DNA of 64,000 nt from Peptococcaceae bacterium BRH_c8a. GTDB lineage: Bacteria > Bacillota > Desulfotomaculia > Desulfotomaculales > Desulfallaceae. The translations under genes and the position numbers were made by a program. How positions within the stretch are numbered: the stretch's first letter is position 1; every line of letters starts with the position of its first letter. The notes beneath the pieces were generated by a model. It was not told where the DNA came from. It did not search any database and was given only the letters and a program-made list of their open reading frames with translations. The stretch is from NCBI GenBank assembly GCA_000961575.1, contig LADP01000031.1, positions 1-64,000 on the forward strand. Direction: 5' to 3'. Below are positions 1 to 64,000 of this stretch, piece by piece.

Positions 1-429
1 TTGAGCGCAATCCTTGATTTGGCAGATAAAAGTATTGTTTCTTATGTCCTTGGACACTCCAACAACAATGAACTCGTTTTTAGAACCTTTGACCTGGCCC
101 ATCTAACTTATCCGGAAGCGAAACCCCTCTTTCATAGTGACCGTGGTTTCCAATATACAAGTAAGCTGTTTAAGAAGAAACTAGACGAGGCAGGTATGAC
201 CCAAAGCATGTCTAGGGTAGCCCGTTGCATTGATAATGGGCCGATGGAGTCATTCTGGGGAATGATAAAATCGGAAATGTATTATCTCCATAAATTCGCC
301 ACCTATGAAGAGCTGGAAGCAGCCGTCATAGAGTACATAAATTATTACAATTGTCATCGCTATCAGAAGAGATTAAATGGTATGACCCCATTGGAATACA
401 GACAATACCTTAACAGTTCAGCAGCATAA
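1..429 (+). CDS. IS3-family transposase OrfB, C-terminal part (5' end outside window)
   Basis: This is the C-terminal part of an rve-type DDE integrase that moves an IS3-family insertion sequence. The frame is open from base 1, so the true start lies upstream and the first TTG is probably an internal leucine. The DDE triad is visible: Asp6 in ILDLADK, Asp47 in HSDRGFQYTS and Glu83 in NGPMESFWG. The last two are separated by 35 residues, the D(35)E spacing of the family. The usual C-terminal YINYYNCHRYQ and MTPLEYR blocks follow. The protein ends naturally and the right terminal repeat of the element lies about 55 bases downstream, so nothing is broken in the visible part. Confidence 0.93.
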   Translation: MSAILDLADKSIVSYVLGHSNNNELVFRTFDLAHLTYPEAKPLFHSDRGFQYTSKLFKKKLDEAGMTQSMSRVARCIDNGPMESFWGMIKSEMYYLHKFATYEELEAAVIEYINYYNCHRYQKRLNGMTPLEYRQYLNSSAA

Positions 430-484
430 AAAAGACACCAACCATACGAAAATGATTGATGTCTAGGATTTTTATTATTTCCAC

Positions 485-509
485 TGTCTACTTGACAGGG
501 GGCTGTTCA
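485..509. repeat. Right terminal inverted repeat of the IS3-family element
   Basis: The segment TGTCTACTTGACAGGGGGCT, followed by GTTCA, has the TG...CA ends and the sequence style of IS3-family terminal repeats (the left end would read TGAACAGCCCCCTGTCAAGT...). It lies just after the transposase stop. The left end is outside the window, so the pair cannot be checked, and no target duplication can be assigned. Confidence 0.75.
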
Positions 510-647
510 ATCATCCCGGGGTTATTTTTTGATACTGTTCAGGCAGTAAGCACCTTCTGCCATACCAGTAAATATTAATATTTTTTTGCCGGTTCTTATT
601 CGGACTTCTAACTCCCGACTCCTAAGTGATTACCTATCAGATAACAA

Positions 648-2081
648 TTAGATAACATGCATTGATTTTTCAAGCTGGGCCAGAGTATTGCTTTCCAACA
701 TACGCACCTCCCGCCTAAACGGGGCCACGGTCCGTACCCCCTGCCACTGACTGCGAGGCAGAGTGTTAAGCCACAGTACCCCTTTTACCCGCCGCCTGAT
801 GTCACCCAGCAATTCAATTGAGTTTTCCGGTTCCAGTGTCTTGGTATCGCTGACTATAATCAAGTAGCTGTTGCGGGTTAACATCTGGTCGTAATCTCCG
901 ACCAGGGTGCGCAGCGCCGCCGCCAGGTTGGTGGTTTTACCCCACTGGGTGCTTTCAGCCATCACCGCCGACATGGTGGCGGCAAAACCCATGCGCTGGC
1001 GCAACTTAGGGGTAATGCGTTCCAGATCCTCTGAAAATATGAATGTCTCTATGTCCCGCACCACATCGGACAGGCCGTACACAAACTGGATTACCAACCG
1101 GGCGTAGGCCGCCATGGAGGCGGACACATCACAGACCAGAATCAGCCGTGGTTTTTGCACCCGCCGGCCCCGGAAATGCAAATTAAGGGGCAGGCCGCCG
1201 AATCGTACACTACCCCGCACGGTGCGCCGAATGTCAATAGACTTCTTTTTGCGACTGCTGCGGTAACACCGTGAAAGGCCGGTGGCCAAACGCCGAGCCA
1301 TTTTACGCAGCAATATTGTTACCGCTGGCATTTCCTGTTCCTTAATCGCCAGCATATCCCTTTCCAGCAGTGACTCCTCGGGTTCTCCCACCAGGTCCCT
1401 GGCCACTGAGCGGACCACTTGATCAACCGATTCGTCCCCGCTATAATTTGCTACGGGTTCCCGGCGGTGCGAATGATTCTCCATTTCCTGCCGGTTCAGG
1501 TGGTAACGCCAGTACTCGAGTGACGCTTCAACCACCTGGGCAATCAAGCTGGATGGATCGTTAACCGGGTTGCCCCGATAATTTTCCAACAGATTACGAA
1601 TCCTGTTCTTTTCACCCTCCGGCAATTTGGAGTATGTTTCCAACTGTTCAGCAGTAAGACTCAGGTGTTCTGTGGCCCCTCCGGCCCAGTCACCGCCGCT
1701 TTGGGCCACCCCGTCCCTGATCTCGGCCTGGGACTGCTCCATTACCCGCTCCCGTTCTTCCACTGCCTCAGCTTCCTGGCGGCGCAATTGCTCCTGAACT
1801 TCACCGGGCGCAAAAAACCTTTCAAAAGCTAGGTCAAAGACCCTGACATCCCGCTGCTTTTTGACCAGGGTGGCCCGCAGGGCCAGACGAAATTGTTCTT
1901 TGTTCAGCACATCCACCCTGGCCAGTGCCCTGGCGGCGTCGTTCAATTCGGAGGTGCCGGCGTTCAAGCCCAAACTGCGCAAGACGGCTACAAACCGGGC
2001 CAGGCGGTTAAAAAACACAGCCGGTTGCGGCCCTCCCGCATCTTCCAGTATCGCTGTTATCTGCTGGGCATTAAGTTCCAT
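648..2081 (-). CDS. CoxE-like VWA-domain protein
   Basis: The C-terminal half carries a von Willebrand factor A domain of the CoxE type. The metal-ion-dependent adhesion site is visible as DVSAS (residues 318-322), a later KTTNLAAAL threonine block and the LIIVSDTKT aspartate. The N-terminal 300 residues are mostly charged helices, including an E/R/Q-rich stretch around residues 95-120. Such proteins normally work with a MoxR-type AAA ATPase in metal-centre or complex assembly. No such ATPase is next to it here, so the partner is unknown. The ATG is preceded by GGTGA seven bases upstream. The upstream neighbour is divergent. The function in this organism is not determined. Confidence 0.8.
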   Translation of the reverse strand: MELNAQQITAILEDAGGPQPAVFFNRLARFVAVLRSLGLNAGTSELNDAARALARVDVLNKEQFRLALRATLVKKQRDVRVFDLAFERFFAPGEVQEQLRRQEAEAVEERERVMEQSQAEIRDGVAQSGGDWAGGATEHLSLTAEQLETYSKLPEGEKNRIRNLLENYRGNPVNDPSSLIAQVVEASLEYWRYHLNRQEMENHSHRREPVANYSGDESVDQVVRSVARDLVGEPEESLLERDMLAIKEQEMPAVTILLRKMARRLATGLSRCYRSSRKKKSIDIRRTVRGSVRFGGLPLNLHFRGRRVQKPRLILVCDVSASMAAYARLVIQFVYGLSDVVRDIETFIFSEDLERITPKLRQRMGFAATMSAVMAESTQWGKTTNLAAALRTLVGDYDQMLTRNSYLIIVSDTKTLEPENSIELLGDIRRRVKGVLWLNTLPRSQWQGVRTVAPFRREVRMLESNTLAQLEKSMHVI

Positions 2082-2277
2082 TGTTAGGTCACCAACTTTA
2101 TTGTGTTTTGTGGCTTACGAATTAACTTTATTTATTGTAACACGGCAGCCCGACAAAATTGCATTATCCGCAAGACTGATTATGCAATGCCCCTGGAGAA
2201 GGAAAAAAACCAGTTTATGTTGAATATAACCAGATGGTTAATTTTATCAATCGCATCACCAGAAAGGAAGTGTAAAT

Positions 2278-2934
2278 ATGTCTGAAACACCTAAAGGAGC
2301 ATTTATTCAGCGGGACAAAAAAACTTTTGCTATTGTGCCCAGGACGCCCATGGGACTAATTACTCCCGATATTATGGAAAACATCGCCCAAACCGCCCGC
2401 AAACATAACATACCGATCATTAAGATTACCTCGGGTCATCGGCTGGCCCTGGTGGGCATGGAGCCGGAAATAGTGGACGAAGTGTGGGCGGATCTGGGGC
2501 TGGATGTGGGTCCGGCCGTAGAATTGTGTGTACATTACGTGCAGGCCTGCCCGGGCACTGCGGTATGTAAGTACGGCATGCAGGATTCGCTGGGTTTGGG
2601 TGGTGAACTGGAGAAATTATTCGTGGGCTCAATAGATCTGCCCGCTAAAGCCAAGATTGGCATTTCGGGCTGCCCAAATAACTGTGGCGAGGGCTTGGTA
2701 CGAGATTTCGGCGCCTTCGGCAAAAAATCGGGTTGGACGGTTTCCTTTGGCGGCAATTCCGGCCGTAAACCCAGGATCGGCGATGTTATAGCTGAGGAAC
2801 TAAGCAGTGAAGAAGTGGTGGCCCTGGCTAAAAAATGTTTCGAATACTACGGAGCCAACGCCAAAAAACGGGAGCGGACTTCCAAGTTTATTGAGCGGAT
2901 TGGTATCGAGGAATTTAAGAAAGCAATCCTTTAA
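2278..2934 (+). CDS. Small siroheme/4Fe-4S sulfite or nitrite reductase-like protein
   Basis: At 218 residues this is about the size of the small, low-spin assimilatory-type sulfite reductases known from sulfate reducers and methanogens, and much smaller than DsrA/DsrB or NirA. An N-terminal ferredoxin-like half domain (about residues 15-80) is followed by the siroheme-4Fe-4S half. The cluster ligands are C91 and C97 in ACPGTAVCKYG, and C132 and C136 in GCPNNCGEG. This C-x5-C ... C-x3-C pattern is diagnostic for the family. The substrate (sulfite, nitrite or another) cannot be read from the sequence. It stands alone, with GGAAG before the ATG and a strong terminator after it. Confidence 0.82.
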   Translation: MSETPKGAFIQRDKKTFAIVPRTPMGLITPDIMENIAQTARKHNIPIIKITSGHRLALVGMEPEIVDEVWADLGLDVGPAVELCVHYVQACPGTAVCKYGMQDSLGLGGELEKLFVGSIDLPAKAKIGISGCPNNCGEGLVRDFGAFGKKSGWTVSFGGNSGRKPRIGDVIAEELSSEEVVALAKKCFEYYGANAKKRERTSKFIERIGIEEFKKAIL

Positions 2935-2978
2935 TATTACGGGTGCAGGTTGACATCTGAAAGTTCGGTAAACGACCT

Positions 2979-3014
2979 AGGGGATCAAGATTTTATAATC
3001 TTTATCCCCTTTTT
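2979..3014 (+). terminator. Rho-independent terminator after the siroheme protein gene
   Basis: AGGGGAT (2979-2985) pairs with ATCCCCT (3004-3010), and an inner GATT/AATC stem sits inside it. The hairpin runs directly into TTTTT. It lies 45 bases after the stop codon at 2934. Confidence 0.85.
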
Positions 3015-3338
3015 AATGGGTTTATGGTTGCCGGCTTATAAAGTGCCAGATAAAGGCTTTAATAATCCTAGTTGTTCCTGCCTTAAACTTACATAAGCAT
3101 TTTTAGAGCCCGCTCCCTTTCAGTGCAGGAGTTTAGGGTTCTTTTACATTTTGATGTGTTAATACTAATGTCCTGTAAACTAATTCTTTTCGTAAAAGTA
3201 AACCAGCAGCAGTGGTAAAAATTTAAAAAATGCGCAAAATACCAGTGAAAAAGTACGACGCTTAATTGGGATGCATAGAATGATTACGCACCCATTGGCG
3301 GTCGCTGCAACCTAATTAGCAGATGGAGGCTGGTAGGC
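3015..3338. other. Intergenic stretch before malQ
   Basis: No open frame with a plausible ribosome binding site and no recognisable RNA were found in this AT-richer stretch. It presumably carries the promoter of the malQ-treZ-GH57-treY operon, but I see no pair of hexamers good enough to mark. GGAGG about nine bases before 3339 is the malQ ribosome binding site. Confidence 0.5.
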
Positions 3339-5390
3339 ATGGATGACGGGGCGCGGCGTGCCCTTGAGCAGTTGGCCCGACTGTACGGTATTACAACCAA
3401 ATACCAAGATTTTACCGGCGGTCTCCGGCAGGCATCGCCGCACACTTTGCTGGCTGCATTGGGCGCGCTGGGGGCGCCGGTGGCCGGCGCGGCGGATATA
3501 CCGGACGCGCTCCACCGGCGCAGGCTTGAGCTATGGTCGCGCCGCTGCGAGCCGGTGGCAGTTTGCCGGGCGGGAGAAAAACCTGCCCTGGAACTGCGCC
3601 TGGAGGCTGACCGTTGGGCTGGCCGCATCCTCGTCCGCCTGGAACCCGAAGCAGGCGCACCCAGACAGTTGATTTGTGAACTGGCCCGCCTACCCGTGGT
3701 GAGAGCGGAAAAAGTAGCCGGGGTGGATTACACCGCCCGGCGCCTACTTCTCCCTATGGGACTGCCGCCGGGGTACCACCAGCTGACCATACAATTTTCG
3801 GACAGCGTTTGTGAAACTACGCTAATATCTGCGCCGGCCCGGGCATATGCATTACCCGCCGGCGATGACCGGCTATGGGGGGTGTTCGTGCCGCTTTACG
3901 CCCTGCGTTCCAAAGGAAGTTGGGCCGCCGGCGATGTTACCGACCTGGAGACACTTCATAACTGGGTTCGGTCACTGGGGGGCAGCCTGGCCGGCACACT
4001 GCCGCTATTGGCCGCCTACCTGGACGATCCGTTCGACCCCAGCCCTTATGCTCCGGTAAGCCGCATGTTCTGGAACGAATTTTACCTGGACGTGGCCCGG
4101 ATTCCGGAACTGGAAAGTTGCCCGCCAGCCCGGGAATTATTAACTTCACCGGCGTTCCAAGCCGAGATTGCAAACCTCCGCCAAGCACCCCTGGTTGATT
4201 ACCGCCGGGGCATGATTGTAAAACGTAAAGCCCTTGAACTACTGGCAAACTGCTGTTACACAGGTGCATCCACCAGACTTGGCGAGTTACGCCGCTGGGC
4301 GGCGGAAAACCCGGCCGTACAAGATTACGCCCGCTTTCGGGCCGCCGTTGTCCGGCAAGGTTCGGTTTGGACCAAATGGCCGAAACACATGCGCAGCGGG
4401 GAGCTAAGGCCGGGTGACTTCGACCCGGAAGCAGAGCGGTATCACCTGTATGTGCAGTGGGTGGCCCACCAACAATTTCACAATCTGGCAGTACGGGCCC
4501 GGGAACACGGGCCGGGTTTGTACCTTGATTTTCCACTGGGCGTTCACGGTAGCGGATATGACGTATGGCGTGAGCAAAGTGCTTTCGCCACCGGGGCGAC
4601 CTGCGGAGCACCGCCGGATCGACTTAATACGAGGGGGCAGAACTGGGGATTTCCACCCCTGCATCCCGATGGGCTAAGGCAGCAGGCCTACAGCTATTTT
4701 ATCGCCGGTCTGCGCCACCACCTCCGGCATGCCGGTGTGTTGCGTCTGGATCACGTAATGGGGATGCACCGACTTTTTTGGATCCCCGCCGGCCTGCCGG
4801 CTGGCGAAGGAGTTTACGTACGCTATCCGGCCGAGGAATTTTACGCCATTTTAGCCCTGGAGTCCCGGCGCCACCGAACAATACTGGTGGGCGAGGATCT
4901 GGGTACCGTTCCCGAGAGTGTTCGGGCAGCCATGTCCCGGAACGGACTCAGCCGCATGTACGTGCTGCCATTTGAATTCAATCCGGTACTACGGCGGGGT
5001 CTGCACCCCGTCCCCGCCGGATCCCTGGCCTGCGTGAATACCCACGACATGCCGACTTTTACCGCCTACTGGCGGCAAAGCGAACCGGGTACCCTCGCAG
5101 CCCTGTCCAGGTTCCTATACCACCAGGGCCTGCTCAAGACACCGGCAGGCAACGTGCAGACCGTGCTTAAGGCGTGCTACAAGTATCTGGCCGCCGGGCC
5201 CGCGGGTATCGTGCTGGTCAACCTGGAGGATCTGTGGTTGGAGACGGCGCCCCAAAACATCCCCGGCACCGGCCCCGAAAAACCCAACTGGCGGCGCAAG
5301 GCCCGCCGTGATTTGGAAGACTTGAACCGGATGGCTGGTGTACTGGAGATACTGAGGGCAATTGACAGGCTCAGGAAAAAAGGTGACTAA
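3339..5390 (+). CDS. malQ: 4-alpha-glucanotransferase (amylomaltase, GH77)
   Basis: It transfers alpha-1,4-glucan segments between maltooligosaccharides and releases glucose (disproportionation), in the cytoplasm. The 683-residue length is normal for MalQ. The catalytic residues expected for GH77 are visible: nucleophile Asp471 in RLDHVMGMHR, acid/base Glu519 in GEDLGTVP, and Asp570 in NTHDMPTF. The N-terminal 170 residues are the variable non-catalytic part. It is the first gene of a tight operon, and treZ begins three bases after its stop. The placement suggests that it reshapes glucan chains to feed the trehalose-forming enzymes downstream. Confidence 0.95.
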   Translation: MDDGARRALEQLARLYGITTKYQDFTGGLRQASPHTLLAALGALGAPVAGAADIPDALHRRRLELWSRRCEPVAVCRAGEKPALELRLEADRWAGRILVRLEPEAGAPRQLICELARLPVVRAEKVAGVDYTARRLLLPMGLPPGYHQLTIQFSDSVCETTLISAPARAYALPAGDDRLWGVFVPLYALRSKGSWAAGDVTDLETLHNWVRSLGGSLAGTLPLLAAYLDDPFDPSPYAPVSRMFWNEFYLDVARIPELESCPPARELLTSPAFQAEIANLRQAPLVDYRRGMIVKRKALELLANCCYTGASTRLGELRRWAAENPAVQDYARFRAAVVRQGSVWTKWPKHMRSGELRPGDFDPEAERYHLYVQWVAHQQFHNLAVRAREHGPGLYLDFPLGVHGSGYDVWREQSAFATGATCGAPPDRLNTRGQNWGFPPLHPDGLRQQAYSYFIAGLRHHLRHAGVLRLDHVMGMHRLFWIPAGLPAGEGVYVRYPAEEFYAILALESRRHRTILVGEDLGTVPESVRAAMSRNGLSRMYVLPFEFNPVLRRGLHPVPAGSLACVNTHDMPTFTAYWRQSEPGTLAALSRFLYHQGLLKTPAGNVQTVLKACYKYLAAGPAGIVLVNLEDLWLETAPQNIPGTGPEKPNWRRKARRDLEDLNRMAGVLEILRAIDRLRKKGD

Positions 5391-5393
5391 ACA

Positions 5394-7265
5394 ATGACGG
5401 ACACTGGTTATAATAACTTAATTCCGACCGGCGTGGGATGCCCCGGTGCCGTTTACCTGGGCGACAATCGCTGCCGTTTTATGGTCTGGGCCCCGCTGGC
5501 CGATCGGGTGGCTGTGCGTATCGTGGCACCCCGGGAACAAACCCTGCCCCTGCTCCGTAATAAACGGGGTTATCACCACGGGGTCTTTGCAGGGGTCGAA
5601 CCGGGCAGTCTTTACCTCTACCTGCTGGATGAGAAAAAGGAGCTTCCCGACCCGGCCTCACGCTACCAACCGGATGGTGTACACGGGCCTTCCCGGGTGG
5701 TGGATAACGGCGCCTTCACCTGGACAGACCAGGGTTGGTTCGCCCCGGCCCGGAGCGACTTGGTTCTGTACGAATTGCATGTGGGCACTTTTACTACCGA
5801 GGGCACTTTTGACGCGATAATCCCCCACCTTGACTCCTTAACCAAACTGGGCGTCAACACCTTGGAGATAATGCCCGTCGCCCAGTTTCCGGGCCAACGA
5901 AACTGGGGTTACGACGGGGTATACCCCTTTGCCGTACAGCATTCGTACGGTGGGCCCGAGGGGCTGCAGCGACTGGTAAACGCTTGCCACCAACAGGGGT
6001 TGGCGGTGCTGCTGGACGTTGTATATAACCACCTGGGACCCGAGGGCAATTACCTGGCCGAATTTGCCCCTTATTTTACCGATCGCTATACCGGGCCTTG
6101 GGGCCCGTCCATCAATTTTGACGGGGCCGGCAGCGACGAGGTGAGACGCTTCTTCATCGCCAACGCCCTGTACTGGCTGACCGATTTCCACCTGGACGGG
6201 TTCCGGTTGGACGCTGTACACGCCATTATGGACCTTTCGGCCCAACCCTTCCTGGGGGAACTAAACGACGCTGTAAACAGCCTGGGCGAAAGACTGGGAC
6301 GCAGGGTATACATGGTTGCCGAAAGCGACCTCAACGATCCCCGGGTTATCCTACCCCGGGCCATCGGAGGATACGGTTTCGATGCCCAGTGGACCGACGA
6401 CTTTCACCACGCCCTGCACAGTCTCCTGACCGGAGAACGAGACGGGTATTACCTGGACTACGGTGGATTACGGCACCTGGCCCGGGCCTTTAGGCACGGC
6501 TATGTTTACACCGGCCAGTATTCGGAATACCGTGAACGCAGTCACGGCAGTCCGCCCTGGCTGGCCCCCGCCCGCCAATTTATCGTTTTTGCCCAGAATC
6601 ACGACCAGGTGGGCAACCGCGCCCGGGGGAAGAGACTTTCCGCCCTGACTAACTTTGACGGATTGAAGCTGGCTGCCTGTGCTGTAATCCTATCGCCTTT
6701 CGTCCCCTTGATTTTTATGGGGGAAGAGTATGGTGAAACAGCACCCTTCCAATACTTCACCAGCCACCCGGACAAAGAGCTGGCCGCAGATGTACGGGAA
6801 GGGCGGCAGGAGGAGTTCGCCGACTTCGGCTGGGAGGGCAAAGTCCCTGACCCCCAGAAAGAAGCCACTTTTTTACGCTCCCAACTTAACCACCAACTGC
6901 GTAACCAAAACCCCCATCGGGTGCTGTACCAGTTATACCGAAAACTGCTGCAGTTGCGCCGCGAGGTGCCGGCCCTGACAGGCCCAGACAGGGGGAACCT
7001 GGAGGTGCTGGACAGGGAACCGGAAAGACTGCTGTTCCTCCGGCGTTGGAGCGGCCCAGACCAAGTGTGCCTGGTGCTGTCTTTCAACCAAGCCTCAACG
7101 GCCACCACCCTGCCCGTGCCCCCGGGGCGCTGGCAAAAGCTGCTGGACACTGCCGAGGAACAGTGGCTGGGCCCGGGCAGCAGCGCACCTGGTGAATTTG
7201 AATCACCGGGAACATTAGAAATAACAGTGGGGCCCAAAGCCTGCTTATTGTTTCGGCAAGTGTAG
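5394..7265 (+). CDS. treZ: Malto-oligosyltrehalose trehalohydrolase (GH13)
   Basis: It hydrolyses maltooligosyl-trehalose to free trehalose, the second step of the TreY/TreZ route from glycogen or maltodextrin. An N-terminal CBM48-like beta domain (about residues 10-100) precedes the GH13 barrel. The catalytic set is visible as nucleophile Asp273 in GFRLDAVHAI, acid Glu310 in VAESDLNDP and Asp404 in QNHDQVGN. The phrase QNHDQVGNRARG and the 623-residue length are more typical of TreZ than of branching enzymes. AAAGGTGA precedes the ATG. The next gene follows after an 81-nt palindrome. Confidence 0.94.
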   Translation: MTDTGYNNLIPTGVGCPGAVYLGDNRCRFMVWAPLADRVAVRIVAPREQTLPLLRNKRGYHHGVFAGVEPGSLYLYLLDEKKELPDPASRYQPDGVHGPSRVVDNGAFTWTDQGWFAPARSDLVLYELHVGTFTTEGTFDAIIPHLDSLTKLGVNTLEIMPVAQFPGQRNWGYDGVYPFAVQHSYGGPEGLQRLVNACHQQGLAVLLDVVYNHLGPEGNYLAEFAPYFTDRYTGPWGPSINFDGAGSDEVRRFFIANALYWLTDFHLDGFRLDAVHAIMDLSAQPFLGELNDAVNSLGERLGRRVYMVAESDLNDPRVILPRAIGGYGFDAQWTDDFHHALHSLLTGERDGYYLDYGGLRHLARAFRHGYVYTGQYSEYRERSHGSPPWLAPARQFIVFAQNHDQVGNRARGKRLSALTNFDGLKLAACAVILSPFVPLIFMGEEYGETAPFQYFTSHPDKELAADVREGRQEEFADFGWEGKVPDPQKEATFLRSQLNHQLRNQNPHRVLYQLYRKLLQLRREVPALTGPDRGNLEVLDREPERLLFLRRWSGPDQVCLVLSFNQASTATTLPVPPGRWQKLLDTAEEQWLGPGSSAPGEFESPGTLEITVGPKACLLFRQV

Positions 7266-7268
7266 ATG

Positions 7269-7349
7269 TTTGGTGCCAGGTGTTGCAAGTTGGATTTGTT
7301 GCAAGTTGACAACTTGCAACAAATCCAACTTGCAACACCTGGCACCAAA
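7269..7349. repeat. Perfect 81-nt palindrome between treZ and the GH57 gene
   Basis: The left arm 7269-7308 is the exact reverse complement of the right arm 7310-7349, with a single A at 7309 as centre, giving 40 uninterrupted base pairs. Each arm begins with the motif TTTGGTGCCAGGTG and contains the block TTGCAAGTTG twice. It starts three bases after the treZ stop, and its end touches AGGAGG (7351-7356), the ribosome binding site of the GH57 gene at 7367. No T-run follows on the plus strand, so it does not look like an ordinary terminator. Confidence 0.95.
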
Positions 7350-7366
7350 AAGGAGGATTTACCGCT

Positions 7367-9802
7367 ATGGAGCGTTACCTTTGTGTGCACGGCCACTTTT
7401 ACCAACCACCGCGGGAGAACCCGTGGCTGGAGGCGGTGGAACTACAGGATTCAGCCCATCCATACCACGACTGGAACGAACGGATTACCGCCGAGTGCTA
7501 CGCGCCCAACACGGCAGCACGCATCCTAACCGAGTGCGGCTGGATCAGGGACATCATCAACAATTACAGTAAAATAAGCTTCAATTTCGGGCCCACGCTG
7601 CTAGACTGGCTAGAATCGAACGACCCTGATATTTACCGGGCGGTAATTGATTCCGACCGGGAAAGCATGCAGCACTTTTCCGGACACGGCTCGTCCTTCG
7701 CCCAGGCCTATAACCATATGATTATGCCCTTGGCCAACCGGCGCGACAAGTATACCCAGGTAATTTGGGGCATCAGGGATTTCGAAAGCCGGTTTGGTCG
7801 CCGGCCCGAGGGGATGTGGCTGCCGGAAACCGCGGTGGATCTGGAGACCCTGGACATCATGGCCGAGCACGGTATCACTTTCACTGTCCTTACCCAGTAC
7901 CAGGCCCGGCGGGAACGCCAAATAGAAGGCGGTCAATGGCAAGAGGTGAGCACCAGGGGTATCGATCCCTCGATGTGCTACCGGCTAAACATTCCCGCCT
8001 CGGGTCGATCCATCAACATCTTTTTTTACGATGGGCCCATTTCCCAGGCCGTGGCCTTTGAGAAACTGCTTACCAATGGTGAACGTTTCGCGCACCGCCT
8101 CCTAGGCGGCTTTTCCGACGCCCGGCAACGCCCCCAGTTGGTGCATATCGCCACCGACGGTGAAACATACGGGCACCACCACCGCCATGGGCAAATGGCG
8201 CTGGCGTATGCACTACAATTCATTGAATCCAACAACCTGGCGCGCATTACCAACTATAGCGAATTCATGGCGATGCACCCGCCCACTCACGAAGTGGAAA
8301 TCCATGAGCACACCGCCTGGAGCTGTGCCCACGGGGTGGGCCGGTGGAAGGAAGATTGTGGCTGTAACACGGGCATGCACGAGGGTTGGAACCAAGCCTG
8401 GCGCGCGTCTCTGCGGCACGCTCTAGACTGGCTGCGGGACACCCTGGCCCCGGGTTACGAGGAACTGGCCCGCCAATTTCTTAAAGATCCCTGGCAGGCC
8501 CGTAACGATTATATCGAGGTCGTGCTGGATCGCTCGCCTGTAAACCTAAACCGGTGGCTCGCGGCCCAGGCCGCCCGGCCGCTAAATGAAGAAGAAAAGG
8601 TAACCGTGCTTAAATTGCTTGAACTGCAGCGGCACGCCATGCTGATGTACACCAGCTGCGGTTGGTTTTTCGACGAAATATCGGGCATTGAAACGGTGCA
8701 GGTGATTCAGTATGCCAGGCGGGTGATTCAACTGGCCCAAGACTTGTTCGATACCAACCCGGAGCCGGAGTTTCTGGCCATGTTAAAAGAGGCTAAAAGC
8801 AATATTCCCCAACACCGTGACGGAGCCTATATTTACGAAAAATATGCCACCCCGGCCATGGTGGATCTGCCCAAGGTGGGCGCCCACTACGCCATCAGTT
8901 CCCTGTTCAACGATTACGGGCGGAAAACCCCGGTCTTTTGTTATACCGTGGATCGTCTGGATAACCGGATACTAGAAGCGGGCAAATCAAAACTGGTTGT
9001 TGGTCAGGCCCGGGTTACCTCAGGGGTTACCCTGGAGTCGGCCCTGGTAAGCTACGGAGTTGTCTACTTTGGGTACCACAACGTAAGCGGTGGGGTGAGG
9101 GCATTCGGCGGGGAGCATGAGTTCAAAGAAATGGAACAGGGGGTTAGCGAGGCCTTTAACCGGGCTGACTTTCCGGCGGTGATTAATCTACTTAACCATT
9201 ATTTTAAAAACGGAAGTATTTACTCATTAAAACAGCTTTTCCGGGATCAGCAACGCAAGATCTTGGATTTGATCCTAACCTCCACCCTTTACGAACTGGA
9301 AGAGGATTACCGGAAAATATATGAACGTCATGCTTCATTAATGCTGTTCCTTAAGGATCTGAACATACCCTTGCCCCAGGCCTTGGTATGTTCCGCGGAC
9401 TTTTATCTAAACACCAGCTTGCGACGCACATTCGCCCGCGATGTGCTGAACCAGGATAAAATTAATAGCCTTTTGGACGAGGCGGGTGCCTTGGACATCG
9501 AACTGGAAAACGAAGGTCTTAGTTATGTGCTGGAAAAAGCCATGGTTAAGTCGGCAGTGGATTTGCAGGCTGATCCCGCCGACATCGCCAGGCTGGAACT
9601 GCTATTGGCTATGACCAAATTGGCTCGCTCGATGCCTTTTTACGTGGATCTGTGGAAAGCGCAAAACATTTACCACCGACTGTTGCAGGACGTTTACCCG
9701 GATTACCGCGGGAAGGCAGGGCAAGGGGATGAAAACGCCCTCATCTGGTTGAATCGTTTCGATACCCTGGGTGAAAAACTGCAAATGGAAAGGAACTGCT
9801 AA
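7367..9802 (+). CDS. Glycoside hydrolase family 57 protein with DUF3536-type C-terminus
   Basis: The N-terminal half is a GH57 barrel: HGHFYQPPRENPW at the start, the conserved Glu154 in MWLPETAVDLE (expected nucleophile) and Asp264 in ATDGETYGHH (expected acid/base). The second half, to residue 811, is the all-helical region commonly annotated as DUF3536. Members are called alpha-amylase or alpha-mannosidase superfamily proteins without a firm substrate. Placement between treZ and treY, with a two-base gap to treY, argues for action on alpha-glucans, for example trimming or branching of the TreY substrate. That is an inference. AGGAGG lies ten bases before the ATG. Confidence 0.88.
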   Translation: MERYLCVHGHFYQPPRENPWLEAVELQDSAHPYHDWNERITAECYAPNTAARILTECGWIRDIINNYSKISFNFGPTLLDWLESNDPDIYRAVIDSDRESMQHFSGHGSSFAQAYNHMIMPLANRRDKYTQVIWGIRDFESRFGRRPEGMWLPETAVDLETLDIMAEHGITFTVLTQYQARRERQIEGGQWQEVSTRGIDPSMCYRLNIPASGRSINIFFYDGPISQAVAFEKLLTNGERFAHRLLGGFSDARQRPQLVHIATDGETYGHHHRHGQMALAYALQFIESNNLARITNYSEFMAMHPPTHEVEIHEHTAWSCAHGVGRWKEDCGCNTGMHEGWNQAWRASLRHALDWLRDTLAPGYEELARQFLKDPWQARNDYIEVVLDRSPVNLNRWLAAQAARPLNEEEKVTVLKLLELQRHAMLMYTSCGWFFDEISGIETVQVIQYARRVIQLAQDLFDTNPEPEFLAMLKEAKSNIPQHRDGAYIYEKYATPAMVDLPKVGAHYAISSLFNDYGRKTPVFCYTVDRLDNRILEAGKSKLVVGQARVTSGVTLESALVSYGVVYFGYHNVSGGVRAFGGEHEFKEMEQGVSEAFNRADFPAVINLLNHYFKNGSIYSLKQLFRDQQRKILDLILTSTLYELEEDYRKIYERHASLMLFLKDLNIPLPQALVCSADFYLNTSLRRTFARDVLNQDKINSLLDEAGALDIELENEGLSYVLEKAMVKSAVDLQADPADIARLELLLAMTKLARSMPFYVDLWKAQNIYHRLLQDVYPDYRGKAGQGDENALIWLNRFDTLGEKLQMERNC

Positions 9803-9804
9803 AA

Positions 9805-12663
9805 ATGGCGGAACTGCGGATCCCCTCGGCCACCTACCGGTTCCAATTCAATGGCGAGTTCAGTTTCGAGGACGCCCGAGCCTTGGTGCCGTACTTGTAC
9901 CAGCTGGGTGTAACCGACATTTATGCTTCCCCCTTGCTGCAGGCCAAGCAGGGTAGCGGTCACGGGTACGACTTGGCGGATCCCACGAGGGTGAATAGAG
10001 AACTGGGAGGAGATGAAGCATTCTTCAAACTGGCCGAAACCCTGCGGCAGCAGGATATGGGGTTGGTGCTGGACATTGTACCCAACCACATGGCCGCCAG
10101 CGTCGAAAACCCTTGGTGGGCTGATGTGCTGCAGCACGGGCCCGATTCACCCTACGCCGGCTACTTTGATATCGACTGGCAAACCAGCCGCTCCGGGATG
10201 GCCGGCAAAGTACTACTGCCCGTTTTAGGTTCCCCCTACGGCCAGGCGCTGGAAAATGGGGAATTGACCCTGTTGCTAACTAAGAATGGCTTTGGGGTGC
10301 AGTACTACGGGGATATAATGCCTGTCAGACCCGGTTCGTACCGCCTGATTCTGGGCCCTGGCCCCATACCGCCCCAGCTCGGGGAACTAATGACTGACCT
10401 AGACAAACTGCCTCCCCGCGGCGACACCGGCTATACGGCAGCATGGCGAAAAATTACAGACCTTTTGTGGCAACTTTACCGGACTGATTCTAAAACAAAA
10501 TCTTTTGTTGATCATGCTCTGCTGACAATTAACGGCATTAAGGGGCAGCCGGACAGCTTTGCGCACCTGGAAAAACTGCTGGCCGAGCAGCACTACCGAT
10601 TGGCGTTCTGGCGGACAGCAAACCGGGAAATCAATTACCGACGGTTCTTTAGTATCAGCGAACTGGTATCAATGCGGGTTGAGGATGAGCACGTTTTTGC
10701 AGCTACCCATGGTCTGATTTTCCACTTGGCCCGGGCCGGGCTGGTGACCGGGTTGCGTATTGATCACATCGACGGTCTGCATGATCCTAATAGCTACCTT
10801 TGCCGACTCCAGGAACGCCTAACCGGTGCGGGAGAGCGCCCCGGCTTTTACGTGGTGGTGGAAAAAATTTTAGGAATGTCAAATAATGAAAGGGGGCCAT
10901 CTGTTGAGGAACTTCCGGCGGAGTGGCCGGTGCACGGTACCAGCGGGTATGATTTTCTAAACCAGGTCAACGGACTGTTTGTACACGATGCAGGGCTAGC
11001 CGAATTATCTATCATATACCGCCGTCACGGCGGCCCGGCGGCTTCATTTGCAGAGACAATATATAGCCTTAAAAAACGAGCAATGGCGAGTTTATTTGGC
11101 GGTGAAATGCGCACCCTGGCTGAAAAGCTGGGCCGCCTGGCGGAACAGGATCGGCACGGTGTCGACCTGACTCTGAATCAACTGGAGGATGCCGTGGTTG
11201 AGGTAATCGCCTGCTTCCCGGTTTACCGCACCTATACAAACAGTTTGACAGTGACAGCCAGGGATCGGGTGTATATAGAACAGGCTCTGGCCTTAGCCTT
11301 GCAAAGGAACCCTGGCGTAGCCCGAGCCGTAAGTTTTTTACGCCGGGTGCTGTTGCTGGATGACGGGATCAACCAACCCCGGAAGCAGCAACAAGCCTGG
11401 CTGCAATTTGTAATGCGCTGGCAGCAGTTCACCGGGCCGGTTACTGCCAAAGGGGTTGAAGACGCAGCCATGTACGTCCACAACCGGTTGCTCTCCATCA
11501 ACGAAGTGGGCAGTGAACCGGATAACGCCGTGGTATCGGTGGCTGAATTTCACCGCCGCAACTATAACCGGTTGGAGCGCCATCCCCATACGATGAACGC
11601 AACAGCCACCCATGACACCAAGCGCGGTGAAGACGTACGCATGCGCATTAACGTACTGTCTGAAATCCCCGCCCTGTGGGCTGAGCGCCTAGCGCTATGG
11701 CGACGCTGGAATGACAGGCACAAGCCGTTACACCGCGGGCACCCTGTACCCGGGGGTAATATGGAACAATTCATTTACCAGACGTTGGTGGGAGCATGGC
11801 CCCTTAGTGAGGGAGAAGTACCCGAATTTAAAGAAAGACTGGCGGACTACTTGGTAAAAGCAGCCCGGGAAGCCGGGATGCACACAAGCTGGCTCCAACC
11901 TGACGAAAATTATGAAAAGGCGCTGGTACAGTTTGCCATGTCCATCCTGGAACCCGGGGAAAGCAACCTTTTTCTGCGGGATTTTACCCCTTTCCAGGCT
12001 TACATATCCTATTACGGCGCTATCAATTCACTGGCCCAGGTACTGCTTAAGGTAACCTGCCCCGGGGTACCCGATTTTTACCGGGGTACTGAACTGTGGG
12101 ACTTTAGCCTGGTGGATCCGGACAACCGCCGCCCGGTGGACTTTGATGCCCGGGCGGCCATACTGGACGAACTAAGGGAACGGGAAGCAGACGGCAGGGT
12201 AGCCCTGACAGCCCTAGCCCGGGAGCTGCTGGAGTCATGGCGGGATGGGCGGGTCAAGCTCTTCCTGGCTTACAGGGCACTTCAGTTTCGCAGGAACCGG
12301 GCTGACCTTTTCACCCACGGTGAATATGTTCCGGTAGAGGCCAGTGGCCCCGGGGCCGGGCATGTCTGTGCATTTGCCAGGCGTTCCGGAACCAGTTGGG
12401 CTCTGGTGGCGGTACCCCGGATGACGGCGCTGCTCGGGACGGGTTATCGCGAACCGGACACCAATCCACTCAGCCTACACCCGGGAGAAACAATGTGGGG
12501 CAACACCTTTCTCCTACTGCCCGGGGACGCTCCCGGCCTGTGGCGGAACCTTCTGACCCAAGAAACCATGACCGCCGGAACCGGCCCGGAACCAAAAGTT
12601 AGGGTGCTGCCGCTAAACGATTTATGGCGATGTTTCCCTGTGGCTCTGCTGGCCGGGGTGTAG
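9805..12663 (+). CDS. treY: Malto-oligosyltrehalose synthase (GH13)
   Basis: It converts the reducing-end glucose of a maltodextrin into an alpha,alpha-1,1-linked trehalose unit, which TreZ then releases. The start PSATYRFQFN is typical of TreY. Expected catalytic residues are Asp320 in LRIDHIDGLHDP and Glu353 in VVVEKILG, and the late block THDTKRGEDVR is a TreY hallmark. The length of 952 residues is at the upper end of the family. It begins two bases after the GH57 stop with GGAAAGGA upstream, so it is translated as the last gene of the operon. Only nine bases separate its stop from the stop of the convergent treT-like gene. Confidence 0.95.
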   Translation: MAELRIPSATYRFQFNGEFSFEDARALVPYLYQLGVTDIYASPLLQAKQGSGHGYDLADPTRVNRELGGDEAFFKLAETLRQQDMGLVLDIVPNHMAASVENPWWADVLQHGPDSPYAGYFDIDWQTSRSGMAGKVLLPVLGSPYGQALENGELTLLLTKNGFGVQYYGDIMPVRPGSYRLILGPGPIPPQLGELMTDLDKLPPRGDTGYTAAWRKITDLLWQLYRTDSKTKSFVDHALLTINGIKGQPDSFAHLEKLLAEQHYRLAFWRTANREINYRRFFSISELVSMRVEDEHVFAATHGLIFHLARAGLVTGLRIDHIDGLHDPNSYLCRLQERLTGAGERPGFYVVVEKILGMSNNERGPSVEELPAEWPVHGTSGYDFLNQVNGLFVHDAGLAELSIIYRRHGGPAASFAETIYSLKKRAMASLFGGEMRTLAEKLGRLAEQDRHGVDLTLNQLEDAVVEVIACFPVYRTYTNSLTVTARDRVYIEQALALALQRNPGVARAVSFLRRVLLLDDGINQPRKQQQAWLQFVMRWQQFTGPVTAKGVEDAAMYVHNRLLSINEVGSEPDNAVVSVAEFHRRNYNRLERHPHTMNATATHDTKRGEDVRMRINVLSEIPALWAERLALWRRWNDRHKPLHRGHPVPGGNMEQFIYQTLVGAWPLSEGEVPEFKERLADYLVKAAREAGMHTSWLQPDENYEKALVQFAMSILEPGESNLFLRDFTPFQAYISYYGAINSLAQVLLKVTCPGVPDFYRGTELWDFSLVDPDNRRPVDFDARAAILDELREREADGRVALTALARELLESWRDGRVKLFLAYRALQFRRNRADLFTHGEYVPVEASGPGAGHVCAFARRSGTSWALVAVPRMTALLGTGYREPDTNPLSLHPGETMWGNTFLLLPGDAPGLWRNLLTQETMTAGTGPEPKVRVLPLNDLWRCFPVALLAGV

Positions 12664-12672
12664 TCGGTACCA

Positions 12673-13887
12673 TCAGCAATCGCAGGTCAGACGCCTTTCT
12701 GAAGCTAGCAGGCCGATCCACCGCTCCAGATACACCGGCATAATAAAGTTGCGCTTTACCATTTCCCGGGCGGACACGCCGATGGAAGCAGCCAGTGCGG
12801 GATCTTTTAACAAGCGTACCACTGCATCGGCAACAACTTCATCGCCACTGGCCGCCAGGCCGGTTTCCTCGTGCAACACCTGGATGCGTATCCCCCCTAC
12901 CGGGGAAGCCACCACCGGACGGCCCTTCCACATTGCCTCGGTGACGGTTAGGCCAAACCCCTCGCGCACTGATTTTTGCACCACCACGGCAGCTGACCGC
13001 TGCAACACATTTATTTCCAGGTCGGCAGTGGGAGCAAGTTCCAGTACCATAATCCCCGGGTCTCCATCGGCCTCCCGGCGCGCCTCTTCCAGAACCTGAA
13101 CGCCCTCAGGGTCGTCCCCTGCGCCCCCGCCAGCCAAAACCAGTCGACAGGGCACTTGATCCCGTACTATTTTGAATGATCTAATCACACCCACCGGGTC
13201 TTTTAGTCGGTCGAAACGGGATACCTGTACTATCAATGGTAAATCATCGGGCACCTCCAGGTTGGACAGAATGGCAAGACGTTCTTCTTCATCCACTTCC
13301 CTGTTCTTCTCGCTTAGGGGGTCGATGGCCGGGGGCATTACATGCACCCGGCTGCCCAGTTCCTTCACGTATTCGGGCAGGTGGTAAATAGCCCCATCGC
13401 ACAGGGAAGCGTAATCGCGAAGAAACTCCCACAACCGGCGGTCTACGTCCACCGGATCGATGTGACAATACCAGATCCAATGTCCCGGGTGATCCGGGCG
13501 GAGTTCGGCCAGGCCCAGTGGCTGCTGGTCATGCAGAATTACGAAATCGGCGGCGGTGTCTACCAGATCGAAATTCTGCCTGGACACCTCTCGGTAAGTA
13601 TCGAACATGAAATCGTTTATTTCCACGGGCTGGCCGTGGAATGCGTTGTGGAAGGTCTTGGTGATGGAAAAAAATTCGTCGGTTCCCCGCAACACATTCC
13701 AGCGGGGGACAAGCCCCACGTCCTCCATCAGGGGCACCAGCCTTTTCAGTATTTCTGCCACTCCGCCGCCCACCGCCGCGGAATTGATGTGTTGAACCAC
13801 GCTTCCCTGCAGAGGGGCGGCCAGTTCTCTGATGGCTTCCACCCGCTCAGAGCCAATAATGGATTCGTAATCGTCCAGTTTAACCAA
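12673..13887 (-). CDS. treT: TreT-like trehalose synthase (GT4 glycosyltransferase)
   Basis: This GT-B glycosyltransferase resembles the trehalose glycosyltransferring synthases, which make trehalose from a nucleotide sugar and glucose, often reversibly. Family features are NSAAVGGGVAEIL (about residues 35-47), CHIDP (141-145) and the GT4 E-x7-E motif from Glu309 to Glu317 in REGFGLTVTEAM. The length of 404 residues fits. It is convergent with the treZ-treY operon and has its own upstream region shared divergently with an MFS gene. A sucrose- or mannosylglycerate-type GT4 is the alternative, but the N-terminal block favours TreT. Confidence 0.82.
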   Translation of the reverse strand: MVKLDDYESIIGSERVEAIRELAAPLQGSVVQHINSAAVGGGVAEILKRLVPLMEDVGLVPRWNVLRGTDEFFSITKTFHNAFHGQPVEINDFMFDTYREVSRQNFDLVDTAADFVILHDQQPLGLAELRPDHPGHWIWYCHIDPVDVDRRLWEFLRDYASLCDGAIYHLPEYVKELGSRVHVMPPAIDPLSEKNREVDEEERLAILSNLEVPDDLPLIVQVSRFDRLKDPVGVIRSFKIVRDQVPCRLVLAGGGAGDDPEGVQVLEEARREADGDPGIMVLELAPTADLEINVLQRSAAVVVQKSVREGFGLTVTEAMWKGRPVVASPVGGIRIQVLHEETGLAASGDEVVADAVVRLLKDPALAASIGVSAREMVKRNFIMPVYLERWIGLLASERRLTCDC

Positions 13888-14080
13888 TTGTCTGTCTCCT
13901 TTCCCATTTCCAAGTTGCCTGTCTTATTTTTCCCTGGGATTGCTCGATATCATACAGAAGCTAGCAACCTGCTTCTTCCTTATTTTTGTTTTGCTTTGAC
14001 TAGACGCAGTGGGATGGACTATCCTATAATAGTTGTCAATACAACTTTTCTTACAAAACTCGATTAATCAGGGGGTAATT

Positions 14081-15250
14081 ATGACGGAAAAAGCAATCGA
14101 AACTGGCCAGAAAGTTCCCTTATGGACCCGGGACTTTATTCTAATCTGCCTGGCCAACCTCACCATTTTTCTAGGTTTTCAAATGCTGCTGCCTACCCTG
14201 CCCGTGTACGTAAAACACCTGGGCGGGGACGAAGCGATGGCCGGGTTGGTTATCGGCGTGTTCACCATTTCGGCGGTACTAATTAGGCCCTTTGTGGGCA
14301 TGGCACTGGATGTTTACGGCCGGAAAGTTATTTACTTGGTCGGCCTGGTAATTTTCCTTCTTTCCTCCCTGGCTTACAACTGGGCCCCCACCGTGGCGAT
14401 GCTGCTGGCCATCAGGTTTATTCACGGTTTTGGTTGGGGCGCAGCCAGCACCGCCGGTGGTACTATCGCCACCGACGTAATTCCAAAACAGCGACTGGGG
14501 GAAGGGATGGGCTATTACGGTCTGGCCGCCACCCTGTCTATGGCCGTCGCCCCGGCTGCGGGCCTTTATATTATCAGCAACGCCGGTTTTACCACCCTGT
14601 TTGTGATTTCCGCAGCCTTAGGGGTGGCCACGTTTATATTGGGTTCGTTGATTCATTATGAGAAAATTGCCGGTGCCGGCCAGCGGGGCGCCTTATATGA
14701 AAGGTCTGCTTTGCGCCCCTCATTGGTCATGTTTTTCGTGACCACCACCTACGGTGCAGTGGTTTCCTTTATTGCCCTGTACGGGGCCCAGAGGGGCATT
14801 GTCAACATTGGCATTTTCTTTACCGTATACGCGGTGGTACTGACTTTAATCCGGCCTGTCGCCGGAATACTGGTAGATCGCAGGGGTTTCAACGTAGTGG
14901 TTATACCAGGCATTATTTGCATCGGCGCGGCCATGCTGGTGTTATCTCAAGCGCAAACATTGTCGATGTTTTTACTGGCCGGAGTTATTTACGGGGTTGG
15001 CTTCGGCTCGGTGCAGCCCGGTATGCAGGCGCTGGCGGTAAAAAATGTACCCCCCAACCGGCGGGGGGCAGCCAATGCCACCTTCTTCTCTTCCTTTGAC
15101 TTGGGTATCGGCATTGGGGCCACACTGTGGGGGATTGTTTCCAAACTGACAGACTATTCCCAGATGTACCTGTATGCCTCAATCCCGGCCCTGGTAGCCC
15201 TGGTAGTGTATATAATCCTCAGCGGCAGGGAACCCCAAAGTACAAAGTAA
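14081..15250 (+). CDS. MFS transporter, 12 transmembrane segments
   Basis: This 389-residue major facilitator has hydrophobic segments throughout and the loop signature DVYGRKVIYLVG after the second helix, equivalent to the family's D-x-x-G-R motif. Similar proteins are annotated as multidrug or staphyloferrin-type exporters, but no substrate can be deduced. I chose the ATG at 14081 because AGGGGG lies about six bases upstream. A longer frame from a TTG at 14033 lacks a ribosome binding site. A possible -10 hexamer TATAAT lies at 14025-14030, with no well-spaced -35. It is followed by an intergenic inverted repeat rather than a clean terminator. Confidence 0.85.
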   Translation: MTEKAIETGQKVPLWTRDFILICLANLTIFLGFQMLLPTLPVYVKHLGGDEAMAGLVIGVFTISAVLIRPFVGMALDVYGRKVIYLVGLVIFLLSSLAYNWAPTVAMLLAIRFIHGFGWGAASTAGGTIATDVIPKQRLGEGMGYYGLAATLSMAVAPAAGLYIISNAGFTTLFVISAALGVATFILGSLIHYEKIAGAGQRGALYERSALRPSLVMFFVTTTYGAVVSFIALYGAQRGIVNIGIFFTVYAVVLTLIRPVAGILVDRRGFNVVVIPGIICIGAAMLVLSQAQTLSMFLLAGVIYGVGFGSVQPGMQALAVKNVPPNRRGAANATFFSSFDLGIGIGATLWGIVSKLTDYSQMYLYASIPALVALVVYIILSGREPQSTK

Positions 15251-15260
15251 AATATCATTC

Positions 15261-15343
15261 CGTAGGGGCACCCCCTCGCGGGTGCTCGGTTCACGAATAC
15301 CCCCGCATCATCAAATCGGGCCCCCGCAAGGGGTGCCCCTACG
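15261..15343. repeat. Intergenic GTAGGGGCACCCC-type inverted repeat, full copy
   Basis: CGTAGGGGCACCCC with CGCGGGT at the left end faces CCGCAAGGGGTGCCCCTACG at the right end, with a spacer of about 40 bases. Related pieces occur at 34019-34050 and 40830-40904. All three are intergenic, so this looks like a small dispersed, non-coding repeat family of this genome. Confidence 0.75.
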
Positions 15344-15390
15344 ACTCAAAATGACCCGGAGTGATATTACCGGAGCGCCAGGGACATAAA

Positions 15391-18066
15391 TTAGGCCGGT
15401 TCGGACATGAACCGGAACCGGTTCAGCACCTGAATGACCAATAGGGCGATCACCGTGGCCACCGTAGCGGTAATTAGCTCGCCGGCGCCCAGCGGTACCG
15501 TCTGCAGCACTCTGTTCAACAGCGGTTGGTATACTGCCAGGGCTTGCAGCGCCAGTACCAGCACTATGGCACCCCAGAGCACCGGGTTGGAAAACAGCGT
15601 GCGATCCAGCCGCAGTCTTCCGCCGCCCCGCACGTTAAACACATGGAAAAGCTGTACCGCCGCCAGGGTGACAAAGGCTACAGTTCTAGCTATAGCCACA
15701 TCATCGGTGGTATTAAGCACGTACAAATAAGCAGCCAGGGTACCCAGAGCCAGCACCACCCCCTGAATTAATATGCGCAGTTTGAACCGGTTGGTGAGTA
15801 TAGCCTGGTCGGGATCCCGGGGTGGACGGCCCATAATGCCCCGCTCGGCGGGCTCCCAACCCAGGGATAGGGCCGGGAATACGTCGGTGACCAGATTGAG
15901 CCAAAGTATCTGTAATGCTACTAGTGGTAGCGGTACACCTAAAAGCAGAGCCATGAAAATAACCAGTATCTCGCTAAGGTTGCAGGAGAACAGGTACTGG
16001 ATGAACTTGGTGATGTTTTCAAATATGACCCGCCCTTCTTTAACCGCCTTGATAATGGTAGCGAAATTATCGTCGGTAAGTACCATGTCGGCGGCTTCCC
16101 GGGCCACCGGGGTGCCCTCAATACCCATGGCGATGCCGATGTCGGCCTCTTTAAGGGCCGGGGCGTCGTTAACCCCGTCGCCGGTCATGGCCACTATATG
16201 TCCCTGTTCCTGCAGTGCATCCACGATGTCCAGTTTGTCCTCGGGGTTCACCCGGGCAAAAATACTGGTGTGAGCCAACTCATCCGAAAGCTCGGCCATA
16301 GACATGGCGTGCAACGCCGCTCCGGGCACCGTCCGACCGGGAGGCAGGCCCAACCGTTTGCCTATGGCTTTTGCGGTTTCGGGTTGATCTCCAGTAATCA
16401 TCACTGTACGAATGCCCGCCCCGCCGGCCTCGGCGATGGCCTGAGCGGCTTCCTGCCGGGGTGGATCGGCAATGCCGGCCAAACCTAGCAGTATCAGGTC
16501 CTGATAAGCTTCTTCCCCGGTTGACTGTACGGGTCTGTAGGCCAGCGCCAGTACCCGCAGGCCACGCTCGGCCATACGGTCGTTGGCTGCGGTAATCCTG
16601 TCCCGGGCCGCGTTATCAAGTGGCAGGATTTGACCGTTTTGCAGCATCCCCGTGCAATTGGCAAGAATTACTCCCGGAGCCCCCTTGGCCATCAGTAGCT
16701 GTTCGCCCCCGGGCATACGGTAATAAACGGCCATCCGCTTTTCCTCGGAGTTAAAGGGAATTTCCTTTAATTCCTTATATTCACCATGTCTACCCGCCTC
16801 CGGGTCAAATCCCCCTTTTAAGGCTGCCACAACCAGAGCGCCTTCGGTGGGATCGCCTACCACATCCCATTGGCCGGTTTCATTCTTATTAATGGCCGCG
16901 TTACTGGATAGTGCTCCGGCTTTAAGAAACAGTTCCAGGTCGCCCCGCACTTCTTCCCGGTGATCCCCGTCATTGAATCCCCCTTCGGGACGGTAACCAC
17001 TGCCGGTGACATTAACGGTGCGGTCGCCCAGCCAGATTTCCTCCAGAGTCATCTCGTTTTCCGTCAGAGTGCCGGTTTTATCGGTACAGATGATGGTGGT
17101 AGATCCCAGTGTTTCCACCGCCGGCAGCCGGCGGATAATGGCGTTTTGTCTGGCCATGCGGGTCATACCGATAGCCAAGGTAATAGTAGCTACTGCCGGC
17201 AGCCCTTCGGGTACTGCAGCAATGGCCAAGGCGATAGATGTTTCCAGGATTTCCACCACCGGGCGACCCAGGGCAATACCTACCAGGGCCATTAAAGCGG
17301 CAATGCCCAGGCTAATACCGGCCAGAGATCGGCCCAGCACCCCCAGGCGCTTTTCCAGCGGGGTGTCTCCCTGCCCTGCATCTTCCAGCAGCGCCGATAT
17401 GCCGCCCATCTCAGTGTCGTTGCCGGTGGCGGTAACCACTGCCCGCCCGTTGCCCCGCACCACCATGGTGCCCGTGAACACCATGTTTACCCGGTCACCC
17501 AGCGCCAGGGCTGCATCATGCAAAAGGGTAGTCTTTTTATCCACAGGCTGTGATTCCCCGGTCAGTGAGGCTTCCACCACCGCCAGGTTTTCGGCTTCAA
17601 ACAGGCGCCCGTCAGCGGTGATGCGGTCTCCTTCCTCCAACAGCAGCACGTCGCCGGGAACCACCTTGGATGCATCAAGCTCCATAATCCGGCCATCCCT
17701 AACCACTTTGGCGGTGGCCACCACCATTTCCTTTAGCGCTTTCATGGCCTTTCCGGCCCGGTGTTCGGTAATAAAACCAAACGCAGCATTTAACACAATT
17801 ACCACAACTATAGCTGCCGCCTCAACGAAATCCCCCAGCGCCAGCGATATTAACGCGGCCGCCACCAGCAGCACCACAATGATGTTGCGAAATTGGTTGA
17901 CCAGGACTACCCAGGGTGACACACCCCCGTGTTCCTTCAACCGGTTTTCACCATATTTTTGCAGCCTCTCTGTAGCATCGGTACCGCTGAGTCCGTTTTC
18001 CGGGTCGGCTCCCAACTCTTTAATTACCTGTTCGGTTTCCATCACATGTGCTTCTTTTATATTCAT
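15391..18066 (-). CDS. P-type cation ATPase, probably Ca2+-transporting (P2A)
   Basis: All hallmarks of an active P-type ATPase are present: phosphorylated Asp329 in CTDKTGTLTE, the TGES loop (LTGESQPV), KGAPG in the nucleotide domain and TGDGVNDAPAL. Residues that bind calcium in SERCA-type pumps are kept: AVPEGLP in M4, NLSEILVIF in M5 and NLVTDVFPA in M6. This supports calcium rather than heavy-metal transport, although Mn2+ or Na+ relatives exist. There is no N-terminal metal-binding domain. The ATG at 18066 has GGAAGGTGG four bases upstream. It is separated from the upstream VTT-protein gene by a strong hairpin. Confidence 0.92.
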   Translation of the reverse strand: MNIKEAHVMETEQVIKELGADPENGLSGTDATERLQKYGENRLKEHGGVSPWVVLVNQFRNIIVVLLVAAALISLALGDFVEAAAIVVVIVLNAAFGFITEHRAGKAMKALKEMVVATAKVVRDGRIMELDASKVVPGDVLLLEEGDRITADGRLFEAENLAVVEASLTGESQPVDKKTTLLHDAALALGDRVNMVFTGTMVVRGNGRAVVTATGNDTEMGGISALLEDAGQGDTPLEKRLGVLGRSLAGISLGIAALMALVGIALGRPVVEILETSIALAIAAVPEGLPAVATITLAIGMTRMARQNAIIRRLPAVETLGSTTIICTDKTGTLTENEMTLEEIWLGDRTVNVTGSGYRPEGGFNDGDHREEVRGDLELFLKAGALSSNAAINKNETGQWDVVGDPTEGALVVAALKGGFDPEAGRHGEYKELKEIPFNSEEKRMAVYYRMPGGEQLLMAKGAPGVILANCTGMLQNGQILPLDNAARDRITAANDRMAERGLRVLALAYRPVQSTGEEAYQDLILLGLAGIADPPRQEAAQAIAEAGGAGIRTVMITGDQPETAKAIGKRLGLPPGRTVPGAALHAMSMAELSDELAHTSIFARVNPEDKLDIVDALQEQGHIVAMTGDGVNDAPALKEADIGIAMGIEGTPVAREAADMVLTDDNFATIIKAVKEGRVIFENITKFIQYLFSCNLSEILVIFMALLLGVPLPLVALQILWLNLVTDVFPALSLGWEPAERGIMGRPPRDPDQAILTNRFKLRILIQGVVLALGTLAAYLYVLNTTDDVAIARTVAFVTLAAVQLFHVFNVRGGGRLRLDRTLFSNPVLWGAIVLVLALQALAVYQPLLNRVLQTVPLGAGELITATVATVIALLVIQVLNRFRFMSEPA

Positions 18067-18135
18067 TAGACCACCTTCCGCAGTGATAATGTGCTATTAT
18101 CATTGCCTACCGGAAGGTCTTCAATGCAAAGTAAA

Positions 18136-18186
18136 GGGGTCAGGGGGGAAGCAAGGGGACGATTCTTTTGCTTCCCCCCTGACCCC
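18136..18186 (-). terminator. Perfect 19-bp stem hairpin, probable terminator
   Basis: GGGGTCAGGGGGGAAGCAA (18136-18154) is exactly complementary to 18168-18186 around a 13-base loop. On the minus strand it follows the stop of the VTT protein (18194) and is followed by TTTACTTT. On the plus strand GGTGTTTTT follows. It may act in both directions. The loop sequence GGGGACGATTCTT looks like a dispersed repeat rather than a simple terminator. Confidence 0.7.
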
Positions 18187-18193
18187 GGTGTTT

Positions 18194-18766
18194 TTATTTA
18201 CGGCGCCAGATGATATAGATGGTAAGGGCCAGCAGGCCAAGGCCCAGTGTCAGTATCGTAAACTGGGTGCCGCTAAGAAATTCCATGGCCGTGCGGCCAT
18301 AAGCCATAATCACGGCGGCTTCCAGAAAAAAACGCGCCGCCCGGCCCAGGGTGGACCAGAATATCAGTTTGACCAGGGACATACCCAGGATACCGGAGGT
18401 TATGGTAATCAGCTTGAAGGGTATGGGGGTAAAAGAAGCCAACAATACTGCGATTACACCGTGGTTACCGATAAATTGTTCGGCCCGGTTAACCTTGGCG
18501 GTGTCAAAAAAACGGCACATTAGCGGCCTGCCGCATTTGTGCCCGAGACTATAACCGACAACGGCTCCCGCGACAGATGTGCCGGTGGTTATTAACGCCA
18601 GCCACAGAGCGCCGGACGGGTTTAAAAGACTTAGGGGAATAAAAACAACTTCCGGCGGTATGGGGCTGATAAAGGAGTCCAAAAAGGTTACCAGGACCAG
18701 CCCCCAAACGCCGTACTGTTCCGCCGCCGCAATTAGTACTTCTTTTATTTCGGACATAGGCGGCAA
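18194..18766 (-). CDS. YqaA/DedA-type VTT-domain membrane protein
   Basis: This 190-residue membrane protein has the SNARE-associated/VTT domain of the DedA-YqaA superfamily, with the re-entrant motif block TFLDSFISPIPPEVVFIP near the N-terminus and FTPIPFKLITITSGI in the middle. Members are linked to lipid-carrier or small-ion handling at the cytoplasmic membrane, but the exact substrate is not known. The first usable codon is TTG (18766), which overlaps the htpX stop region (TAATTG). An ATG follows three codons later. Either way it is translated directly after htpX, so the two form an operon. Confidence 0.82.
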   Translation of the reverse strand: MPPMSEIKEVLIAAAEQYGVWGLVLVTFLDSFISPIPPEVVFIPLSLLNPSGALWLALITTGTSVAGAVVGYSLGHKCGRPLMCRFFDTAKVNRAEQFIGNHGVIAVLLASFTPIPFKLITITSGILGMSLVKLIFWSTLGRAARFFLEAAVIMAYGRTAMEFLSGTQFTILTLGLGLLALTIYIIWRRK

Positions 18767-19609
18767 TTATACCCGCATGGAGCGCAGCTTTTCCACCCGT
18801 TCCTGAATAGGTGGGTGAGTGCTGAACAGCCGGGCCATAGACTTCCCGGAAAGTGGGTTGACAATAAATAGGTGCGAGGTGGCGGGGTTGGCTTGCATGG
18901 GTATACGCTGTGCAGCCGACTCCAGTTTTAGCAGCGCGTTGGCCAACCCTTCGGGCGAGCCGGCGATCTGGGCACCGGCGGCGTCAGCCGCGTACTCCCG
19001 GGAACGAGAAATGGCCATCTGGATGACCATGGCCGCCAGCGGTGCTAAAAAGGCCATAATCAGGCCACCAATTAAGCCGCCGCCGCCTTCGTCTTCGCCA
19101 CGGCCCATGCCTAGTATGGCTGCCCACTGGAAAGCGTTGGCCATCATGGTGATGGCACCGGCCAGCGCCGCTGCAATGGTACCCACCAACACGTCACGGT
19201 TCTTGATATGGGCCAGTTCGTGCGCCAGCACTCCTTCCACCTCGGTGCGGTTTAAAAGGCGCATGATCCCCTCGGTTACCGCTACCGCCGAATTGGCCGG
19301 GTTGCGTCCCGTAGCGAAGGCGTTGGGCTGAGCGGACGGGGTTACATAAAGCTTGGGCATGGGGATACCAGCCCGTTTGGAGAGCCGGCCCACTATTTCG
19401 TAAAGATCGGGCGCCTCTGCCCGGGTAACCGGATACGATTTAGTCATCTTAATAGCAATTTTGTCACTATAAAAATAAGTGAAGAAATTAAGAGCAATGG
19501 CGATCACAAAAAACATCATCGCCCCGGAAGGGCCAAATAAAACTCTGCCCAGCAGTACCAGCAGTACAGTCAGGCCGCTCATTAAGAGCCATGCTTTCAA
19601 TGTATTCAT
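18767..19609 (-). CDS. htpX: HtpX-type membrane zinc metalloprotease (M48B)
   Basis: It degrades misfolded membrane proteins at the cytoplasmic membrane. Two N-terminal transmembrane helices (about residues 5-25 and 30-47) precede the catalytic domain. The zinc site is HELAH (residues 130-134) plus Glu205 in SREYAADAAG. Further hydrophobic segments lie at about 145-165 and 180-200. The length of 280 residues is normal. GGGAGG lies about 12 bases before the ATG. It is the first gene of a pair with the VTT protein, which suggests a joint membrane-stress role. Confidence 0.94.
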   Translation of the reverse strand: MNTLKAWLLMSGLTVLLVLLGRVLFGPSGAMMFFVIAIALNFFTYFYSDKIAIKMTKSYPVTRAEAPDLYEIVGRLSKRAGIPMPKLYVTPSAQPNAFATGRNPANSAVAVTEGIMRLLNRTEVEGVLAHELAHIKNRDVLVGTIAAALAGAITMMANAFQWAAILGMGRGEDEGGGGLIGGLIMAFLAPLAAMVIQMAISRSREYAADAAGAQIAGSPEGLANALLKLESAAQRIPMQANPATSHLFIVNPLSGKSMARLFSTHPPIQERVEKLRSMRV

Positions 19610-19676
19610 TGCTTAACCCAACCTCCCTGTTAATAATTTGTTTATTATCAAGAAAATGCTGAATAGTTACATTTCA

Positions 19677-20126
19677 TTAAATATAGGCCTTAATTTCGTT
19701 GATATAAAGCATTAGTGACTGAAATAGCGCCATGCTTTGCAGCATGACCTTGTTTCGTAACCGGGCGGTCTGGGCCTCGTTTAAGCCTGCTACGCTACCG
19801 GGCTGCAGTTGAACAAGCTGTTTTTCAAGCTGCTTAAGCTGCCGGCGCAGCAATTCCACGTTAATTCCGTTTCCCTCCGTACCGGGTGCCGGCGGGTAAC
19901 CACCATCATCCAATCGGACTAACTGTTCCTTAATCTCTTCCAAGGTAAATCGGCTCATCTTCATACTTTCAATTATTTTCAGGCGCACCAGCGTTTCACC
20001 GCCATAGTACCGGTAATTACTCTCAGATCTTACCGACATCAACAGTCCCAGGGTGGTATAATAATCTATGGTTCTTTTACTCACCCCCGCCAAACTGGCG
20101 ATTTCGCCTATTTTATACTTCCTCAT
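19677..20126 (-). CDS. MerR-family transcriptional regulator
   Basis: The N-terminus KIGEIASLAGVSKRTIDYYT is a MerR helix-turn-helix, followed by the wing (LLMSVRSESNYRYYG) and a dimerising helix (residues about 75-115). The C-terminal part has no metal-binding cysteines and no recognisable effector domain, so the signal is unknown. The length is 149 residues. A 10-bp palindrome ACTGTACAGT lies at about 20176-20185 upstream and could be part of an operator, though this is only a suggestion. No good ribosome binding site is seen at normal spacing, but the N-terminal homology fixes the start. Confidence 0.85.
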   Translation of the reverse strand: MRKYKIGEIASLAGVSKRTIDYYTTLGLLMSVRSESNYRYYGGETLVRLKIIESMKMSRFTLEEIKEQLVRLDDGGYPPAPGTEGNGINVELLRRQLKQLEKQLVQLQPGSVAGLNEAQTARLRNKVMLQSMALFQSLMLYINEIKAYI

Positions 20127-20192
20127 CGCCCCATTGGTTACACCACCTCAAGGATATTATAACCTTATAGATTTAAACTGTACAGTCTCACG

Positions 20193-21476
20193 TTATAGTA
20201 TTTTTTGTTTGTAAACGTTGAACATTCCGGACGCTTCCACCCGGTTACGGATAGCCAGCACATCGGTTGTGTAAAGGCCGTTCTTTACCATCCGCTTAAA
20301 GTAAACTGAACCGGAAAAAGTAAATTTTTGGGTTAGGCCTTCTCCCGCCTTAACCCGCTCGTTTACAAAGGCGATATAATCACCAATGGCCAAGGTTGTT
20401 GGTATTTCTAACAATTTCCGACCCAGCGCCAGACGCACCGCATTTTGACCGGCTAGGGCCCCCGTCACGATTGCCTCGGTGTGACCTACCATAGGACCGG
20501 CCTTTTCGCCGGCGCAGAACAGGTTGGTCAGGCCATCCACTTTTAAAGTGTTATCCCGGGGCGATATAGCCAGATACCTGATGGAGTTGCCCACACCGCC
20601 GGCATAGGGGTCTTCAAAACGAGCACTCTCCAGTCCCGGCACTTGTCTAAGCATGTCCAGTGGATAAGTGGGCGACATAAGTTTGGCGTGCCCGGTATCG
20701 AGTAGGATAATATTTTCCCTAAAATCCGTTAATGCATATTGCTGACAAGCCTTCTTGGACAAAATATTCTTGCTCTTGCGCAGTATCTCGGGTACTGGGA
20801 TAACCACTACGCCTTGTTTGTTCAGTTGTTCCAAAATATTTTTATTTAGAGACTCCTTGTGCAATTTGCAGGAGCCACTCATGGCTCCCGGTGAGCCATC
20901 GGATTTGCAGCCCATATATTCCTTAATCCCGGCCTGACCAGCCAGGCTGACTCGACCGCCGAAGGTAATGCAACGCAAAATGCACATTGCGCAACCGTTT
21001 CCATATTTGGCGCAGTTGCCCATGGGGCCGGCGCTTCCAGTAGCGTCGATAAACACATCGCCTTCAATTTGTTCACCTGAATCCAATACTACCGCCTTAA
21101 TCTGACCGTCTCCCATTTCCACGTTCCCAACCCGGCTGCGCGTATAAATATTGACTCCCTTTTTAAGAAGCATGTCTTTTATGCAGGGTTCTATTTTAGC
21201 CACATCGTACAATGTGGCGTGTTTATGACCCGGAAAATTGATGTTGCTGTGTCTGACACACATTTCCACAGCATTAAAAATATCGCCCAGGCCCATCAAG
21301 ATAGCTTCTTCGGTAGCGGTAAACCGGCCGTTGTTGCGCATTATTCCACCCACGAGGCCAGTCCCCAGGAGCATGTCCGTACGTTCCAGCAGGGTTACAT
21401 CTGCACCGGCCTGCACTGCCGCCACGGCGGCCCCGGTGCCGGCCCAACCGCCGCCTGCTATTACAACCTTTGCCAT
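20193..21476 (-). CDS. FAD-dependent oxidoreductase with a four-cysteine cluster
   Basis: The N-terminus VVIAGGGWAGTGAAVAAVQA is a Rossmann GxGxxG FAD-binding motif, and GLTNLFCAGEKAGPM near residue 340 is the second FAD motif. Cys155, 162, 165 and 169 (NCAKYGNGCAMCILRC) form a compact cluster that could hold iron-sulfur or be redox-active. The reaction is unknown. I chose the ATG at 21476 (427 residues) because AAGGGGG lies upstream at proper spacing. A longer frame adds 12 residues that do not fit the motif. It lies downstream of the FCD regulator, separated by a terminator-like hairpin. Confidence 0.75.
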   Translation of the reverse strand: MAKVVIAGGGWAGTGAAVAAVQAGADVTLLERTDMLLGTGLVGGIMRNNGRFTATEEAILMGLGDIFNAVEMCVRHSNINFPGHKHATLYDVAKIEPCIKDMLLKKGVNIYTRSRVGNVEMGDGQIKAVVLDSGEQIEGDVFIDATGSAGPMGNCAKYGNGCAMCILRCITFGGRVSLAGQAGIKEYMGCKSDGSPGAMSGSCKLHKESLNKNILEQLNKQGVVVIPVPEILRKSKNILSKKACQQYALTDFRENIILLDTGHAKLMSPTYPLDMLRQVPGLESARFEDPYAGGVGNSIRYLAISPRDNTLKVDGLTNLFCAGEKAGPMVGHTEAIVTGALAGQNAVRLALGRKLLEIPTTLAIGDYIAFVNERVKAGEGLTQKFTFSGSVYFKRMVKNGLYTTDVLAIRNRVEASGMFNVYKQKIL

Positions 21477-21583
21477 AGGGCAACCCCCTTGCATTATGCC
21501 AACTATTACCAAGGTACTGCTTATTACTACTTATGTACAAAACCGTTAATATGTGCAAAATTATTTGAATGGGGAAAGCAAAT

Positions 21584-21626
21584 AAGCCAGTCCATCTCCC
21601 GTTTTTGGGAAATGGGCCGGCTTTTT
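21584..21626 (-). terminator. Hairpin after the FCD regulator gene
   Basis: AAGCCAGTCCAT-type and ATGGGCCGGCTT arms pair with small internal mismatches around CTCCCGTTTTTGGGA. T-rich tracts follow on both strands, so it could terminate transcription of the regulator (stop at 21655) before the FAD oxidoreductase gene. Confidence 0.6.
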
Positions 21627-21654
21627 GGTTGTAGCCATTAAAAAATTAAGGCGA

Positions 21655-22401
21655 TTATTTCGTTTTGGTTTTGGCTTTGTTTTTGTTTAATCCTTGCCAG
21701 TACTTTTCCACGTCGGAGATAAGACTGTCAATGTGTTCAACCATGGCCTGTTCAGCTTTTTCCGGATCCCGACTTATTATAGCTCTCAAAACCCGGACGT
21801 GTTCCACAGCCATTGCACCTTGGACTTCTTTACGAATGTATTCCAGAATGGCCGGCATTTGCCTGCCCTGCCTAATCAGATCCAGGGCGGCAGCCAGCAC
21901 TTTATTTTTAGCTGCCGTGGCAATGAGCCGGTGAAAACTAAGATCCTGTTCGGCGGACATCTCATTTCTCAGGGCAAGCTGTTCCTGTTCATACAGCACT
22001 GCTTCCAACTGTTTTATTTCATTGGCGGTGGCATTCAGCGAGGCCAGCCTGGCCAGTTCCCTTTCGATGGCCCGCCTGGCGGCAAGCATATCAATAAGGT
22101 CTTCCCGTCGGGTGGAATTTAACAGTTTTAGCAACCGGGAACTATTGACGCTCTGTTGACTGGCAATATTGACCCTTTCCAGCGTCTTTCGGCCGTGATC
22201 GGTGATTTGCCGGCCTTTAAAACCCAGTTTCTCAGTTAAATCCTTCAAATCCATGTCACACAAAATCCGGCCCACAGTGGCCTCGCTGAGATTAAAGCCC
22301 CGTTGCAGTAACAGTGCTCTAAGTTGACCGGAGCCCATCGGTTTGGTCTCCCGGCATAGTATCTGAAGAATTTCCCCTTCGTGCTTTTTTATATCGTTCA
22401 T
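21655..22401 (-). CDS. Transcriptional regulator: NrpR/RNase R-type winged helix plus FCD domain
   Basis: The C-terminal 150 residues form an all-helical FCD ligand-binding domain (MLAARRAIERELARLA, QDLSFHRLIATAAKN, EHVRVLRAIISRDPEKAEQAM), as in FadR-type GntR regulators. The N-terminal 80 residues are not a GntR helix-turn-helix. They match the style of the winged helix found in NrpR and RNase R (QILCRETKPMGSGQLRALL, LSEATVGRILCDMD, LGFKGRQITDHG). FCD domains usually bind small carboxylic acids through a metal. The flanking FAD oxidoreductase, BKACE and SDR genes are likely targets, but I could not identify an operator. Confidence 0.8.
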   Translation of the reverse strand: MNDIKKHEGEILQILCRETKPMGSGQLRALLLQRGFNLSEATVGRILCDMDLKDLTEKLGFKGRQITDHGRKTLERVNIASQQSVNSSRLLKLLNSTRREDLIDMLAARRAIERELARLASLNATANEIKQLEAVLYEQEQLALRNEMSAEQDLSFHRLIATAAKNKVLAAALDLIRQGRQMPAILEYIRKEVQGAMAVEHVRVLRAIISRDPEKAEQAMVEHIDSLISDVEKYWQGLNKNKAKTKTK

Positions 22402-22493
22402 AAGTAAACTCCTGTTGCTAAATCAAACTATTTAATTTCCCTTGTATCACAATTCCTTAAATTATGCAAGCGAACTACTAAAAGCTAAAACCC

Positions 22494-23309
22494 TTAATTA
22501 ATCCCCAGCACCTCTCTTGCTTCCTCGGGGGCGGCTACTTCCCGGCCCAGTTCTTGGATTAGCCGGACTGCCCGCTCCACCAGCATGGCATTAGTGGCCG
22601 GGATACCGTCGCTGTATGAGTAAACCAAAGTGTCTTCCAGCCCCACCCTGATGTTGGCCCCCATAGCAATACCCACGGCAATTAAGTCGGCGTGTGCCCG
22701 GCCAACGGCGGTGACCGAAAAGTTGCATCCGGCGGGCAGCGATTCGGCCAGGTGCAGCAGGTTCTTGGGCGAGCCTGGTATAGAGCCGGGCACGTTCAAC
22801 ACCAGGTTGAAGTTAAGAGGCTCTTTAAGTACGCCTTTTTGTAACAGATAACGAGCATTGGCTATCATGGCCACGTCGAAGACTTCAATCTCGGGTACAA
22901 TGCCATTCTCGTACATTTTACGGGCCAGGTATTCAATCAGTTCCGGCGAGTTGCTGTTGATACCTTTGGCAAAGTTGGATGAACCGGTGGTAAGGCTGGC
23001 CATTTCCGGCCCTTCGTCAAGGCAGTCGCCCCGCTCCCGATCCTGTCCGCCCCGGGCACCAGTGGAAAATTGGGTGATAATATTGCAACGGGCAGCCAAC
23101 TTATCTTTTATCTGCCGAAAAACCTTTTGATTTGTGGTCGGCAGGCCCTGTAAATCCCGGGCGTGGATGTGCGCCACCGAGGCACCCAGTTCATAGCAGA
23201 CCATGATATCGTCCACTATTTCCCGGGGGCTGAGGGGCACACTGGGATTATCTTTTTTAGCGGGCACATTGCCGGTGGGGGCAATGGTCAGGATTACCTT
23301 TTTGCGCAT
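22494..23309 (-). CDS. BKACE-family beta-keto acid cleavage enzyme (DUF849)
   Basis: The family condenses a beta-keto acid with acetyl-CoA and splits it to acetoacetate plus a new CoA ester. The best known member, Kce, cleaves 3-keto-5-aminohexanoate in lysine fermentation. The zinc ligands are visible as His47 and His49 in AHIHARD and Glu225 in VGLEDTLVYS. The length of 271 residues is typical. The substrate here is unknown because the rest of the lysine pathway is absent from the window. I chose the ATG at 23309, with AGGAGG seven bases upstream. That ribosome binding site overlaps the stop codon of the preceding SDR gene, so the two are coupled. Confidence 0.88.
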   Translation of the reverse strand: MRKKVILTIAPTGNVPAKKDNPSVPLSPREIVDDIMVCYELGASVAHIHARDLQGLPTTNQKVFRQIKDKLAARCNIITQFSTGARGGQDRERGDCLDEGPEMASLTTGSSNFAKGINSNSPELIEYLARKMYENGIVPEIEVFDVAMIANARYLLQKGVLKEPLNFNLVLNVPGSIPGSPKNLLHLAESLPAGCNFSVTAVGRAHADLIAVGIAMGANIRVGLEDTLVYSYSDGIPATNAMLVERAVRLIQELGREVAAPEEAREVLGIN

Positions 23310-23320
23310 CTTAAGTCCTC

Positions 23321-24088
23321 CTAGTCCGCGCACCGGCCACCGTCTACTAGCAGCAGCGTGCCCGTTACAAAATCCGAGGCCGGTGAGGCCAGGTAAACCA
23401 CCGCGCCCACGATATCCTCCGGCCTGCCCAGCCTGCCCATGGGTATGGTGGCGGCTATTTTGTTGTAATTATCCCCCTTGCTCAGGTAGTCCCTGGTCAG
23501 GGGCGTTTCTATGTAGGCAGGCCCGATGCAGTTCACATTAATGCCGGACCTGGCGGTTTCCATGGCCAGCACTTTGGTTAACAAGTACACTCCGCCCTTG
23601 CTGGCCGCATAGGCCGAGTGGTTGGGGTGGCCCAGCACCGACGATACCGACCCGATATTAATAATTTTCCCTGCCTGCTGCTGGAGCATCACCTTAACCA
23701 CTGATTTAGAACATAAAAAGGTGCCCTTAAGATTAATATCGATAATCTTATCCCACTCGGCCTCGGGCAAATCCACAACTGAAAGTCGGTTGTTAACCCC
23801 GGCGCAATTGACCAAAATATCAATTCCGCCCAGCGCAGCAACAACCGATTCCGTCATCCCGTCCACCGTGGCAGCATCGGTTACATCCACTTCCAGGCTC
23901 ATAAATGCTGAACCCGCCGCTTCAACTGCTTGTTGCAAATCTGCCAGTCCGCTTATATTTTTGTCCGCCACCACCACACGGCACCCCTGCTGAGCCAGGC
24001 CAAGAGCTACACACTGGCCAATGCCCCCCGCGCCGCCGGTGATTAACGCCACCCGGCCATTTAAATCAAACAACTTACTAAAATCCAT
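23321..24088 (-). CDS. Short-chain dehydrogenase/reductase (FabG-like SDR)
   Basis: This NAD(P)-dependent dehydrogenase probably interconverts a hydroxy and a keto acid. Visible features are TGGAGGIG (residues 17-24), NCAGVNN, the catalytic Ser around 147-149 in GSVSSVLG, Tyr160 and Lys164 in YAASKGG. The 255-residue length is standard. It lies directly upstream of the BKACE gene and shares its ribosome binding site region. A simple reading is that the SDR oxidises a beta-hydroxy acid to the beta-keto acid that the BKACE enzyme cleaves. This is an inference from operon order. GAGGTGG precedes the ATG by about nine bases. Confidence 0.88.
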   Translation of the reverse strand: MDFSKLFDLNGRVALITGGAGGIGQCVALGLAQQGCRVVVADKNISGLADLQQAVEAAGSAFMSLEVDVTDAATVDGMTESVVAALGGIDILVNCAGVNNRLSVVDLPEAEWDKIIDINLKGTFLCSKSVVKVMLQQQAGKIINIGSVSSVLGHPNHSAYAASKGGVYLLTKVLAMETARSGINVNCIGPAYIETPLTRDYLSKGDNYNKIAATIPMGRLGRPEDIVGAVVYLASPASDFVTGTLLLVDGGRCAD

Positions 24089-24219
24089 TTAACCGCGCCA
24101 CCTCAATTCGTAATACTCCGCTGTGTTTTCATTATTTGTTCATTATTCGCTTGTTCTCAGCCGCATACCTGCATGCCCCCTAATACCACTTGTTAATGTT
24201 TAGTTATATTAAGCTCTAT

Positions 24220-25476
24220 TTAATCAGACATAAGTTTTAAAACATTGTTATGTATATCGTCGGCCTGGTACGGCTGTTCAACAAAAGCAATTTGGGCGGC
24301 TGCAGCCAGATGGCGGGCTTCGGCATTTACCGCCACCGGTGCCTCACCTATAACTGCCATGGCCATTTGAGAAACAATAACCTGGTCTTGGGCATCAAAA
24401 TTGATTATTTGCCGTAGCGAGTGGTTGTTTAGGCTCTGAAGCGGGGTGTGCAACATGGCGTCCACCACAATATCAGCCATTTTTAACATCTCGACCAGAT
24501 TTACTCTGACTACCTCGACCTTTTCCTCGTGTAACCATATAATTTCTGAAGGCGACTGGACGTAGCAGCCCATGCGCCGCTCCAGCAAACCAGCATCACT
24601 AATAAAACCAATCCGGTGCAGCACTCGTAAATTAATCATGTTTCTAAATATAGGAACGGGGTGCGCATCCGGCCCTTGCAGTCCGTGCCAGTTGCCGACT
24701 GAATTGAACCCGAGCAATTCTTGCATGGTTAGCACACAGGCCGGTCCGCACATCAGAATTGAAAACAGGTCGGCAAATAATTCATTGACCCACCTGCTCC
24801 AAAGCGATACCGCAAATTGTCCCGGCGACATTTCCAGCACCACCGGAGCCCCGTTTCCCTCTATTACAGCATTGACAGGTGGAAGGCACAGGTAACCTGA
24901 CGCAGCCGCTTGATTAACCGTTGACGCAACCAGCACATCCATCTCCCTGGCCAGACCGCCAACACTGGAAAAAACGTCATGGCCTGTTTCGTGTGCCAGC
25001 ACCGTCCATCGCCAGACATTGTTCAGGGCAGCCCGGGGCAAGCGAATGATGGCCAGCGGCCTGTGTATGGTTGGCGGTAAAGTATAATACGCCTTTCGGC
25101 CACCCCGGCCGAGAAAAACCAAGGGGGTTACATTTTCCCTGTAGGAAGTCTTGATCTGAGACAATCCGGGGGCCATAAAAAAACGGTGGAAAAAATTACG
25201 CACCAGGTTGTCAGCGGCGGATAGCTCCGTTGTAAATAAAACCGCGTATCTCTGCAGCACCATGTTGGCAAAGTCAAACCAGAAACCGGTAAGTTCTTCG
25301 TGTTTAATATCGGTGCTGAATATACCGTCAAACCAGTTGATCACTTCCTGAAGTTCAGGCAGGTGGCGGGTCAAAGACGGGGTGGATTTGGCCAGCAAAT
25401 AGATCTCATCCAAATCTCTCCGGTAATGCAGGGTTCTAATACGGGTTATCCTGTTTAACAGTTCAATATCATACAT
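24220..25476 (-). CDS. Uncharacterised protein with an HExxH metalloprotease-like motif
   Basis: I do not recognise this 418-residue protein. It has no signal peptide or membrane segment. Residues 162-166 read HETGH within WTVLAHETGHDVFSS, a classic zinc-binding motif in a helix. About 65 residues later comes WVNELFADLFSI, where Glu232 and Asp236 could supply the third ligand, as in gluzincins. It stands between the SDR gene and the metal importer, with its own upstream region of about 120 bases. It could be a cytoplasmic peptidase, but no substrate can be proposed. The same HExxH...E-L-x-A-D layout recurs in the RiPP locus at 51509. Confidence 0.6.
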   Translation of the reverse strand: MYDIELLNRITRIRTLHYRRDLDEIYLLAKSTPSLTRHLPELQEVINWFDGIFSTDIKHEELTGFWFDFANMVLQRYAVLFTTELSAADNLVRNFFHRFFMAPGLSQIKTSYRENVTPLVFLGRGGRKAYYTLPPTIHRPLAIIRLPRAALNNVWRWTVLAHETGHDVFSSVGGLAREMDVLVASTVNQAAASGYLCLPPVNAVIEGNGAPVVLEMSPGQFAVSLWSRWVNELFADLFSILMCGPACVLTMQELLGFNSVGNWHGLQGPDAHPVPIFRNMINLRVLHRIGFISDAGLLERRMGCYVQSPSEIIWLHEEKVEVVRVNLVEMLKMADIVVDAMLHTPLQSLNNHSLRQIINFDAQDQVIVSQMAMAVIGEAPVAVNAEARHLAAAAQIAFVEQPYQADDIHNNVLKLMSD

Positions 25477-25540
25477 GTTTTCCTCCCATGGGCATGTCTT
25501 AAACTTATAACTGTTCCGACCATATATTTCCCTAAAATAA

Positions 25541-25568
25541 AAAAAATACGCCCGGGAAAGGACGTATT
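25541..25568 (-). terminator. Terminator of the Ni/Co importer operon
   Basis: On the minus strand AATACG and CGTATT flank a 12-base loop and run directly into a long T-tract. The hairpin lies about 30 bases after the cbiO-type gene stop at 25598. Confidence 0.85.
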
Positions 25569-25597
25569 ATCTTCATTCTTTTATAATTTGGGGGGAA

Positions 25598-26389
25598 CTA
25601 GCGAGTGCCGGCCCTGTCGTGATGCGGCTCGGCGTGAGGCACCAGGGAGTGGGGTCGTTCCAGCCCGTGCTCTTCCATCAAATATATATCGCCAAGAATA
25701 TCGTAGGGATTACCACCAGTCTTAATCGTGCCCCCGTGCAGCAGCACCACCCGGGTACAAACTTCCAGAATAAACTCCAGGTCGTGAGAAGCAATGATTA
25801 GTGTCTCCCTGGAATTCTGTAGAAAATTAATTAGGCGCCGCCGGTAGCGAATATCAAGGTTTGAGGTAGGCTCGTCGTAAATAACCAGTTTAGGGCGCAT
25901 AGCTAGCACACCGGCAATGGCCACCAACCGCTTTTCGCCACCGGACAAGTGGTGGGGCGGCCGTTCGGCCAGGTCTCCGATACCGGTGACAGTAAAAGCT
26001 TCCCGAACCCGTTCGGCCACCTCATCCCCGGATAAGCCCAGGTTGCGCGGGCCAAAGGCGACATCGTCCTGCACCGAAGGGCAGAATAATTGGTCATTTT
26101 GGTTTTGAAACACCATGCCCACCTCGGGGTGGAAATCGCCGGTAACCACCGGTTTGCCGAACAGGCGAACCTCACCGGCGGTGGGTTTAAGCACTCCGCA
26201 GCTAAGCATAAATAATGTGGTTTTCCCTGCCCCGTTGGGGCCGATAATACCCACCCGTTCCCCGGGTCGGATGGTAAGGTTTACCTCTCGCAACACCGGT
26301 CGTTGATCGGGGTAGGTAAATGCCAGGCCCACTGTCTCCAGCGCGGGCAAGACGGTAGTCTTAGGTTGTTGCTGTGTTTGTTGCGGCAT
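25598..26389 (-). CDS. cbiO: ECF-type Co/Ni importer, ATP-binding protein (CbiO)
   Basis: This ABC ATPase powers a cobalt or nickel ECF importer. The Walker A GPNGAGKTT, the Q-loop region VFQNQNDQLF (typical of ECF ATPases), the signature LSGGEKR and the Walker B LVIYDEPTSNLD are all present. The 263-residue length is normal. It has its own ribosome binding site (GAGGGAG) 40 bases after the cbiQ stop and is the last gene before a terminator. Only one ATPase is encoded, so it should work as a homodimer with CbiQ and CbiM. Confidence 0.93.
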   Translation of the reverse strand: MPQQTQQQPKTTVLPALETVGLAFTYPDQRPVLREVNLTIRPGERVGIIGPNGAGKTTLFMLSCGVLKPTAGEVRLFGKPVVTGDFHPEVGMVFQNQNDQLFCPSVQDDVAFGPRNLGLSGDEVAERVREAFTVTGIGDLAERPPHHLSGGEKRLVAIAGVLAMRPKLVIYDEPTSNLDIRYRRRLINFLQNSRETLIIASHDLEFILEVCTRVVLLHGGTIKTGGNPYDILGDIYLMEEHGLERPHSLVPHAEPHHDRAGTR

Positions 26390-26429
26390 AGATGTAACTC
26401 CCTCGTTTAAAAAATATGTTCATTGTTTG

Positions 26430-27188
26430 TTAATACAAAAGTAATTCCGTGGTTACCACGACTGCGGCGGCAGATAGCAACAGCAAAAGGGCTACCACGT
26501 CGATGGTCCGGGCCTGGAATTCATCTTTAAAAGAAGCGGGTTGGCCGTACCCCCTGAGGATCATGGCTTTAAACACCCGATCCGATTGTTCGAAACTGCG
26601 CACCAGGATGGTGCCGGCCAGCGAAGCCAAGGTACTAAAGCCGCTAAGTTTTTTATTGCGGAAACCCCGCAGCCGCATGGCCGTTTGCATTGCTTTCAGG
26701 TCGTCGCCGATTTCAAACAAGTAACGATAGGCAAACAAAGTCATGTCCGCCAGAATATAAGGCAGGCCCAAACCGCGCATGGCCTTGACAGCAGTGAGAA
26801 ATGGCATGGTGCCGAATAGAATTATGCCCAAGGTCAGGATGGAAAAGAATTTCACAGCTATCCGCAGTAGATCCAGGCACCCCTCTTCTTTCACCGCCAG
26901 AGGCCCGATTTGAAAAAGGACGGTTTGCCCGGAAGCAAAGGGCAATATCACCGCCACCGCCAGCAGAAACAAGGCGGGCAACCGTAGTCGGGACAGTAAA
27001 AAAGACAGTGGTAATCCGGAATAAACGTACATGGCCCCGCTAACCACCAGGATTACCGGCAACAACCTTAGGTCACGAACGTAAGAAAAGGCGAATATCA
27101 GTACCATCATACCCACCAGTTTGCACCGGGGATCCCAGCGGTGCAGCGGAGTTTCCAGGTAAGCGTAGCGGTCCAACTGTAACTGCAT
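26430..27188 (-). CDS. cbiQ: ECF-type Co/Ni importer, transmembrane T component (CbiQ)
   Basis: CbiQ couples the ATPase to the substrate-binding subunit. It has several hydrophobic helices (from about residue 25 on) and the two cytoplasmic coupling motifs of T components, AMRLRGFRNK and AMILRGYGQP, each with the A-x-R-G core that contacts the ATPase. The 252-residue length is normal. Its ATG follows the cbiM stop without a gap (TAAATG), which indicates translational coupling. Confidence 0.92.
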   Translation of the reverse strand: MQLQLDRYAYLETPLHRWDPRCKLVGMMVLIFAFSYVRDLRLLPVILVVSGAMYVYSGLPLSFLLSRLRLPALFLLAVAVILPFASGQTVLFQIGPLAVKEEGCLDLLRIAVKFFSILTLGIILFGTMPFLTAVKAMRGLGLPYILADMTLFAYRYLFEIGDDLKAMQTAMRLRGFRNKKLSGFSTLASLAGTILVRSFEQSDRVFKAMILRGYGQPASFKDEFQARTIDVVALLLLLSAAAVVVTTELLLY

Positions 27189-27830
27189 TTACTTGCCCTC
27201 CAGCAGTTCTGGTTTAACTCGGATTAAGAATAGCACCACCAGGGCGGTGAACACACCCTCGAGCAGCATCAGAGGAATGTGCGCGATGGTTAAAATACCA
27301 ATGGCGGTCCGTTCCGCCTCCACGTCAATATTAGCGGGAATGGTGGTTACCAGCAGCGCAAAAACGGCCACTGCAGCCAACGCAATGCCGGAAGCACCGG
27401 CCAAAAAACCGAATATGCCTGTGGCAGTCCGGTTATCCGGCCCGAACAATTTACGAATTTGGAAAACAAGGTGGGCCAGTATGGCCGACACACCGATAAT
27501 GGTGGCGTTTATCCCCAGGGTGGTTAGACCACCGTGCTGAAACATCACCGCCTGGAAGAAAAGGCCGATTAAGATGGCCGGGAAGGCGTAAAAACCCAGC
27601 ACTGCCCCCAAAAGCCCGTTTAACAGCAGGTGCACGCTGGCCGGGGGTACCGGAATGTGCACCCAGGAAGCCACCAGGAAAGCAGCGGTTAACAGTGATG
27701 CCCGGGGTATCCCCTCCCGGGGATTCTCACTCTGGTTAATTTTACGCAGGGAATACCAGGTAGCCGCCCCGGCGGTAGCATAACCGCCCAGACAGACAGC
27801 AGTAGGCAGAATTCCGTCCGGTATATGCAT
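27189..27830 (-). CDS. cbiM: ECF-type Co/Ni importer, substrate-binding membrane subunit (CbiM)
   Basis: The start MHIPDGILPTAV is the family hallmark: the free N-terminus and His2 directly coordinate Co2+ or Ni2+ in CbiM/NikM. At least five further hydrophobic segments follow, giving the expected seven-helix fold in 213 residues. There is no CbiN-like fusion. The ATG overlaps the stop of the preceding gene (TAATG). Whether the metal is nickel or cobalt cannot be told from this sequence. The NikL-like gene directly upstream favours nickel. Confidence 0.92.
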   Translation of the reverse strand: MHIPDGILPTAVCLGGYATAGAATWYSLRKINQSENPREGIPRASLLTAAFLVASWVHIPVPPASVHLLLNGLLGAVLGFYAFPAILIGLFFQAVMFQHGGLTTLGINATIIGVSAILAHLVFQIRKLFGPDNRTATGIFGFLAGASGIALAAVAVFALLVTTIPANIDVEAERTAIGILTIAHIPLMLLEGVFTALVVLFLIRVKPELLEGK

Positions 27831-28270
27831 TAGCTTTTCCTCCTAGAGAAGTACAACGCTGTTCCCACCAAACCCCAAATGACACTGGCGCTCATAATCA
27901 CTACCTGGGCAGTGGTAAACCCGGTACTGACCGACTGAACCGCACTGCCTTCAACAGGTATGTGCACCATACCACCGTGGCCCGCCTTGCGCACCTGCAC
28001 GTCCCAGGTGCCCTGCAGGGCCGGGTCGGGGGTAAAGGTAAAGCTGCCGTTTTCGTCGCTTTTGCCGGTACTCCAAGGCGTGGCAGGCTCATTCGGGGCA
28101 TAGATAACCACATCGCCCTCGCTTACCGGTTCGCCGGTGTCGTACTTAGCGGTTAATTGTATGGCACTGGTACTGCCGTAAGTGATATCCACCCCGTGGG
28201 CGTAAGCCGCGGCAACCGGCCACGCCACCAGCAAGCAGATTACAACTAGAAAAGCAAAATACTTTTTCAT
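27830..28270 (-). CDS. NikL/CbiL-like exported accessory protein of the metal importer
   Basis: An N-terminal signal peptide (about residues 1-24, ending AAAYAHG) precedes an extracytoplasmic beta-rich domain similar to the carboxypeptidase-regulatory or DUF4198 fold (VSEGDVVIYAPNEP, SDENGSFTFTPDP). One transmembrane helix follows (about 121-141) and the end is SRRKS. Proteins of this layout (NikL/NikK) accompany nickel ECF importers and may pass the metal to the M subunit. The first residue after the signal region is followed by His (AHGVDIT), as in related proteins. It overlaps the start of cbiM by one base. Confidence 0.72.
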   Translation of the reverse strand: MKKYFAFLVVICLLVAWPVAAAYAHGVDITYGSTSAIQLTAKYDTGEPVSEGDVVIYAPNEPATPWSTGKSDENGSFTFTPDPALQGTWDVQVRKAGHGGMVHIPVEGSAVQSVSTGFTTAQVVIMSASVIWGLVGTALYFSRRKS

Positions 28271-28293
28271 CTGACAAGCCTCCCAAGAAAGTT

Positions 28294-28338
28294 CAGTAGT
28301 CAGTAGTCAGTAGTCAGTAGTCAGTAGTCAGTAGTCAG
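28294..28338. repeat. Tandem 7-bp repeat (CAGTAGT), six copies plus a partial one
   Basis: The unit CAGTAGT is repeated without error from 28294 to 28335, with a partial seventh copy after it. It lies between the NikL-like gene and the lipoprotein gene. Three copies of the same unit in the other orientation (CTACTGA) occur at 40921-40941 before dnaK's end, so the repeat is dispersed in the genome. Confidence 0.95.
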
Positions 28339-28378
28339 AATTCAGACCAGAGTTTGCTTATAATGTCTCCTGTCTCCT

Positions 28379-29212
28379 TTACCTTACAACAGCGTGACAG
28401 TGTCCCTCACCAACATGACCCAGGGTAGGCAGCATAGCCTCCAGTTTGGCGAAGTCCTCTGCGGGCATTTTTTCTTTCATTATTGCCATGTCCACGTCAA
28501 CGGTATCTCGTTCGGCCAGAGCGGCAAAGGGTTCAAAACCCGGGGCGCCAACGTTGAGCTCGTCGTCAGCGGGTGTACCGGCATCACCGAAGATGTGATC
28601 AAAGTGGAAAGTCATTTCAATATCGGCAGTACCGCCTTCGGTTACAATACCTTTGCGCTCGTCACCGATGTACTCACCGCCAGTGTATCCGTACTCGTTC
28701 TCATCCTTAATAATAAAACCAATTGTGCGGCCATCCTTTTCGGCTTTACCGTTAATTACCAGAGAATAACCAGCGGCAGGGCCGGTAGCAATTTTTGCCA
28801 TATCCCAGGAGATGGCATTGTAGTGACCTGCCGGGGCTTCCACAGCTTCGGCTACCAAGATGGGTGGTGCGTTCTCGTCGCCCTCGGCCAAGTCGATTAT
28901 GGACATGCCTTCCAGACCCACAACAACCTTCCCGGATACCTCACTGCCAGTGTCAGGGTCATAAGGTGGGTCGGACTGGTAAGCGGTGACATTAGCCAAA
29001 TTAACATATATATTTTCAAAAGTAAGCTTCCATCCATCCTTGGTAACAAATCCTTGGCGAATAAAGTCCTCGGGGTTGGCGGTAAACTGAAGCATACCCG
29101 CTCCCGCCGCATTGTTTTCTTCATGGGCAGGTTCTTGACCCGATGAGCCACAACCGGCCAGGGCAACCACTGCAAAAATCAACAACACCAGCATAGAAAT
29201 TAGCTTTTTCAT
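28379..29212 (-). CDS. Lipoprotein with DUF4382-like body and His-rich tail, linked to the metal importer
   Basis: A 277-residue exported lipoprotein. Residues 1-20 are a lipoprotein signal and the lipobox LAGC places the lipidated Cys at 21. The body is beta-rich with no recognised catalytic motif, and part of it resembles DUF4382-like lipoproteins (EAPAGHYNAISWDMAK). The C-terminus GHVGEGHCHAVV could bind a metal. It is the first gene ahead of the NikL-like/CbiMQO genes, so a metal-capture or delivery role is plausible but inferred. I chose the ATG at 29212, with GGAGG eight bases upstream. Five extra codons in the longer frame lack support. Confidence 0.68.
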   Translation of the reverse strand: MKKLISMLVLLIFAVVALAGCGSSGQEPAHEENNAAGAGMLQFTANPEDFIRQGFVTKDGWKLTFENIYVNLANVTAYQSDPPYDPDTGSEVSGKVVVGLEGMSIIDLAEGDENAPPILVAEAVEAPAGHYNAISWDMAKIATGPAAGYSLVINGKAEKDGRTIGFIIKDENEYGYTGGEYIGDERKGIVTEGGTADIEMTFHFDHIFGDAGTPADDELNVGAPGFEPFAALAERDTVDVDMAIMKEKMPAEDFAKLEAMLPTLGHVGEGHCHAVVR

Positions 29213-29440
29213 ACTCGCTTCCTCCATTCATCGTAAAATAACCGGAAATAAAAAAAGATCACAGACACTCCCTTTCGATGGAGCTGGATCTTCATGATCT
29301 CTTCCAGATTAAATTTTTATATTTCCGTCCAGACGATTGCTTTTTATTTTCCTCTTCTTACGCCAGCCAACCGGTGACGTGTGGGAACCGGTTGCCTTAA
29401 CTGTCAATACCGACAGTGTAGAAGGCTCCTGGCCTTCCTT
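29213..29440 (-). promoter_or_regulatory. Structured 5' leader upstream of the lipoprotein and Ni/Co importer genes
   Basis: On the minus strand this leader can form, in order, GAAGGC/GCCTTC (29421-29437), CTGTC/GACAG (29401-29416), CAACCGGT/ACCGGTTG (29368-29394), an unpaired GGCTGGCG-type stretch and an intrinsic terminator (29249-29292) just before the start codon. That is the layout of a riboswitch or attenuator. I could not match it to a known class: the cobalamin box and the NiCo riboswitch signatures are absent. A metal or metal cofactor is the obvious ligand candidate, by context only. Confidence 0.5.
29249..29292 (-). terminator. Intrinsic terminator 37 nt before the lipoprotein start
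   Basis: On the minus strand AAGATC, CAG and CTCC arms pair with GGAG, CTG and GATCTT, then run into seven T residues. Its position just before the start codon suggests attenuation. It could also simply end transcripts of the phosphoesterase gene, whose stop is about 240 bases upstream. Confidence 0.8.
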
Positions 29441-29528
29441 TATAATATATTTGTATTTCGGCAGTTCATTATTATAAACCTTTTTTTTATGAAAATAAAT
29501 TTAGTTAACCGCATAATTTAAGCTCCCC

Positions 29529-30728
29529 TTATCCCGGCGCACCAAAATCTATTTTAATCTCCTTTCTGATGGCGTGGTTTAAACGGTGGCAAAAATTGTA
29601 GATCTCCTGGTCTATGTGCACTCTCTGCACTTCGAACCGGCCGCCCGGCACAGCAATAAAAACCGCCGAATACAGGTTTTCTTCACCCGGCCAAATCTCA
29701 TCCACTGTCCAGCCGCCGGTATTAAAAACCTGACGTCCGGCCAACCGGGCTTCCAGGGGCCGGTGAGTATGCCCGAAAACAAGGCTGAAATCTACCGGAT
29801 AAGCAACGCCTGTTTCACGTTCCCGTTCAATATAACCCAGGTAATTAGATATCCGGTCTGCCAGGCCGCGGTTCAGGGTGGAGTTCCGGTCGCCGGCTTT
29901 CCTGTTACGGCCAATCATTTGTTTGAACAGATGCCGCCTGGTTTTAAAATCCAGGGGCAATTGTAATCGCTCGCCCAGCCAGCGAATTTCCTCATAAAAA
30001 TTCTCCAACTGTTCGGATAACCGGCCCGCTTGGCCGCTGCCATACCAAACAAAATCTAAATAAGCCGAATTAAACATTTCCAGCTCAGCCAGGTTGCTGG
30101 CTTGTAGCAGCGTGGTACCAATCCAGGACTGGGTGCGGTCAAAAAAGTGCCCGTGGTGAAACAGCAGATTATCCCCGCCGCATTTTGTCACGTAGTTGGG
30201 ATAAGCCAGCCAGAACCTGTTTCGCACGTGAACCGGCAGCAAGCCCAGTAAAAATGAAACTCCCCTACTGTATCCATACAAGGCGCCTGTGGATCTACCC
30301 GGGCCGGTGATACAGGGCGCGTCTACCGGTAATCTTCCTTGGCGCAGGGGTACTTCAATATATTCAGTTTCATACACCTGAACCCATAGATGATGATCGT
30401 GGTTGCCGGGCACCCATACCACCGCACCGGGCAGGAGGCCTTCAAACAATTGCCGGAAAAATCCCCGCGCCTGCATAACACAATCCCGGTACGGAGCCAG
30501 CGCAAAATCCATGATGTCGCCTACCAGCACCAGTTCCGCAATACCCCCGTACCGGCACGCTATTTTTCTAAGCAAGGTATTCAATTTATAAGGCGTGTTA
30601 TTCCGGGGTGGGTGGCAGAACTCGGGGCGGTTTTTTAAAAAAGAAGGCACAACATGTTCCAATAAAGGGTTGGCCGCCGAGGAGTCCTCCCCCAAATGCA
30701 GGTCGCTTAATGCCACCACCGCAGGCAT
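29529..30728 (-). CDS. Calcineurin-like metallophosphoesterase
   Basis: This has the five metal-binding blocks of the calcineurin-like phosphoesterase fold: VALSDLHLG at the N-terminus, VGDIMDFAL, VPGNHDHHLW, FHHGHFFD and FGHTHRPLEA. The 399-residue length is long for the family because of a helical insertion at about residues 200-310 (LSEQLENFYEEIRWLGERL). UDP-diacylglucosamine hydrolase (LpxH)-like proteins have similar motifs, but a Gram-positive has no lipid A, so another phosphoester is the likely substrate. It stands alone. Enzyme type is clear, substrate unknown. Confidence 0.85.
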   Translation of the reverse strand: MPAVVALSDLHLGEDSSAANPLLEHVVPSFLKNRPEFCHPPRNNTPYKLNTLLRKIACRYGGIAELVLVGDIMDFALAPYRDCVMQARGFFRQLFEGLLPGAVVWVPGNHDHHLWVQVYETEYIEVPLRQGRLPVDAPCITGPGRSTGALYGYSRGVSFLLGLLPVHVRNRFWLAYPNYVTKCGGDNLLFHHGHFFDRTQSWIGTTLLQASNLAELEMFNSAYLDFVWYGSGQAGRLSEQLENFYEEIRWLGERLQLPLDFKTRRHLFKQMIGRNRKAGDRNSTLNRGLADRISNYLGYIERERETGVAYPVDFSLVFGHTHRPLEARLAGRQVFNTGGWTVDEIWPGEENLYSAVFIAVPGGRFEVQRVHIDQEIYNFCHRLNHAIRKEIKIDFGAPG

Positions 30729-31009
30729 CTAATACTCCCTCCTCCCGATCAACCTTATAACAAACTATGTAGTTCCCCCTGAAAAAGTTTGCCATAGCAT
30801 TTCGTGATTTTTTAGTACCTAGGGATCTGCTACCTTTTTTCCAATATTGGCAGGATATTTTTGTCCCGGTGGTGAACTTATTTTTACATAACTGCATAAT
30901 TCGACTAAAAACGCCAATCAGGTCCTTAGTTGCATTGCTTAAAGGGCCTAATTACCTTGGGCCGGTAAAGGGCTGAATTGTGTAAAAAAGACAGTCGGGA
31001 GTGAAGGGT

Positions 31010-31402
31010 ATGAAAGAAGTAACGGAACCCGTAAGTAGACAGGAAAAACGTAAACAAACAGGCCCCAAACCGGGGGTACTTGGTATTTTCATCCTGCTCA
31101 TTTTATGGGCTGGTTTGACTTATGGAGGGTACTGGTATGCCACCGATTATGTGCAGCGTACGGTGCGGGAGATTCAGGAGACCAACGCCTTGAATGTGAA
31201 GATGCTGGAAGAAGATATTCAATCCCTACGCGAGGAAATGGGTGCCATCGAGGAAGCACTGGCCCAGACAGATAAAACCCTTTCCAGTACCGGCTCGGCC
31301 GGTGAAGCAGTGAATGAACGCATTTCGCAGTTGGACGGTCAGCTTAAAAAGCTGGAGAAAAGTCTTAACATCATGATGGAGAGCGGCAATGAGGATTATT
31401 AA
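31010..31402 (+). CDS. Small single-pass membrane protein with coiled coil
   Basis: A short basic cytoplasmic tail (RQEKRKQTGPKP) is followed by one transmembrane helix (about residues 23-45, LGIFILLILWAGLTYGGYWY) and then an extracytoplasmic coiled coil of about 80 residues rich in E, Q and L. I do not recognise a family. The ATG at 31010 has GGGAG eight bases upstream. A GTG at 31001 is a weaker alternative. Its end overlaps the start of the next gene by 14 bases, and the next protein also begins with a membrane segment and coiled coil, so the two probably work together. Confidence 0.65.
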   Translation: MKEVTEPVSRQEKRKQTGPKPGVLGIFILLILWAGLTYGGYWYATDYVQRTVREIQETNALNVKMLEEDIQSLREEMGAIEEALAQTDKTLSSTGSAGEAVNERISQLDGQLKKLEKSLNIMMESGNEDY

Positions 31403-32435
31403 TGTTTTTATAATTATACTATTAGCTCCGTTTATCGGGATGCTGGCCGGAGCCTACTATGCTCTTGGCAACGGTGGTTCACTTGCCGTGCCCCTGGAGA
31501 AATTGGATCCAGCTATGGAAACGGTGCAGGAAGACACCCGTCAACTCCAAAGCAGTATCGGATTCATCCGGGAGACCGCCGCCCAACAACAAAAATTGTA
31601 CCAGGAGCAAGATCGCATCCTCAGTGAATTGGCTCAAAAAAGCAGTTCCCAACAGAAACTGTCCAATGAAGCTTACGAAAAGATTATTCTTGACCGTTTG
31701 GGCCAGCCCATCTACAAGCATAGTTCCAAGCGAGTAGATGTTAAAGTATTCCCTTTACAGGGGATAGGTTACCGGGGTTATATAGCCAAAATCAAATTAC
31801 ACGACCCCACCGCCTTCAAGGTGGTGCTAGGTAAAGATGAACTTGGTGCAAGCGAAACCACCAGCGGCGCAGTAAAGCGAACCGGTGCGCTTTTGGGAAT
31901 TAACGGCGGCGGATTTTACAATGTGGTTCAGGAAGGGAAAACCTACGTCCTGCCTATGGGCAACACCATTGTGGATGGGAAGGTGGTCGGAGAGTTCCAA
32001 CCGTCCCACAAGGATTTATTCTTTGCCGGTGTGGACGGGGGCGGAGAATTGTTGGGAGGTATTTTTTACGATGAGAGTGCATTGCTCAAACACAAACCCG
32101 TAGCCGGGGTTAGTTTCGTGCCGGCGCTGATTAAAAATCGCAAACCCCTGCCCATTCCTGAAACATGGCGGCACCAAAAACAACCGCGCACGATAATTGG
32201 CGAATACGGCAATGACGACCTGATCCTGATCGTGGTAGACGGTCGCCAGGCCGACTGGAGCAGCGGGGTAACCCTGGAAGATCTACAAATAAAATTGATT
32301 GAGTTTGGTGTTATTGAAGCCTACAACCTGGACGGCGGCGGTTCCAGCTCATTTGTTTACAAGGATGAAATACTAAACCGTCCTTCCGATGGTCGGGAAC
32401 GTACTGTACCCACTAATATAGTAGTAATGCCGTAA
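31389..32435 (+). CDS. Membrane-anchored phosphodiester glycosidase-like protein (NAGPA/DUF2233)
   Basis: An N-terminal signal anchor (residues about 4-24) leads into a coiled coil (about 35-95) and then an NAGPA-type domain. The conserved blocks LLGINGGGFYN, GVDGGGELLGG and NLDGGGSSSF near the C-terminus are typical for that family. In animals the family removes GlcNAc from phosphodiesters. Bacterial members are secreted or surface enzymes thought to act on glycopolymers. The ATG has GGAGA six bases upstream and lies inside the previous gene, so the pair is translationally coupled. The target polymer is unknown. Confidence 0.82.
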   Translation: MRIINVFIIILLAPFIGMLAGAYYALGNGGSLAVPLEKLDPAMETVQEDTRQLQSSIGFIRETAAQQQKLYQEQDRILSELAQKSSSQQKLSNEAYEKIILDRLGQPIYKHSSKRVDVKVFPLQGIGYRGYIAKIKLHDPTAFKVVLGKDELGASETTSGAVKRTGALLGINGGGFYNVVQEGKTYVLPMGNTIVDGKVVGEFQPSHKDLFFAGVDGGGELLGGIFYDESALLKHKPVAGVSFVPALIKNRKPLPIPETWRHQKQPRTIIGEYGNDDLILIVVDGRQADWSSGVTLEDLQIKLIEFGVIEAYNLDGGGSSSFVYKDEILNRPSDGRERTVPTNIVVMP

Positions 32436-32464
32436 CTGAAGCGGCACCAGCTTGCCCAAAGTGC

Positions 32465-32541
32465 GCGGGGTCGGGCTTTTAACTTGTTAACTTAATGACG
32501 TTTTTTGTCAATAAGTTAACAAGTTAAGCGCCCGACCCCGC
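32465..32541. terminator. Long inverted repeat between convergent genes, probable bidirectional terminator
   Basis: GCGGGGTCGGGC (32465-32476) pairs with 32530-32541, and TTAACTTGTTAACTTA (32479-32494) pairs with 32512-32527, separated by a two-base mismatch. The loop contains TTTTTT. It sits between the convergent phosphodiester glycosidase and Asp23 genes. The design is like the hairpin at 18136 and may be a repeat-family member. Confidence 0.75.
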
Positions 32542-32553
32542 TTTACTACGTAC

Positions 32554-32904
32554 TTATTCATGAAATTCCAGGTTGGCCACCGTTACATTAACCGCGCCGA
32601 TGCGCAAGTCTGTCATGGTCTCGATGGTGTCACAAATTTTTTGTTGCGCTTCCCTGGCCTTTGCTCGTAAATCCAGGCCATAGGAGACCACCAGCGACAA
32701 ATCTATAACTACTTTATTGCCTTCCACGGATATCTTGTTTATATGGGAAAAATTTTTCCGTCCCAGGATTCCGACGGTTCCTTTCCCTTCAATACCAGCG
32801 ATTCCTTCCAACCCCTGCAGGGCCATGCCTACCATGGTTTTTAAAACATCCTCATTGTACTTAATGCTGCCCATCTGATTTTGTTCGGATGAATAACTCT
32901 TCAC
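32554..32904 (-). CDS. Asp23/Gls24 family envelope-stress protein
   Basis: This 116-residue protein has the Asp23 (DUF322) pattern: IKYNEDVLKTMVGMALQG at the start, GIEGKGTVG in the middle, and a beta strand with VVIDLSLVVSYG followed by AKAREAQQKICDTIETMT. Family members are small cytoplasmic or envelope-associated proteins linked to alkaline and envelope stress. The start is a GTG with AGGAGG eight bases upstream. It is a single gene whose 3' end faces the long hairpin at 32465. Confidence 0.9.
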   Translation of the reverse strand: MKSYSSEQNQMGSIKYNEDVLKTMVGMALQGLEGIAGIEGKGTVGILGRKNFSHINKISVEGNKVVIDLSLVVSYGLDLRAKAREAQQKICDTIETMTDLRIGAVNVTVANLEFHE

Positions 32905-33042
32905 TTACTAGGCCTCCTTTTGCTTTTGTAACAACGGCACCGCCGGTAAGCGGCATATTCATATCACCCATCTTACCATATTTTTTCATTGGTGGCTAAT
33001 AACGACACATCACAAACAAACTAACCGTTACTAAACTTTAAT

Positions 33043-33060
33043 ACAGGCAATACTGCCTGT
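33043..33060. promoter_or_regulatory. Short inverted repeat before the DMT transporter gene
   Basis: ACAGGCA and TGCCTGT form a perfect 7-bp inverted repeat around ATAC, ending 11 bases before the TTG at 33072. It could be an operator or a small hairpin over the ribosome binding region. Confidence 0.35.
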
Positions 33061-33071
33061 CCGTGATATAA

Positions 33072-33989
33072 TTGTTGACGGTGATTATATTGCAGCAAGC
33101 AAAAAAAAGCAAGCAAAAACAATCTGTTTTTACCCCCGAAACCGCTGGGTTAATACTGGTGCTGGTAGCTACCGTCAGTCTCAGCACCGAGGCTATAGCG
33201 GCCAAAATTGCATACCGTGAAGGAGCCAACGTAATAACCACCCTTTCCATGCGCTACGCCATCGCGGCCCTGGCTATCTGGGCCTGGTTGTTTTTTTCCC
33301 GGCAGCCATGGAAACTGGAACAGCGTCAGTTGCCTGCGGTGGTAGCCCTGGCCATGGGTGGTCACGCCCTTTCCGTGCTTAGCCTTTTCTATGCGTTCCA
33401 GTATATACCGGCTGCCATGGCCATCCTGCTATTGTATGTATACCCTTCCGTAGTTACCCTGCTGGCCTATTTTTTTTTAAAGGAGTCGATCACCTGGCGC
33501 AAATTGCTGGCACTGGGTTTAACCATGGCCGGGTGCGTGATTGTGTTGGGACAACCGGAAACGGGTATGGACATGCGGGGTGTAATGTTTGCGTTGGCCG
33601 CCGCTGTGATTAACGCGGTATACCTGGTAGGCAGCACGCGCCTTATCTTAAACATTCCGGTGGTACTTTACTCGGGTTATGTCACCGGATTTACAGCCGT
33701 CCTCTTTTTGGTTTTGGGGCTGGGCGGGGGCAGCTTGGATCTTGCCATCAGCGTAAGGGCCTGGGAGATGATTGTGTTCCTGGCGATAGTGTGTACTGTC
33801 CTTTCAGTGATTACCCTCTTACAGGGGGTTAAGCGGATCGGTGCCTCCCGGGCCGCCATCATCAGTACCTTTGAACCGCTTTCCACCGCGCTGCTCGGTA
33901 TCTGGCTACTGCAGGAAACTCTGGACGAACGCCAGTTACTCGGTGGGGCCTTTATTATCATTGGAGTATTGTTGCAAAAAAGAGGATAG
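33072..33989 (+). CDS. DMT/EamA-family transporter, 10 transmembrane segments
   Basis: Two EamA repeats are visible: the first from about residue 20 (LVLVATVSLSTEAIAAK) to 140, the second from about 165 (GVMFALAAAVINAVYLVG) to 302. Both end with the conserved pattern of the family (PAAMAILLLYVYPSVVTLLAYFFLKE style and STFEPLSTALLGIWLL). It exports small metabolites or amino acids, substrate unknown. The start is uncertain: the frame opens at TTG 33072 with no clear ribosome binding site, and GTG or TTG codons a few residues later are alternatives. Confidence 0.85.
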   Translation: MLTVIILQQAKKSKQKQSVFTPETAGLILVLVATVSLSTEAIAAKIAYREGANVITTLSMRYAIAALAIWAWLFFSRQPWKLEQRQLPAVVALAMGGHALSVLSLFYAFQYIPAAMAILLLYVYPSVVTLLAYFFLKESITWRKLLALGLTMAGCVIVLGQPETGMDMRGVMFALAAAVINAVYLVGSTRLILNIPVVLYSGYVTGFTAVLFLVLGLGGGSLDLAISVRAWEMIVFLAIVCTVLSVITLLQGVKRIGASRAAIISTFEPLSTALLGIWLLQETLDERQLLGGAFIIIGVLLQKRG

Positions 33990-34018
33990 AAATTTTTATA
34001 TTCAAAGTTTGTCCCCAA

Positions 34019-34050
34019 TGTAGGGGCACACCCCCGTGCCTACCCGGGCA
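34019..34050. repeat. Partial copy of the GTAGGGGCAC intergenic repeat
   Basis: TGTAGGGGCACACCCCCGTG and the following CCTACCCGGGC resemble one end of the repeat at 15261-15343. It lies in the 90-base gap after the DMT transporter gene. Confidence 0.6.
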
Positions 34051-34080
34051 AAATCCCCACAGTCTATTCAGTAGCGCTAG

Positions 34081-35145
34081 TTAGACGGCTGATCCGGATA
34101 TTATGCTTTCCACTGCCAGGTGGTTTTCCTCCTCCAGGTTAACGCAACTGTCCGCCAACTGAATAATGGGACGGGCAGGATCGCGGGGGTTGATAAAAAC
34201 AACTTCTCCCTCCCTGCCATCGCTCAAGCGCACCAATTCACCCAGGTAGCATTCTGCGATATGATTAATGAATTTCATCAGCATACCGGTTTCCAAGAGC
34301 CCGAAATAATTCCTTTGAAACATCCTAATCACTTCAAACGGGCACATTTTTGCCCGGTAACTACGGTTGGAAGTCATGGCGTCATAGATATCGGCAATGG
34401 CAATGGACATGGCAGCCGCAGGTATCTTCCCCCGTTTTAAACCTAGGGGGTAACCGCTGCCGTCTTCCCTTTCGTGGTGCAATAACGCCCCAAATAGAAG
34501 ATTCTCCGAGACCCGGGCTTCTTTAAGAATATGGTAGCCGTAAAGGGGATGCTTTTTTATTTCTACCCACTCGGCATCGGACAGATTCCCGGGCTTATTT
34601 AATATACCGGGTGGAACCTTACTTTTACCCACATCATGCAACAGCCCTGCTACAATAAGTTCTTTGCTCGCGTTACGATCCAGGCCCAACCACTTGCTAA
34701 TTACGGCGCAGATTAAGGCTACGTTGACACTATGCCCGTGCGTAATATCGTCAAGTCCGTCAACTCGATTGAGGTAAGCAAACAGATTATTTTGCGAGTC
34801 AACGTTTGCAAGCAATGAGCCGGGGATGCTGTATGCCTTATCAAGGCTAATAGAGTTGCCGGCACTAATATGCCTTAATAACCCCTTAAAATCATCCTTT
34901 GAACGCGAATAAACGTTTTGAAATTCCTTAATATCGGCCGGATCCAGGCGGTTGGACAACGGTCGAGGCAATTCACCCTCCTTAAAAACATTTATCTTTT
35001 CCAAACCCAGCTTACGGATGATGTTAATGTTTCCGACGGTAAGGATCGTTCCCCGGGCCAATAGCAACACGTTCTCGCTGTCGTATATATTCTCGTTTAA
35101 AACCATATCCGGTTGAAGTTTTTCAACCCGGCAGCTTAATGCCAA
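34081..35145 (-). CDS. HD-GYP domain cyclic di-GMP phosphodiesterase-like protein
   Basis: The C-terminal half is an HD-GYP domain: HGHSVNVALICAV, the HD pair in LLHDVGKSKVPPGILNKPG, and the GYP block HHEREDGSGYPLGLKRGKIP, so hydrolysis of c-di-GMP is expected. The N-terminal 130 residues are a small beta-rich sensory segment starting CRVEKLQPDMVLNE, common in stand-alone HD-GYP proteins. There is no receiver or membrane domain, so it should be cytoplasmic. The start is TTG with GAGAGGTG about eight bases upstream. The gene stands alone. Confidence 0.88.
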   Translation of the reverse strand: MALSCRVEKLQPDMVLNENIYDSENVLLLARGTILTVGNINIIRKLGLEKINVFKEGELPRPLSNRLDPADIKEFQNVYSRSKDDFKGLLRHISAGNSISLDKAYSIPGSLLANVDSQNNLFAYLNRVDGLDDITHGHSVNVALICAVISKWLGLDRNASKELIVAGLLHDVGKSKVPPGILNKPGNLSDAEWVEIKKHPLYGYHILKEARVSENLLFGALLHHEREDGSGYPLGLKRGKIPAAAMSIAIADIYDAMTSNRSYRAKMCPFEVIRMFQRNYFGLLETGMLMKFINHIAECYLGELVRLSDGREGEVVFINPRDPARPIIQLADSCVNLEEENHLAVESIISGSAV

Positions 35146-35403
35146 TTCGTTTTCACCTCTCGCAGCAGTGCATCTACGTATATCAATTAAGTAAAAAAAA
35201 TCTCCTCTAAATTTTTACATATGAATTGGTAAAATACAATATATTTTTTATAATTAAGTGCATTGAAAATATTTAGCCCTTTCCAGGGTTTTCTATAGTG
35301 TATACAAAACTTTTACTGGAATTGATGGCTGTTATTGTTTATAATGTATAAGGATTAATCCCTAGCAAGAGATAATCATGCAAAATGGGAGTAGGTGTTA
35401 ACA

Positions 35404-35583
35404 ATGCTTTGCAAGGATTGTCTACACTTTAAGCAGTGGAAACAAATTGAGGCTGCAGTGTGTGAAAAAACACGCAAACTAGTGGAAACCAACAGTAGAC
35501 CCTGCGACGAGTTCGTCAGTAAAATGCAGATGACCGACGAATGGGGCGAAGACGCCAACGGCAAGTGCGGCTGTCGCAAATAG
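35404..35583 (+). CDS. Small cysteine-rich protein, possible zinc-binding
   Basis: This 59-residue protein begins MLCKDCLHFKQWK and ends NGKCGCRK. Cys at residues 3 and 6 (C-x2-C), two in the middle and C-G-C near the end could coordinate zinc or iron. I do not know a function. The ATG at 35404 follows GGAGTAGG, and a strong terminator comes 40 bases after the stop, so it appears to be an independent short transcript. Confidence 0.65.
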   Translation: MLCKDCLHFKQWKQIEAAVCEKTRKLVETNSRPCDEFVSKMQMTDEWGEDANGKCGCRK

Positions 35584-35623
35584 GACAGTCATGGTTGATC
35601 AACTTTATATAATAGATTATTTC

Positions 35624-35650
35624 CCCCGGCACGCCGGGGTTTTTATTTTT
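35624..35650 (+). terminator. Rho-independent terminator of the small Cys-rich gene
   Basis: CCCCGGC (35624-35630) pairs with GCCGGGG (35633-35639) around AC, followed by TTTTTATTTTT. Confidence 0.9.
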
Positions 35651-35694
35651 TGCCCGGGTCTAATCGTACCTCACAGTATTGCCTTAGGATAGCG

Positions 35695-35988
35695 CTACTT
35701 GTTGTCCGTATCGTCAGTAGTCATCCTGATACCTCCGGTAAGATTAATAATGACGTTATATATGCCGGCGCATAAAGTAATCAAAACGGATAAGGCCAGG
35801 CCCTGAAGACCGATCACCAGGGCGATTTTAAGCATAGCAACAAATCGGTTTAAACCAACCGTATCACCCCGGGTCATATATATGCCCAGTAGCATACCGA
35901 TCACAACACCGCTGAGCACAAGCGGCACTGCAGTGCGTAAGAATACACCCAGTAAGTTTATTTTGTTTAACACAACTGCTTTTTTCAT
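35695..35988 (-). CDS. Small membrane protein, two hydrophobic segments
   Basis: This 97-residue protein has two clear transmembrane stretches (about residues 16-36 and 48-80, the latter possibly two helices) and a polar C-terminus (MTTDDTDNK). I do not recognise a family. The ATG at 35988 is preceded by a weak AGGT. About 300 bases of AT-rich sequence separate it from clpB's terminator, and no other feature was seen there. Confidence 0.55.
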   Translation of the reverse strand: MKKAVVLNKINLLGVFLRTAVPLVLSGVVIGMLLGIYMTRGDTVGLNRFVAMLKIALVIGLQGLALSVLITLCAGIYNVIINLTGGIRMTTDDTDNK

Positions 35989-36222
35989 TACCTGTTCACG
36001 TCCTAGTTTAAACGATTTATGCCGGCTACCGCTTAAGCATCATGATTATTACCTGACATCTCCATCCTCGATTAAATCCATTAAGTATTCAAGATTATTT
36101 TTCGACAACTGTCAGCAAATTTCCTTCGGGAAATATGTCTAAATTTACCTAAATCAAATTTCATTCAAATTTTGCGTCAAAACAATGATAACTCATCTAA
36201 CATACTAAGAGCTATTGTATAG

Positions 36223-36256
36223 TAAAAAGCGGGCTGTTCAAACAACCCGCTTTTTA
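36223..36256 (-). terminator. Terminator of the chaperone cluster after clpB
   Basis: GTAAAAAGCGGG and CCCGCTTTTTAC pair perfectly around a TGTT/AACA inner stem. On the minus strand the hairpin follows the clpB stop (36288) and its own arm supplies the T-tract. It is symmetrical and could work on both strands. Confidence 0.88.
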
Positions 36257-36287
36257 CGCATATTATTATATTATAAAAATTTGTATA

Positions 36288-38882
36288 TTATTTTTTAGTA
36301 ACCACTAGCCCACTTGCTCCGCCCTGCAGTGTGATAGTTTCCCGAGCTTTTATATCGCCCTTGACGATCATCCGGCTGATGGCGGTCTCTGCTTCCTGCT
36401 GAATTAAGCGTTTTAGTGGCCGGGCGCCGTAAGCCGGTTCATAGCCCCGGTTAGCAAGGTAGTTTAGCGCCGCTTCGTCCCACTCCAACCGAATGTCGGT
36501 ACCAGATTCGACCCGCCGGGCCAACCGCTGCAGCAGCAGGCCGGCAATATCCCGTACCTGAGCCTGGTTCAGAGCGTGGAAGACCACAATTTCGTCCACC
36601 CGGTTTAAAAATTCGGGCCTAAAGTGCTGGCGCAGAATGCCTAGTACACCGGACTTGATTTCATCAAAACTGCCGCCCTGCTCCTGCCGGGTGAGGATTT
36701 CATGGCTGCCCAGGTTGGAGGTCATAATCACCACGGTGTTCCTAAAGTTGACGGTGCGACCGTGGCTATCGGTGAGCCTGCCGTCATCCAATAACTGCAG
36801 CAGGATGTTGAACACGTCGGGGTGCGCCTTTTCAATTTCGTCCAGCAAGATTACCGAGTAAGGTTTGCGCCGCACCGCTTCTGTTAATTGGCCGCCCTCG
36901 TCATAACCCACGTAACCGGGAGGCGCGCCCACCAGCCGGGAAACGGCATGTTTTTCCATGTATTCAGACATATCCAGCCTGGTCATATTGCGTTCGTCAT
37001 CAAACAGCGCCTGGGCCAAAGCCCGGGCTAGTTCGGTCTTGCCTACACCGGTGGGGCCCAAGAATATAAAGCTGCCGATGGGCCGGTTGGGATCTTTGAT
37101 GCCGGCCCGGGCACGCAGCACGGCATCGGCCACCGCCTGTACCGCCTCGTCCTGACCCACCACTCGCTTGTGCAGTTCCTCGTCCATGTGGATTAGTTTT
37201 TCCTTTTCCCCTTCCATCAACTTGTTCAACGGAATGCCGGTCCAGCGGCTGACCACCCGGGCAATGTCTTCCTCGTCCACTTCCTCTTTCAGCAGCATAC
37301 CATGCTGCTGCTTGCCGGCCAGGGTTTCTTCCTCGGCCTTCAGGCGGCGTTCCAGGTCGTTTAGTTTGCCGTATCTCAGCTCGGCCAGCCGGTTCAGGTC
37401 GTATTCCCGCTCGGCCCGCTCAATTTCCTGGCGGGTTTCCTCAATTTCTTTTTTTAACTGGCGCACCCGGGAAATAGCTTGTTTTTCCACCTGCCACTGG
37501 GTGGTCATGACGTCAGATTCGCTGTGCAGTTCGGCCACTTGTTTTTTAATTTTATCCAGCCGATCCTGGGAAGCCTGGTCTTTTTCCTTACTTAAAGCTG
37601 CTTCTTCTATTTCCAGCTGCATAATCCGGCGGGTGATTTCATCCAGTTCCGCCGGCATACTATCAATTTCGGTGCGCAGTCGGGCCGCTGATTCGTCCAT
37701 CAGGTCGATGGCCTTGTCGGGCAGGAACCGGTCGGATATATAGCGGTCGGAAAGCATCGCCGCTGCCACCAGGGCGCTGTCCTGAATACGCACCCCGTGG
37801 TGTACTTCGTAACGCTCCTTTAAGCCCCTAAGGATGGAGATAGTATCCTCCACCGAAGGCTGATTTACCACTACCGGTTGAAAGCGCCGTTCAAACGCGG
37901 CGTCCTTTTCCACGTGCTTACGGTATTCATCCAGGGTGGTGGCGCCGATAGTGCGCAGTTCACCCCGGGCCAGCATGGGTTTTAAGAGATTGCCGGCATC
38001 AACGGAGCCTTCTGCCGCCCCGGCGCCCACCACGGTATGCAGTTCATCGATAAACAATATAATTTTGCCGTTGGACTGCTGTACTTCCTTAAGTACGGCC
38101 TTCAGACGCTCTTCAAACTCGCCCCGGTACTTGGCCCCGGCCACCAGGGCGCCCATATCCAGCTCGATAAGGCTTTTGTCTTTTAACCCTTCGGGTACGT
38201 CTCCGGCTACAATGCGCCGGGCCAGACCTTCCACGATGGCGGTTTTGCCCACGCCGGGCTCACCGATGAGCACCGGGTTGTTCTTGGTGCGCCGGGACAG
38301 GATTTCCATCACCCGGCGAATTTCGTTATCCCGGCCAATTACCGGGTCGAGTTTACCGTCGGCGGCCTGCCTGGTTAGGTCGCGGCCATAGCGTTCCAGA
38401 GCCTCGTATGTGTCTTCGGGGTTTTCGCCGGTAACCCTCTGGCTGCCTCGCACCGTCCGCAGCGAATTAAGCAGGGTGTCCCTGGTCAAGCCGGCCCGGC
38501 GCAGCGCTTCAACCGTCTCGGGCTCGCCGTCTTCCAACAAAGCCAGCAGCACGTGTTCCACGCTGACATAGTCGTCCTTCATGCCTTTGGTTTCTTTTTC
38601 AGCCCGGCCCAGTACCCGGGCCAACCCTGTACCCATGCGCAACGAACTTTCGTAACCGGTGACCGCCGGTATTCGGCGCAATAGTTCCTCTACCGCTGCA
38701 GTCAAGTTAACCGGGCTCACCCCGGCGTGTTCCAGGATGCGGGGCACCATGCCCCCTTCTTGGGCCAGCAGTGCCGCCAGCATGTGCTTGCCCGTCACTT
38801 CCTGGTGATGTCTTTCCGCCGCCAACTGCTGGGCTGCTGCAAGTGCTTCCCTTGATTTTTGCGTGTAGTGATTAATATCCAT
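36288..38882 (-). CDS. clpB: ClpB disaggregase (Hsp100)
   Basis: This AAA+ unfoldase rescues aggregated proteins together with DnaK. The Clp-N repeats (residues about 5-145) are followed by AAA1 with Walker [10 protein letters not shown], the long coiled-coil M domain (about 405-525) that contacts DnaK, and AAA2 with Walker [10 protein letters not shown] and Walker [11 protein letters not shown]. The length of 864 is full size. It is the last gene of the cluster. The spacing to the cbpM gene is about 60 bases, with CACCTCC-complementary GGAGGTG before the start. Confidence 0.97.
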
Positions 38883-38945
38883 ATGTTAAACCCGGGCCTT
38901 AGCCGGGTATTCACCTCCTTAGTTTGGGACATTGCGGCATGGTGG

Positions 38946-39236
38946 TTATCCTTTTAATCTTTCCACTTCGTCTTGCAGTTCTTCAATGCGCTCTAATAAA
39001 TCTACGATAATGGCTGCCCCCGGCAGGTTGACGCCCAAATTCCGGCGCAAACGCATCACCCGGCGCAGGCGCGTTGCCTGCCGGGCGGGAACGAAGCCAC
39101 GTTGGTAATCGATGATGCCCAGATCACCCAGCCGCTGGGCCAGGTCGGGGTGCACGCCCAAAGCGGTTACGTCCACCCAGTTGTCCTCTTCGGCTGACGG
39201 GGTATGACAGTAGAACCGCAGGTAAAACTTGGCCAT
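38946..39236 (-). CDS. cbpM: CbpM-like chaperone modulator
   Basis: This 96-residue MerR-like protein matches the CbpM type: a winged-helix-like region (LGVHPDLAQRLGDLGIIDY, RQATRLRRVMRLRRNLGVNL) and a C-terminal coiled coil (IVDLLERIEELQDEVERLK). CbpM binds the J domain of CbpA and inhibits it. It follows the dnaJ-like gene with a four-base gap, which supports that role. A free-standing DNA-binding regulator is the less likely alternative. Confidence 0.8.
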   Translation of the reverse strand: MAKFYLRFYCHTPSAEEDNWVDVTALGVHPDLAQRLGDLGIIDYQRGFVPARQATRLRRVMRLRRNLGVNLPGAAIIVDLLERIEELQDEVERLKG

Positions 39237-39240
39237 ATAA

Positions 39241-40254
39241 TTACACCCCTTTCTTCAGCGCGGCCAGCTGCCGGTACAGACTTTCCTCTTCGGGAGTAAG
39301 GGTATCTGGAATGTCAATGACTATACGAACAAACTCGTCTCCGCGACCGTCCTTGCGCGGCATCCCTTTACCCCGGAGGCGCAGGCGCCGGCCGGTCTTA
39401 ATTCCAGCGGGCACTTTCATTTTAACCGGCCCGTCCAAGGTAGGTACCGACACCTGGTCGCCAAGTACCGCCTGTTCAGGTCGCAGCAACACTTCGGTTT
39501 CCAGGTCATCGCCCTGCACCTTAAACCTAGGGTGGGACAACAGGCGCACTTTTAGGTACAGGTCGCCTTTTGCTCCGCCGCCATAACCTTCACCGCCCTG
39601 GCCCTTTAGCCGGATGCGACTACCCTCGTGCACACCGGCCGGAATTTTTACCGTCAGTGTTCTCACGCCGGCGCTAGTACCGGTTCCGCCGCAGCGGTTG
39701 CAGAAGGAATCCCCTTCAATGCCGGAGCCCCCGCAAGACGGACAGGCTTCTCTGGTGGAGAGTTGCAGGTGTTTTTCTCCGCCCCGGTAGGCTTCCTCCA
39801 GGGTTAGTTCCAGTTCGGCCTCTACGTCCTGGCCATGAGCCGAACGTCCTGCACGGGTGTTCCTGCTGGCCCCTCCGAAGGGGGAGCCGGAACTTCCACC
39901 GCCGAAGAACATTTCGAAAAAGTCGCTAAACCCCCCGGCGCCCCCCATACCGCCTCCGCCCATGTTGGTATAGAACTTGAAATCTCCCATATCCGGTGGC
40001 GGCTTGAAGTCCTGGCCGTCTCTCCAGTTGGCACCCATGCGGTCGTACTTGGATCGCTTCTCTTGGTCGCTTAAAACCTCGTAAGCCTCGTTAATTTGTT
40101 TAAATTGCTCTTCGGCCTTTTGCTTTTCATCGCCGGAGTGCAGGTCTGGGTGCCATTTGCGGGCTAATTTTCGGTAAGCGGTTTTAATTTCCTTTTCCGT
40201 GGCGCTGCGTTCAACGCCTAGCGTTTTGTAATAGTCCTGAAATGCTATCCCCAT
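39241..40254 (-). CDS. CbpA-like DnaJ (Hsp40) with a half zinc finger
   Basis: A J domain (residues about 5-70, HPD in KWHPDLHSGDEK) stimulates DnaK. A Gly/Phe-rich region (GGGGMGGAGGFSDFF) follows, then two C-terminal substrate domains. Between them lie only two CxxCxGxG repeats, CPSCGGSG and CNRCGGTG, where full DnaJ has four, so only one zinc site is possible. With cbpM next to it, it is better called CbpA-like. I chose the ATG at 40254 (337 residues) because AGGTAGGTG lies six bases upstream. A GTG three codons earlier falls inside that site. Confidence 0.9.
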   Translation of the reverse strand: MGIAFQDYYKTLGVERSATEKEIKTAYRKLARKWHPDLHSGDEKQKAEEQFKQINEAYEVLSDQEKRSKYDRMGANWRDGQDFKPPPDMGDFKFYTNMGGGGMGGAGGFSDFFEMFFGGGSSGSPFGGASRNTRAGRSAHGQDVEAELELTLEEAYRGGEKHLQLSTREACPSCGGSGIEGDSFCNRCGGTGTSAGVRTLTVKIPAGVHEGSRIRLKGQGGEGYGGGAKGDLYLKVRLLSHPRFKVQGDDLETEVLLRPEQAVLGDQVSVPTLDGPVKMKVPAGIKTGRRLRLRGKGMPRKDGRGDEFVRIVIDIPDTLTPEEESLYRQLAALKKGV

Positions 40255-40263
40255 ATTGTTCAC

Positions 40264-40734
40264 CTACCTGGCAGCTACCCGGACAGTGGCCGGGCGCAGC
40301 AGTTCCTTTCCAAAACGGTAACCCCGGCGCATTTCTTCGGCGACATGACCAAGGGGATACCCGGTGCCGGATACGTAACCGATTCCTTCATGTTCTTCGG
40401 GGTTAAAAGGAAGCCCCAGGGATTCTAGTTGTTCCAAACCGTGTTTTTCCAGAGCGTCCACTAACTGGCGATAGACCATGGCCAGCCCTTGGCGCGTTCT
40501 TTCATCCGGCAACTGGGCCAGGGCCCGTTCCAGATTGTCTAATACCGGTAGCATTCCCGCTGTCAGTTCCTTTTTGCCCCGGTCGGCATAGCCCCGGGCT
40601 TCGCGTTCCACCCGTTTACGGTAGTTGTCGAAGTCGGCCAGGGTGCGCAAGTGACGGTTTTTTTCTTCTTCCAGCGCCTGGTGCAGAGTATTGGTATCAC
40701 TCTGCACCGAGGGTTTTTGTTTGTCTTGTGACAA
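40264..40734 (-). CDS. grpE: GrpE nucleotide exchange factor
   Basis: This 156-residue GrpE has the N-terminal coiled-coil dimer helix (LHQALEEEKNRHLRTLADFDNYRKR) and the C-terminal beta domain (EHEGIGYVSGTGYPLGHV, GYRFGKELLRPATVRVA). It releases ADP from DnaK. The start is TTG at 40734, supported by GGGG nine bases upstream. Its TAG stop overlaps the ribosome binding site of the downstream dnaJ-like gene, so the two are coupled. A 215-base repeat-bearing gap separates it from dnaK. Confidence 0.95.
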   Translation of the reverse strand: MSQDKQKPSVQSDTNTLHQALEEEKNRHLRTLADFDNYRKRVEREARGYADRGKKELTAGMLPVLDNLERALAQLPDERTRQGLAMVYRQLVDALEKHGLEQLESLGLPFNPEEHEGIGYVSGTGYPLGHVAEEMRRGYRFGKELLRPATVRVAAR

Positions 40735-40829
40735 TATATTTAGCCCCTTTCCGGGGTGTTATGTTTAGGGTGCAACTATGTTTTCATTTTGAATTTTCGA
40801 ATTCTGACTTCTATTAATCGTTATCATAT

Positions 40830-40904
40830 GTGCACCCTTGCAGGTGCCCGAATTTATAATGCGGAAGTATGTGTGAACCGGGCACCCGCAAAGGGTGCCC
40901 TACG
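40830..40904. repeat. Intergenic inverted repeat related to the GTAGGGGCAC family
   Basis: GTGCACCCTTGC with AGGTGCCCG faces CGGGCACCCGCAAAGGGTGC and then CCTACG, giving a stem with one bulge around a 30-base loop. It resembles the repeat at 15261-15343 and lies between dnaK and grpE, where it might attenuate read-through. Confidence 0.7.
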
Positions 40905-40920
40905 TCTGTCTGACTCCTGA

Positions 40921-40941
40921 CTACTGACTACTGACTACTGA
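40921..40941. repeat. Three tandem copies of CTACTGA
   Basis: This is the same 7-bp unit as the CAGTAGT array at 28294, in reverse orientation, placed just after the dnaK stop. Confidence 0.85.
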
Positions 40942-40949
40942 CTCATCCT

Positions 40950-42872
40950 TTAGCGTTCTTCGTATTCGGCGTCTACGACGTCGTCGTCAGGTTTTGTCCT
41001 GCCGGCACCACCTGTTCCAGGGTTATGCGTTCCGCCGCCACAGGTGCCCCCTGCACAACCGCCACCGGCCTCCTGGCCGTATGCCGCTTGGGACAGTGAG
41101 TAGGCTGCCTGCTCCAAATCACCTTTCAGGCTACGAATCTTGTCTGTCGACGCATTTTCCTTTAATGCTGTACGCAGGTCGTTTAGCAGCTGCTCAAGGC
41201 GTGTTTTATCGTGTTCGGGAACCTTGTCGCCTAAATCCTTAATCTGCCGCTCCACCTGGTAAGCCAGGGTGTCAGCCTCGTTGCGGACCTCCACTTCCTC
41301 GCGGCGTTTTTTGTCTTCGGTAGCATTGACCTCGGCTTCCTTCACCATGCGGTCAATTTCTCCCTGATCCAGGCTGGTGGAACCGGTGATGGTGATGGTT
41401 TGCTCTTTACCGGTGCCCTTGTCCTTGGCGCTCACTTTCAGGATCCCGTTGGCGTCAATATCAAAGGTAACCTCAATTTGCGGCACTCCCCTGGGCGCCG
41501 CCGGAATGCCTTCCAGCTTGAACTGTCCCAGCGATCTATTGTCTCGCGCCATTTCCCGCTCGCCTTGCAGTACGTGAATGTCCACGGCGGGCTGACTGTC
41601 ATCCGCTGTTGTAAATACCTGACTACGGCGAACCGGAATGGTGGTGTTGCGCTCAATAACCTTGGCCATCACGCTGCCCATAGTTTCCACGCCCAGAGAC
41701 AGTGGGGTAACGTCAAGCAGCAGCACATCTTTCACTTCCCCGGACAGCACACCGCCCTGGATGGCCGCGCCTACCGCCACCACCTCGTCGGGGTTAACGC
41801 CCTGATGCGGGTCTTTACCGCCGGTAAGGGATTTAACTAGTTTTTGTACTGCTGGTATCCGGGTGGAACCGCCCACCAGGATTACTTCATCAATATCCTT
41901 TTCCGTTAGTTTGGCATCGGCCAGCGCCGCCTGCACCGGGCCACGGCACCGCTCCACCAGGTGGTGGGTCAGGTCGTCAAACTTGGCCCGGGTTAGTTTC
42001 ATTTCCAGGTGCTTTGGTCCGCCGGCGTCTGCAGTGATAAAGGGCAGGCTAATCTGGGTTTCCATGGTCGTGGAAAGCTCCATTTTACCCTTTTCCGCCC
42101 CCTCGGTTAGACGCTGCAACGCCTGTTTGTCGGTGCGCAGGTCAATACCGTAGTCTTTTTTAAATTCTCCGGCCATCCAATCCACAATGGCCTTGTCAAA
42201 ATCATCGCCGCCCAGATGAGTATCACCGTTGGTGGACTTCACCTCAAACACACCGTCACCAACTTCCAGCACAGACACGTCGAAGGTGCCACCGCCCAGG
42301 TCGAAAACCAGAATAGTTTGGTTGGTTTTTTTATCCAACCCATAGGCCAACGCTGCCGCGGTGGGTTCGTTGATGATACGCAGCACGTTCAAACCGGCTA
42401 CTTTGCCGGCGTTTTTGGTGGCCTGCCGCTGGGCGTCGTTGAAGTAAGCCGGAACGGTAATCACCGCGTCGGTCACTTTTTCACCCAGATACTTGGAGGC
42501 GTCGTCCACCAACTTGCGCAGTACCATGGCCGAAATCTCCTCGGGGGCGTAATCCTTTCCGCGCACATTAAAACGGACAGCGTCATTGGGACCGGATGTT
42601 ACATTATAAGGTACCAGTTCGCGCTCACCAGTTACCTCGGAATAACGGCGGCCGATAAAACGCTTGGACGAATAAACGGTATTTTGAGGGTTTAGTACCG
42701 ACTGGCGCCGGGCCACCTGGCCCACCAGCCGTTCGCCGTCATCCTTAATAGCCACCACCGAGGGGGTGGTGCGTGCGCCTTCCGCGTTCACTATAACCGT
42801 GGGCTTACCGCCCTCCATAACGGCCACCACCGAATTGGTGGTGCCCAGGTCGATACCTACCGTTTTAGACAT
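40950..42872 (-). CDS. dnaK: DnaK chaperone (Hsp70)
   Basis: This is a full-length Hsp70. The ATPase domain starts [17 protein letters not shown] and contains [13 protein letters not shown] and [13 protein letters not shown]. The interdomain linker is [12 protein letters not shown], and the beta and lid substrate domains follow. The C-terminal tail before VVDAEYEER is unusual: GGGCAGGTCGGG contains two cysteines in a glycine-rich disordered stretch. AAGGAGG precedes the ATG. No CIRCE operator is present in the upstream 134 bases. Transcription probably comes from the hsp20 promoter, possibly with a local promoter. A second dnaK may exist elsewhere in the genome. Confidence 0.97.
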
Positions 42873-43006
42873 GGTTATTCCTCCTTAATTCACCTTTTGA
42901 TTATTATTTGCTTAAAATTATAAATTAAAGGTTTAAAAGAAACTTTACCTAAATATAAACAAAATCTTAAATTTGTTAAAAAAAAGCCTGCCGGGAAGAA
43001 AGGGGG

Positions 43007-43456
43007 TTATTGCTCAACGTTAATGTCTATTTCCCTAAACTTGCTCTCTTCTTCCTTGGGCAGGGTGATATCAAGCACACCGTTTTTGTATTGAGCTTTA
43101 ATGGCATCGTATTTCACCGGAGCGTCTATGGCAAAGGAACGACTGAATGAACCGTATCTTCGCTCAACCCTGATATAGTTGGCGCTTTCTTCCTTTTCCT
43201 CTTTATGACGCTCGCCCCTGATGGTCAGTACATTGTCTTTATAACCCAGTTTGATGTCCTCGCGGCGCATACCCGGGATTTCTGCTTTAATGACAATGGC
43301 CTCGGGTGTTTCCTTAATATCAACCGGGAACATCCACCCTTGAGTCAAGGCTCCTTTTTCGGGATATCGCAAAGGCGGGTTTTCGTCCAAAAGCCTGCTA
43401 ATGGAATTTTGGATGCCCATCAATTCACGGAAAGGATCCCATCTTACCAAAGACAT
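43007..43456 (-). CDS. Hsp20/alpha-crystallin small heat-shock protein
   Basis: This ATP-independent holdase of 149 residues has the alpha-crystallin domain from about residue 45 (DIKETPEAIVIKAEIPG) to 145, including the end motif KNGVLDITLPK (A-x-x-x-N-G-V-L type). The ATG at 43456 follows AGGAGG by ten bases. A GTG four codons earlier lies inside that ribosome binding site. It is the first gene of the chaperone cluster, directly behind a consensus promoter overlapped by a CtsR box, so it should be strongly heat-induced. Confidence 0.93.
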   Translation of the reverse strand: MSLVRWDPFRELMGIQNSISRLLDENPPLRYPEKGALTQGWMFPVDIKETPEAIVIKAEIPGMRREDIKLGYKDNVLTIRGERHKEEKEESANYIRVERRYGSFSRSFAIDAPVKYDAIKAQYKNGVLDITLPKEEESKFREIDINVEQ

Positions 43457-43536
43457 TTTTAACAGCACCTCCTGGATTTTTTTAAAATCTGAATATTATT
43501 TCCCCAAAATTGCCCGGCAGGTTAACTGACTTTAAC

Positions 43537-43553
43537 TTTGACCTTCCTTGACC
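43537..43553 (-). promoter_or_regulatory. CtsR operator in front of hsp20
   Basis: On the minus strand the site reads GGTCAAGGAAGGTCAAA, which matches the CtsR heptad repeat RGTCAAA-NAN-RGTCAAA with one deviation. It starts two bases after the -10 hexamer, so bound CtsR would block the promoter until heat releases it. Confidence 0.88.
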
Positions 43554-43555
43554 TT

Positions 43556-43584
43556 ATTATAAAAAAAAGGTTTTTAGATGTCAA
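43556..43584 (-). promoter_or_regulatory. SigA promoter of the hsp20-led chaperone cluster
   Basis: On the minus strand a perfect TTGACA (43584-43579), a spacer of exactly 17 bases and a perfect TATAAT (43561-43556) are present. This is the best promoter in the window. Confidence 0.9.
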
Positions 43585-43701
43585 CAGATCTTTTTAAAAA
43601 ATTTTCCTTTTAAATTTAATTGTTTTGTAATTTTTTGTTTATTAAATAGCAATGTTAACAGAATAAAATTAATAAAAAGTTACATCGAAAGGGGTTTTAA
43701 A

Positions 43702-44127
43702 ATGAAAGTCCTGGTACCTGTAGACGGTTCGGAATACTCGATGCGCGCTGTCGAATATGCACGAAATATGGCCCAAAAGCATCCCGAAACAAAGGTCACC
43801 CTGTTGACAGTGGCCTGTGCAGAACTATCTAAAGCGTACGATTTTAACCTGCTGAATATTGAAGGTGTATATCAGCAGTGCATTGACACCTGGCGCCCGG
43901 TTCTTGATGACGCTAAAAAAATGTTTACCGACGCGGAACTGGAGGTTGAAGATATAATCCTGGGCGGTGACCCAGCCACTATTATCGTTGACTATGTAAG
44001 CGACCAAGGCTTCGACCGGGTAATAATGGGCAGCCGTGGCCAGGGCAGCATCAAGGGGCTAATCCTGGGGAGTGTCGCCTATAAGGTGCTGGGAAAAGTC
44101 AAGGTACCGGTGACCATCATTAAGTAA
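43702..44127 (+). CDS. Universal stress protein (UspA), ATP-binding type
   Basis: This 141-residue single-domain UspA has the start MKVLVPVDGSEYSMRAVEYA and the C-terminal phosphate-binding motif G-x2-G-x9-G-S (GSRGQGSIKGLILGSVAYKV), so it should bind ATP. It lies next to a second, closely similar UspA gene, with which it shares the C-terminal LGKVKVPVTI block. The pair probably arose by duplication. AAAGGGG precedes the ATG. The precise role is unknown beyond stress survival. Confidence 0.92.
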   Translation: MKVLVPVDGSEYSMRAVEYARNMAQKHPETKVTLLTVACAELSKAYDFNLLNIEGVYQQCIDTWRPVLDDAKKMFTDAELEVEDIILGGDPATIIVDYVSDQGFDRVIMGSRGQGSIKGLILGSVAYKVLGKVKVPVTIIK

Positions 44128-44198
44128 AGCGGTCAAGAATTTAATACTTTTGCAATTGATATTTTAGTTAATTTAAAAAACGAAGGGAGATTATATTA

Positions 44199-44621
44199 AT
44201 GAAAATACTTGTACCTATTGACGGATCGGAAAACGCCACCAGGGCAGTTGAATACGCCCTGAATATAGCAAAAAATCATTCCAGTGCCAAGGTTACCCTG
44301 CTAGCCGTGGCTTGCCCCAAAATAGATATGCTTTTAAACGAATCCTTTGACCCGGTGAAATTCCAGCAGGTTTGCCAAGATGCCTTCAGAGAGGATATGG
44401 ACAACGCAGCCAGGCTGTTTGAGGATGCGGACCTGGAAGTGGAAAAGGTTATTCTGACCGGCGACCCGGGGGACATGATTGTCGACTATGCTAATGATCA
44501 GAAGGTGGACAAAATTATCATGGGCAACCGGGGTATGGGTGCTTTGAAAAGCCTGATCCTTGGCAGTGTGGCTTACAAAGTGCTGGGCAAAGTTAAAGTA
44601 CCGGTTACTATTGTGAAATAA
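44199..44621 (+). CDS. Universal stress protein (UspA), second copy
   Basis: This 140-residue UspA is about half identical to its neighbour at 43702, from MKILVPIDGSENATRAVEYA to LGKVKVPVTIVK. The ATP motif is present as GNRGMGALKSLILGSVAYKV, where the x before GS is conserved. Differences gather in the middle (residues 45-75), so the two may bind different partners. GAAGGGAG precedes the ATG. The gap to the first gene is 71 bases and a terminator follows, so one transcript may carry both. Confidence 0.92.
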   Translation: MKILVPIDGSENATRAVEYALNIAKNHSSAKVTLLAVACPKIDMLLNESFDPVKFQQVCQDAFREDMDNAARLFEDADLEVEKVILTGDPGDMIVDYANDQKVDKIIMGNRGMGALKSLILGSVAYKVLGKVKVPVTIVK

Positions 44622-44669
44622 CATCAAGTTTAACAATATTGTATGCTATCCTACCCCCTTACTCGATTG

Positions 44670-44709
44670 CCCGGTACCTGGCCACATACAGCCGCCGGGT
44701 TATTTTTTT
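44670..44709 (+). terminator. Terminator after the UspA pair
   Basis: CCCGG (44670-44674) pairs with CCGGG (44695-44699), with an inner GGC/GCC stem, followed by TTATTTTTTT. Confidence 0.8.
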
Positions 44710-44860
44710 AACTATTGCATATTTTACTCGGAAAATAGACTTTAGGTCTACCATCCAATGTCCCCAATCGTTGTCGTAGGGGATAAACTGTGGAGATATA
44801 ATACTGAATATAAAAATCTAAATTGACCAAGGATGAAGTTGTACTAAGGAGGAAATTATT

Positions 44861-45703
44861 TTGGATGGATCGGGCTTTAACTTTTCTTTAATCTTTTGGG
44901 CGTTTTTTATCTTCATGGCTGTTATGCCCATGATTAAACAAACCCAGCTCCAATCGCAGCGATTTCGGGCTTTGCGGAATCTGGAACGAAAAAGAGGTTC
45001 CCGGGTAATCGCTTTAATTCATCGCCAGGAAATGATATCGCTGTTCGGTATCCCGCTAAGCCGGTACATTAATATTGAGGATTCCGAGCAAATACTGCGG
45101 GCCATCCGCCTTACCCCGCCGTACATGCCCATAGATTTAATTTTGCACACTCCGGGCGGATTGGTGCTGGCTTCGGATCAAATAGCCCACGCCGTCCGCA
45201 AGCACCCGGCCAAGGTAACGGTTTTTGTTCCCCACTACGCCATGTCGGGTGGCACCATGATTGCGCTGGCGGCTGACGAGATATTTATGGATCCCAATGC
45301 CGTGCTGGGGCCGGTAGATCCGCAAATAGGAAGATACCCGGCTGTATCGCTGCTAAAAGTAGTGCAAGATAAGAATATTGACGAAATTGACGACGAAACC
45401 CTGATTTTGGCGGACGTGGCCAGAAAGGCTATGGCCCAGGTGAGTGCTAAAGTGCTAAACCTGCTTAAAGACCGGATGGATGAAGATAAGGCCCGGGCCA
45501 TCACGAACCAGCTTACCGAGGGCCGTTGGACCCACGATTACCCCATCGGGTGTGAAGAATTAACGAAAATGGAACTGCACGCCTGTGGCGAAATGCCCAG
45601 GGAAATTTACGAAATTATGGATTTCTTCCCCCAGCCGATGCGTCGCCAGCCGTCGGTAACTTATATACCCCTCCCCTACGAGCGGGAAAAGAAAGCGCCA
45701 TAA
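44861..45703 (+). CDS. Membrane-bound Clp-fold serine protease-like protein (SDH/SppA type)
   Basis: One N-terminal transmembrane segment (residues about 8-24) anchors a cytoplasmic ClpP/crotonase-fold domain of the serine dehydrogenase proteinase (SDH_sah) family. The blocks PIDLILHTPGGLVLASDQIA and HYAMSGGTMIALAADEIFMD carry the expected catalytic serine in MSGGT, and DPNAVLGPVDPQIG follows. It may act in membrane protein quality control. The start is TTG with AGGAGG eight bases upstream. After its TAA the same frame stays open for another 26 codons, described separately. Confidence 0.86.
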   Translation: MDGSGFNFSLIFWAFFIFMAVMPMIKQTQLQSQRFRALRNLERKRGSRVIALIHRQEMISLFGIPLSRYINIEDSEQILRAIRLTPPYMPIDLILHTPGGLVLASDQIAHAVRKHPAKVTVFVPHYAMSGGTMIALAADEIFMDPNAVLGPVDPQIGRYPAVSLLKVVQDKNIDEIDDETLILADVARKAMAQVSAKVLNLLKDRMDEDKARAITNQLTEGRWTHDYPIGCEELTKMELHACGEMPREIYEIMDFFPQPMRRQPSVTYIPLPYEREKKAP

Positions 45704-45784
45704 GCAAAAAACCGCAAGCTGGAAGAAGCATACGACTTTGCCAAGGAAGAATGGTGGGATCGGCAGCAGTTTTCCCCGGCCTAA
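45704..45784 (+). other. In-frame open extension after the stop of the Clp-fold protease gene
   Basis: Following the TAA at 45701-45703 the same frame continues as 26 codons, ending in TAA at 45782-45784. The peptide includes RKLEEAYDFAKEEWWDRQQF, a sensible protein-like amphipathic sequence. It has no start codon or ribosome binding site of its own. The likeliest reading is that an ancestral longer C-terminus was cut by a stop mutation. Read-through is possible but unsupported. Confidence 0.45.
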
Positions 45785-45897
45785 ACAGTTAATACTACCA
45801 AGACTGCATGTTAATAAAACCGTAAGGAATCCTTAAAATGGGTGTAAGTTTTGTTCTATATGCTTTAAATATAGCAATTGATATTAAGGAGGTTTTT

Positions 45898-46557
45898 ATG
45901 ATGTGCTGCGAAAATACAACCGCTCCGACACCAGCCTTACCCAGACTGGGTTCACCCGCACCATCCTTTGAAGCTGTGACCACCCTCGGAACCCTGCGGC
46001 TGGAAGACTTTAAAGGCAGTTGGTTGATATTGTTCTCTCACCCGGCAGATTTTACTCCGGTTTGCACCACCGAGTTTATCGCCTTTGCCGAAATCCATGA
46101 GGATTTACGCCAACGTAACGTTGAACTGCTGGGCCTGTCCATTGACAGCGTATACTCGCATATTGCCTGGGTTCGCAACATCGAGGAAAAAATGGGAGTC
46201 AAGGTCAATTTCCCGGTAATTGCAGACCTGAACAAGGAAGTAGCTACAGCCTACGGCATGGTGATGCCCGGAGAGAGCAAAACCGAAACTTCCCGTTGTG
46301 TTTTTGTTATCGACCCCAACGGCATTATCCGGGCTATGGTCTACTACCCTCTGACCACCGGCCGCAATATGCAGGAAATAATCCGTTTAATTGACGCACT
46401 GCAGACATCCGACAAACACAGCGTCGCTACCCCGGCTAACTGGAAGCCCGGCGATAAGATAATTGTACCGCCGCCCAACACCCAGGATATGGCCGAAGAC
46501 CGGGTAAAAGAAGGTTTGGAGTGCAATGACTGGTACTTCTGCCGGAAAGAGTTATAG
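45898..46557 (+). CDS. Peroxiredoxin of the AhpC/TSA (Prx6-like) family
   Basis: It reduces hydrogen and organic peroxides. The peroxidatic Cys56 lies in HPADFTPVCTTEF, with the expected Thr and Pro around it. Further cysteines at about 130 (SRCVFVID) and two near the end (GLECNDWYFC) resemble archaeal/clostridial Prx6-type enzymes with C-terminal resolving cysteines. I chose ATG 45898 (219 residues), behind AAGGAGG with five-base spacing. A second ATG follows immediately. The longer frame from 45838 has no ribosome binding site. The next small gene starts nine bases after the stop. Confidence 0.93.
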   Translation: MMCCENTTAPTPALPRLGSPAPSFEAVTTLGTLRLEDFKGSWLILFSHPADFTPVCTTEFIAFAEIHEDLRQRNVELLGLSIDSVYSHIAWVRNIEEKMGVKVNFPVIADLNKEVATAYGMVMPGESKTETSRCVFVIDPNGIIRAMVYYPLTTGRNMQEIIRLIDALQTSDKHSVATPANWKPGDKIIVPPPNTQDMAEDRVKEGLECNDWYFCRKEL

Positions 46558-46566
46558 GAGGTTGCT

Positions 46567-46788
46567 ATGGCCTGCATCAATCCTGATGGAACATTAACCC
46601 GCCCCGGCCGATCTATATTGGAAGCCATGCGTCAGCCCGCTCCCCTGAATCAGGTGTCAACTGGTTCGGGAGTACCCCTGTACCGGGTGCGCAGCGTAAT
46701 CCGGGAACTGCTGGTCGCCGAACTAGCTTATGCAGACGGCGAACTATACCAGGTTACAGAAAAAGGAATTGAAAAACTGGATAGCTAG
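46567..46788 (+). CDS. Small winged-helix-like protein downstream of the peroxiredoxin
   Basis: This 73-residue protein has the pattern of a minimal winged helix: a first helix (GRSILEAMRQPAPLNQVS), a recognition helix (VPLYRVRSVIRELLVAELA) and a wing ending YQVTEKGIEKL. It could regulate the peroxiredoxin gene or be an accessory. The family is not recognised with certainty. It follows the peroxiredoxin stop by nine bases, with its own GGAGG (46557-46561) before the ATG, so the two are one operon. Confidence 0.72.
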   Translation: MACINPDGTLTRPGRSILEAMRQPAPLNQVSTGSGVPLYRVRSVIRELLVAELAYADGELYQVTEKGIEKLDS

Positions 46789-46814
46789 TTTTCACTGAAA
46801 AACTAAGCATAACT

Positions 46815-46994
46815 GGGGTTTGGTGTTAATTGGAGGGTTACGTAGGAGCTTAAATCAAAGAGCGTGAGAGTCCGAGGAAAAGCGCCGGTGCATGTCTGAG
46901 CGCCCGCAGGGCGCGAGTTCTCCGGCGCCCGAGGACGAACGAGCTCGCTCAAGCATAACGGCGAGTAGTAACCCGGAGATTAATACCAAACCCC
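46815..46994 (+). ncRNA. Candidate structured non-coding RNA, about 180 nt
   Basis: This region has no convincing open frame but a nested set of stems. P1 pairs 46815-46830 with 46979-46994 (16 bp). P2 is GGGTTAC 46835-46841 with GTAACCC 46968-46974. P3 is GAGCG 46860-46864 with CGCTC 46946-46950. P4 is GTCC 46870-46873 with GGAC 46933-46936. P5 is GCGCCGG 46882-46888 with CCGGCGC 46922-46928. P6 is the hairpin GCGCCC/GGGCGC 46900-46914. The only non-Watson-Crick pair in P1 is G46825-T46984, which is G-U on the plus strand but C-A on the minus, so the RNA is plus-strand. It could belong to a known large Firmicute RNA class such as raiA, which I could not verify. Confidence 0.75.
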
Positions 46995-47058
46995 TTACCA
47001 AGACTTTTTCAGGAGACACTAGCTAAAGATGGAACAAAATAGAGGGAGGATGGTATAA

Positions 47059-47235
47059 ATGCAAAAGTGGAAATGTGACCAATGCGGCTACACCTTTGAA
47101 GCCCAAGCGGATAAATTACCGGAAAATTGCCCCTCCTGCGGGCAGAAGTGCACATTTTTAAACGTTTCCTGCTATATCCCCGAGTGCGAAGTGCCTAAAG
47201 GACCGGGCTTCGACCCCCGCATCGACGGCAAATAG
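47059..47235 (+). CDS. Rubredoxin-like protein, 58 residues
   Basis: It begins [20 protein letters not shown], with two C-x2-C knuckles (Cys6/Cys9 and CPSCG in the middle), as in rubredoxin-type or desulforedoxin-like iron sites. The C-terminal part [17 protein letters not shown] adds two more cysteines, which ordinary rubredoxins lack. GGGAGGA lies before the ATG at 47059. It follows the structured RNA by 65 bases. It may pass electrons to the peroxiredoxin upstream, by analogy with anaerobe oxidative-stress loci, but that is an inference. Confidence 0.82.
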
Positions 47236-47290
47236 TTTACAAAAACCGGTTGTCGGCGGGCCAAAAGGTTTCGCGGTACCGGATAACATA

Positions 47291-47339
47291 AACCAACAGG
47301 CGGTGGGTACCGGTTTAACCGGCCTGCCGCCTGTTGGTT
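47291..47339 (+). terminator. Large hairpin after the rubredoxin-like gene
   Basis: AACCAACAGGCGG (47291-47303) pairs perfectly with 47327-47339, and CCGGTT/AACCGG (47310-47322) forms an inner hairpin. ATTATTTTTAATT follows 4-5 bases later. It probably ends the rubredoxin transcript. Confidence 0.8.
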
Positions 47340-47423
47340 GCTCATTATTTTTAATTGACTGGGTTCGCTTTTTTAATCTATTATTTAGATATATAAATCT
47401 TTGAAATGCATATGGAGCAGATT

Positions 47424-47594
47424 ATGTTTAATATAACTAAGGACTGCCGTTTTTGCGATACCTGCCTCACAGTTTGTCCCGTGGAGGCCATAGAAAAAAC
47501 ATACCCGTTTTATCGCATCAATCAGGATGTCTGTATTGAGTGCGGTTCATGCAAGGAACACTGTAGTTTTAACGCTATCGAGTTTATTGAATAG
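47424..47594 (+). CDS. Short 2[4Fe-4S] ferredoxin
   Basis: This 56-residue electron carrier has two typical C-x2-C-x2-C-x3-C-P-type clusters, CRFCDTCLTVCPV and CIECGSCKEHCSF. The second lacks the usual proline after the last cysteine. The ATG at 47424 is preceded by GGAG six bases upstream. A frame from 47406 would place that site inside the gene. It lies on its own between a terminator and the convergent HAD gene, so the partner enzyme is elsewhere. Confidence 0.93.
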   Translation: MFNITKDCRFCDTCLTVCPVEAIEKTYPFYRINQDVCIECGSCKEHCSFNAIEFIE

Positions 47595-47598
47595 CTAG

Positions 47599-48342
47599 CT
47601 AGCGTGGCATTGTATCCAGCCAAAGGATTAAATCGGACAAATTACCAAACCCGTCAGACCGAGTTGCACCGGTTGCATGATTAATCAAGTAATCAGTAAC
47701 CAAAAAGGTGCGCATCCCTACAGCCGAGGCAGGTTCGATATCCTTTTGCATATCATTGCCCACCATAAGACAGTGTTCGGGTTTTAATGCTATCTGCGCA
47801 GCAATTTCCAGATAATATTCAGGGTGCGGCTTGCTGGAATGCATATATTCGTAACTGGTAACCAGTTCCCACGGCAGGTCGCCAATACCGGCCCAATTCA
47901 TCCGGTCACGAATGGCAGATTCGGGAAACAGGGGATTTGTAGCCAACACAATCCGCAAACCCAAATCCAGTGTTTTTTGTACGGCCTGACGGGCCTTATC
48001 GCCCGGCCTGGTGACACGGGAAAGATTATTAAATTGGTGGGTATAAAAGTTATCTAGCAAGGGTTTTAATTCCGCTATAGTTTTACCGAGTCGCAAATTA
48101 AAATCAGCCCAGAAGGCTTCAGCGTTGGTTTGACCTTGCGCACGGTTCTGCATCATTACGCTGGTACTGGCCAGCAACGACTGGACGAAACGGCCCGGTT
48201 CCACCACGGGTGCTGCTGCCGTGGCAATTGCTTTAATATATGCGCTCATAAATTCATCGGTATTAACCTGCAATAAAGTTCCATCCAAATCAAACAAAAC
48301 AGCTTGCAGCACTTGAGTAACACTTCCCTTCCAATCATTCAC
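47599..48342 (-). CDS. HAD-superfamily hydrolase
   Basis: The haloacid dehalogenase fold is shown by motif I VLFDLDGTLL (residues about 15-24), motif II region LATNPLFP, the lysine in SSKPHPEYY and motif IV MVGNDMQKDI. The cap is of the helical type (YIKAIATAAAPVVEPG). It is probably a phosphatase on a small metabolite; the substrate is unknown. The length of 247 residues is normal. The gene is convergent with the ferredoxin gene, with only four bases between the stops. Confidence 0.85.
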   Translation of the reverse strand: MNDWKGSVTQVLQAVLFDLDGTLLQVNTDEFMSAYIKAIATAAAPVVEPGRFVQSLLASTSVMMQNRAQGQTNAEAFWADFNLRLGKTIAELKPLLDNFYTHQFNNLSRVTRPGDKARQAVQKTLDLGLRIVLATNPLFPESAIRDRMNWAGIGDLPWELVTSYEYMHSSKPHPEYYLEIAAQIALKPEHCLMVGNDMQKDIEPASAVGMRTFLVTDYLINHATGATRSDGFGNLSDLILWLDTMPR

Positions 48343-48410
48343 TTCGTTGCATTCAAAATGACAACACTAACCTAAACTTTTTAGCATCTTCAACCTGACC
48401 TCGAACTGAT

Positions 48411-49586
48411 TTAACCAAAAATAACATTAATAAACTTTCTGATTACCTCGGCTCCACCTACCACAGCACCGATACTGCTGCCTATATTAGCAAAAACAAC
48501 CACCAACAGGATATGAATTACTTTATTACGCCAAAAACCCCTAATCGATAATATATCTTCGGAGATGTTTTCAAAATCCTGCACGTTAGGTTTTCTTACC
48601 AGTGCCTCGGTCAGACCCGCGAACCAACCGGCTGCCAGAAGCGGGCTTAAAGAGCTAATCGGGGAGACTACAAAGGCAGTCAATATGGCCAGCGGATGAC
48701 CAAAAGCAATTAATGTGCCCAGAGCGGATAAAGAACCGTTCCAGATAATCCAGCTTACCAGTTGGTCGATGCCTGCCTCCCTGTCCACAGAAAAAGTAGA
48801 AACAATTAAGCCCAATATCAGTACCGGAATAGTCCAGGCTATGACTTTAAATACTTTGGAAGGTGGCGCTACAACGGAAAGCTGTTCCAGGTCGTGCTCA
48901 TTGGCCAGCTCTTCTTTTATTCCGGGTACATGGCCGGCTCCCAATACTGCCAGCACCTTATTTCCCGGGGCTGTTTTAATTTTCTGGGCCAGGTACTTAT
49001 CTCTTTCATCGATCAAAATTGCCTTAAACTGGGGAGAATGCTCGGATAATTCATTTAAGGCAGCGGTCAGCATATCCCCGCTCTTCATTTTTTCCAGCTC
49101 TTCCTCGGTAATGTCTTCCCTGGCCACCATACTCATTAGAATCTGAAATAGCAGGGTCAATTTTCCCCAAAGGCTCATACCTTTCCAGAGCCGCAGCATA
49201 GTGGTCTGAATATCCCGGTCGGCCAAGCAAAGGGTGGCCCCGACATCATTGGCTGACGCAATGCCCTGGATCATCTCCTGGCCCGGTTGAATACCGAACT
49301 GCTTGGCCAATCTTTTCTGGTAAGAAGATACCATTAAGTTAACCAATAGCAGCAATGATTTGCCTTCTTTAATAATCTTAACCACGTCCGTGTTCTTCCA
49401 CCTGTCGGCATCAGTAACAGCCTGGTATCGGGACTGGCAGAGTTCTACACAAACCGTATCGGGCTTTTCTTCCTCAATTAACTCTTTAACCTCATCAGCA
49501 CTTTTCCTGGATACATGGGCTGTCCCAACAAGTATTATTTGCCTGCCGCCCATCTCTATCCGGTGCACGTTTTCACTGGCCAACAT
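48411..49586 (-). CDS. TraB/PrgY-family membrane protein
   Basis: The N-terminal domain (residues about 5-230) is of the TraB/PrgY/Tiki type: ILVGTAHVSRKSADEVK at the start, VCVELCQSRY, then EERDKYLAQKI-like and VLAVLGAGHVPGI blocks, which carry the conserved GxxH and R residues of the fold. Four or more transmembrane helices follow from about residue 240. Members block peptide pheromone activity in enterococcal plasmids or act as metalloprotease-like factors. The ATG at 49586 follows GGGAAG. I set the length to 391 residues. Confidence 0.85.
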   Translation of the reverse strand: MLASENVHRIEMGGRQIILVGTAHVSRKSADEVKELIEEEKPDTVCVELCQSRYQAVTDADRWKNTDVVKIIKEGKSLLLLVNLMVSSYQKRLAKQFGIQPGQEMIQGIASANDVGATLCLADRDIQTTMLRLWKGMSLWGKLTLLFQILMSMVAREDITEEELEKMKSGDMLTAALNELSEHSPQFKAILIDERDKYLAQKIKTAPGNKVLAVLGAGHVPGIKEELANEHDLEQLSVVAPPSKVFKVIAWTIPVLILGLIVSTFSVDREAGIDQLVSWIIWNGSLSALGTLIAFGHPLAILTAFVVSPISSLSPLLAAGWFAGLTEALVRKPNVQDFENISEDILSIRGFWRNKVIHILLVVVFANIGSSIGAVVGGAEVIRKFINVIFG

Positions 49587-49690
49587 ATCACTTCCCAAGC
49601 TTTTCTTAGTGTCTTACAAGTGCAACAACACTTATAATATCATATTTATTGCCATTATCACAGTAACACAAAAGCTTGTTTAATTTGGAG

Positions 49691-49731
49691 AAAAAACACA
49701 ACCCCTGACGGGTTTCCGTGCAGGGGTTGTG
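49691..49731 (-). terminator. Terminator directly behind the ArsC/Spx-like gene
   Basis: CACAACCCCTG and CAGGGGTTGTG pair perfectly (49697-49707 with 49721-49731) and, on the minus strand, run into TTTTTT. The hairpin begins right after the stop codon at 49732. Confidence 0.93.
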
Positions 49732-50076
49732 CTAATTCCAATCTTTCCACACATCTGGTTTATAACCCACGGTAGCCAGTTTCCCATTTCGGACAATAGG
49801 CGATTGGTATAGTTTCGGATTATTAAAAAGAATTTCTTCCGCAACGCTACCAGTTCCAAGCCGATGCATGTTAAGTTCCTTATACCCTTTCGCTTTAGGG
49901 TTTATTAATTCTTTAAGGCTTATTGAAGCCTTAACACTGCTAAATTCACCTTTACTTAAACCATATTTGGCCAGATCTGTATATTGATATTTTATTTTTC
50001 GCTCTTTAAAATATCGCTCGGCTTTTTGGGTATCAAAGCATTTTTTTGCACCGAAAATTTGAATAATCCAAATCAC
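49732..50076 (-). CDS. ArsC/Spx-family thioredoxin-fold protein
   Basis: This 114-residue protein starts WIIQIFGAKKCFDTQKAERYF, with a single active-site-like Cys13 (KCFDT) as in Spx, YffB and ArsC relatives. The later blocks ILFNNPKLYQSPIVRNG and GYKPDVWKDW are typical of that family. It lacks the second cysteine of Spx (C-x-x-C), so it is more likely an arsenate-reductase-like or glutathione-analogue-linked protein than a true Spx. There is no ars operon nearby. Its terminator is immediately behind it. Confidence 0.8.
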   Translation of the reverse strand: MIWIIQIFGAKKCFDTQKAERYFKERKIKYQYTDLAKYGLSKGEFSSVKASISLKELINPKAKGYKELNMHRLGTGSVAEEILFNNPKLYQSPIVRNGKLATVGYKPDVWKDWN

Positions 50077-50159
50077 CTCGTCTAGAAAAAATACCGACTA
50101 AGATTGAGCCGGTACAAAAAAATCTAATATTAACAGAGGTTAAAGCAGCACTGGAATTT

Positions 50160-51242
50160 TTACCTGCTTTTGTTCCTGTTCTTTTCTTTGATGAATTTCC
50201 TGGCATTTTTCATACCGCCCAGGCCACTAAACATTGCATTAATTTTTTCTTTTTCAATAAGCTTTGAATTTAGGCCATCGTACTTAGCTTCCTTTTTAAG
50301 TTTGCCATAGCTTTCAAACCTTGCCGCTGATAAAATACCATCGTTTATGGCCTGTTGTACTGCGCAATTTGGCTCACTCCCATGAGTACAATCGCGAAAT
50401 TTGCATTTAGCCGCCAGTTCATCAATGTCGGCAAAGGATTTTGCCAGGTCTGCACTGATAATGCCCAGCTCTCGCATCCCCGGAGTGTCAATAACAGCCC
50501 CGCCCTGGGGCACCATAACCAGCTCACGTCTTGTTGTGGTATGCCTGCCCTTATCGTCATTTCTGACCTCATTGGTATCAAATACATTCTTACCAAGAAG
50601 CCGGTTGATTAAAGTCGATTTGCCAACCCCGGACGAGCCTATAAACGCTACCGTCCGCCCACTTGCAATGTAGCTTTGCACCGCTAAGTAACCATCATCG
50701 GATGTACTTGTGGTGACCAGCACATCCACACCAATGGCCATCGCTGCTACATCCTTAAGCCTTGCCTCTATATCTGCACATAAATCTGATTTCGTCAGCA
50801 CTACAACCGGGATTGCCCCGCTATCCCAGGCTATAGCCAGGTAACGCTCCAGTCTACGCAGATTAAAGTCATTGTTCAGTGACATACAGATAAAAACGGT
50901 ATCAATGTTCGAAGCAACAATCTGTGTATCATTTGTGGTGCCGGCCAATTTGCGGGCAAAAGCGCTTTTTCTGGTTAGCACCTGGTGGATAATCCCGTTG
51001 CCATTGGAGTTATCTGTTCGGTCTACCATAACAAAATCACCAACAGCGGGATATTCAGACAGCGCTCTTACATGGTAGCAAAACTTACCGGAAACTTCCG
51101 CGGCTAGCTCACCGGTTTCTGTAATCACCTTGTACAGGTCTTTATACTGGGAAGCAATTCGTCCAATATAAAGACCATTATATATAGTGGCCTCCTGTAT
51201 AAACCTTGCAGTAAGCCCTAAACTTTTCATATCGATCTGCAA
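50160..51242 (-). CDS. rsgA: Ribosome small-subunit GTPase RsgA (circularly permuted)
   Basis: It helps mature the 30S subunit. The circular permutation is visible: an OB domain (residues about 20-90) is followed by VVLTKSDLC (G4), then GSSGVGKSTLINRL (G1) and IDTPGMREL (G3). The C-terminal zinc subdomain has CKFRDCTHGSEPNC. The start is TTG at 51242 with GAGGAGG seven bases upstream. The ATG at 51230 lies too far from it. It stands alone. In the 266 bases before the next gene I see only weak hairpins. Confidence 0.95.
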   Translation of the reverse strand: MQIDMKSLGLTARFIQEATIYNGLYIGRIASQYKDLYKVITETGELAAEVSGKFCYHVRALSEYPAVGDFVMVDRTDNSNGNGIIHQVLTRKSAFARKLAGTTNDTQIVASNIDTVFICMSLNNDFNLRRLERYLAIAWDSGAIPVVVLTKSDLCADIEARLKDVAAMAIGVDVLVTTSTSDDGYLAVQSYIASGRTVAFIGSSGVGKSTLINRLLGKNVFDTNEVRNDDKGRHTTTRRELVMVPQGGAVIDTPGMRELGIISADLAKSFADIDELAAKCKFRDCTHGSEPNCAVQQAINDGILSAARFESYGKLKKEAKYDGLNSKLIEKEKINAMFSGLGGMKNARKFIKEKNRNKSR

Positions 51243-51508
51243 TTTGGATCCTCCTCAAAGTTTTAATTGTAACCTTTGGGAGGTCATGCAATAATTATTT
51301 TGCACATACCTCCCCATTTGTTACAATCTCCGTTATTGTCCTGATATTCATAAAACAACATCCCCTTTCTGTTATTTAAACTAGACTAACGCAGGCCTCC
51401 CTGCACTTAAAGGACTGGCTATGGAGCACGCCAGCCAGCCGGGTGATTATAAAGACATCATTATTATAGCCCTATTTATGTAAAATGCAACAAAAAAAAG
51501 CTACGGTT

Positions 51509-52624
51509 TCACATTTTGTACAGTGGTTTAGGGTGACCGGCCAGATCTATCAGGCTCTGGCCGGCCAGGGCCAGCAATAGTCTGGTATTGCCCTCGGGCG
51601 TACCTACCCTGGCATGACCCCGGCAGATTTTCTCCACGTTTTGCGAGGCCTTAAAGATAATGGCCTGAAGAACCCTGAAGGCACCGTCGGAGAGGGGCGG
51701 GCTGCCAAGGTAGTTTTCCAGCCTCCCGCCCTGCCGGTACTGGGGATAATTTTCCAATCCCACGAACCGCAGAAACCAGTCGGGGCGGTAAGTTCCGGTA
51801 GCCGCCACTATCCCCATGCAATCGGCTATAAGCTCATCATAGGCGTGATTTCGGGCCGAGCCAAAAACCCGCAGGGTAAAATAGTGGGCCGCCTCGTGCT
51901 CACGGCGGATTAAAAGAGACCGGCTTCGCCACTCCTCCGGGGAAAGCTCCATTTCTGACGCCGGCACTCCGCTATACTCGTCCTTGCTTAGTATTATAAA
52001 AGTATCCTGGTACAGCTCTTTGCGCGGGACAACGTTCCTAAACTCTTCCCGCCAGTCGTCCTCGGAACACCTGCCGGGATTGGCCTGCTCCCACATTTTC
52101 CGGTAAGCCCTGATTCTGTCCCAGTTGTTAAGCCCCCTGACCATGCATGCTCCCATGGATCTGGGTATTATCGCCGGTTCGTTGCGCCGGGAAAGGGACT
52201 GAACCAGGGCAACAAAGTCGGGCCGGTGCCCGGCAACCAACACCGGAATCCTGCCGACCGGGGTGGGGTGCAGGTACAGCTCCAAGTCATCCGGGCGTTC
52301 AAGCTCAAGCCCCCGGGCCTCGGGCCTGCCGGCTACCCGCAAGCCCCTCAGGGTAACCGCCCGGTAGTGTTCATCCTGGCTAATCCCTTCCCGTACTGGA
52401 AAGGAAAGCTGCACAAGCTTATCCCGCAAGGTGTGGAAAGCTCCCTTCTCCTCGGCTTCCAGGGCATAGCCCTCCCAAGCCTCCACAAAGGGCTCACCAG
52501 TCAGGGGGAATGAAATATCACACCCCGAATCCTCCCGGCGGAATACATTTTTATTGTAATTGATTAACTCGGCTATCTCCTGTTCGGAAGCCCCCAGAGA
52601 GGAAAGAAACTCCTGGTTATTCAA
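51509..52624 (-). CDS. HExxH putative metalloprotease of the RiPP locus
   Basis: I do not recognise a named family for this 371-residue protein. Residues 243-247 are HEAAH within RREHEAAHYFTLRVF, and Glu264 and Asp268 follow in YDELIADCMG, a layout shared with zinc peptidases. There is no signal peptide. It is the last gene after the radical SAM maturase (gap 69 bases), so it probably processes or modifies the precursor peptide, or is an immunity peptidase. The start is TTG with AAGGAG upstream. A remote similarity to the HExxH protein at 24220 is limited to the motif layout. Confidence 0.65.
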   Translation of the reverse strand: MNNQEFLSSLGASEQEIAELINYNKNVFRREDSGCDISFPLTGEPFVEAWEGYALEAEEKGAFHTLRDKLVQLSFPVREGISQDEHYRAVTLRGLRVAGRPEARGLELERPDDLELYLHPTPVGRIPVLVAGHRPDFVALVQSLSRRNEPAIIPRSMGACMVRGLNNWDRIRAYRKMWEQANPGRCSEDDWREEFRNVVPRKELYQDTFIILSKDEYSGVPASEMELSPEEWRSRSLLIRREHEAAHYFTLRVFGSARNHAYDELIADCMGIVAATGTYRPDWFLRFVGLENYPQYRQGGRLENYLGSPPLSDGAFRVLQAIIFKASQNVEKICRGHARVGTPEGNTRLLLALAGQSLIDLAGHPKPLYKM

Positions 52625-52693
52625 ATCCCCCAGCTCCTTCGGTTCAACTGGCCGGTCTCCCTGGAGATAAGTATGATACTGGCATACCGGCCT

Positions 52694-54103
52694 TCATTGA
52701 TCAATATGGCTTTTCTGACGATCCCCAATGTCTCCGGGCTTCTCACCTGCCGCCCTGATTTCTTTTTCCCTGTTAAACCGGGCCCGCACATAATGCTCCA
52801 GGCTGTATTTCCACTCCGCACAATCCGGCCTGTCTTTGTTAGCAAACATTGCCCGGTAAGCACAGTTTCCCATGCAGATAGGCAGCACTTTGCAAGCCAT
52901 GCAGTCTGTATACTCGAAAGGCTCCCAGGTAAGCCAGCGTATTTCGTGTATTCGCTCATTCTTTCCACGCTGCTTAAAGTCAACAATATTACCGATACGT
53001 GCCGGCTTGTCGCCTATTTCGGACCAGCACTTATACATATCGCCATCGGGATCCACCACGAAGGCATTCATTTGATTTGCTAAACAGGAATTAGCGATAC
53101 GGGGATAGTAGGGGGTCTGACCTGTTTTAAAGCCTCTTTGCCTTAAGGTTTCCTGGAGTGTCTGGTTCAAAATAGTGAATTCCTCATTGGTCGCACAGGA
53201 ATTTTCAATTGATTTGCAGCCTGTCGTATCGGCTGCAACATGGCCCAGTTGGATGGAGATGTCTTTAAGATTATTGGCTTCAAGTATATCCAGAAGTTTT
53301 AGGGCATTGTCCATGTTGGAGCGGTCTACATTGATACGAAGGCCTACTCTCATTTCATTAGCCTTCAGCAGCTTAATTCCTTCCAGAATTTTGTCAAAGG
53401 TGGGGCCTTTATCAGCTTTGCGCATCCGGCGGCTGTTATGTACATCAGGGGGGCCGTCCAGGGTAATCTGGAAAGCTGTTATCCTGCTATTTTTCAGTTT
53501 CTGCGCTATTTCCGGGTCACCGGTTAATAAGTAGCCGTTAGTAACCATACGGGCAGTATAACCCAGCTTATTCTCCTCGGTGGTGGCAATTATTTTTTCT
53601 GACAGGTCAAAGATAATATTTTTACCTAGAAGAGGCTCTCCGCCGAACCAGGTGATAGCTATACCTTTTACCGTCTTAGCTTCCCGTTCAATGAATTTCA
53701 GCAATTCCTGTTGTACATTCTCCGGCATGAAAGCGTGCTGCCCGTCCCGCTTGTCCTGGTTTTCCCCCGCCTGTTCAAAGCAATAGGTGCAGGCAAAATT
53801 GCAGCGCAGGGTGGGGGCGATGGTAAAACCCAGCCACCTCCGGTCGTATTTTCTGCTGTTATAGGCAAACTTCAATATTTTCAGTTCATCGGTTTCATCC
53901 TCAAGGATGAATCCCCCCTGCTTTAACCCGTCGGCAAACTGCTTTGTAGCTTTAGGCAGGGTATCGTATTCAAACCGGGGAACATTTAACAATTCTTCAT
54001 GGGTCCTCCCCACTTCGACCAGTGAAGTAGTCAAGCTGTTAAAGACCATTATTTTCTCGGGGTCGTCAGTGGGCCAGATAAAGTTGTAAATAGAAGGTTT
54101 CAT
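52694..54103 (-). CDS. Radical SAM/SPASM peptide maturase
   Basis: The radical SAM cluster motif C-x3-C-x2-C is CNFACTYC (Cys101, 105, 108). The SPASM domain holds seven cysteines (340, 359, 401, 404, 410, 414, 428), including CMACKVLPICMGNC, which would bind two auxiliary clusters. The first 90 residues form a separate N-terminal domain that could recognise the leader peptide. Such enzymes join cysteine sulfur to carbon (sactipeptide or ranthipeptide) or make C-C bonds. The precursor upstream has a two-cysteine core, so thioether formation is the best guess. GGAGC precedes the ATG. Confidence 0.9.
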   Translation of the reverse strand: MKPSIYNFIWPTDDPEKIMVFNSLTTSLVEVGRTHEELLNVPRFEYDTLPKATKQFADGLKQGGFILEDETDELKILKFAYNSRKYDRRWLGFTIAPTLRCNFACTYCFEQAGENQDKRDGQHAFMPENVQQELLKFIEREAKTVKGIAITWFGGEPLLGKNIIFDLSEKIIATTEENKLGYTARMVTNGYLLTGDPEIAQKLKNSRITAFQITLDGPPDVHNSRRMRKADKGPTFDKILEGIKLLKANEMRVGLRINVDRSNMDNALKLLDILEANNLKDISIQLGHVAADTTGCKSIENSCATNEEFTILNQTLQETLRQRGFKTGQTPYYPRIANSCLANQMNAFVVDPDGDMYKCWSEIGDKPARIGNIVDFKQRGKNERIHEIRWLTWEPFEYTDCMACKVLPICMGNCAYRAMFANKDRPDCAEWKYSLEHYVRARFNREKEIRAAGEKPGDIGDRQKSHIDQ

Positions 54104-54199
54104 CTACATTTCAGCTCCAAAATAAGCATTATTAAATTTCCAGTGACGGATTACCTTCGGGTGATAACATAAGCTTTGCAACTATCGACAAAAAGAAGT

Positions 54200-54230
54200 C
54201 CCGGAGGAGGAGATAAACTCCTCCTCCGGG
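54200..54230 (-). terminator. GC-rich hairpin between precursor and maturase genes
   Basis: CCCGGAGGAGGAG (54200-54212) and CTCCTCCTCCGGG (54218-54230) are perfectly complementary around a five-base loop. On the minus strand ACTTCTTTTT follows. It lies between the peptide gene and the radical SAM gene, so it probably lets most transcripts end after the abundant precursor. Confidence 0.85.
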
Positions 54231-54288
54231 TCAAAAAATCACTGTAGGGCTAATCCCACCGGAAACGGGAAGAGCTATACTTTGACTA

Positions 54289-54588
54289 CTAAAAAATATC
54301 ATGAACGCAAAAATCTTTGCAGCTGCCACCAGCCACGTCTTCGAGGTTCTCATCCGTTAATTCGTCGGTTAAATTCTCGGGATTTACCGGCAAAACCAGA
54401 TATAACACCTTAGCTGACTCTTCGACAACTCTAATCTCAATTTTTTCGGGGACATTAATGCCTATTTGGGCAATCGCTTGATGAGGCTTTTCCATCAGGT
54501 CTTTCTTGAAGTTTTCGTCTTGCCAGGCTTTCGTAATGGCTTTAGTTTCGATTTCTTCGCGTGTCAATACTTTTCCGCTTGTAGTCAA
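54289..54588 (-). CDS. NHLP-type RiPP precursor peptide
   Basis: This 99-residue precursor has a long nitrile-hydratase-like leader (NHLP type: EEIETKAITKAWQDENFKKD, PVNPENLTDELTDENL) ending in the double-glycine site DVAGG (residues 84-88). The core is SCKDFCVHDIF (89-99), with cysteines four positions apart. The leader is meant for recognition and for cleavage by a C39 peptidase, which the locus supplies. The start is TTG at 54588, with GGAGG nine bases upstream. It carries the richest ribosome binding site of the locus. The hairpin after it supports high expression. Confidence 0.9.
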   Translation of the reverse strand: MTTSGKVLTREEIETKAITKAWQDENFKKDLMEKPHQAIAQIGINVPEKIEIRVVEESAKVLYLVLPVNPENLTDELTDENLEDVAGGSCKDFCVHDIF

Positions 54589-54717
54589 TTTATATCACCT
54601 CCTTTTTTTCGTAATCGTAAATGGATTATCTTCCTTTGCTAACATTAGTTAATACGTTTAGTGAAGCAATGCATTACAATTTATAACAAAAGTATTTTTT
54701 GATTCGCGGAGATCATT

Positions 54718-55596
54718 TCATTTATAAGAGTTCCAATATCTCTCTGTTTTCACGGCAAAAGGTTTGAGACGCCGCTCCGTGAACCTTATCAGCGGCGGGT
54801 TTGAAAAACCGGCGGAATGCAATACGATGTGTGTCCCAAAAGGTATCTCCTCCCGCAATTGAGCTTTTATTGCTTCGGCGAGCAACTGGACACCCCGTCC
54901 GGTTTTTTGAAGATCTTCCCTGACAAAAAGAATGTCGTAGTATAGAGTATCCGGCGCTGTTAGTCGCGTGATCACCCAGCCAACGATCTTCTCCTGACGG
55001 CACAGCCAAAAGCTGGTTGAAAAGTGTGGGCTAACGGGCTGATCCTTAAAGGGAGATGCAAAACCCGGACACAATTTGTGTTCTACCGCTTTTAGCTCTT
55101 CAAATTTAGTCGGTAAAAGGTCAGGCCACGGGATTATAGTGTAGGCAGGGGGAAGGTGATATCGATGGAGCCAACCTTCTTTCCCCAGCAAGAATACATC
55201 AATTTTGTTGATTTCCTTATCTAACTCCGGTTCGCCCCATCCACATTTGCTGAGAATACTTTTTATCGCCGACATTGAATTCCCATCGTCAATAAAACCA
55301 ATCTCCAGCTTCGCACATCCCATTTCCCGCAGCTTTTCCTCGGCAAATAAGAGCAGCTCTCTTCCAAATCCCAGGTTTCGATAACGTGGCGCCACAAACA
55401 AGGAATGGATTTTGCCGTTTTGACCGCCTTCCATTGCTTCAGCCAGGATAAGTCCCGCCGGATACCCGTAACAGGAAGCAGCCCCGGCAACTATTGATAC
55501 CTGATGTTCTTTCCGTAATAAGCCACGGAAACGGGGGAAGGTAAGCTTTTCATACCGGGTGACATTAGACGAATCAATATTCTGGATCTGATACAT
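54718..55596 (-). CDS. Two-domain GNAT-like N-acetyltransferase
   Basis: The first GNAT domain (residues about 1-145) has the acetyl-CoA motif LFVAPRYRNLGFGRELL. A second, degenerate domain follows (about 150-292), with VREDLQKTGRGVQLLAE near its end. Its role could be to acetylate the peptide N-terminus or a lysine in the core, or to be a self-protection factor; the sequence does not decide. The ATG at 55596 follows GGGAG by eight bases, and I drop the longer frame. It sits between the exporter genes and the precursor gene. Confidence 0.82.
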   Translation of the reverse strand: MYQIQNIDSSNVTRYEKLTFPRFRGLLRKEHQVSIVAGAASCYGYPAGLILAEAMEGGQNGKIHSLFVAPRYRNLGFGRELLLFAEEKLREMGCAKLEIGFIDDGNSMSAIKSILSKCGWGEPELDKEINKIDVFLLGKEGWLHRYHLPPAYTIIPWPDLLPTKFEELKAVEHKLCPGFASPFKDQPVSPHFSTSFWLCRQEKIVGWVITRLTAPDTLYYDILFVREDLQKTGRGVQLLAEAIKAQLREEIPFGTHIVLHSAGFSNPPLIRFTERRLKPFAVKTERYWNSYK

Positions 55597-55743
55597 ATTC
55601 TTAACTCCCTGATCTTTTGGCTTCAACTTATGTTTGTTTGACCCGTTATTCTTTCTCTCCTGTTAATACGTCATGGCAGGGTTTCCATTACAACCGCCTT
55701 AGGATTCCCAGAAAAATATTTACAGCATGGTGGAATACAATGT

Positions 55744-58455
55744 CTAAGCCAACTGCCGTCTGGCCAACTCTGCAAAAACTCCGTTGGTTTTCATCAAAGC
55801 CTGGTAGGAACCTTCCTCGATGATCCTACCCTTGTCCAAAACGATGATTCGGTCGCAGTTCATGACCGTGCTGAGGCGATGGGCGATGACCACGCGGGTG
55901 GCCCTGAGCCCGTCCAGGCTCTGGCTGACTATGGCCTGGGTTTTATTGTCCAGGGCGCTGGTGGCCTCGTCAAAATATATAATTTTAGGCTTGTTGACAA
56001 TGGCCCTGGCTATCAGCAGCCGTTGTCTCTGGCCGCCGGACAGGGTGGCCGCCCCCTCGCTGATGATAGTGTGCATGCCCATGGGCATCTCCATGATGTC
56101 CTTGTCCAGCCCTGCCATTCTTGCCGCCTCCCAGGCGTTTTCAAGGGTCAGGCTTGGATTGGACCCCACTATATTGTTGAATATATCCCCGGACAGGAGC
56201 TTACCGTTTTGGAGCACAACTCCAAGCTGCCGGCGCAGCGAGCGTATGTCAACCTTTTCAATATCATGGCCACTGTAGTATATCCGCCCCGACTCAGGCT
56301 TTTCAAAGCCTAGCATAACCCTGAAAAGGGTGGACTTGCCGCTGCCCGAAGGCCCTACCAGGCCAATGTACTCGCCTTCTTTTATATGCAGGGACACGTT
56401 GTCGAGGATCAGGGGCCCGTCTTCCCTGTAACGGAAATTAAGGTGGCTGACCTCAATGGATCCGGAAAGTTCCCCAGGGTCAACCTTTGCCTCGTCGTAC
56501 TCCGGCATGGCCTCCAGTATAGGCATGGCCTGTTCTAAAAGGGGAATTACAGTGTTTATTGTAATCATAATTTGTGACAGCGCAATCATGGCCACTAAAA
56601 AGCTAGTAAACGCCGCATTAAAAGCGATAAACTGGCCTGGGGCCAGGGTGCTGGCTGCGGAGGCGGCCACAGCATAAAAAATGACCATGGAAGCTGCCAC
56701 CGGAAAAACTGAGTTGAATGTTTCCAGCCAGCCGCCGATAATCTGTTTGTTAAAGGTGATTTTTCTCTGGCGGCTAAATTCCCTGGACCATTGGTAAAAA
56801 GCCCTGCTTTCGGCGCCAGCCACGCGAAATTTAGCCACTCCTCCGAAAAACTGCAAAACTAATCCGGAGATCTTGTTTGAGATATCAACCACCTGCCGCT
56901 CATTTCTGATCATTATGCGCCCTAAGGAATACGTGACGGCAATTGCCCCGGCCAATAAACCGACAGCCATGGCGGCCAGCTTTATATCATAGTAAAACAG
57001 AAGGAATAAGCTAAAGCAGGAAAATATGCTGGTAAGTATGGTTGTTACCATGGCTTCCGACACGATCACCCGGATCCGGGCAATGGCCATGGCTCGCATG
57101 GCCAGTTCCCCGGAGGTGAAATCTCTAAAAAAAGGCACCGGCAGGCTCAATAGCCTGTCCCAGACCGCAGCCTGAATTGATCCGTCCATTTTGCCAAGTA
57201 TGCGCTGCATGGCAAAGGACCTGGTCAGCTGAAAGGTCATTGCTGCGACGGCGCCGGCCACCAGGAAAAAGGCGATATGCAAAAGCTGGATTTTTTCTCC
57301 CCCGGGAATGATAGTATCAAAGACTATCCCCGTGGCAACAGGCACCACCATGCCCAGCAGTCCGCCAAAAAGCCCCATTAATAAAACCATCAAAAAATCC
57401 TGTCGCCAGCAATTTTCACGACCAAATACCAGAAGGTCCGAAAGCCCCATGGCCTGATCAGGAAAAGGCCGATAGAAGGTAAAGGCAAAGGGCTTAACCT
57501 GGCGAGCTGTGTCGAAATCGGCAAGAACCTTCGTTTGACGGGCCGGATCATGAATCTCGTACCGTTCCGGGGACAGGGGAATCAGCGCCACCGGGCGGCT
57601 GTCGTCCTCCAAGTAGGCCAGCAGGGGGCCGTTGTCCTGCTTCCACCACTCCTCTTTTAACAGAACATTCCGCAGCCGTATGCGGGACGCATCGGCTATA
57701 TCCCCCAACGGATCCTTTGAAGAAGCCCTTCTATCTTGCCGGGGTTGATTTATTTTTACTTTCATCGACTGACCCACCAGCCGGCAGGCGTCAAGAAGGG
57801 GATCGCCGGATGATTCCGCTCCTACCAAAGCCGCCATTTCCGGCTGTACTGAGGTCAGCAGCCGGCTCAGGGCACTTTCCATTAAACGCCGGTTATTTTT
57901 TAACTTATCCTGAAAACGTTGATTATCAGCCTGCTCCCTTTCCCGGCGGCGGTCCAGGGCTGTCCTGATGGAGACGCTGTGAAATTGGGCCAGGTCAGGC
58001 AGGGGGCCTTCTGCATTAACTTCCTCAACCGCAAAAACCCCGTCGGACCACATAATGCCCGGCGGCTCGGCCGCGGCGGCACTTTCGGCAAGAACCTCGG
58101 CCCAATGACTAACGGCGTTTATAAAAATCTCCCTTTGATCCGGGTCGGCAGCCGCCTCTAAAAATCTGGGCCAGGTCAGCTGCAACAGACTGGTGCCGGA
58201 AAGGCCAGTGGCCATCAGGCCCAATGCCTGATCATCACCTTCAGGCCTAATGCCCAAAAGTATGTCTCCCGGCCCCGCTTCAAAAAGAAATTCCCTCGAT
58301 CCAACGGCTTCACCGTTAGCAACAAAGACGGTAAAAACGGTTACCTTGCCATGGTCAACCATCCACAAATGCTCCGGATCGGTCATTAAGAGGGGCTTGT
58401 TTCCCTCCACAGCTATAGTCTGGCCTTCTTTTTGAAACACGTCCGGAACTATCAT
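55744..58455 (-). CDS. NHLP-type bacteriocin ABC exporter, permease/ATPase subunit without peptidase
   Basis: This 903-residue protein has an N-terminal cyclic-nucleotide-binding-like region (about 1-120) and a linker region to about 340, then a six-helix ABC membrane domain, then an ATPase domain with Walker A GPSGSGKST (about 700), signature LSGGQRQRLLIARA and Walker B IIYFDEATSALD. No C39 cysteine is present. This layout is the second ABC protein of NHLM/NHLP loci. It should pair with the C39 exporter as a heterodimer. AGTGAACCT with GGGAAG precedes the ATG. Confidence 0.92.
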   Translation of the reverse strand: MIVPDVFQKEGQTIAVEGNKPLLMTDPEHLWMVDHGKVTVFTVFVANGEAVGSREFLFEAGPGDILLGIRPEGDDQALGLMATGLSGTSLLQLTWPRFLEAAADPDQREIFINAVSHWAEVLAESAAAAEPPGIMWSDGVFAVEEVNAEGPLPDLAQFHSVSIRTALDRRREREQADNQRFQDKLKNNRRLMESALSRLLTSVQPEMAALVGAESSGDPLLDACRLVGQSMKVKINQPRQDRRASSKDPLGDIADASRIRLRNVLLKEEWWKQDNGPLLAYLEDDSRPVALIPLSPERYEIHDPARQTKVLADFDTARQVKPFAFTFYRPFPDQAMGLSDLLVFGRENCWRQDFLMVLLMGLFGGLLGMVVPVATGIVFDTIIPGGEKIQLLHIAFFLVAGAVAAMTFQLTRSFAMQRILGKMDGSIQAAVWDRLLSLPVPFFRDFTSGELAMRAMAIARIRVIVSEAMVTTILTSIFSCFSLFLLFYYDIKLAAMAVGLLAGAIAVTYSLGRIMIRNERQVVDISNKISGLVLQFFGGVAKFRVAGAESRAFYQWSREFSRQRKITFNKQIIGGWLETFNSVFPVAASMVIFYAVAASAASTLAPGQFIAFNAAFTSFLVAMIALSQIMITINTVIPLLEQAMPILEAMPEYDEAKVDPGELSGSIEVSHLNFRYREDGPLILDNVSLHIKEGEYIGLVGPSGSGKSTLFRVMLGFEKPESGRIYYSGHDIEKVDIRSLRRQLGVVLQNGKLLSGDIFNNIVGSNPSLTLENAWEAARMAGLDKDIMEMPMGMHTIISEGAATLSGGQRQRLLIARAIVNKPKIIYFDEATSALDNKTQAIVSQSLDGLRATRVVIAHRLSTVMNCDRIIVLDKGRIIEEGSYQALMKTNGVFAELARRQLA

Positions 58456-58550
58456 AGGTTCACTTCCCGGTTAGAGATTCCTAGTACTGAGGTACGCTAG
58501 GTGTAACTTATTAACTACATTCTAAATGAGCATAGTTTTGGAACGCCCTC

Positions 58551-60716
58551 TTAGGCTGTACTGATCAGCTCGGCATAATATCCGCCTGTCCTCATCAGTT
58601 CTTCGTGGCTCCCTCGTTGTATAATTTTACCTTTTGCCAAGACTATAATTTCGTCGCAGTCTCTGATGGTGCTGAGGCGGTGAGCCACAATCACACAGGT
58701 GCAGCCCCTGCGCCTGATGCTCTCATCCACCAGTTTCTCTGTCAAGGGATCCAGGGCGCTGGTAGCCTCATCCATTACCAGTATGGACGGGTTGCCGGCC
58801 AGGGCACGGGCGATTTCCAGCCTCTGCCTCTGCCCGCCGCTAAAATTGCTTCCCCCCTCGTCCAGCATACTGTCGTAGCCGCCCGGCCTGGAAGTAATAT
58901 CGTCGTGGATGCAGGCGTCCTTGGCCGCCCGGACAATGTCAAGCTCGGAGATGGTTTCGTCCCAAAGGGTAATATTGTCCCGAATTGTTCCCTGGAACAT
59001 GGATATGTCCTGATCCACCATGGCCAGTGAACTGGTCATCACCATCCGGGGGATATTTTGCCTGGTCTGCCCGTCGAACAATATCTCCCCGGACCACTGT
59101 TTATAGAGCCCGGCGATCATTTTGGCCACGGTGGACTTGCCGCTTCCCGAGCCCCCCACCAAGGCCACCCGTTGCCCCGGCTTTAGAAGCAAGTTAAAGC
59201 TCTCTATAAGGGGTGGGTCCATCGGGCTGTAGCCAAAACTTACATTTTGCAGCTCAACATAGCCAACCAGCTTCTTGTGCGCCTCCGCCGGGCAGTCTTC
59301 ATCTATATTTACCCGGGTCTGCTGATCAACAGGGTATTTTAGCACATCGTCCAAGCGGTTCATATCAGCCTCGATCTCCTGCAATTGACCGCCCAGTCCC
59401 ACCAGTCCGAGAACCGGCATCATAAAGCTAGCCATCAGGCTCTGGAAGGCCACCAACCCGCCGATGGTCATATCGCCGTTTAAAATGATGAAGCCGCCCA
59501 TAACCAGAACCACCACGTTGGTAATAGCGGACAGGAATACAGGGATGGCCGAAAGGTAATGGTTGGTGACACCGATCTGCTGTTCTGCGTTTAACGCCTT
59601 GGCCTGGTACCCCGACCACTTGGCGAAAAAATCCGATTCCGAACCGGTGGCCTTGAGGGTTTCAATAACCTGTAGCCCCCCCATGGCTGCGCCGATAATT
59701 TTTCCGCGGTCCTGCTGGAGCATCCGGTTCAGATCCACCCTCTTTTCCGACACATATCTAAGGTAGAATATGTTAATAACGGCCACAACAGCGCCCACCA
59801 GAGACAGCAGCAGGCTGTATTGAACCATGAGTACAAAGTAAAACACTATCATGACCAGGTTAAGCACATTGGTGGCCAGTTGGCCGGACAGCAGCGCGGC
59901 CACTTTATCGTTGCTCTGCATACGGGAGCTGATATCGCCCGCTGAACGCTGGCTGAAGAACGCCACCGGCAGGCGGAGCACGTGCCACATGAACTGCCCC
60001 GAGGTAGTCAGGGCAATTTTCGTCTGCAGCCTTAAGAGATAATATTTTTGAATCCAGGTCAGCATCCCACGCAGCAGGCCTGTCAGACCCATGCCCAACA
60101 AGAGGGGAACCAGCCAAGTTTGCTTATTGGCCAGCAATACGTCGTCTACAAAAATTTTTGAAAAAACAGGTATCAGCAGGCCGGGGATAACCATGGCCAC
60201 CCCCACCAGAATAACGTAGGTCAGGGCCATTTCCGACCCCTGTAATCTCTTCTTTAAGGCGTTAATAATACTGGGCTTTTCCCCCCCTGGCATGAAATCC
60301 GGCCCGGGCTTGAAGGCCAGAACCACCCCGGTAAAGGACTGATCGAACTCCTCTTCCGACACTGTTTTTGGCCCCACTACGGGATCGTTAAGAAATACCT
60401 TGCCGTTTTGGAACCCCTCCAGCACCAGGAAGTGATTGAAATTCCAATGAATAATAATGGGCAACGGCATTTCTTTTACGGCATCGGGTTCTTTTCGGTA
60501 ACCCTTTGCCTCCAGCCCGTATTTCCTGGCCGCCTTCATCATATTGCTGGCCTTGCTGCCATCACGGGTAACTCCGCAAGCCAGGCGAAGCTCTTCAAGC
60601 GGTACGTATCTGCCCCAGTACGCCAAGATCATGGCCAAGGAGGCAGCCCCGCACTCCACGGCCTCCATCTGCAGTACGGTGGGGACCTTGTTCCGTTGTT
60701 TCGGCTTTCGCTTCAT
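58551..60716 (-). CDS. NHLP-type bacteriocin ABC exporter with C39 peptidase
   Basis: The N-terminal C39 domain has catalytic Cys22 in QMEAVECGAASLAMIL with oxyanion Gln16, and the His and Asp of HFLVLEGF and FLNDPVVGPK. It cuts the leader after GG. The membrane domain follows, then the ATPase with Walker A GGSGSGKST, signature FSGGQRQRLEIARA and Walker B LVMDEATSALD. I chose ATG 60716 (721 residues), behind GGATGGGGG. A TTG start nine codons earlier would put this site inside. With the other ABC subunit and HlyD it forms the exporter of the peptide. Confidence 0.95.
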   Translation of the reverse strand: MKRKPKQRNKVPTVLQMEAVECGAASLAMILAYWGRYVPLEELRLACGVTRDGSKASNMMKAARKYGLEAKGYRKEPDAVKEMPLPIIIHWNFNHFLVLEGFQNGKVFLNDPVVGPKTVSEEEFDQSFTGVVLAFKPGPDFMPGGEKPSIINALKKRLQGSEMALTYVILVGVAMVIPGLLIPVFSKIFVDDVLLANKQTWLVPLLLGMGLTGLLRGMLTWIQKYYLLRLQTKIALTTSGQFMWHVLRLPVAFFSQRSAGDISSRMQSNDKVAALLSGQLATNVLNLVMIVFYFVLMVQYSLLLSLVGAVVAVINIFYLRYVSEKRVDLNRMLQQDRGKIIGAAMGGLQVIETLKATGSESDFFAKWSGYQAKALNAEQQIGVTNHYLSAIPVFLSAITNVVVLVMGGFIILNGDMTIGGLVAFQSLMASFMMPVLGLVGLGGQLQEIEADMNRLDDVLKYPVDQQTRVNIDEDCPAEAHKKLVGYVELQNVSFGYSPMDPPLIESFNLLLKPGQRVALVGGSGSGKSTVAKMIAGLYKQWSGEILFDGQTRQNIPRMVMTSSLAMVDQDISMFQGTIRDNITLWDETISELDIVRAAKDACIHDDITSRPGGYDSMLDEGGSNFSGGQRQRLEIARALAGNPSILVMDEATSALDPLTEKLVDESIRRRGCTCVIVAHRLSTIRDCDEIIVLAKGKIIQRGSHEELMRTGGYYAELISTA

Positions 60717-60743
60717 CACTAAAAACCCCCATCCGCCAACCAA

Positions 60744-62141
60744 TCAATCAGTCGAGAGTGAATTCTTAACCATTGGTATGACCATGCCGATTGGCCTCAT
60801 CTCACTTACGGCCACCGTGCCGGTACAAAGCGTACCGCTGTTTATTTTTAGCGGCGGCCCTTTGGACGACGACCACTTATAGCCACTTTCGGTGCTTTCG
60901 TCCGTAACTACGTCAATACGTACCTCCAGGGGGGCGCCCTCACCTGACAGCTTGGAGACTAACTCCTCGCTTCCCAGGGAGATCATCATGCCCTGAGCAG
61001 TGGCGGGATACTCCGAAACCGATACTACCCTGCCCAGCATGAATCCATACTCTTCCTTTTTAACTGTGCTCGGGCTAATCTGGGCTTCCATGCCTGGCAT
61101 GATGTTTTTACCCTCTTCGGCCTTGACATAAAGAATAACTTCCAATTTAACCGTATTTCCCATCCGTTCCAGGCTGGCGAGATTTACGCCGGGCTGAATT
61201 ATGTCTCCCTTCCTGGCTTGGACCTCCAATACCCGGCCGTCGACCCGCGAAACAACTTCCATCTTCAGGTTGAGTTCATCCTGTAGCTTACTAATTTTAT
61301 TTTCGGTTTCAGATATCTTCATCGCCTTGGTGGTCGTGAACTGCTCCTCAAGGAGCTGAACATTCAGCTGCGCCTGCTGCAGTTTTGCCCGATAGGTAAT
61401 CACCGTTTCTTCCTGCCACTCTCCCGCCGACAGCTTGGCCAGTTCATCCGCCGCTGCGCGGGCCTCCAGACAAGCTAGCTCCAGATCCTTTTTAGCATTG
61501 ACCAGCTCATTTTCCGAAATAGCCCCGCCTTCGTACAAAATGGTAAGCTTATCTACGTAATTTTGCATGTTTGCTTCGTTAATGTTGGCCTGTTCCAAGC
61601 TGATTTCAGCCCTTTGGATTTCATACTGCATTCCCGAAACCGCGCTTTTATAGTTGGCCTCCTCGTACGGCAAAGATGACCTGGCTTCTTTGATTTGCCT
61701 GATTAATTCGTACAGACCGGACAACTCCGTGCCCAAATTTTCTTCTTCATCCGGGCCGGCTCCTGACAACTCAAGTTTTTTCAGATGCTCAAGTTCGGTC
61801 TTCAGGTCGTTAATCTGCCCAATCAGTTCAGGCTGATCAATTCTGGCCACCACGTCGCCCCTTTTAACCACATCGCCTACCGCAACTCTGACATCGGAAA
61901 TCTGCCCGCCCCCGGTATGGGTTATATTGTATACACCAAAACTTTTAATAATAATGCCCTGCCCGTTAACCTTGGTGGACACACTGCCAAAAATGCCCCA
62001 TAGTAGGGACGTTGCCAGGATACAGCCAATAGCGATTAGGGCAAACCATGCCCGGGGAGTGGTTACCGAAAACAGCTGGTCAAGCTGCTCCGGAGACGAA
62101 AGTCTCTCCAGTGATACTTTGCGGAAAATACCACCACTCAT
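60744..62141 (-). CDS. HlyD-family secretion adaptor of the NHLP system
   Basis: A single transmembrane helix (residues about 33-54, WFALIAIGCILATSLLWG) is followed by a lipoyl-like half (GGGQISDVRVAVGDVVKRGD), a long coiled coil (about 110-275) and the second lipoyl-like half (VVSRVDGRVLEVQARKGDI). This is the membrane-fusion protein of type I-like exporters. In a Gram-positive it should extend into the cell wall and guide the peptide. The 465-residue length fits. GAGAGGAT precedes the ATG, and the next gene starts 27 bases after its stop. Confidence 0.93.
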   Translation of the reverse strand: MSGGIFRKVSLERLSSPEQLDQLFSVTTPRAWFALIAIGCILATSLLWGIFGSVSTKVNGQGIIIKSFGVYNITHTGGGQISDVRVAVGDVVKRGDVVARIDQPELIGQINDLKTELEHLKKLELSGAGPDEEENLGTELSGLYELIRQIKEARSSLPYEEANYKSAVSGMQYEIQRAEISLEQANINEANMQNYVDKLTILYEGGAISENELVNAKKDLELACLEARAAADELAKLSAGEWQEETVITYRAKLQQAQLNVQLLEEQFTTTKAMKISETENKISKLQDELNLKMEVVSRVDGRVLEVQARKGDIIQPGVNLASLERMGNTVKLEVILYVKAEEGKNIMPGMEAQISPSTVKKEEYGFMLGRVVSVSEYPATAQGMMISLGSEELVSKLSGEGAPLEVRIDVVTDESTESGYKWSSSKGPPLKINSGTLCTGTVAVSEMRPIGMVIPMVKNSLSTD

Positions 62142-62156
62142 GCGCGCACATCCTCT

Positions 62157-63473
62157 CTAAAAACGCCCGATTTTACATTCACCCGCAACGGGAGTGTCTA
62201 TTTTCTTCTGTCCTTCCCTGGCTATTAAAATAGCGGCCGCACAGGTCAAATGAATGTTGATGATGGTAAGCATGGGGTCGATGATGGCGTTTACGGCCAG
62301 CAACAGCACAATAGCTGCCCCGGCAGGCAAACCCAGGGGAGTAAGAACAATGGTAATCATGGCGAGGGCCGCTATGCTGGGGGCCCCAGCCCCGGCAATA
62401 GCAGCCAATATTGAAACAAGTAAGATAAAAAGATACTGTTCAATGCCCATCTGCAAGTTGTAAAGTTGGGCCATGAATATCGCGCCAATGGTGAAGAGCA
62501 TCACCATGCTGTACCGGCAGATGACAATGCTCAGCGGTACCACCAGGTTGATTAGGTTTTGGTTCAGGCCGAATTTATCCCTCAGGGCATCAAAGACCGA
62601 TGGCATGGTGGCATAGCTGTTGCGGGTGCCAAAGGCTATAATCAGAGGTTCTTTAAGGTCTTTGAAAGTTTGTAGCCACGGCTTCTTGGCGGCGGCCGAA
62701 ATTACTGCCGACCCTAGCAAAACCAGTGCTAGGCCGGTAATATGTATAATCACTATAAATTTCGTCATCGCTTTTAGAATTTCAATACCGGCCTGAGCGA
62801 TCTGGCCGGCCAGCATGCAGAACAGCCCCAGGGGAAGTGCATACATGGCCAAAACAATAATCTTCTCAAAGGCTTTAAAAATAACCTCGGTGAAGTCCAG
62901 CAACTGATCGGCTTTTTCCGAAGGCAATAGGCCCAGCGTAAGCCCCAAAATAATAGAAAAGAACAGTATCTGCAGGTTTTCTCCCTCGTAAAGGGCATTG
63001 AAAATATTTGCCGGAACGATCATTTCCAAAAGTTCGTTCAGTCCAAAGGGCTCCTGCCCCCCTGCGTTTTCACCGGGATTGTCCCTCTCATACTGAATCA
63101 GCACCTGACCCAGCTTGTCCAGGGATTGGTCTTCCAGTTGGCCGGGCTGGCCGATAACTGCCGCGAATATACCGATGGAGCTTGTAATCAGTAATCCCAG
63201 CAGAAAAACAACCATTATGCGTCTTAAAAGAGAACTAACTTCCTTGGCCCTGAACAGCCGGCCGAAGCTGGTTATGATAGCTGTGACCATAATGGGAATA
63301 ACGCACATACTTAAAAAAGATAAGTAGGCATCACCCAAGGGGGCAATTTTGAAGGCCAGGTTTTTATTAAACAGTCCTGTCATAATGCCGGCAACCATGC
63401 CGATTATAATCACCCATGGGTTTTTCAGGGCGTCCCAACCGATACCGAACCTCTTGCCCTCTAGCTGCCTCAT
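62157..63473 (-). CDS. Dicarboxylate/amino-acid:cation symporter (DAACS type)
   Basis: This 438-residue membrane protein has the two-repeat hairpin fold of the glutamate transporter family. The HP1 area reads AFGTRNSYATMPSVFDALR, in place of the family's SSSxATLP motif. The NMDGT-like block of helix 7 is poorly conserved (SMVMLFTIGAIFMAQ), while HP2 keeps IAGAGAPSIAALAMITIVL. So the substrate may not be aspartate or glutamate. The start overlaps the stop of the upstream substrate-binding protein gene (63470-63473). In NHLP loci such a symporter may act in uptake of the peptide's precursors or in immunity; this is unproven. Confidence 0.85.
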   Translation of the reverse strand: MRQLEGKRFGIGWDALKNPWVIIIGMVAGIMTGLFNKNLAFKIAPLGDAYLSFLSMCVIPIMVTAIITSFGRLFRAKEVSSLLRRIMVVFLLGLLITSSIGIFAAVIGQPGQLEDQSLDKLGQVLIQYERDNPGENAGGQEPFGLNELLEMIVPANIFNALYEGENLQILFFSIILGLTLGLLPSEKADQLLDFTEVIFKAFEKIIVLAMYALPLGLFCMLAGQIAQAGIEILKAMTKFIVIIHITGLALVLLGSAVISAAAKKPWLQTFKDLKEPLIIAFGTRNSYATMPSVFDALRDKFGLNQNLINLVVPLSIVICRYSMVMLFTIGAIFMAQLYNLQMGIEQYLFILLVSILAAIAGAGAPSIAALAMITIVLTPLGLPAGAAIVLLLAVNAIIDPMLTIINIHLTCAAAILIAREGQKKIDTPVAGECKIGRF

Positions 63474-64000
63474 TGAACCCCTCCGCTGTATTTAGCCAGT
63501 TGTTGATCAATTAGCAGATCCTGCCGCATAATATCCAGGTATAGGTTAAGCCAGGCCAGAAGCTGCCCGTCTTCCGGCGCTACCGCCATGGCGATGGGAT
63601 CAACGCGATCCTTGAGCACGAACAGCTTGGTATAAATAGAAAGCTTTGGATTCTTATTGACTTGGTTTTGTAATTCGAACTCGTCATAAAAGGCGGCCAT
63701 CACTTTGCCCTCCTGAACGGCTGCGATTAGTTCATCCAACTTGGTAAAGGATGTGATTGCAGAATTGGGGAAAAGTATCCCGCCGTACTCTACGTAAGAA
63801 GTGGCCGTGCGCACCCCGATTTGCTGTGCGGAATTAATAACTAGATCCAACGGCTCCCGATCCGGGTGCTTTGATTCCAGGGCCGTCAGGGCCAGGCGAT
63901 TAACCAGCAAAGCCTGGTTAAAAACCACATAGGGCTGGGTATAGCGAACTTTCTGGGCCCGAGAAAGGGTGACGCTCAATTTAGAGATGGCTATATCGGC
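63470..64000 (-). CDS. Extracellular substrate-binding protein, C-terminal part (5' end outside window)
   Basis: The frame is open to the window edge and reads from codon 1 at 64000 as ADIAISKLSVTLSRAQKVRY, which is the hinge motif of type 2 periplasmic binding proteins (family 3, amino acids). The N-terminal part lies beyond the window. In the visible part the second lobe ends with a helical block and GGVQ. It overlaps the symporter gene by four bases, so both are translated together. This pairing of a binding protein with a DAACS symporter is unusual: such proteins normally serve ABC importers. A signal peptide must be sought upstream. Confidence 0.8.
   Translation of the reverse strand, partial: ADIAISKLSVTLSRAQKVRYTQPYVVFNQALLVNRLALTALESKHPDREPLDLVINSAQQIGVRTATSYVEYGGILFPNSAITSFTKLDELIAAVQEGKVMAAFYDEFELQNQVNKNPKLSIYTKLFVLKDRVDPIAMAVAPEDGQLLAWLNLYLDIMRQDLLIDQQLAKYSGGVQ

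Follow-up and report, generated by a model that had tools for sequence, protein, structure and literature searches.

What kind of RNA lies at positions 46815–46994 of the window, i.e., the 64,000-nt stretch of Peptococcaceae contig analyzed here, and does its location say anything about its role? A first-pass annotation had described these 180 nt of the plus strand as a non-coding RNA with nested stems and a 16-bp closing helix, and had suggested a link to oxidative stress, since the stretch is flanked by a peroxiredoxin-like gene (45838–46557) and a small rubredoxin-like gene (47059–47235). Both neighbors had been read correctly, and the structural description held as well: the stretch has a minimum free energy of −86.7 kcal/mol, compared to −60.4 ± 4.4 for 200 dinucleotide shuffles, none of which folded equally well (z −5.96), and it includes no plausible coding frame, its sole ORF being one of 54 aa on the minus strand.

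A BLAST search with the 180 bases recovered 13 copies from the same genome that were either full-length or long partials, other copies there that lack the middle, and more copies in related genomes. When these copies were aligned together with their flanks, their common ends reached past the 180 bases, and anchoring these ends on TGAAAAA/TTTTTCA delineated a complete mobile element of 232 bp (46788–47019). The functional unit therefore exceeds the 180 nt originally described. This element is bounded by imperfect terminal inverted repeats (TIRs) of the type GTTTCCCCTGAAAAA, namely GTTTTCACTGAAAAACT on the left (46788–46804, plus strand), common to copies in this and related genomes, and the reverse complement of GTGTCTCCTGAAAAAGTC on the right (47002–47019, plus strand), established by the anchored-end comparison. 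Immediately outside, TAGCTA occurs on both sides (46782–46787 and 47020–47025) as a target-site duplication, and an uninterrupted site with one TAGCTA is found in a genome of the same genus (G001). Among 19 copies with readable ends, 9 displayed perfect (6/6) duplications of the form TANNTA, while shuffled pairings of the same ends gave 1.1 ± 1.0 on average and reached 9 in 0 of 10000 trials. With TIRs, a target duplication, dispersed copies, an empty site, and no transposase of its own, the element is, as judged from sequence, a MITE (small non-autonomous DNA transposon).

The comparison with the empty site further indicates that the insertion in the window is recent. It falls exactly at the stop codon of an upstream 73-aa gene (46786–46788), whose TAG stop is completed by the first base of the element; with the flanks joined, the gene would end GATAGCTAA. 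Since the gene ends at TAG with the element inserted, the 73-aa protein is unchanged. Because a same-genus relative carries the empty site with one TAGCTA, the peroxiredoxin and rubredoxin setting is incidental, and other copies are found beside unrelated genes; the suggested link to oxidative stress was therefore not retained.

Architecture and conservation of the RNA

Helices P1 to P7 are all present in the window copy. The closing helix P1 pairs 46815–46831 with 46978–46994 on the plus strand: 46815–46830 and 46979–46994 form the 16 pairs with a single G-U noted at first, to which a 17th pair, U-G, can be added, and its departures from Watson–Crick pairing are G-U only. Across lineages, the sequence of P1 is wholly different and its pairing is kept. 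Between P1 and P2 lies a GGA/GGA internal loop (46832–46834 and 46975–46977) that several other lineages also have. The conserved core, as represented by our covariance model R1, extends from 46835 to 46972 (144.7 bits). In the comparative fold, the GCUU strand of P3 (46848–46851) pairs with 46959–46962; this is the weakest helix, with 74% of cells paired, and all 4 of its pairs show two-sided change. Further inward on the plus strand, P4 joins GAGC (46860–46863) to GCUC (46943–46946), with 98% of cells paired and 45 two-sided changes at one pair, and P5 joins GUCC (46870–46873) to GGAC (46933–46936), with tandem G·A loops on both sides. A conserved A-rich bulge (46878–46881) precedes P6, in which GCGCCGG (46882–46888) pairs with 46922–46928, and P7 (GCGCCC, 46900–46905, with 46909–46914) is framed by conserved UGUYUGAG and GCGAGUU.

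The single-sequence minimum free energy structure includes two local hairpins, GCUU/GAGC and CUCGCU/GGCGAG, whereas comparative data instead support nested pairs of GCUU with RRGC and of GAGC with GCUC. The resulting fold is a rod composed of P4, two base pairs, P5, a GG/CC step, the A-rich bulge, P6, and P7. The helices of this rod are separated by tandem G·A loops, with GA opposite GA at four places in 88, 85, 71, and 88 of 104 copies. Inside P6, the 5′ side has GC in 53 copies, and GA is opposite GA in 28, in which a tandem G·A loop would therefore take the place of two base pairs. The single-stranded motifs UUCAAAGA, GAGGA(A/U)AAGC, UGUYUGAG, and GCGAGUU are almost fixed, and loop motifs rank among the most conserved positions. 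A kink-turn reading of the apical loop was discarded upon inspection by eye, as the pairs do not fit. In four copies (L039, L042, L044, and L046), UAGACUUUCG stands in place of the apical AUGUCUGAG, with the remaining RNA unchanged, as though the loop had been exchanged.

Compensatory changes in the stems, the search for which had been proposed alongside the initial description, were abundant. In a MAFFT alignment that predated any model (A3), both-sided changes occurred at 18 of 29 pairs, and the covariation score was 0.273, compared to 0.132 for shuffled and at most 0.102 for slid controls. In a model-aligned set of 107 copies (A4), 87.8% of cells were paired, two-sided change was detected at 28 of the 29 pairs, and two-sided cells numbered 456, compared to 151 ± 13 in shuffled and no more than 88 in slid controls. 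Counts from A4 lean towards structure, as this alignment was fitted to the model, but A3 agrees with them; identical rows were counted once, and since the copies are related, these cells do not represent independent events. The alignments thus indicate that the RNA fold is kept by compensatory change across many genera.

Two asymmetries concern the strand. In paired columns, G-U cells outnumbered A-C cells about threefold (160 vs 55), which is the pattern to be anticipated from a plus strand that functions as RNA. Between tandem genes, copies were inserted in sense orientation 44 times and antisense 13 times (p 5e-5) across many genomes, and 44 vs 18 times (p 0.001) under the most permissive gene calls; both counts exclude tandem duplicates and use gene calls that are crude ORFs. 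No promoter- or terminator-like site was recognized around the element and, combined with the sense bias between tandem genes, this suggests that the RNA is probably read through in host operon transcripts.

Copies in the window's family whose TIRs have decayed beyond recognition retained 86–98% of 49–52 pairs at 78–88% identity to the window. Among private substitutions in these copies, 14 kept a pair and 6 broke one, with four of the latter coming from a single tandem-array unit, an outer one. Although the numbers are small and the fold may in part be inherited from a master element, these patterns suggest that the RNA stayed under selection once mobility was lost.

Distribution and mobilization of the element

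Using model R1, for which E-values are rough, we obtained 13 matches in the window's genome and detected the RNA in 35 of 113 genomes of the order, with up to 29 copies each (E up to 1e-3 in both cases), and in 32 of 398 genomes sampled across the phylum (E up to 1e-4), where several other families included multiple copies. Most carriers identified through an exact-pattern search were relatives of Desulfotomaculum or Firmicutes MAGs without a name; examples are Desulfallas sp. Bu1-1, a cultured carrier with 5 copies, Ca. Desulfopertinax cowenii, Ca. Syntrophopropionicum, and Peptococcaceae MAGs. The RNA core had no match in plasmids, phages, or viral contigs, and no recurrent neighbor gene or transposase was found beside copies. 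Outside the families of the window's genome (G000) and of G021, the outer ends of copies differ, e.g., in G032, G081, G090, and G342.

Copies also vary in their integrity. Internally deleted ones retain TIRs and closing stem (L047:2976–3060, L048:2976–3060, L045:2976–3059, and L050:3001–3049), and the one in L048 displays a perfect 6-bp duplication, TAAATA; still shorter TIR-only elements of 63–118 bp occur in G001, G004, and G045. At L054:3774–4635 (G001, contig C45), four RNA units are arranged head-to-tail with a period of 227–229 bp and a conserved spacer of ~51 bp, and the TIRs are gone. A second, unrelated repeat (ACGGCAACGGC...GCCGTTGCGGTGAAAGTC) lies in or beside two RNA copies (L045:9150–9420 and L066:2956–3300), and the left flanks of L157, L158, L170, and L190 (G342, G081, and G032) include an extra conserved module, composed of a small hairpin and ATGAAAAT, before the RNA.

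A repeat of another kind in G045, with ends as in the RNA element, pointed to complete insertion sequences in G035. These have the TIR GATTCTGCTGAAAAA and perfect TANNTA duplications (TATCTA and TAGGTA), and encode a 464-aa transposase matching the NCBIfam ISNCY model NF033593 with 499 bits (cut-off 325) and an E-value of 1e-149. A transposase 30% identical to the one from G035 was found in G069, a genome which also carries the RNA, with the TIR GTCGCCCCTGAAAAA and the duplication TAAATA. In G009, a member of the window's family, a relic adjoins GTTTCCCCTGAAAAAC / TAAATAGTTTCCCCTGAAAAAC, the TIR type of the window element, and in G021 and G045, RNA elements with GATTCYGCTGAAAAA ends co-occur with only fragments of this transposase. 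Since its ends and TANNTA duplication match those of ISNCY insertion sequences of related genomes, the element was most likely moved in trans by an ISNCY-type transposase. These insertion sequences share with it the 6-bp TANNTA duplication and a TIR type in which TGAAAAA follows eight bases but, at ~1.5–1.7 kb, encode their transposase and do not include the RNA. The window's genome itself gave no match to the ISNCY transposase described above at E up to 1e-15, and with no helper detected there, this copy of the element may no longer be able to move.

Two other candidates were examined and set aside: transposases of the DDE_Tnp_1 type (PF01609) as helper, given that none of those in the six genomes checked had the same TIR, and, as autonomous element, a pair of TIRs spanning 3.7 kb of G021, which encloses a glycine-betaine-type transporter operon and no transposase.

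Possible function and relation to known systems

No Rfam 15 family reached its gathering score anywhere in the window, and across 46600–47200, a threshold of E up to 10 gave just three matches, all to unrelated families and at chance level. The RNA was likewise without match at gathering score in 16 diverse member loci from other genera, and no description of it was found in a literature search that covered few subscription papers. We conclude that it is an undescribed structured-RNA family absent from Rfam 15. The candidate class put forward in the first-pass annotation, raiA (RF03072), is also a structured non-coding RNA of similar size from Bacillota, and the peroxiredoxin and rubredoxin-like neighbors could be seen as favoring raiA or some other large RNA already known from Firmicutes and linked to oxidative stress. 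However, its sequence and structure do not match the RNA described here, searches at the locus and in the diverse members returned no raiA match at the thresholds above, and the empty site makes the location incidental, leaving this identification with almost no credibility.

Taken together, we consider it likely (probability of about 0.7) that the locus is a small MITE of 232 bp carrying as cargo a conserved structured RNA that is selected in host transcripts. An ISNCY-type transposase acting in trans would insert the element with a 6-bp TANNTA duplication, read-through transcription of the host operon would then carry the RNA, and the RNA would fold inside the operon transcript, where it may be bound by a host protein or processed, so that the operon stays expressed. 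More tentatively, and as the favored one among the functional readings, the RNA might work in cis as an intercistronic module, be it stable, protein-bound, or processed, through which the operon is spared harm from the insertion or even benefits from it; its molecular task could be insulation, stabilization, or protein binding. Somewhat more speculative is the possibility that these elements represent structured RNAs of a new mobile class, which ISNCY-type transposases have spread through anaerobic Bacillota, i.e., a portable intercistronic module that upon sense insertion lets operon transcription and mRNA stability continue.

An alternative that we regard as unlikely is a trans-acting non-coding RNA, freed by processing or transcription and binding a host or transposon protein. 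Such an RNA might titrate or guide the transposase, or form a ribonucleoprotein as omega RNA does, which would aid the element and thereby the spread of its copies. Tandem G·A loops and strongly conserved unpaired motifs, both typical of protein binding, would fit this scenario, as would the many near-identical copies per genome; nevertheless, there is neither a promoter-like site around the element nor a linked partner gene, the RNA is intact in the window's genome despite the lack of a detectable ISNCY transposase there, and a trans-acting RNA with its own promoter would have no need for the operon sense bias.

The structure could also be selected at the DNA level, as a long imperfect hairpin or cruciform required for transposition, be it in a single-stranded intermediate or for transposase docking. 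The element is indeed palindromic throughout, and hairpin-deleted derivatives are frequent, but neither the excess of G-U over A-C, not expected of a cruciform, nor the sense-strand bias between tandem genes would follow from such a role, copies with decayed TIRs retain the fold, and ISNCY insertion sequences with the same ends have no hairpin. Core-deleted copies with a perfect duplication, such as the one in L048, also argue against it, even if their deletion may postdate insertion, and overall we deem a DNA-level role improbable. Less credible still is a neutral MITE, i.e., a chance palindrome with no function besides being copied: MITE transcripts commonly fold into stable stem-loops (PMC10969869), and the cis function considered here is one that we infer, but neutral copies would lose pairs at the same rate as other sites, which is at odds with two-sided change at nearly every pair across many genera and with loop motifs among the most conserved positions.

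The reading we favor, an RNA-carrying MITE selected in host transcripts, has partial parallels in known systems. Prokaryotic MITEs with structured transcripts, such as QMITE2 of Coxiella (PMC10969869), are similarly shorter than 500 bp, with TIRs, target duplication, and no ORF, and share intergenic dispersal, internally deleted and end-less copies, and a stable folded transcript (predicted here); unlike these, the element described here is GC-rich rather than AT-rich, has fixed loop motifs and a sense-strand bias, and includes a covarying RNA core common to many families of the phylum. In IStrons, which combine a group I intron and an insertion sequence (PMC4227781), a structured RNA also travels with a DNA transposon and may make insertions tolerable, but the present element is intergenic rather than intragenic, measures 232 bp in all, and has no internal transposase gene; an IStron or group I intron was excluded here, as no group I intron match to Rfam was found in the window or relatives. 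HEARO and omega RNAs (IscB, TnpB) and RAGATH-18-derived reRNAs (PMC9755519, PMC11061315) are likewise multicopy structured RNAs on mobile elements with stand-alone copies, from which the present element differs by its TIRs and 6-bp duplication. A HEARO or omega RNA was also rejected, with no Rfam match to those families and no recurrent linked IscB or TnpB gene.

Bacterial MITEs are mostly regarded as empty hitchhikers. In the present case, the cargo is an RNA that many families of one phylum have conserved, with pronounced covariation and repeated tandem G·A loops. If the portable-module reading is correct, the RNA would render transposon insertions tolerable without splicing, and hosts would keep it once the transposon ends decay. 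This opens the question of whether the genes next to a transposon insertion can be protected by an RNA that the transposon brings along, and whether hosts then retain this RNA, for which the covariance model, the copies with perfect duplications, the empty site, and a named transposase family provide usable resources.

Finally, the surroundings of individual copies include two features of a different kind. Genes for a sporulation-type sigma factor or spoIIA-like genes lie near copies in more than one genome (L038, L209, and L208), which may be due to chance, and two tandem c-di-GMP-I riboswitches (RF01051) were identified at L072:3865–4125, ~0.8 kb from an RNA copy.
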